Under the pieces are notes generated by a model. That model was not told the DNA's origin. It did not search any database and saw only the letters and a list, made by a program, of their open reading frames with translations. Both the position numbers and the translations under genes were made by a program. Of a stretch of 20,450 nt of DNA, positions 1 to 20,450 are shown in pieces (position 1 is the stretch's first letter; the number at the start of each line of letters is the position of its first letter). The stretch is from a virus. The stretch spans positions 1 to 20,450 of the IMG/VR virus record IMGVR_UViG_3300030060_000108. One strand, given 5' to 3'.

Positions 1-221
1 TTAATAGATCCACTATCACCAAACTCTAAATCATAATTACTAGGAACATTATTTAGTTCACAGCAGTCATTTAATACTTGTACATCACCTGATGTGGTCC
101 AACCATTAGCATTACCAGTTTCAAAGTTACCATTGGTAATTAGGTTGTTAGTTGTTATCTCTTCTGCTTTAGCTCCAAGAGTAACAAGAGTTAATACTAA
201 AAATGTAATTAACCATTTCAT
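1..221 (-). CDS. Secreted protein with a possible carbohydrate-binding (galactose-binding-like) domain, partial
   Basis: The reading frame starts at ATG 221-219 and stays open to the window edge, so the C-terminus is missing (73 complete codons are visible). The N-terminus MKWLITFLVLTLVTLGAKA is a clear signal peptide with an AKA cleavage site before EE, so the product should be exported. The mature part begins with NLITNGNFETGNANGWTTSG. Openings of the type NG-F-E-G-GW are typical of galactose-binding-like and CBM beta-sandwich domains. A CC pair follows and may form a disulfide. The start overlaps the stop of the preceding gene (ATGA), which suggests translational coupling. The function in the phage is unknown; a ligand- or envelope-binding role is inference. 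Confidence 0.7.
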   Translation of the reverse strand, partial: MKWLITFLVLTLVTLGAKAEEITTNNLITNGNFETGNANGWTTSGDVQVLNDCCELNNVPSNYDLEFGDSGSI

Positions 222-430
222 TTTAGTATAAGTTTTTTAATTGATTTTGATCCATCTATATTAGACTCTAACTCAGCCATTGATTTTATGCATTGATACT
301 TAATATGAGATTTAGCAGATCTTTTAGCTATACGAGCTCCCTTTAAACATTCAGACATCGTGCTTTGTATACGAGCTTCCTTAATCTCTCCGTTAATAAT
401 CATAAGTAGAGCTACAACTAGTTCTGGCAT
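218..430 (-). CDS. Small phage protein with hydrophobic N-terminus, function unknown
   Basis: This 70-residue protein starts MPELVVALLMIINGEIKEAR. The first 13 residues are hydrophobic and the rest is basic, with two cysteines (in SECLKG and YQCIKS) separated by about 19 residues. It could be a short membrane-anchored or exported protein with a disulfide, but the hydrophobic stretch is short for a membrane span. The start shares its first base with the last base of the previous stop (TAATG), and the stop overlaps the next start (ATGA), so it is embedded in a coupled operon of envelope-type genes. I recognise this gene type from marine phage genomes by memory only and know of no function. Confidence 0.65.
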   Translation of the reverse strand: MPELVVALLMIINGEIKEARIQSTMSECLKGARIAKRSAKSHIKYQCIKSMAELESNIDGSKSIKKLILK

Positions 431-810
431 TAGTGTGCTGTCTTTCCGTTAGCTCTTACTTTATCTTTTAAATCTTCAATATCAGCTAATGCTTTTTCTA
501 ATTGTGATTGTAAAAATTCTATATTAACTTTGTTAGTCATATTCATCTCTTGAGTTTGTTCCATTTTCTCTACAGATTTATATAAATCTTCTAATAAAAA
601 ATGTTGCTCCTGGTCCACAGGGACTTGCTCAGATTTTTTTAACAAATCATTTTCAAATAATTCTCTTGATGTCTCTAGGGATACTAGTCTTGCTGTTAAT
701 TCTGTGTATGCGAATACGCCAGCTGCAACGAGCAAAATCAAGCTAGCAACCGTCTTCATAGGCATCTGCACGGCAGCAGATTCCGATATGTTTAGTGGTT
801 TATTTTTCAT
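430..810 (-). CDS. Membrane-anchored coiled-coil protein, inner-membrane spanin candidate
   Basis: This is a 126-residue protein. Residues 1-19 are a cytoplasmic-type leader ending in MPMK, residues 20-36 form one hydrophobic span (TVASLILLVAAGVFAYT), and the remainder is charged and predicted helical, with heptad-like spacing in LEDLYKSVEKMEQTQEM and LEKALADIEDLKDKVR. That gives an N-in membrane anchor with a periplasmic coiled coil, the architecture of an i-spanin (Rz-like). It begins directly at the end of a phage lipoprotein gene (TAATG junction), which would be the matching outer-membrane partner. In known Rz/Rz1 pairs the i-spanin gene normally comes first or encloses the other, so the reversed order argues for caution. 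It could instead be a virion or superinfection-related membrane protein. Confidence 0.6.
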   Translation of the reverse strand: MKNKPLNISESAAVQMPMKTVASLILLVAAGVFAYTELTARLVSLETSRELFENDLLKKSEQVPVDQEQHFLLEDLYKSVEKMEQTQEMNMTNKVNIEFLQSQLEKALADIEDLKDKVRANGKTAH

Positions 811-1499
811 TATCTAGGATGTTTCCAATCCTTCATTTTTTCTACGTTTGCTTTCTTTCTATCTTCTTCTGCTTTAATTTTATCCATAGCTTCTAACTCT
901 GCTGTTATCTTTGCTTGTTCAGCTTCGTCAGCTTTTCTTCTATCTTCCATACGTTTTACATATGTATTATAGTCTGGTCTTTCATGATCATATTTAGACC
1001 ATAATTGTTTTGCTTCTTTACCAATCTTACCATCTATAGGACAAGGTGTCCCTGCTTGGATCATAGATTCAAATACTCTTTCATCTTGACAAAGTATAGC
1101 TACTGCTGCAACTTTCATACCAAAATCATTAAGTATTCTAGCTAATTTTAATCTTTCACAATTCTTATCTATTGCATGCTTACCACCACTAATACCAATA
1201 CCAAATGTTTGAATACCCATAGATACACCTACAGCACAAACATCTTGCGTCATTGAATTATACGAGGGTGCTCCAGCACTTGGAGGTGCTGATTTTGTAT
1301 TAGATGTAGAATTATTAGTTGTTGTACTATTAGAACTAGATCCAGACTGGTAGGTTGTAGTTGCTGTGGATGTATACCCACCCTCAATCGCAGTATTAGA
1401 ACCTGAAGTATTAGTCTGTGTAGATCCTGCCATTACTGCAGCTGTCATACAGCCAGAAAGTAATACTAGTAATGTTATTAATATAAGGGGTTTCTTCAT
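810..1499 (-). CDS. Phage-encoded lipoprotein
   Basis: This 229-residue protein has a bacterial lipoprotein signal: MKKPLILITLLVLLSGC, with lipobox L-S-G-C and the lipidated cysteine at residue 17. A long Ser/Thr/Asn-rich stretch follows (about residues 25-75), suited to a flexible linker. Next comes a conserved-looking core with four cysteines (QDVCAVGVSMGIQ, KNCERLKLAR, AILCQDERVFESMIQ, AGTPCPIDG) that could form two disulfides. The tail is highly charged and helical (EAEQAKITAELEAMDKIKAEE). It should be anchored in the inner or outer membrane, facing the periplasm. It is followed without a gap by the membrane coiled-coil gene, so the two may act together at the envelope during lysis. The core resembles an uncharacterised family in marine phages; the spanin idea is inference. 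Confidence 0.7.
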   Translation of the reverse strand: MKKPLILITLLVLLSGCMTAAVMAGSTQTNTSGSNTAIEGGYTSTATTTYQSGSSSNSTTTNNSTSNTKSAPPSAGAPSYNSMTQDVCAVGVSMGIQTFGIGISGGKHAIDKNCERLKLARILNDFGMKVAAVAILCQDERVFESMIQAGTPCPIDGKIGKEAKQLWSKYDHERPDYNTYVKRMEDRRKADEAEQAKITAELEAMDKIKAEEDRKKANVEKMKDWKHPR

Positions 1500-1501
1500 A
1501 A

Positions 1502-1726
1502 TTAAGTATCTTGTTCTGATTCTTCTAACTCATAGCAACCAAATTTAATATACATACGATGTTCATTTACATCTATTCTACCTATCTCTTCTATTTTTTT
1601 AAGAGATTGAGTATAGCCTGAAACTAAACAATCATATTCACTATCAAATGGAAACTCATGGACATGCGGAGGTAAACAAGTTTCCGCAACGTATGAGCAT
1701 AATAAAAAAGCTAATCCAAATTTCAT
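1502..1726 (-). CDS. Small secreted cysteine-containing protein, function unknown
   Basis: This is a 74-residue product with a short hydrophobic N-terminus (MKFGLAFLLCSYVAETC) that resembles a signal peptide, although it is short. It contains four cysteines, three of them after residue 16 (TCLPPH, YDCLVSGYT, KFGCYELEE). No lipobox fits, because the residues before Cys17 are A-E-T. The mature part is acidic at its end. The start codon overlaps the stop of a 26-residue membrane gene (ATGA) and the lipoprotein gene begins 2 bases after this stop. The pattern points to the periplasm. From memory, similar short genes occur in marine phages without known function. Confidence 0.65.
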   Translation of the reverse strand: MKFGLAFLLCSYVAETCLPPHVHEFPFDSEYDCLVSGYTQSLKKIEEIGRIDVNEHRMYIKFGCYELEESEQDT

Positions 1727-1803
1727 TTATATCCTGGTTCTAAAAATATTGCCATTAATATTATCAATATTATTAGTGTTCCTGTGAAGTAATAATTCAT
1801 CAT
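1723..1803 (-). CDS. 26-residue single-span membrane microprotein
   Basis: A short frame between two longer genes encodes 26 residues: MMNYYFTGTLIILIILMAIF followed by LEPGYK. Residues 8-21 form one continuous hydrophobic span with a short polar tail. The first of two adjacent ATG codons is at 1803-1801, with GGGG a few bases upstream as a possible ribosome binding site. The TGA stop overlaps the next start (ATGA), which supports real translation and coupling. The gap it fills would otherwise be the longest non-coding stretch in this part of the operon. Holin- or antiholin-like activity is possible but nothing shows it. Confidence 0.5.
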   Translation of the reverse strand: MMNYYFTGTLIILIILMAIFLEPGYK

Positions 1804-1821
1804 TATACCCCATAGTGTTTA

Positions 1822-2253
1822 TTATTTTTTAACTAAAGATCCACCAAAGTATAAGCCTATAATAGCTGCTACTAAGTTAGTATCTAGTGGTGTAATGACT
1901 AAACTATTTGAAGATAGTGTTACCCATTTCATTATTTCTTTTTCAGGTAAGAATAAAAATCCAGGTTTAAATTCTAAGTAACCTACAATGACACTTACAT
2001 CTGGCGATAATAGTGGCATTAATTTTGGTAATAGTACTATTGAAAAAACAGCTATCAAAGCTATAATTCTTCTAGTCCACTGAAAACCTACGTTATTATA
2101 TTCTCTTGCTTCCCTAAAACCTTTTTGCTGAACTTCTGCTCTTTGTAAAAGCATCTTTTGTTCTGCTTGTTTTGCTTTAATGCTTTGTGACCAGATACTC
2201 ATCACACCACCAAGTACAGTGGATCCTAGCATTGTAATCATTTCAAATGGCAT
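1822..2253 (-). CDS. Multi-span membrane protein, holin candidate
   Basis: This 143-residue protein has three hydrophobic segments: about residues 5-21 (MITMLGSTVLGGVMSIW), 62-82 (IIALIAVFSIVLLPKLMPLL) and 122-140 (LVAAIIGLYFGGSLV). A basic and glutamine-rich helical stretch separates the first two (SIKAKQAEQKMLLQRAEVQQ). Size and topology fit a holin or holin-like inner-membrane protein, and the gene sits four genes after the lysozyme. A strong Shine-Dalgarno, AAGGAG, lies 5 bases before the ATG. Family identity cannot be fixed from sequence alone. The long internal coiled-coil-like linker is unusual for a holin, so a structural or exclusion membrane protein remains possible. Confidence 0.6.
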   Translation of the reverse strand: MPFEMITMLGSTVLGGVMSIWSQSIKAKQAEQKMLLQRAEVQQKGFREAREYNNVGFQWTRRIIALIAVFSIVLLPKLMPLLSPDVSVIVGYLEFKPGFLFLPEKEIMKWVTLSSNSLVITPLDTNLVAAIIGLYFGGSLVKK

Positions 2254-2255
2254 TG

Positions 2256-2471
2256 TTACTCCTTTGTATTTGATTGGTTTATTTCTAGTTCTTTTATTTT
2301 TTTATTAGCATCATCTAGGTCCTGTGTTACATGTTCTAGCTTCTGCAATGTACGTTTATTAGCACTATCTTTAGACTTACCAGCATCCTGTAACTCAGCA
2401 ACTTCTTGCTTTAGGATTCTGACTTGTTCTTTATACTCTTGGATAATATCCTGATACTCAGGTTTAGACAT
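2256..2471 (-). CDS. Small coiled-coil protein
   Basis: This 71-residue protein consists almost entirely of charged heptad-type helix (IIQEYKEQVRILKQEVAELQ, LQKLEHVTQDLDDANKKIKE), with no cysteine, no signal peptide and no membrane span. It is probably an oligomerising cytoplasmic helix. The stop lies 2 bases before the next ATG, and the Shine-Dalgarno of that next gene is inside the 3' end of this one, so expression of the two is probably linked. No clear Shine-Dalgarno precedes its own start. The function is unknown; a regulator or partner of the neighbouring membrane proteins is a guess from position. Confidence 0.6.
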   Translation of the reverse strand: MSKPEYQDIIQEYKEQVRILKQEVAELQDAGKSKDSANKRTLQKLEHVTQDLDDANKKIKELEINQSNTKE

Positions 2472-2482
2472 TTAAAAGTATA

Positions 2483-2587
2483 TTATACTATTATAGCACC
2501 TAGGATAAAACCTACAACCGCACAAATGACGCAGTGGTAGTTTTTTTCCCAAAATTCCTTCACTTTATTTTTTATTTCTTCTATCAT
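2483..2587 (-). CDS. 34-residue membrane microprotein
   Basis: A short frame (ATG 2587-2585, TAA 2485-2483) encodes MIEEIKNKVKEFWEKNYHC, then VICAVVGFILGAIIV. The N-terminal half is an amphipathic charged helix and the C-terminal half is a single hydrophobic span with a GxxxG-like GFILG motif. The start is preceded by AGGAGT at a good distance, which is stronger evidence of translation than most starts here have. The gene fills the space between the XhlA-like gene and the coiled-coil gene. Its topology (charged helix then C-terminal span) matches the XhlA-like gene before it, so the two may be partners. Function is not known. Confidence 0.65.
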   Translation of the reverse strand: MIEEIKNKVKEFWEKNYHCVICAVVGFILGAIIV

Positions 2588-2598
2588 GTTTACTCCTA

Positions 2599-2814
2599 TT
2601 AATTAAATAAACCTATTAATGTTAGTATTGTTGCTCCAAGACCTCCAAGTATAGCGTATAATACTTTGTCTATCTTACCGTGTAATTTATCTATATCCTC
2701 ATGTATATGCTTTAGATGATTATTTTTTATGGTACTAACTTCCCTCTTTAACCCTGTGATATAACCATATAATGATATGATATGTTCGTTGGTTGTTTTG
2801 GGTTGTTTAGCCAT
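2599..2814 (-). CDS. Hemolysin XhlA-like membrane protein, holin-associated
   Basis: This 71-residue protein has a coiled-coil-prone polar region (residues about 8-49: SLYGYITGLKREVSTIKNNH, EDIDKLHGKIDK) followed by a C-terminal membrane span at residues 51-70 (VLYAILGGLGATILTLIGLF). This is the layout of the XhlA/haemolysin family, small proteins that act with a holin and endolysin in Bacillus PBSX-type lysis cassettes. The gene directly follows the lysozyme-like gene (2 bases between stop and start), as expected for a lysis module. A spanin-like or other tail-anchored role is an alternative. Family assignment rests on layout and general sequence appearance. Confidence 0.65.
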   Translation of the reverse strand: MAKQPKTTNEHIISLYGYITGLKREVSTIKNNHLKHIHEDIDKLHGKIDKVLYAILGGLGATILTLIGLFN

Positions 2815-2816
2815 TA

Positions 2817-3284
2817 TTAAAACTTTTTCTCAAATTTTGATATGTATTCATCATGTTTTTTTGTTCTTGATGGCCTAAGTTCATTAGCTGGCCTTAAATT
2901 TTTTTGCATTAAAAACTCTGCAGCTTCATTACCAGTTTTAAAATTTTGTTTTAAATATCTTTTTGCTTCAGGTTCTGTTAAAAAATAATCTATCTGTCCT
3001 TTCCAATTAGTTTTATAATCTGGTACTTTTTTTAATAGTCCTTCTACTCTAGTTGGAAATGTAAATTGAAACAAACCAATACCTTTATTTTTAGCAGTTG
3101 TTTTTTCTACAGCGTCTACTTTAAAATTACTTTCAGCTTGTATATTAGCTAGTATTCCTAAACTTTTACTTCTATCTAATTTTTTTTCATTAATTAAATA
3201 ATTGTAAATCTCTATATCACTTACAGTGGATAGAGGTTTTTTAATGGGTGTAATTAGTTTATCTGTTTGTTGACTTACATTCAT
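2817..3284 (-). CDS. Lysozyme-like muralytic enzyme (phage tail lysozyme type), probable endolysin
   Basis: The 155-residue product from ATG 3284 has a lysozyme/transglycosylase-like core: LGILANIQAESNF with the probable catalytic Glu51, then GIGLFQFTFPTR, a substrate-groove-like motif, and WKGQIDYFL, NEAAEFLM and LRPSRTKKHDEYI. This is the pattern of the Phage_lysozyme2 (tail lysozyme) family, which cleaves peptidoglycan. The frame also stays open to a TTG at 3320, overlapping the previous gene by 14 bases and adding 12 residues (MVKINLLILIIIM as read from there). Neither start has a clear Shine-Dalgarno. I prefer the ATG, but the TTG form would carry a hydrophobic signal-anchor-like N-terminus. 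Position between the ejection proteins and the holin-like genes suits either an endolysin or a virion-associated lysozyme. Confidence 0.8.
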   Translation of the reverse strand: MNVSQQTDKLITPIKKPLSTVSDIEIYNYLINEKKLDRSKSLGILANIQAESNFKVDAVEKTTAKNKGIGLFQFTFPTRVEGLLKKVPDYKTNWKGQIDYFLTEPEAKRYLKQNFKTGNEAAEFLMQKNLRPANELRPSRTKKHDEYISKFEKKF

Positions 3285-3306
3285 AATTATTATTAATATT
3301 AATAAA

Positions 3307-6300
3307 TTAATCTTTACCAAATAATTTCTGTGTTTGTTCTTTTATATTTTGTGGTATAAACTCATCTATTCTTATAGGTTGTTTATAGTTTTCTATTTTA
3401 TAAACAGAAAATGCAGCATCATATTTATCAGCTATTTTAGTTATAAGAGCATCTATTTTATCTACATTTTTTTCGTATTGCTCTTGTGTAATTAAACCTC
3501 TATTTAATTTATTAACTTGATCTTGTATCTGCTGTCTTGCCGCATTAAGTTTTCTTCTTAATTCTCCAGCTTTTAATGCTTGTAATTTATCTATAGATTT
3601 AGTTTCTACTTTAAATCCTAGAGCTCTAAATAATGCACCTATTTCTGTCTCTTTAGTTCTGTAAGGTGACTCATTACCTTTTCTTGCAGTATCTATTCTT
3701 TGTGTTGAAAATGATCCAGGTAAAAAAGGTATGTTAGGTGTTAAATCTTGTATTAAATCTTTACCTATAACTTTTAAATTTTCAAAATCATTTATACCTA
3801 GCCCTCTAGTTTTTCTTTGACCATACATGTCATAACCTACAAGAGAACTTAAAACTTGACCTGCTATACCAAAATTAGGCTGAACTGGTGCAGGTAAATA
3901 TGGAAATAAATTACCACCGACATCAAAAATATCTCCACCAGGAACAAATCTAGTTAAGTTTACATATTTAGGGCCTTCAAAAGGTGAGTCATCAGTTTTT
4001 GGAACAGGCAATTTTATCTCTCGATATGGCATAAAATCAAACATAAATGTACCTTTTTGTTTTTCTAACATCAAAGCTCTTTCTGCTTTCTCATCACCAC
4101 CACCTACCAAATTACCCATTGCATTTAAACCGTAACCAAGTGCTGCATACTTTAAATACTTCCAAGGTCTAACAACTGCAGTTTCTGCAAGTATTGGAAC
4201 TATTCTATATGTGTAAGCTAAAAATGGAGTCATTGATAATCTCATCCAATTTATAGCAGGTGCATTAATATTATAATCTATAAAAGATCTTCGAGCATCT
4301 AGCCCAGCTTCTGCTGCAGAATAGCCTTTTGCTAATCTATCTTGAAATACTGATAATCTAAATACATGATCTTCAAATCTATACCAATCAGTAAGTTTAG
4401 CTAATGGATTATTTTTTCTAATATCTTGATACACATTTAATGCAGCTTTAGATCCACTAGTAAATGCATTTCCATCATATTTGTATGGCATAGCTAAAGC
4501 TAGTTCTTGAATTTTACCAAGTTCTTTTGTTACAAAATCTGCCTCGAATACACCACTTCTTTGTGCAAGTTGTACTAAATCAGAAACTCTATCATCAAAC
4601 TGGCCTTCTTTACCTGTAATTAAATTTTTTATAATACTTTCATCTTGTTTGTAATTCATTAATGCTTTATATGCTTTAGGCAAATACTTAAAATCTGCAT
4701 CAATTAAATCATGTAATACAAAATTACTTACAATATTATTAGTATGTACAGTTGGATTCCAAGCTGTTTTAGATACTTTCCAAAGAGAATTTGCTTTTCT
4801 ATAAAGCGATAAAGCATCATGACTTGTAGTATTATAAAATTTAGTAGTTGATAATAAATCTTTATAAACTTCTTCTGGAACATATTTATCAGCTAAACCA
4901 CCATATCTAAATCTAGATGCAGGATTTTTAGGATCAATCCTAGTTGTTGGCATCTTAACAAGTTTATTTTTTAATTCTTGTGGTAAATCAGCGTACTGTG
5001 CTTTTGTGTATGTATAAGGTTGTTTTGCTAAACTATCATAAAATTTTAATTGTGGTAGTGTGCTAGAAAAAGCTCTACCAGTTTCAGCTATAGCAAATGC
5101 TGCATCTTCTATCTCACCTAAACCTACTCTTTGGGGTTTAGTAAACTCCCATCTAATTTCTACTTCATCAGTTGGTTTTAATTTAGCGTAATCTTTTTCA
5201 CTACTATTTAAAAGTTCCCAACCTCTATGGTTATTTAATCTTTCTTTTTTACCAACAACATCTTCAAATAAATATTTTTTACCAGTCGCACCTGGTACAT
5301 CCTCTAATTCAAATATAGGTTTTTCTCTTAGTGATGTAGTAGTAAATGCTATTTGATCTTTATAATAATCTTCGTACTCTTGTTTAGTAACTTTTTGATA
5401 TGCACCTCTTAATTTTAATTCTTCACCAAAACCTCTAGGTTCATCTTTATATTTAGAGTAAGTTCTTTTTAAATATGTATCTTTATTTTTTAAAAAAGTT
5501 GCAGGTGATAATATTCCCATATCAACATAATCTTGTGCGACTTCTGTAATTAAATCTCTAGCTTCTTTAGATATATTATTTAAAGCCTCTGTTTGTACTT
5601 TAAATATATTATCACCTTCTAGCATATTAAATAAAATTTTACTTTCATCTTCAGTTAAATTTTTATGAATTTTAATAGCTAGATCAGAAAATCTAGAAGC
5701 TATGTTTGCGGCATGACCTTGTGCACCAGCTTGTAATTTTTTATAATTAGCTGGTAGTTTATAATTATCTATAAAGTATCTGCCAAGCAAATCATATAAA
5801 GATTCAGTAACTTCTACAGTTTCATCCTCTTGATTTTTTCCAAATTGTCTTTTATAAGTTTTTGTTTTGCTTAATTTTTTTGTAAGTTTAATACCACCTG
5901 CACCAGCTAAAAAACCTATACCCATTCTACCAAACTTGCTGCTTATTGGTGCTTCTTCTTCAGCTGTTTGATAAGCATATATACCACTAAATGCACCAGT
6001 TCCTAATTCTGCACCACTTAATCCTTTAATAGGTATTTGTGTTCCAGGTATTGTTACTTGTTTATCACCCGATATTTGCTCGTACAAAGGTTTACCAAAT
6101 CTTTCTTCATATACATCTAAAAATTGTTTATAGAATTTTCTAACTCCTCGTAGCATATCTGCTTTACCACTAGGTATATCATTTAATTTTTCTGGTTCTT
6201 GTACATCAATTTTATTTCTAATTTCAATATCTCTTTTATTTAAACCAGCTTCGTTAAATAATTGTTGTTTATGCAAATTATTAGCAGCAGCAGCTTTTAC

Positions 6301-7008
6301 ACTTATATCAATATCTTTACTACCTTTAAATCCTGGTACTCCTAATTCTATTTTTTCACCTTTAAATTTTTTAACACCTGCACCTATTACAGGAGATAAT
6401 ATCGCACCACCAACTGCTGATGCTGCAGCTTGTTTAGGTCTACTATCTAATATACTTTCCTCATCTACATAACCAAGTGCACCAGCTATACCAGATGTAA
6501 CAAATCCATACTTAGCCATTTTATATAATGTTTTAGCTTTTGTTACAGGTAATAACCATCCTGCAGGATCTAATATAGCACCACCAAAGTATGCAGCAGC
6601 AACTAAATATCCACCAGGACCGTCAAAATCTTCATATAATTTTTTTTGCTGTTCTCTTAATTCTTCTAATGAGGATGCACCTAATAAATTTCCACCTGAC
6701 ATTTGATTGACACCTCTAGCAGTATCTAAAAAACCTAAATAAAAAGCATTACCTACTTTTTTACTTAATGCTACATCTTCATCTGTACCTGTATTAAATT
6801 CACCTGTATTTACAAATTTAAGATATGGATTTTTCTCTTCAGGTAATTCTAAAGGTTTAGTATAATCTACTGGTGGATCCTCTGTAGATGTAGAAAAAAG
6901 ACTTTCATTACGATCACCTGCACCCAGGTATTGATCATAAGGATTATTAAGTGCACTACCCTCGGTAATACTATCTGTATTTAAAAATTTATCGTAAGGA
7001 TTAGCCAT
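3307..7008 (-). CDS. Very large internal virion/ejection protein candidate
   Basis: At 1233 residues this is by far the largest gene. The N-terminus carries three copies of a short motif: NPYDKFL (3-9), NPYDQYL (22-28) and NPYLKFV (60-66), separated by disordered acidic linkers. Glycine/alanine-rich hydrophobic segments occur near 133-210 (YLVAAAYFGGAILDPAGWLL, AASAVGGAILSPVIGAGV), 330-375 and 920-970 (LAYTYRIVPILAETAVV). The rest is mixed charged helix with many Tyr and Lys residues. Length, membrane-active-looking segments and position after the tail genes match the large ejection proteins of short-tailed phages (T7 gp16 or P22 gp16 roles), which pass into the envelope during DNA entry. No catalytic domain is evident. 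The lysozyme gene follows separately rather than being fused to it. Confidence 0.7.
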   Translation of the reverse strand: MANPYDKFLNTDSITEGSALNNPYDQYLGAGDRNESLFSTSTEDPPVDYTKPLELPEEKNPYLKFVNTGEFNTGTDEDVALSKKVGNAFYLGFLDTARGVNQMSGGNLLGASSLEELREQQKKLYEDFDGPGGYLVAAAYFGGAILDPAGWLLPVTKAKTLYKMAKYGFVTSGIAGALGYVDEESILDSRPKQAAASAVGGAILSPVIGAGVKKFKGEKIELGVPGFKGSKDIDISVKAAAANNLHKQQLFNEAGLNKRDIEIRNKIDVQEPEKLNDIPSGKADMLRGVRKFYKQFLDVYEERFGKPLYEQISGDKQVTIPGTQIPIKGLSGAELGTGAFSGIYAYQTAEEEAPISSKFGRMGIGFLAGAGGIKLTKKLSKTKTYKRQFGKNQEDETVEVTESLYDLLGRYFIDNYKLPANYKKLQAGAQGHAANIASRFSDLAIKIHKNLTEDESKILFNMLEGDNIFKVQTEALNNISKEARDLITEVAQDYVDMGILSPATFLKNKDTYLKRTYSKYKDEPRGFGEELKLRGAYQKVTKQEYEDYYKDQIAFTTTSLREKPIFELEDVPGATGKKYLFEDVVGKKERLNNHRGWELLNSSEKDYAKLKPTDEVEIRWEFTKPQRVGLGEIEDAAFAIAETGRAFSSTLPQLKFYDSLAKQPYTYTKAQYADLPQELKNKLVKMPTTRIDPKNPASRFRYGGLADKYVPEEVYKDLLSTTKFYNTTSHDALSLYRKANSLWKVSKTAWNPTVHTNNIVSNFVLHDLIDADFKYLPKAYKALMNYKQDESIIKNLITGKEGQFDDRVSDLVQLAQRSGVFEADFVTKELGKIQELALAMPYKYDGNAFTSGSKAALNVYQDIRKNNPLAKLTDWYRFEDHVFRLSVFQDRLAKGYSAAEAGLDARRSFIDYNINAPAINWMRLSMTPFLAYTYRIVPILAETAVVRPWKYLKYAALGYGLNAMGNLVGGGDEKAERALMLEKQKGTFMFDFMPYREIKLPVPKTDDSPFEGPKYVNLTRFVPGGDIFDVGGNLFPYLPAPVQPNFGIAGQVLSSLVGYDMYGQRKTRGLGINDFENLKVIGKDLIQDLTPNIPFLPGSFSTQRIDTARKGNESPYRTKETEIGALFRALGFKVETKSIDKLQALKAGELRRKLNAARQQIQDQVNKLNRGLITQEQYEKNVDKIDALITKIADKYDAAFSVYKIENYKQPIRIDEFIPQNIKEQTQKLFGKD

Positions 7009-7012
7009 TAAA

Positions 7013-7918
7013 CTACTTTATTAGTTCGCCTAAATTTGATATTCCTAAATCTTCTCTTAATTGTTGTTTTATAGCCTCTACAGCTTCTTCATTTCCAGTA
7101 GCCCTAGCTCTATTAATAGCATCTTGTGCTAAGTTTACCCTGCTATCTTCTTCAAATCTACCTGGTGATTTAAATGGTATGCTATAAACTTTTGGTAAAT
7201 AATTATTTCTAAAGTAGTTATTAAAAGCATACTCATCTTTATTTGGTCCATGTTTATCTGGATCATAACCTTCAGCAAAACTATCTTTAAATCTTTTAGT
7301 ATTTTTATCTCTTGCTAAAGCATCAAACTCTGATCTTGCATCACTACGAAGTTGTCTTTTTTCATTGATAGGTAATGCAGTAAAGTCATTAAATGATTTT
7401 GGTTTATCACTTAAAGCTGGTAATTGTAACTCAGGTCTAGTAACTTGTGTATCTGTGTCCATGCTTTGCATATCTTTAAAGAATAATTCTGCTACTGGAC
7501 CAGACCCTTGATTTTTAGTTATTAAATTTATAACATCTTTCTGTTGATCTTTAAAGTTCATAAATCTTGAACTTTTAGCTGTACTAAAATCGTAACCTTG
7601 AAAATCAAATTCTTCTATTTGTTTTTTAAGTGCAGCATTTTCTGGATTATTTAACCTTTTTAATATTAAATCTGTTCCTGCATCAGATGTCGTAAGACCA
7701 TTGTAACTAGCATAAAGTGCAGCAGGTGTACCAAGATCAGCTTCAATAATTTTAAATCTCTTTTCTATGTCTTGTTCTTCTTTTCTAAACAACTGTGCTG
7801 TTTTTCTAAACTCTTGACCAGTTTCTCTAACCATATCAGCATACATCTCATCTCTTGCTGCTTTTTGTTCTAATCCTTCTTTTAAGAATCCTGTTAATAT
7901 TCCTCTTGCTACTGACAT
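7013..7918 (-). CDS. Probable internal virion protein, helical
   Basis: This 301-residue, highly charged protein has long helical stretches (FRKTAQLFRKEEQDIEKRFK, AINRARATGNEEAVEAIKQQ). It has no signal peptide, membrane span or recognised motif. It starts on the last base of the preceding stop (TAATG) and ends 4 bases before the start of the 1233-residue ejection-protein candidate, so the three genes 8424-3307 are probably made together. By position it would be an internal core or ejection protein (T7 gp14/gp15 position). That role is inferred from gene order; the sequence itself does not identify it. Confidence 0.55.
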   Translation of the reverse strand: MSVARGILTGFLKEGLEQKAARDEMYADMVRETGQEFRKTAQLFRKEEQDIEKRFKIIEADLGTPAALYASYNGLTTSDAGTDLILKRLNNPENAALKKQIEEFDFQGYDFSTAKSSRFMNFKDQQKDVINLITKNQGSGPVAELFFKDMQSMDTDTQVTRPELQLPALSDKPKSFNDFTALPINEKRQLRSDARSEFDALARDKNTKRFKDSFAEGYDPDKHGPNKDEYAFNNYFRNNYLPKVYSIPFKSPGRFEEDSRVNLAQDAINRARATGNEEAVEAIKQQLREDLGISNLGELIK

Positions 7919-8424
7919 TATTCTTCTCCTTCTGGTTCAGGTCTAGCCATCAAGCCAGCTTTTTTAATATCTTCCTGTGTAGATTCTGTTATCTCTGCTA
8001 CTTTTTCTTTAGCCATTTTAACTTTAGTAATTTCTCTTATCTGTTGTTTGTTTGTTAAATCTTCTAGTGAGAATACTATTTTTTCTACACCACCATTTAC
8101 ACCTATAGCTGCTATCATTTTCATTACAGGTTCTGTAATTATAAAAGCAAGATCTGGGGAAAACTTACCTTCCATAAATCCACCAAACAATACAGTTCTA
8201 CCTATAGCTTCTACAGGAACACCTGCATCTAGCAGTGCTATTAATTGTTCTGTAAATTCTTTTTTGTGCATAGTAACCCAAAGATATTCTGTTATCTCTT
8301 CTGGATCAGTAAATTGTGGCTCATGCTCCCAAGGGTAATTACCTGGAGTATCTGTAAGTGATTGTCCTGCAACTGGTGAATCAAATGGATCACCTACTCC
8401 CTGTTGATATTCTTGTTCTTTCAT
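7918..8424 (-). CDS. Conserved marine-phage structural-region protein, function unknown
   Basis: This 168-residue acidic protein has a proline-rich N-terminus (VGDPFDSPVAGQSLTDTPGN, then YPWEHEPQFTDPEE), a middle part with moderately hydrophobic helices (FTEQLIALLDAGVPVEAIGR, FSPDLAFIITEPVMKMIAAI), and a charged helical tail (KVKMAKEKVAEITEST). The N-terminal DPFDSP and PWEHEP segments look like docking motifs. It lies in a run of candidate internal virion genes with a TAATG junction to the next. An ejection-complex adaptor or assembly role is plausible but not shown. Confidence 0.55.
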   Translation of the reverse strand: MKEQEYQQGVGDPFDSPVAGQSLTDTPGNYPWEHEPQFTDPEEITEYLWVTMHKKEFTEQLIALLDAGVPVEAIGRTVLFGGFMEGKFSPDLAFIITEPVMKMIAAIGVNGGVEKIVFSLEDLTNKQQIREITKVKMAKEKVAEITESTQEDIKKAGLMARPEPEGEE

Positions 8425-8439
8425 TATATTTCCTATAAG

Positions 8440-8793
8440 TTAAACTTTGACTACAGTCTTTTCTGATAGTGCTTTTCTTCTAAGCAAATATCTATTTAAT
8501 CTATTTTCCCATATTGTGTTCATAGTTATTCCATCTACTACTTTTCCTGATCCTGGAAGCATATCAGATCTTGCAGCACCAGAAGCGTATGTAGGTAAAT
8601 TACCAAATCGACTTAGGTTAGGTGCTCGTACCGAATATTGTTGTGATCCACCACCTGTACCACTCCCTCTACTCATTAAACTTTTACCCAATGCAGTTCC
8701 TATTTTTTTACCTGTTGGCCCTGCTAATTGTCCGCCAAAATATCCTGCAGCTCCTACTACTGCTACTTTAAATATATCTTTTAATTTAAACAT
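8440..8793 (-). CDS. Small basic glycine-rich protein, candidate internal virion protein
   Basis: This 117-residue protein starts MFKLKDIFKVAVVGAAGYFG, with a glycine-zipper-like hydrophobic stretch at residues 9-36 (VAVVGAAGYFGGQLAGPTGK). A flexible Gly/Ser-rich segment follows (SRGSGTGGGSQQ), then a basic C-terminus (NRLNRYLLRRKALSEKTVVK). Glycine-zipper segments of this kind can insert into membranes, which would suit a small ejection protein. A strong Shine-Dalgarno, AAGGAG within AAGGAGATATA, lies 9 bases before the ATG. The gene sits between the Ala/Asn-rich 468-residue gene and the 168-residue gene. Confidence 0.55.
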   Translation of the reverse strand: MFKLKDIFKVAVVGAAGYFGGQLAGPTGKKIGTALGKSLMSRGSGTGGGSQQYSVRAPNLSRFGNLPTYASGAARSDMLPGSGKVVDGITMNTIWENRLNRYLLRRKALSEKTVVKV

Positions 8794-8812
8794 TAATTAT
8801 ATCTCCTTATGA

Positions 8813-10219
8813 TTATGGTTTATATAAATTAAAACCAAACCTACCAATCAATTCATATAAAGAATCTTTTGATGCTTTATTTTGTAGATCTAATGCTGTG
8901 GATCTCTCAAGAGCTGCCATAGCAAGATTATGATTTCTATTTTTTTCATTCTGTGAAGCTGTATTAACCCAAGATGCTTCATCTCTCCACTGTTGCCAAG
9001 CTGATGACAAAGCCCAGTTTGATATGTTTAGTAAATTCTGTGCGTTAGTTTGATTAGCAGCATTTGCTGCAGCTGTATTAGCTGTATTGATTGCTCTTCT
9101 CCAAACAACATTTGATTGGTCTATCTCTCTTTGATTAGTTACATTAAACTGATCTCTATTGTTTTGTAATGTAGCATTGTATTGATTTATAGTTGCTTCT
9201 CTTTTAGCATTTGCTTCATTAACACCAATAGTATTTTGTGCATTTAATGCAGCTACTTTATTTTTCTCTGCTTCAGAGAATTTATTCATAGCATCTACTC
9301 TAGCAGCATTTTGTTCTGAAATCTGTGTTGATAATTTATCGTAAAATTGATTTACTTGATTTTGACTAGATGCATTAAATTGAAAAGAAGCATTTGCTGC
9401 AGCTTGATCAGATAATAAAAATGCTTGTCTAGTATTTATATTAGCTAGATTAGTTTGTTGTCTATTAGATAGATTAGCCATATCCATTTGTAGATATGAC
9501 TGTGCGTTTGTTAATGCTGCTTGTTGGTTATTAGATAGATTTTGAAAAATCATATCTTTATATGTTGCAGCATCTTGAGCAGCTATTGGAACTGCTGAAT
9601 TCATTATACCTTCAGCTAATGCTTGTGCAGCCATTGAACTTGCACTCATACCTCTATTAGCCATTGCAGCTTCGGTAGCTTTTGCAGCACCTCTAGCCCA
9701 TACTGGTAAAGGATTACCAGAAGCTATTGCTGTAGATACTTCATTTTGTAAACTTTGTAATTGACCTTTTACTGTAGCATCAGATGTAATAGTTCCTGTA
9801 ACACCAGTCATAGGAGCTGATACAGTTCCTTGTGCAGCAGTTGCTTGTGGAGTTGCTCCAGCTACTTGTGCAGCTGTCATCTGTGCTGCTGTTTGTGGAG
9901 TAGCTGCAGTAGCACCCACACTAGCTGTTGTTCCAGGGGCAGCTATAGTTGGTGTTGTAGGGGCAGTTGGTGTAGCAGCTTGAGCTGTACCTGTAAGGCC
10001 CGCAGTACCCATTAATTCATTTGCACCTACGTTTTGTAGTGTAGGTGATATAGTTGTACCTACTGGTAAAGTAGCTTTTGTTAATAAGCTATCAATCAGC
10101 GATACTGCTTTAGAACTACCTGTTTGTTCTTTTTGTGCAGGTGCTATTGCACCTTTATCTAGAACTGTGTTTACAGGTGTTGCTGGTGTTTTAGGTGTAG
10201 TTGTTGTAGTCGTTGCCAT
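8813..10219 (-). CDS. Ala/Thr/Asn/Gln-rich helical internal virion protein candidate
   Basis: This 468-residue protein has two parts. Residues 1 to about 155 are low-complexity Ala/Thr/Pro (MATTTTTTPKTPATPVN and later TAATPQTAAQMTAAQVAGAT). Residues 165-468 are a long run of Asn/Gln/Ala-rich helix with repeated short units (NLSNRQQTNLANINTRQAFL, NAKREATINQYNATLQNNRD). A small hydrophobic patch occurs near MSASSMAAQALAEGIMNSAV. No enzyme motif is visible. Long amphipathic Asn/Gln-rich helices and position before the large ejection protein suggest a core or ejection component. The start overlaps the previous stop by one base (TAATG), with GGGGAGA just upstream inside the preceding 41-residue gene. 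Confidence 0.6.
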   Translation of the reverse strand: MATTTTTTPKTPATPVNTVLDKGAIAPAQKEQTGSSKAVSLIDSLLTKATLPVGTTISPTLQNVGANELMGTAGLTGTAQAATPTAPTTPTIAAPGTTASVGATAATPQTAAQMTAAQVAGATPQATAAQGTVSAPMTGVTGTITSDATVKGQLQSLQNEVSTAIASGNPLPVWARGAAKATEAAMANRGMSASSMAAQALAEGIMNSAVPIAAQDAATYKDMIFQNLSNNQQAALTNAQSYLQMDMANLSNRQQTNLANINTRQAFLLSDQAAANASFQFNASSQNQVNQFYDKLSTQISEQNAARVDAMNKFSEAEKNKVAALNAQNTIGVNEANAKREATINQYNATLQNNRDQFNVTNQREIDQSNVVWRRAINTANTAAANAANQTNAQNLLNISNWALSSAWQQWRDEASWVNTASQNEKNRNHNLAMAALERSTALDLQNKASKDSLYELIGRFGFNLYKP

Positions 10220-10344
10220 TATCTCCCCTGTCGATTATATTTTTTAAAGCTACGCTTCTCATCTTTGTTTTTTGATTTCTTATGTACTCTTGGTCGTTTC
10301 TTTGGTTTTGGTCTTTCTTCAAACGATTTAAACTTTCGTGCCAT
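10219..10344 (-). CDS. 41-residue very basic protein
   Basis: A short frame between two longer genes encodes MARKFKSFEERPKPKKRP, then RVHKKSKNKDEKRSFKKYNR and QGR. Nineteen of 41 residues are Lys or Arg. It joins both neighbours by TAATG (start at the stop of the chaperone-like gene, stop at the start of the 468-residue gene), so the operon has no gap without it. From memory, near-identical tiny genes occur at this point in other marine phages. Nucleic-acid binding or packing with the internal virion core is plausible from charge alone; function is unknown. Confidence 0.7.
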   Translation of the reverse strand: MARKFKSFEERPKPKKRPRVHKKSKNKDEKRSFKKYNRQGR

Positions 10345-10631
10345 TATGGTTTAGTTGGCCATGTAGCACCTTCACATTTAGCAACAGTGTCTTTACCTGC
10401 AGGCAAATCTCTAAGATCTTTACGATATGTTTTCATATCATCAGATAGAGTATTGTCAGATAAAGCAAGGTAATCAGTCTCAGCAAGAAGTCTATTTCTT
10501 TTAGCTCTAAGATCAGCTAAAGCTCTAGCAGGTGCAGCATCTGACCACGCTTTCTCTTCAGCATCTCTTGCAGCTTCTTCTGCAGCTGTAAACTGTACTT
10601 TGTTACCGTTTATATTATGATATCTTGGCAT
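10344..10631 (-). CDS. Tail assembly chaperone-like protein (Phage_tail_APC-like)
   Basis: The 95-residue product has a short N-terminal part (MPRYHNINGNKVQFTAAEE), an acidic helix (AARDAEEKAWSDAAP), and a C-terminal module: LRAKRNRLLAETDYLALSDN, then MKTYRKDLRDLP and WPTKP. The pattern RN-LL-ETD followed by YR-LRDLP and a final WP-P is typical of the phage tail assembly chaperone family found beside fibre genes. Such proteins help fold or attach distal fibre parts and are absent from the virion. It follows the second three-gene fibre block, 18 bases after its stop, with AAGGAG inside the gap-side sequence for the preceding region. Family call is from motif recall. Confidence 0.7.
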   Translation of the reverse strand: MPRYHNINGNKVQFTAAEEAARDAEEKAWSDAAPARALADLRAKRNRLLAETDYLALSDNTLSDDMKTYRKDLRDLPAGKDTVAKCEGATWPTKP

Positions 10632-10649
10632 TGTTTTTTTCTCCTTTTA

Positions 10650-11267
10650 TTATAAAATTCCGTATAAGCAAATATCTCCAGCATCTATGTTTCCGCTAGA
10701 AAATTTAAATTGAACTTCATCTATGGCTTCTGTTGTATTTATATATCCAGCGTAAAAACTATCTACTGAAATATCTCCGTAATAATAGCTATTAGTTCTT
10801 AATATAAAATGTTTTACAAAAGTTGTGGATGATGGGTTAAATAAATGTAAATAACCAGAAAAACTTTCATCATTACCATTACCAATTGCATTAGCTATAT
10901 TTTGAAATGATGTGCCTTGTGCTTGATCGTAATCAGTTCTGTATTGAAATTGCTCTGTTCCACCATCTTCTGAAAGTAAAGCATGAAAAGTAGTTGTTGT
11001 TAATGTTTCATTAAAACCACTAGCACCAGATTTATTAAATTGAACTCTTGGTTCAACATTATCTGTTGCTGGATGTATATTGTTAAATGTAAATAAATAT
11101 TCTTTATAAGTAGAATCTATTACAACATCTGATGTTCCATCAACAAAACTTAAAGTAGAACTAGAACTAGCAGTCAACTTTTTAATAAACACCATAGATC
11201 CAGTATTTAAAGACCCAAAGGCTGATACAGATCTAACTCCTCTATTATTAAGTGTGACTATGCTCAT
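10650..11267 (-). CDS. Paralogous fibre-region structural protein, block 2 gene 3
   Basis: This 205-residue protein is one of six paralogs in the window. The N-terminus MSIVTLNNRGVRSVSAFGS is the MSI-type leader shared with the next two upstream genes. The body carries GSMVFIKKLTASSSSTLSF, DSTYKEYLFTFNNIHPATD, GNGNDESFSG, LHLFNPSSTTFVKHF, AGYINTTEAIDEVQFKFSSG and the ending LYGIL. It is beta-rich with no signal peptide or membrane span. Within the family it is closest to the gene at 13710-14369 (shared FIKKLTASS, FNN-x-H and LHLFNPSSTTF), not to its immediate neighbour. A receptor-binding or fibre-tip role follows from location between fibre genes and is inference. Confidence 0.7.
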   Translation of the reverse strand: MSIVTLNNRGVRSVSAFGSLNTGSMVFIKKLTASSSSTLSFVDGTSDVVIDSTYKEYLFTFNNIHPATDNVEPRVQFNKSGASGFNETLTTTTFHALLSEDGGTEQFQYRTDYDQAQGTSFQNIANAIGNGNDESFSGYLHLFNPSSTTFVKHFILRTNSYYYGDISVDSFYAGYINTTEAIDEVQFKFSSGNIDAGDICLYGIL

Positions 11268-11887
11268 TATGAATCCTTTATTCCATAGAGTTTTATAGTG
11301 CCAGCATCTATGTTGCCAGAGTTCATTTTAAATTGAACAGCATCAATAGCAGCAGTTACGTTACAATAACCAGCTACACGATAATTTAATGAAGCATTGC
11401 CGTCTTGATAATATTGAGTGGTTGACATAAAATGTTTAACAAATGTTGTAGATGACGGATTGAATAAAAACATTTCTCCAGATAAACTTTCATCATTACC
11501 ATTACCCATATTTAAATTTAAACTTTGAAAACCAGTATTTTGAGCTAATCCTTCATTACTAGATCTACTATTTAAAGCTGCTTCACTATCTCCTTCATTG
11601 TGAACTGCTACAAAAGCAGTTGTAGTTTTGGTAGCATCATAATCTGTGCCTCCATCCCTAAAACCTACGCCAAATTCTGTTGAATCTGTTGCTGGATGCA
11701 TATTAATAAATTTAAACAAATAAATAGGATAAGTAGAATCTAATACTACATCATCACTACCATTTACAAAAGATAGTGTACTACTAGAACTAGCTGTTAA
11801 AGTTTTAATAAGTGTTAATGATTTAGCTGCCCCAGGTATAGCTGAAATATTTGCAATGCTTCTGTTGTTGTAAGTTACAATTGACAT
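11267..11887 (-). CDS. Paralogous fibre-region structural protein, block 2 gene 2
   Basis: This 206-residue paralog has the MSI-type leader (MSIVTYNNRSIANISAIPG), then LIKTLTASSSSTLSFVNG, DSTYPIYLFKFINMHPATD, FRDGGTDYDATKTTTAF, LFNPSSTTFVKHF, YCNVTAAIDAVQFKMNSGN and the ending IKLYGIKDS. That ending, the DSTYP motif and FRDGGTDYDATKTT are shared specifically with the gene at 14369-15040, the middle gene of the other block. The variable region lies between residues about 90 and 130 and around 155-170, as expected for surface loops. Both junctions are TAATG, so the block is probably translated as a coupled unit. Confidence 0.7.
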   Translation of the reverse strand: MSIVTYNNRSIANISAIPGAAKSLTLIKTLTASSSSTLSFVNGSDDVVLDSTYPIYLFKFINMHPATDSTEFGVGFRDGGTDYDATKTTTAFVAVHNEGDSEAALNSRSSNEGLAQNTGFQSLNLNMGNGNDESLSGEMFLFNPSSTTFVKHFMSTTQYYQDGNASLNYRVAGYCNVTAAIDAVQFKMNSGNIDAGTIKLYGIKDS

Positions 11888-12489
11888 TACACAACTCCAT
11901 ACATTTTAATTGTTCCAGCATCTATGTTACCTGAACTAAATGAAAATTGAACACCATCTATTGCACTTGTTGTATTACAATAACCAGCTACATAATGAAT
12001 TAATTGATAGTCTGATTGACCTGACATACTTGAACTTGCTATAAAATGTTTAACGAAAGTTGTATTACTTGGATCAAATAAATCTAAACTACCTGATGTA
12101 GATTGGTCATTATCATTACCTATATTTCTTCCTAAAACTTGAACAGCTGTAGAGTTTGCTAAATCTTCTCTACCTTCATAATCTAAACCAGCCTCAACAT
12201 CTCCTTCAGATTGATATGCTCTAAAAATTGTTGTAGTTTTAGATGCATCATAGGCTGTACTACCATCTCTAAAATTTACTTGAAAATTAACATCGTTTGT
12301 TGCTGGGTGTATATCTGTAAATTTAAAAATATATTTTTTATATGTAGAGTCTATGTTGCTATCAAAGGTGATATTAGCAGAACTTGATGCAGTTTGTGTA
12401 GATATTAATACTAAGCTACTACCAGAAACCCCTGAAGGGAGACTGGTAATGGATGCCATGGATCTGTCATTGCATACATTGATTGACAT
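11887..12489 (-). CDS. Paralogous fibre-region structural protein, block 2 gene 1
   Basis: This 200-residue paralog has the MSI-type leader (MSINVCNDRSMASITSLPS), then SSLVLISTQTASSSANITF, DSTYKKYIFKFTDIHPATN, IGNDNDQSTSG, LFDPSNTTFVKHF, AGYCNTTSAIDGVQFSFSSG and the ending IKMYGVV. It differs from the two following genes in LFDPSNTTF instead of LFNPSSTTF and in FTD before the HP motif. These features are shared with the gene at 15040-15684, the first gene of the other block. It starts 3 bases after the stop of the 109-residue gene, with AAGGAT upstream as Shine-Dalgarno. Confidence 0.7.
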   Translation of the reverse strand: MSINVCNDRSMASITSLPSGVSGSSLVLISTQTASSSANITFDSNIDSTYKKYIFKFTDIHPATNDVNFQVNFRDGSTAYDASKTTTIFRAYQSEGDVEAGLDYEGREDLANSTAVQVLGRNIGNDNDQSTSGSLDLFDPSNTTFVKHFIASSSMSGQSDYQLIHYVAGYCNTTSAIDGVQFSFSSGNIDAGTIKMYGVV

Positions 12490-12492
12490 GGG

Positions 12493-12822
12493 TTATCCTT
12501 TAGGGTTGTCTGATCTTACTTTATCACAATGATCTTTAAATGTTGATGTGCCGTTCTTTTGATCCTTGTAGATCATTTCCATTTGCTGTTGCCATGTTCC
12601 GTATTCTCTTCTTCTTTTTGCTAAAACACCATTTAATGTTTCTTCTGCATTAGCTGCTGTTTCATACTCTGCTATTTTACTATCACTAGGTTTATCAAAA
12701 CTATAAGTCCAAGTTTTAATATAAGGCCCAGAGCCATCATCTTGTAAAGATACTTTTGTATCATCCCAAGTTTTAGAGTTATCTTCTATATAAAGTTTTG
12801 TTTTTGTATAAAGTGACGCCAT
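12493..12822 (-). CDS. Small fibre-associated protein, possible tail chaperone
   Basis: This 109-residue hydrophilic protein begins MASLYTKTKLYIEDNSKTWD and has a C-terminal helical part: AKRRREYGTWQQQMEMIYKD, then KNGTSTFKDHCDKVRSDNPK. The pattern R-x-Y-G-x-W-x-x-Q-x-E-M-I-Y-D is one I associate with small genes next to fibre genes in marine phages. It lies directly after the C1q-like fibre (2 bases between stop and start) and before the second three-gene block. A fibre assembly chaperone is the favoured guess from size, charge and position. There is no signal peptide or membrane span. Confidence 0.55.
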   Translation of the reverse strand: MASLYTKTKLYIEDNSKTWDDTKVSLQDDGSGPYIKTWTYSFDKPSDSKIAEYETAANAEETLNGVLAKRRREYGTWQQQMEMIYKDQKNGTSTFKDHCDKVRSDNPKG

Positions 12823-12824
12823 AA

Positions 12825-13700
12825 TTAAACTCCAATTAATTTATATCCACCAAATTCATTTGATTTTGTACCAGCAGCTAGTAACCCTGTACCAGAGTTT
12901 ACTACAATTTGAAAGTAAGCCTCAACATAGTCAGAACTTCCATTCATATCAATCACTGCTTGGTTCATTACACTATTATCATATCCACCATAATTATTTC
13001 TAAAATCTAATTGATAACTAGAATAATTACTTCCATTTTTATATATATTAGATACTACTTTACTTGTCGCACTATGATCTGAACTATCCATATATAATTT
13101 TGCGTATATTAAATATTTTCCAGCCACTTGAGGTGTAAATCTATAATTTGTTGAATTATCATAAGCACTATCAGTATCAAAAATTTCTACATCAGCTTGA
13201 ACCTTTGTAATAGCATTTGCTGATGACGCAGATTGATTAGATGTTCTTGTAGCTGCAAAAGCTGGAGTGTTAGCAGCTTTTAAATAACTATAATCTATTC
13301 TTTTTATAGTACCTGCATCTGATATTAATAATTCATCTGTATCGTCAGGACTACTAGTTAAAGCTGTCTGCCCTGAAATAATATCATTGTTTAACTTAGC
13401 AGCAGTCACAGTATCGTCAGATGGCTGGCCGATGTCGAGCACATTACCTAATATTTGAACGAAGTCTATTACATCCCCTGTCGCCAGATTCGAGGCGAAG
13501 GTCATCGTACTACCTGAGATTGTAAAGGATGATCCTGGTTTTTGTAGGATACCATTTAAACTGACCAGCATATGATTAGCTGATTCTGGGGCTACGTTTA
13601 CGCCCCCTACTTGTAGAGTATAGGCTGCCTGTCCGTTTACGACTGATATCGCATCACAGACTTGAAAGTTACCTACTGTGGGTGTTTTTCCTATGTACAT
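12825..13700 (-). CDS. Tail fibre protein with C-terminal C1q-like domain
   Basis: This 291-residue protein is modular. Residues 1-95 are a fibre anchor module (MYIGKTPTVGNFQVCDAISV, LVSLNGILQKPGSSFTISGS, GDVIDFVQILGNVLDIG). Residues 96-145 are a linker (DDTVTAAKLNNDIISGQTAL, ELLISDAGTIKRID). Residues 146-291 look like a C1q/TNF-type jelly roll: AFAATRTSNQSAS, FDTDSAYDNSTNYRFTPQVA, GKYLIYAKLYMD, SYQLDFRN, EAYFQIVVNSG and the end FGGYKLIGV. Such domains trimerise at fibre tips and bind receptors. The anchor-coding DNA is much GC-richer than the C1q-coding DNA (hand count about 44% for 13441-13680, about 24% for 12961-13080). AAGGAG lies 5 bases before the ATG. Confidence 0.8.
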   Translation of the reverse strand: MYIGKTPTVGNFQVCDAISVVNGQAAYTLQVGGVNVAPESANHMLVSLNGILQKPGSSFTISGSTMTFASNLATGDVIDFVQILGNVLDIGQPSDDTVTAAKLNNDIISGQTALTSSPDDTDELLISDAGTIKRIDYSYLKAANTPAFAATRTSNQSASSANAITKVQADVEIFDTDSAYDNSTNYRFTPQVAGKYLIYAKLYMDSSDHSATSKVVSNIYKNGSNYSSYQLDFRNNYGGYDNSVMNQAVIDMNGSSDYVEAYFQIVVNSGTGLLAAGTKSNEFGGYKLIGV

Positions 13701-13709
13701 TGTTTCTCC

Positions 13710-14369
13710 TTAATTAATTCCGTAAAGTGTTATAGTTCCTGCATCCATGTCACCACTTTGAAATTTAAATTGAACAGCATTAATAGCTGACGTAGTATTA
13801 CAATACCCAGCCATATAATCTACTATTGCATAATCTGTATAATAATATCTATGTGATGTAGCTAAAAAATGTTTTATAAAAGTAGTTGATGATGGATTAA
13901 ATAAATGTAGGGTTCCAGCACATGTTTCATCATTACCATTTCCAACTCCATCATTAAGCATTTGAAAATCTGTTGATTGTGCTAAATCGTTAGCATCTGC
14001 ATATGTTAATGAAGTTGCACTGCCACTTTCATTTTGGTAAGCGGCAAAAAAATTTGTAGTTTTTGTTACATTATAATTAGAACCACCATCAGCAGAAAAA
14101 TTAACTAGAAAATCAACATTATCTGTTTCTGGATGCATATTATTAAATATAAACATATACTCTTTATAAGTAGAATCTAAAACTACATCACTAGAACCAT
14201 TAACAAAAGATAATGTACCATCAGAACTAGCGGTCAACTTCTTAATAAAAGTCATAGAGCCAGGTTCAAGGGTAGCCTCTAGTGCATCAGGATCAGAATC
14301 AAAACTAATAGCTTTATTAGCTGCTGGTGTTACATTAAGACTATTATATTTTAATTTATTAAGTGCCAT
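13710..14369 (-). CDS. Paralogous fibre-region structural protein, block 1 gene 3
   Basis: This 219-residue paralog has the MAL-type leader (MALNKLKYNSLNVTPAANKA), then GSMTFIKKLTASSDGTLSF, DSTYKEYMFIFNNMHPETD, GNGNDETCAG, LHLFNPSSTTFIKHF, AGYCNTTSAINAVQFKFQSG and the ending ITLYGIN. Its nearest relative in the window is the gene at 10650-11267, not its neighbour. The leader resembles fibre anchor modules of the NVTPAA-A type, so this end may attach to the tail while the body faces outwards. The ATG shares a base with the previous stop (TAATG). The C1q-like fibre begins 9 bases after the stop. Confidence 0.7.
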   Translation of the reverse strand: MALNKLKYNSLNVTPAANKAISFDSDPDALEATLEPGSMTFIKKLTASSDGTLSFVNGSSDVVLDSTYKEYMFIFNNMHPETDNVDFLVNFSADGGSNYNVTKTTNFFAAYQNESGSATSLTYADANDLAQSTDFQMLNDGVGNGNDETCAGTLHLFNPSSTTFIKHFLATSHRYYYTDYAIVDYMAGYCNTTSAINAVQFKFQSGDMDAGTITLYGIN

Positions 14370-15040
14370 TAACTATCCTTAATTCCATAAAGTTTTATTG
14401 TACCAGCATCAATATTTCCTGAATCAAATTTAAATTGAACACCATCTATTGCAGTTGTTGTATTGCAGTAACCAGATATATAATTATCAATATTTCCTGG
14501 TGCTGAATTTGTATAATGATGTGCATAATTTGAAATAAAATGTTTAACAAACGTAGTTGACGAGGGATTAAAAAGATACAAATGTCCAGAGCCACTACTA
14601 TCATTATCTCCTGAAGATTGATATTGTCCAATTCTTTGAAAATTTGTTGATTGAGCTAAATCCTCACTAGCTTGATAACCTAATCCAGCGTCACCTTCGT
14701 TATCTCTTTCAAAATGGTATGCTCTAAAAGCTGCTGTTGTCTTAGTAGCATCATAATCTGTTCCACCATCTCTAAAATTAACTTGAAGCTGTGCTTCAGC
14801 AGAACTATGAATATTAATAAGCTTAAATAAATAAACAGGATATGTAGAATCTAATACCACATCACTACTACCATTTACAAAAGATAATGTAGAACTACTA
14901 CTAGCCGTCAAAGTTTTAATAAGCACCATGCTACCAGGATTAATAGTTGCAAATCCATTGGCATTTGCATTAAACCCTAGGGCTGTGCTAGCTGCACTCG
15001 TTACATCAAAACTATTATAATTAAATTTTGTAAGGGCCAT
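14369..15040 (-). CDS. Paralogous fibre-region structural protein, block 1 gene 2
   Basis: This 223-residue paralog has the MAL-type leader (MALTKFNYNSFDVTSAASTA), then LIKTLTASSSSTLSFVNGSS, DSTYPVYLFKLINIHSSAE, FRDGGTDYDATKTTAAFRAY, LFNPSSTTFVKHF, YCNTTTAIDGVQFKFDSGN and the ending IKLYGIKDS. The GNGNDE segment of its relatives is replaced by SSGDNDSSGSG, and HPATD by HSSAE, so it is the most divergent of the pair it forms with 11267-11887. It is beta-rich, without signal peptide or membrane span. TAATG junctions on both sides imply coupled translation with the rest of the block. Confidence 0.7.
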   Translation of the reverse strand: MALTKFNYNSFDVTSAASTALGFNANANGFATINPGSMVLIKTLTASSSSTLSFVNGSSDVVLDSTYPVYLFKLINIHSSAEAQLQVNFRDGGTDYDATKTTAAFRAYHFERDNEGDAGLGYQASEDLAQSTNFQRIGQYQSSGDNDSSGSGHLYLFNPSSTTFVKHFISNYAHHYTNSAPGNIDNYISGYCNTTTAIDGVQFKFDSGNIDAGTIKLYGIKDS

Positions 15041-15684
15041 TATGTTACTCCATATAATTTAAATGTTCCCGCATCTATATCACCCGATGCAAATTTAAAT
15101 CTAATTCTTGTAATTGCAGTAGTTGTATTAATATACCCAGTGGCAAATTCATTTATTGCGTAATTATTATGTGTGTAACCATGAGCACGGCTAAAAAAAT
15201 GTTTTACAAATGTAGTGTTACTTGGATCAAATAATTGTAAAATCCCTGCACAACTTTGATCATTATCATTACCTATTGTTCCAGTTAATGTTTGAAAAGA
15301 TGTTGCTTGTCCTTGATCGTCTGCTGTTTTATATCCAGGCCCATCAGTATTTGCACTTTCATCTTGTGCTGATCTAAAAAATGTTGAAGTAATAGTTTGA
15401 TTATAATTTGTATTTGTGCCTGTATCAAATTGACAAGTAAATTTTGTACTGTCTGTTGCTGGATGAACATCTGTAAAATGCACTTGGTATTCTTTGTAAG
15501 TAGAATCTATGCCACTAGTTATATCAATAGTTCCAGAACTACTAGCTGTAGTTGTAGATATCAACACCAAACTACCCCCAACATCCCCTGTCTCTAGACC
15601 ATTATTATTAGAGTTAAACTTGATTGCCTTGCTTGCAGCAGGCGTTACGTTTATGCTATTGAAGTCAACCTTAGAGAGTGCCAT
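15040..15684 (-). CDS. Paralogous fibre-region structural protein, block 1 gene 1
   Basis: This 214-residue paralog has the MAL-type leader (MALSKVDFNSINVTPAASKA), then GSLVLISTTTASSSGTIDIT, DSTYKEYQVHFTDVHPATD, IGNDNDQSCAG, LFDPSNTTFVKHFFSRA, YINTTTAITRIRFKFASGD and the ending FKLYGVT. The LFDPSNTTF and FTD-x-HPAT features pair it with 11887-12489. It begins 3 bases after the stop of the 58-residue gene. The role is probably structural, at or near the fibres; no catalytic motif is visible. Confidence 0.7.
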   Translation of the reverse strand: MALSKVDFNSINVTPAASKAIKFNSNNNGLETGDVGGSLVLISTTTASSSGTIDITSGIDSTYKEYQVHFTDVHPATDSTKFTCQFDTGTNTNYNQTITSTFFRSAQDESANTDGPGYKTADDQGQATSFQTLTGTIGNDNDQSCAGILQLFDPSNTTFVKHFFSRAHGYTHNNYAINEFATGYINTTTAITRIRFKFASGDIDAGTFKLYGVT

Positions 15685-15687
15685 GGG

Positions 15688-15864
15688 TTAGGCCTCTGGG
15701 TCAATAATAGTTTTACCATCTGCTATCCATTTAAGAATAAATTGATAATCTGTGTTGTCTTCTACTAATGGTATGGATTTTTTAAAGTTAGAATTTACAT
15801 AAGTTATGTCATAACTTGCTACTTCTCCTTCAAAATATATTTTTGTTATTTTATCTATTTCCAT
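15688..15864 (-). CDS. 58-residue small protein beside fibre gene, possible chaperone
   Basis: A short frame (ATG 15864-15862, TAA 15690-15688) encodes MEIDKITKIYFEGEVASYDI, TYVNSNFKKSIPLVEDNTDY and QFILKWIADGKTIIDPEA. It fills the only gap between the fibre gene and the first three-gene block, with 2 bases to the former and 3 to the latter. The ending WIADG-TI-PEA resembles the WIA-x-GNTPEP endings common in small phage genes beside tail fibres (XkdW-like). The protein is soluble-looking. A role in fibre assembly is suggested by position and ending only. Confidence 0.7.
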   Translation of the reverse strand: MEIDKITKIYFEGEVASYDITYVNSNFKKSIPLVEDNTDYQFILKWIADGKTIIDPEA

Positions 15865-15866
15865 AA

Positions 15867-17240
15867 TTATAACTCCGCACTAAATGCAACGTATCCACTT
15901 GCACTATTAAATCTTGTTCTACCAGCATGACCAGCAGTTGAACTTACGTTTGAATCTGTGTATAAATGTGCTGAATCAATATTTGATGTATTTAAAGAAA
16001 AATCATTAAATTCATCGTTATCTGAATTTCTATTAACATTATAATAATTTGTCCCTGTTGCTGATTCTAATGATGGATTGGTTCTCATAGAAGTTGGAAA
16101 TTCTAACATTGTAAACACAGCACTAGAAGTATAATAAGCCGCTGCTCCAATACTTCCACTAGTACCATTAGGATTTATTCTATAATAATATCTTTGACAT
16201 TTTTTTAAATTTACATCAACAGGCAAGAACTCAAAATTTGTTGCTGTTGTTCCAACTTCTAATTGTACTCCAGTAACATACCATTCGTTTGATGTGCTAT
16301 CTGCAAGGTTGACTTGACCTACTGCATTGTTGGCACTTGTATTAGATTCCCAAGATGTTGCTAAAGTTCCAGATGTATAATTTGATCCAGCACCTAACCA
16401 AAAATAAAGTTGCAAACTTGTTCCATTATCATTTGTTAACGCACCAGTAGTATCTCCATCAAAAGTTATAGTTTTCTTTTCCCAAGTATCAGCAGAAGAT
16501 ATTGTATAAGATTTTGAAGTTGATCTTGTATTATCTGCATCTCTAAGTCTTGCAATATAAGTTCCAGTTTTATTTGATTTAACCCAAAAAGATAAAGTTG
16601 TACTTTCAGCAGATGATGTGCCTTTTTTTAAATACTGTAAATTTTGACCTTCTATTTTTTGTGTAATATAAATATAATCACTTGCTGCTGGAGAAGCATC
16701 AGCAGTTGTGCAATCCATTTTTAAAGAAGTTGCAAAACCTTGACCAGTAGGAACATCAGTTGATTGAGATTGTGTCCAAGTTCCTTGACTGCTTATTTCT
16801 TGTTTAAATCTGTCTACTGTTTCATAAGAACTTCCAGTAAGTGATGATGCAGAAGTTCCTCTTTGAGCAATGCTCATATCTCCATTGATGACGATGTTTC
16901 TAAAATTATTATTAAAAATTTGAGATTGGGAATTTTCTGATAACATAGCATTTGTAATACTGTTTGTTACAGGGGTTACAGTTTGTAATGCTCTACCTAA
17001 AAATACACAGTACATCGTATCTGTCGAAGCTGTAGCCGCAGATAGTGTCAACGCTGTGCCCGTAGCAGTATATGCTTTACCAGATCCAGGTTGCTGTCTT
17101 ACGTTATTTACAAATAAAGCTATTTCGTTTTCATTTGTTACTGCGTGATCTAGAGTATAGGAGGTAGTCGCACTCGTAGAAAACTCTTGAGTAGCAAATG
17201 AAGTAAATGATTCTGTAGGTTGATTTCCAATATAGGCCAT
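15867..17240 (-). CDS. Tail fibre protein with carbohydrate-binding-like module
   Basis: This 457-residue protein is modular. Residues 1-90 form an anchor module (MAYIGNQPTESFTSFATQEF, NEIALFVNNVRQQPGSGKAY, MYCVFLGRALQTVTP). A linker follows (NSITNAMLSENSQSQIFN). Residues about 115-325 resemble a CBM-type beta-sandwich as seen in phage fibres: NIVINGDMSIAQRGTS, ETVDRFK, YLKKGTSSAESTTLSFWVKS, WEKKTITFDGDTTGAL, YVTGVQLEVGTTATNFEFLP. After KKCQRYYYRINPNGTSG comes a distal domain to the end. The module probably binds host surface glycans. Anchor DNA is GC-richer (about 40% for 16981-17220 by hand) than distal DNA. The Shine-Dalgarno GGAGATA lies inside the end of the preceding gene. Confidence 0.8.
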   Translation of the reverse strand: MAYIGNQPTESFTSFATQEFSTSATTSYTLDHAVTNENEIALFVNNVRQQPGSGKAYTATGTALTLSAATASTDTMYCVFLGRALQTVTPVTNSITNAMLSENSQSQIFNNNFRNIVINGDMSIAQRGTSASSLTGSSYETVDRFKQEISSQGTWTQSQSTDVPTGQGFATSLKMDCTTADASPAASDYIYITQKIEGQNLQYLKKGTSSAESTTLSFWVKSNKTGTYIARLRDADNTRSTSKSYTISSADTWEKKTITFDGDTTGALTNDNGTSLQLYFWLGAGSNYTSGTLATSWESNTSANNAVGQVNLADSTSNEWYVTGVQLEVGTTATNFEFLPVDVNLKKCQRYYYRINPNGTSGSIGAAAYYTSSAVFTMLEFPTSMRTNPSLESATGTNYYNVNRNSDNDEFNDFSLNTSNIDSAHLYTDSNVSSTAGHAGRTRFNSASGYVAFSAEL

Positions 17241-17241
17241 C

Positions 17242-17607
17242 TTACGTTATCTCCATTATAGACAATGTGCCTGATAGTTTATCTGCAACTGAGCAATCAA
17301 CTTGAATTTTATCTCCTGCTTCAAGAACTACCTTACCACCAGATAATATTTCAAGTGAACTGCCTGTTGGTATATTTACATCCTTAATTAAAAATGATGT
17401 ACCATTTGCAACATTATTAGCACCTCCTCTACTTGATGTTGTACTAACAAGTTCTACTTCTGCAGTTACTGCAGTTGTATTAATGTTAGACAATACCAAA
17501 CCTAGCACAACTGTTGTTGTACTTGAAGCTACTGTATACATTACATATGGCGTACCAGCGGAAGCAGGTTCTGCTGCAAAGGTTACTACCTTAAAAGTAT
17601 TTGCCAT
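17242..17607 (-). CDS. Small beta-rich virion structural protein
   Basis: This 121-residue protein (MANTFKVVTFAAEPASAGTP) is composed of alternating hydrophobic and polar beta-type stretches (TTTVVLGLVLSNINTTAVTA, VELVSTTSSRGGANN), then IPTGSSLEILSGGKVVLEAG, DKIQVDCSVADK and a final LSIMEIT. The PxGSSLE-G-K-VLEAGD segment is one I associate with small Ig-like or beta-sandwich structural genes in cyanophages and other marine phages. It is the first gene after the predicted promoter and has the best Shine-Dalgarno in the window, so it may be made in many copies. A decoration or fibre-collar role is possible but unproven. Confidence 0.65.
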   Translation of the reverse strand: MANTFKVVTFAAEPASAGTPYVMYTVASSTTTVVLGLVLSNINTTAVTAEVELVSTTSSRGGANNVANGTSFLIKDVNIPTGSSLEILSGGKVVLEAGDKIQVDCSVADKLSGTLSIMEIT

Positions 17608-17613
17608 TTATTT

Positions 17614-17619
17614 CCTCCT
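17614..17619 (-). promoter_or_regulatory. Strong ribosome binding site
   Basis: The minus strand reads AGGAGG, a full Shine-Dalgarno core, 6 bases before the ATG at 17607-17605. It is among the longest matches in the window and supports this start and high translation of the small beta-rich structural protein. Confidence 0.8.
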
Positions 17620-17633
17620 ATTTACTTATATAT

Positions 17634-17661
17634 ATTATATCGTTAATTTTTTAAAAGTCAA
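17634..17661 (-). promoter_or_regulatory. Sigma70-type promoter upstream of the fibre/lysis operon
   Basis: On the minus strand, TTGACT (17661-17656) is separated by 16 bases from TATAAT (17639-17634). The -35 matches consensus at 5 of 6 positions and the -10 at 6 of 6. It lies in a 60-base gap between the fibre stop at 17668 and the ATG at 17607, the largest intergenic gap in the window. Transcription would start near 17627, giving a leader of about 20 bases that contains the AGGAGG site. It would drive expression of 17607 and downstream genes separately from the upstream structural genes. The surrounding DNA is very AT-rich, which raises the chance of accidental matches. Confidence 0.6.
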
Positions 17662-17667
17662 TGATTA

Positions 17668-18738
17668 TTATCCAAGAGCAATTGCAAGAGCTGTTGGATC
17701 AGTTGTACTAAATCCTGCACTTGATAAATATGTTTTAACATCTGATAGTGCTACTTGTTTCATAGTACCATTGTCATTTGTAACTACTCTATCTGCATCT
17801 ACTAAAGTTGTAGAACTAGCTGCTGTATCACCATCCATTATATTTATTTCAGCAGCTGTAGACGTTACTCCGTCTAGAATATTTAATTCAGCAGCTGTGG
17901 ATGTTACTCCATCTAAAATATTTAATTCAGCAGCCGTAGATGTTACTCCATCTAAAATATTTAATTCAGCTGTAGTAACTGTCGCACCATCTAATATTTC
18001 TAATTCTGCCTCTGATATACCTGCAGATCCAATAGTTACTGTTCCTGCAAAAGTTACATTAGCACCACTAAATGTCATAGCAGTTGTAGGTGTAGATCCT
18101 GATTTAATTACAAGTTCACCACTAGAATTTGTTAAACTACCAAAAGTTGTACCATCATCTTTAAGTGTGACATCTGCTCCACCAGCATCTAAAATAATAT
18201 CAGCACCAGCATCTAACGTAATATTACTAGAGTTGTCTATTTCTGCAATAACTGGTGTAGTTAAAGTTTTATTAGTTAATGTAGATGTAGAGGCATCTGA
18301 TACTAAAGTTGAATCACCACCAGTACTTGGAATTGTTAAAACATTACTAGCACTTTCTGAGTGTGGTGCAGCTTTAATTTGCTGACCATGTGAATTATTT
18401 TCACAATTAAATTGAATAGTACCTTGATTTGTATTACCTTTAACAGTTACATGACCTGTACCATTTGGTGCTAATTCTATATCTGCATTTGATGTAGTAA
18501 CAATATCTTGACCATTCATATCAAGATTGCCACCTAATTGTGGAGATGTATCTTCTACAACATTTGATATTTCAGAACCTGATACAAGACCTGCTGTTAA
18601 TGTGGACCTTGTAATTTTTTTAAGTCCACCACCTGAAGTATCTACTGCTAATAGTACATCATCTCCAGCTACTGTAGATATTTCAGATAAACTTCCTGCA
18701 GCAATTGAATTAAAGTTTGTACCATCTGCAACTAAAAT
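17668..18738 (-). CDS. Tail fibre, C-terminal part (separated by a frameshift)
   Basis: This frame is open from 18738 to the TAA at 17668 (about 356 residues); its first ATG is only at 18519. The sequence before that ATG is clearly fibre-like (VADGTNFNSIAAGSLSEIST, VAGDDVLLAVDTSGGG, SEISNVVEDTSPQLGGNL), so it belongs to the protein begun at 19444 and the ATG is not the true start. It contains DMNGQDIVTTSNADIELAPN, then TSTLTNKTLTTPVIAEIDNS, then four tandem TAAELNILDGVTS-type repeats, and ends FSTTDPTALAIALG. The continuous protein would be about 590 residues. Such repeats form trimeric beta-rich fibre shafts. One base must be skipped or removed near 18734-18737 to join the parts. Confidence 0.75.
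   Translation of the reverse strand: MLVADGTNFNSIAAGSLSEISTVAGDDVLLAVDTSGGGLKKITRSTLTAGLVSGSEISNVVEDTSPQLGGNLDMNGQDIVTTSNADIELAPNGTGHVTVKGNTNQGTIQFNCENNSHGQQIKAAPHSESASNVLTIPSTGGDSTLVSDASTSTLTNKTLTTPVIAEIDNSSNITLDAGADIILDAGGADVTLKDDGTTFGSLTNSSGELVIKSGSTPTTAMTFSGANVTFAGTVTIGSAGISEAELEILDGATVTTAELNILDGVTSTAAELNILDGVTSTAAELNILDGVTSTAAEINIMDGDTAASSTTLVDADRVVTNDNGTMKQVALSDVKTYLSSAGFSTTDPTALAIALG
17851..18006 (-). repeat. 39-bp coding tandem repeat in the tail fibre
   Basis: Four consecutive 39-bp units start at 17851, 17890, 17929 and 17968. The first three are nearly identical; the fourth is more diverged. Each encodes 13 residues of the form AAELNILDGVTST. Two related units occur in the N-terminal part near 18801-18856, and the degenerate AAEINIMDGDT follows after the last. 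These are shaft repeats of a fibre and could expand or contract by slippage or recombination. Confidence 0.85.
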
Positions 18739-19444
18739 CTACTATTACTGCTTTAGATGCACTTACAGTTCCAGCTGTAATTCCATCAACTAAATTTAAT
18801 TCTGAAGCTGTCGAAGTAACACCATCTAAGATATTTAGTTCTGCAGCTGTTGAAGTTATATTAGTTCCCCCAATATCTAGAGTAGTCATAGATACTTCAC
18901 CTGCAACTGTTAATACTCCATCAGCAAGTGTTAGTAAATCTGTATCTGAAGTATGCCCTATAGTTGCACCATTAATATTTATATTATCAATCACAGCCTG
19001 TGTTATAGCACTATTAGTACCAAGGGTAGCCCCATCTACCGTACCACCGTTTATATCGGCTGTATCGGCCACTAAAGCATCAATATTTGCTGTACCATCA
19101 ATAAATAGATCTTTAAACTCAAGAGAGGAAGTTCCTAAGTCTATATCACTATCTGTAATAGGTACTATAGCACCATCTTGTATTCTTAACTGCTGTACAG
19201 CAGCTGAAGATACCTCTACATAAAATTCTAAATGATTATTACTTGTATCAACAAGTATTTTATTTAAAGCATCACTATCTCTAAGAGTAGTTACAGGTCC
19301 ACCATCACCCGCAGTACCATCATGCGTGTGTCCTGTAGATGCATTAAACGCTGCTAATAACTGGTTAAACTCATCATTAGAATGAGCAGCCGTTATAGTA
19401 TCGCCTGATGTAAATGTTGATTGTCGTGCTGAATAGCCTGCCAT
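18710..19444 (-). CDS. Tail fibre, N-terminal part (ends at a frameshift)
   Basis: The 244-residue frame starts MAGYSARQSTFTSGDTITAA and continues HSNDEFNQLLAAFNASTGHT, HDGTAGDGGPV. This is a fibre anchor module common in marine phages. It carries His39-x-His41, a pair resembling HxH metal-binding sites of trimeric fibres. Then come IDLGTSSLEFKDLFIDGTAN, LDIGGTNITSTAAELNILDG and VTSTASELNLVDGITAG. After ASKAVIVD the frame runs into FSCRWYKL and stops, while the next frame supplies the expected fibre sequence. Residues after about 235 are therefore probably not native. The start overlaps the nozzle-like gene stop (TAATG), preceded by AGGAGGAAGGAG. Confidence 0.75.
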   Translation of the reverse strand: MAGYSARQSTFTSGDTITAAHSNDEFNQLLAAFNASTGHTHDGTAGDGGPVTTLRDSDALNKILVDTSNNHLEFYVEVSSAAVQQLRIQDGAIVPITDSDIDLGTSSLEFKDLFIDGTANIDALVADTADINGGTVDGATLGTNSAITQAVIDNININGATIGHTSDTDLLTLADGVLTVAGEVSMTTLDIGGTNITSTAAELNILDGVTSTASELNLVDGITAGTVSASKAVIVDFSCRWYKL

Positions 19445-20450
19445 TATCTCCTTCCTCCTGGGGTAAATTCTAATTGAAAGCCTTTAATTGAAAATGCATT
19501 AGAACTACTTTGATCATCTATTTTAAGTGCAACTGCAAATCCTGAACCTTCTACTGATTGTCTAATTAAAGGTATTCCAGATGCATCATAGGTAGCATTA
19601 TCATATAAAGCTACTCCATAAACTGCTGCACCACCTCCTGATACTATTGATATTTTATCTGGCTGTGGTGTATTTTGATCATCATAATCATATCTAACTG
19701 CTAAATCTGCTTGAACTGCTGTTCCTTCTCCTTCATAGTTTAAATTAACTCTTTGCATATATTTTCTAACACCTGGATCTCCCATTACCATATCTGGAGA
19801 TCTAAATACTGCTAATATAGTTTCATTAGTAGCACCATTAGCAAATGTATTACCAGTTTCCATTTTATAAATATAGCCATCAAAACCACCAAATACTTGT
19901 GTTTCAACACCACTAATAAAATCAGAGTCTGTTGAGGATGGTTTAATACCTATTATATCTGAATATTCAAAACCAATTGACTGTGTATTTGGATTAGTTT
20001 TTAATACTCCTATAATTCCTTTTGATGAACCTTGTGATCCACTAGTTACAGGATAAAATAATCTATATTGAGATTTATCTCTAATAACTAGAGATGATAT
20101 TCTATTTAATCCTATATCATCAATTCTAGATTGTATTTGTCTAGATATAGAACCTAGTTCAACGTCACCAATTCTAGCCGTACCAGCAATAGTTCTTAAA
20201 CCATCTGGTGCTAAAAATATAACATCACCACCAATCTCTTGAATACTACCACCATCTCGACAACCTATATTTCTTGTAACTTCTTGTACTGCAAAATTAC
20301 TAGATGATGTTCCTGTTAATTTATAAATTCTATCTGCACAAAATATAATTAATTCATTTCTAAATACTTTCATTCCAACTACAGCAGAGTCAACTTTAAA
20401 TGATCCTGCCCCACTACCAGTTGTAAAATTATCTTCTGCAAATGGTACAC
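19444..20450 (-). CDS. Tail nozzle / DNA-stabilisation-like beta-propeller protein, partial
   Basis: The frame is open through the window edge (VPFAEDNFTTGSGAGSFKVD precedes the internal Met at 20373), so the N-terminus is missing and 335 residues are visible. Motifs include VFRNELIIFCADRIYKLTG, GCRDGGSIQEIGGDVIFLAP, DGLRTIAGTARIGDVELGSI, SSLVIRDKSQYRLFYP and FGGFDGYIYKMETG. Repeated sheet-like units with internal DG-x-I/Y are typical of propeller-fold tail proteins in short-tailed phages (nozzle, T7 gp12 or P22 gp10 roles), which form the lower tail and hold fibres. The fibre gene follows directly, which fits. The specific family is not certain. Confidence 0.65.
   Translation of the reverse strand, partial: VPFAEDNFTTGSGAGSFKVDSAVVGMKVFRNELIIFCADRIYKLTGTSSSNFAVQEVTRNIGCRDGGSIQEIGGDVIFLAPDGLRTIAGTARIGDVELGSISRQIQSRIDDIGLNRISSLVIRDKSQYRLFYPVTSGSQGSSKGIIGVLKTNPNTQSIGFEYSDIIGIKPSSTDSDFISGVETQVFGGFDGYIYKMETGNTFANGATNETILAVFRSPDMVMGDPGVRKYMQRVNLNYEGEGTAVQADLAVRYDYDDQNTPQPDKISIVSGGGAAVYGVALYDNATYDASGIPLIRQSVEGSGFAVALKIDDQSSSNAFSIKGFQLEFTPGGRR

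Follow-up and report, generated by a model that had tools for sequence, protein, structure and literature searches.

The six tail-fibre genes studied here belong to a family that is carried in sets of three, and sequence comparisons indicate that each set very probably encodes a receptor-binding tip in the form of an obligate 1:1:1 heterotrimer; its recognition loops would be interchangeable and its assembly assisted by a chaperone. Three copies of one protein normally make up a phage fibre. We infer that each three-gene set would give rise to one tip containing one copy of every paralogous subunit. The N-terminal stems would pack round a pseudo-threefold axis, with a complementary core at residue 6 (small, aromatic and leucine), and the heads would join via a four-stranded sheet (s1-s11-s3-s7), through the face on which residues are position-specific. 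Where a tip attaches would depend on its stem type, so that a phage with two sets is proposed to make two different tips, while head segments without position identity would be the ones likely to touch the receptor.

The window is a stretch of 20,450 nucleotides, a portion of a 22.7-kb IMG/VR virus record. Every DNA match to it in the phage collection is a Pelagibacter phage, the longest being in HTVC033P, and the genome with the six genes is SAR11-phage-like. As an earlier note on this DNA had described, six open reading frames (ORFs) are present in two blocks of three, all on the minus strand. Set A consists of A1 (15040-15684, 214 aa), A2 (14369-15040, 223 aa) and A3 (13710-14369, 219 aa). 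In A1 a type A stem (MALSKVDFNS, with V at residue 6) is followed by a head; residue 6 is F in A2 and L in A3. Set B consists of B1 (11887-12489, 200 aa), with a type B stem (MSINVCNDRS, residue 6 being C), B2 (11267-11887, 206 aa, residue 6 Y) and B3 (10650-11267, 205 aa, residue 6 L). All four internal junctions are TAATG, and the shared motifs quoted in the note (e.g., LFDPSNTTF, DSTYP and FIKKLTASS) are found in the six proteins. Each of the six matches the phrog_14820 profile (E 5e-60 to 3e-84). Pfam gave no significant domain in any of them, and a weak match to DUF6807, far under the family cut-off, was dismissed.

These genes sit in a tail-fibre module beside fibre and chaperone genes, also on the minus strand. 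Directly after B3 lies a tail-fibre assembly chaperone (10344-10631; PF16778 Phage_tail_APC, phrog_4912), a relative of which comes after 194 of 209 arrays; it probably aids folding or assembly of the tips. Between sets A and B there are a small XkdW-like protein (12493-12822; weak PF09636, phrog_9114) and a longer, single-copy tail fibre (12825-13700; phrog_18673), relatives of the latter being found in 59 of 61 between-set gaps. Another single-copy tail fibre (15867-17240; phrog_4492) lies upstream of set A. Neither of these two fibres matches phrog_14820 in the window. In relatives, the N-terminal part of the phrog_4492 fibre bears a phrog_14820-like head and a phrog_18673-type N-terminal part can bear the set-gene head fold; at loci L053, L062, L083 and L071 this fold forms the C-terminal part of single-copy long fibres of two kinds. 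The heads of these long fibres look exchanged. HTVC033P (L005) has no phrog_14820 match, and its fibre region has 2OG-Fe oxygenases and a putative ferrochelatase instead, which indicates that the module was replaced between related phages. Elsewhere in the window (17668-19444), TSTAAELNILDG repeats are common to two adjacent ORFs, perhaps a single fibre gene interrupted by a frame break; at L062 and L083 the comparable place holds a single ORF of ~650 aa.

Comparison of the six proteins shows that they are chimeras, with a stem that follows the block and a head that follows the position. In the N-terminal stems (approximately residues 1 to 25-40), identity is 26-54% within a block vs. 12-27% across blocks. 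For the heads, the counterpart at the same position in the other block is the nearest relative or ties for nearest (50, 64 and 58% for positions 1, 2 and 3), with the exception of the B1 head, to which A2 (57%) and B2 (55%) are more similar than A1 is (50%). That a gene most resembles its counterpart therefore holds for heads, B1 excepted, and fails for whole proteins, where A1-A3 identity is 48.6% vs. 46.2% for A1-B1, and A3 is 53.7% identical to both B2 and B3. Trees behave in the same way. The three cross-block pairs are not recovered with full-length proteins, the only such pair being c2 in 18% of bootstraps, and all three appear with heads only: A1/B1 (c1, 63/83), A2/B2 (c2, 96/93) and A3/B3 (c3, 68/89), of which the second alone is strong. 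Full-length trees are mixed because stems group by block and heads by position. The nearest relatives of the window genes that were examined are of the same block and the same position in other phages, so blocks A and B are not a recent local duplication. The whole-cassette duplication put forward in the note is an old event accompanied by stem replacement, not a local tandem copy.

We then asked how the family is organized elsewhere. IMG/VR was scanned with differently ordered queries and then with proteins of stem types D and C and a distant one, and bacterial genomes were scanned once in addition, which together yielded 305 non-contained loci. Complete arrays, defined as those clear of contig ends, number 158: 114 with three genes, 38 with six, five with nine and one with two; when near-identical arrays are collapsed, 94 of three, 31 of six and two of nine are left, plus the lone two-gene array. 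In that array (L360, a contig filed as Roseovarius), the GC content changes from ~0.65 to ~0.31 inside the second gene, near position 6000, and we therefore take it to be cut by a chimeric contig joint. No intact array with a gene number not divisible by three (4, 5, etc.) was present among the 158. In these counts, a score of ~125 bits divides set genes cleanly from the lower-scoring single-copy long fibres, with a few genes of 236-259 aa at 100-125 bits also admitted, so that the divergent L337 counts as six. Apparent arrays of 4, 7 and 10 were rejected, the additional gene being a long single-copy fibre, an ORF matched twice or a weak-scoring short fibre-like ORF. Arrays comprise one to three sets per genome, and within-set junctions overlap or nearly touch, most often as TAATG. 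Single-block versions, which the note had proposed searching for, include the cultured isolates HTVC010P, HTVC019P and HTVC034P, with exactly one set apiece; random gene order and number, the outcome it had named as contrary, was looked for in the related loci and not found. There is one distant true singleton, in phage Lederberg EXVC029P (L004 6821-7468, 111 bits), and a search for its relatives gave two distant matches only, both within three-gene sets. Possibly homotrimeric, this protein is a natural control and may represent the ancestral state. In bacterial genomes four contigs matched, two of them SAR11; plasmids gave no match.

Within a set, the stems go together. Stem type is identical across the three genes in all 93 non-identical sets and agrees in all 177 sets of a wider sample, in which a few mixed labels were text-pattern mis-parses that we re-read by eye. 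Across positions, residue 6 differs in a regular fashion: A/C/V at position 1, Y/F at position 2 and L at position 3. In 84 sets of A/B type the triples are CYL (33), AYL (20), VFL (14), AFL (6) and others (11, of which two or three were mis-located through insertions), and D-type stems have an analogous triple near residue 11 (A or L, L or I, and F). When gene order was predicted from short segments, leaving out of the training triads with a same-position protein at least 65% identical, residues 1-20 gave the order 1-2-3 in 90 of 93 sets; in B2 this segment, where position identity is strongest, corresponds to 11828-11887, with the Y6 codon at 11870-11872. Residues 54-62 and 189-206 each recovered the order in 84 of 93 sets, and recovery was weak for residues 63-132 (18 of 93, chance being 15.5) and 143-188 (30 of 93). 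Further, unrelated stem types occur in sets of three at L333, L312, L198 and L337-L345, while at L343, L351, L352 and L353 a stem is found in gene 1 only, genes 2 and 3 starting at the head. The third gene of a distant set (L198, 1114-2712) encodes 532 aa, its stem and head being separated by a long glycine-rich insertion.

Sets with other stem types separate the composition of a set from the order of its genes. Head classes were called with profiles trained on A- and B-stem sets. In C-stem sets the heads are in the order 3-2-1 in 10 of 13 cases, and in D-stem sets in the order 2-1-3 in 11 of 18, a weaker result since the class of gene 2 is often ambiguous there; the order 1-2-3 is absent among cleanly labelled C- or D-stem sets. 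Independent head-class calls nevertheless give one of each class in ~85% of sets. The permuted orders show that having one member of every class is a matter separate from gene order. This permuted head order, the array counts, the stems and the position code together give strong support to the suggestion that a fixed set of three different subunits functions together, for example in a heteromeric fibre tip.

Outside the stem, position identity is confined to one face of one four-stranded sheet. Position information reaches 0.3-0.9 bit at residues 55/57/59/61 (s3), 138/140 (s7), 197/199/203 (s11) and 26/28-30 (s1), and it is high too at residue 41 and at two strand ends (54 and 204). The in-between residues of s3, s7 and s11 carry 0.00-0.10 bit, and the other strands ~0.06 bit vs. 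0.035 for shuffled labels, the remaining columns outside the stem being close to this shuffled value; column 113, mostly gapped, gives an artefactual 0.92 in data and shuffles alike. Mean-field direct coupling analysis (DCA) of 1078 sequences predicts the antiparallel pairs s1-s11, s11-s3 and s3-s7. The alternate-residue pattern and this strand pairing place the position-specific residues on the same face of the same sheet, which we infer to be a trimer interface. An earlier AlphaFold2 model, for which six sequences were used, was of low confidence (pLDDT 70.9), and searching the PDB with it was not informative. A better monomer model of B2 has a mean pLDDT of 86.7, with most of the head >90 and strands where DCA and the position code put them. 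It leaves the stem unresolved, as would be expected if the stem folds only within the complex. A PDB fold search with this model gave nothing significant (best E ~0.01, low probability), and neither did a PDB profile search by sequence. In BFVD, 97 viral models share the predicted fold (E ≤ 0.001), some of them annotated as tail fibre or side tail fibre. Three of the matches (A0A516KYE9, A0A516KYE7 and A0A516KYD7) are neighbouring accessions of similar lengths, which hints at three-gene sets in phage families further away as well. As the head fold is also found in single copy, in long fibres and in Lederberg, the fold alone does not need three paralogs.

The rest of the head behaves differently. 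When the most similar sequence in a different phage was sought, it came from the same position in 182 of 423 cases for segment 66-134 and in 158 of 423 for segment 151-188, compared with 420 of 423 for stems and 414 of 423 for the sheet face. Cross-position matches of variable segments reach up to 97% identity, and these segments are shuffled freely between positions. Being variable, exchanged and without position identity, they are predicted to be the part that likely contacts the receptor. This bears directly on the main competing explanation, in which each set encodes three different homotrimeric tips, all needed and each with its own receptor or fibre position, the genes merely being kept together. 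Phage fibre tips are usually homotrimers, and single-copy long fibres, presumably homotrimeric, bear the same head fold. However, separate receptors for each position would predict position identity in the variable segments, the opposite of what we observed, position identity lying on the stem and one sheet face. Moreover, two of the three subunits have no stem at L351-L353, and stem type switches in all three genes together. Since separate homotrimers account for the set and not for where the position code lies or for loops being traded freely, we consider them improbable.

By comparison, a 1:1:1 heterotrimer would jointly explain the multiples of three, the common stem, the complementary residues, the position-specific sheet face, the stemless partners, the tight translational coupling and the chaperone. 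A heteromer of other stoichiometry or geometry, such as a hexamer or a ring stack on one fibre, fits the matched-set sequence evidence equally, but trimeric symmetry is usual for fibre tips and the DCA sheet order matches the interface sheet of trimeric TNF/C1q-type folds, which makes it very unlikely. Plain tandem amplification for variability, with no functional set, would fit recombination of variable segments among copies but is already contradicted by every intact array being a multiple of three and by position codes kept across lineages, and we give it practically no credence.

How do these sets compare to known systems? C1q itself is an A/B/C heterotrimer, and the DCA order s1-s11-s3-s7 resembles the order A-H-C-F of the TNF/C1q jelly roll, to which no significant PDB match was found by structure or sequence. 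Homotrimeric phage fibre tips share the predicted fold in BFVD, often as the C-terminal domain of a longer fibre. The PHROGs entry phrog_14820, which holds all six proteins, carries no function, stoichiometry or set structure. Mizuno et al. 2014 (PMC3909814) proposed a C1q-like protein as pelagiphage receptor-binding protein, and in that paper XkdW is listed, with genes for tail-fibre assembly, among the contents of hypervariable islands. This concerns the same host-recognition region of HTVC010P-like phages as the three-gene sets, of which the passages of PMC3909814 found by term make no mention. We found no heterotrimer reported for pelagiphages in the open-licence literature. The closest conceptual precedent is the heterotrimeric tail of virophage DSLV2 (PMC12724248). 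Its three consecutive paralogous proteins form clades by position and reportedly purify together as a heterotrimer, for which an AlphaFold3 model is given; they are said to be T4 gp37-like and to possess a collar domain. By description, pelagiphage sets are similarly three consecutive paralogs with conserved position classes. Unlike DSLV2, they occur in tailed phages, each genome having one to three sets whose stems and loops are exchangeable, and no significant Pfam domain, a collar domain included, was found in the six proteins here.

Going beyond the heterotrimer itself, it is an evenly balanced possibility that these genes form a modular system of three slots, with a fixed frame, stem types that do not mix and loops traded among slots and phages, so that three binding surfaces are combined in each tip. 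The stem code and the sheet face would force one subunit of each class into every tip, and separate stem types would stop the two or three tips of one phage from mixing. Few organisms in the sea are as abundant as SAR11 bacteria and their phages. If the tips are indeed obligate heterotrimers with swappable loops, one virion would present three different binding surfaces per tip, which could explain the hypervariable host-recognition islands. It could also break the assumption of one gene for one homotrimer in host-range prediction and fibre annotation, and the sets would constitute a natural orthogonal heterotrimer code.
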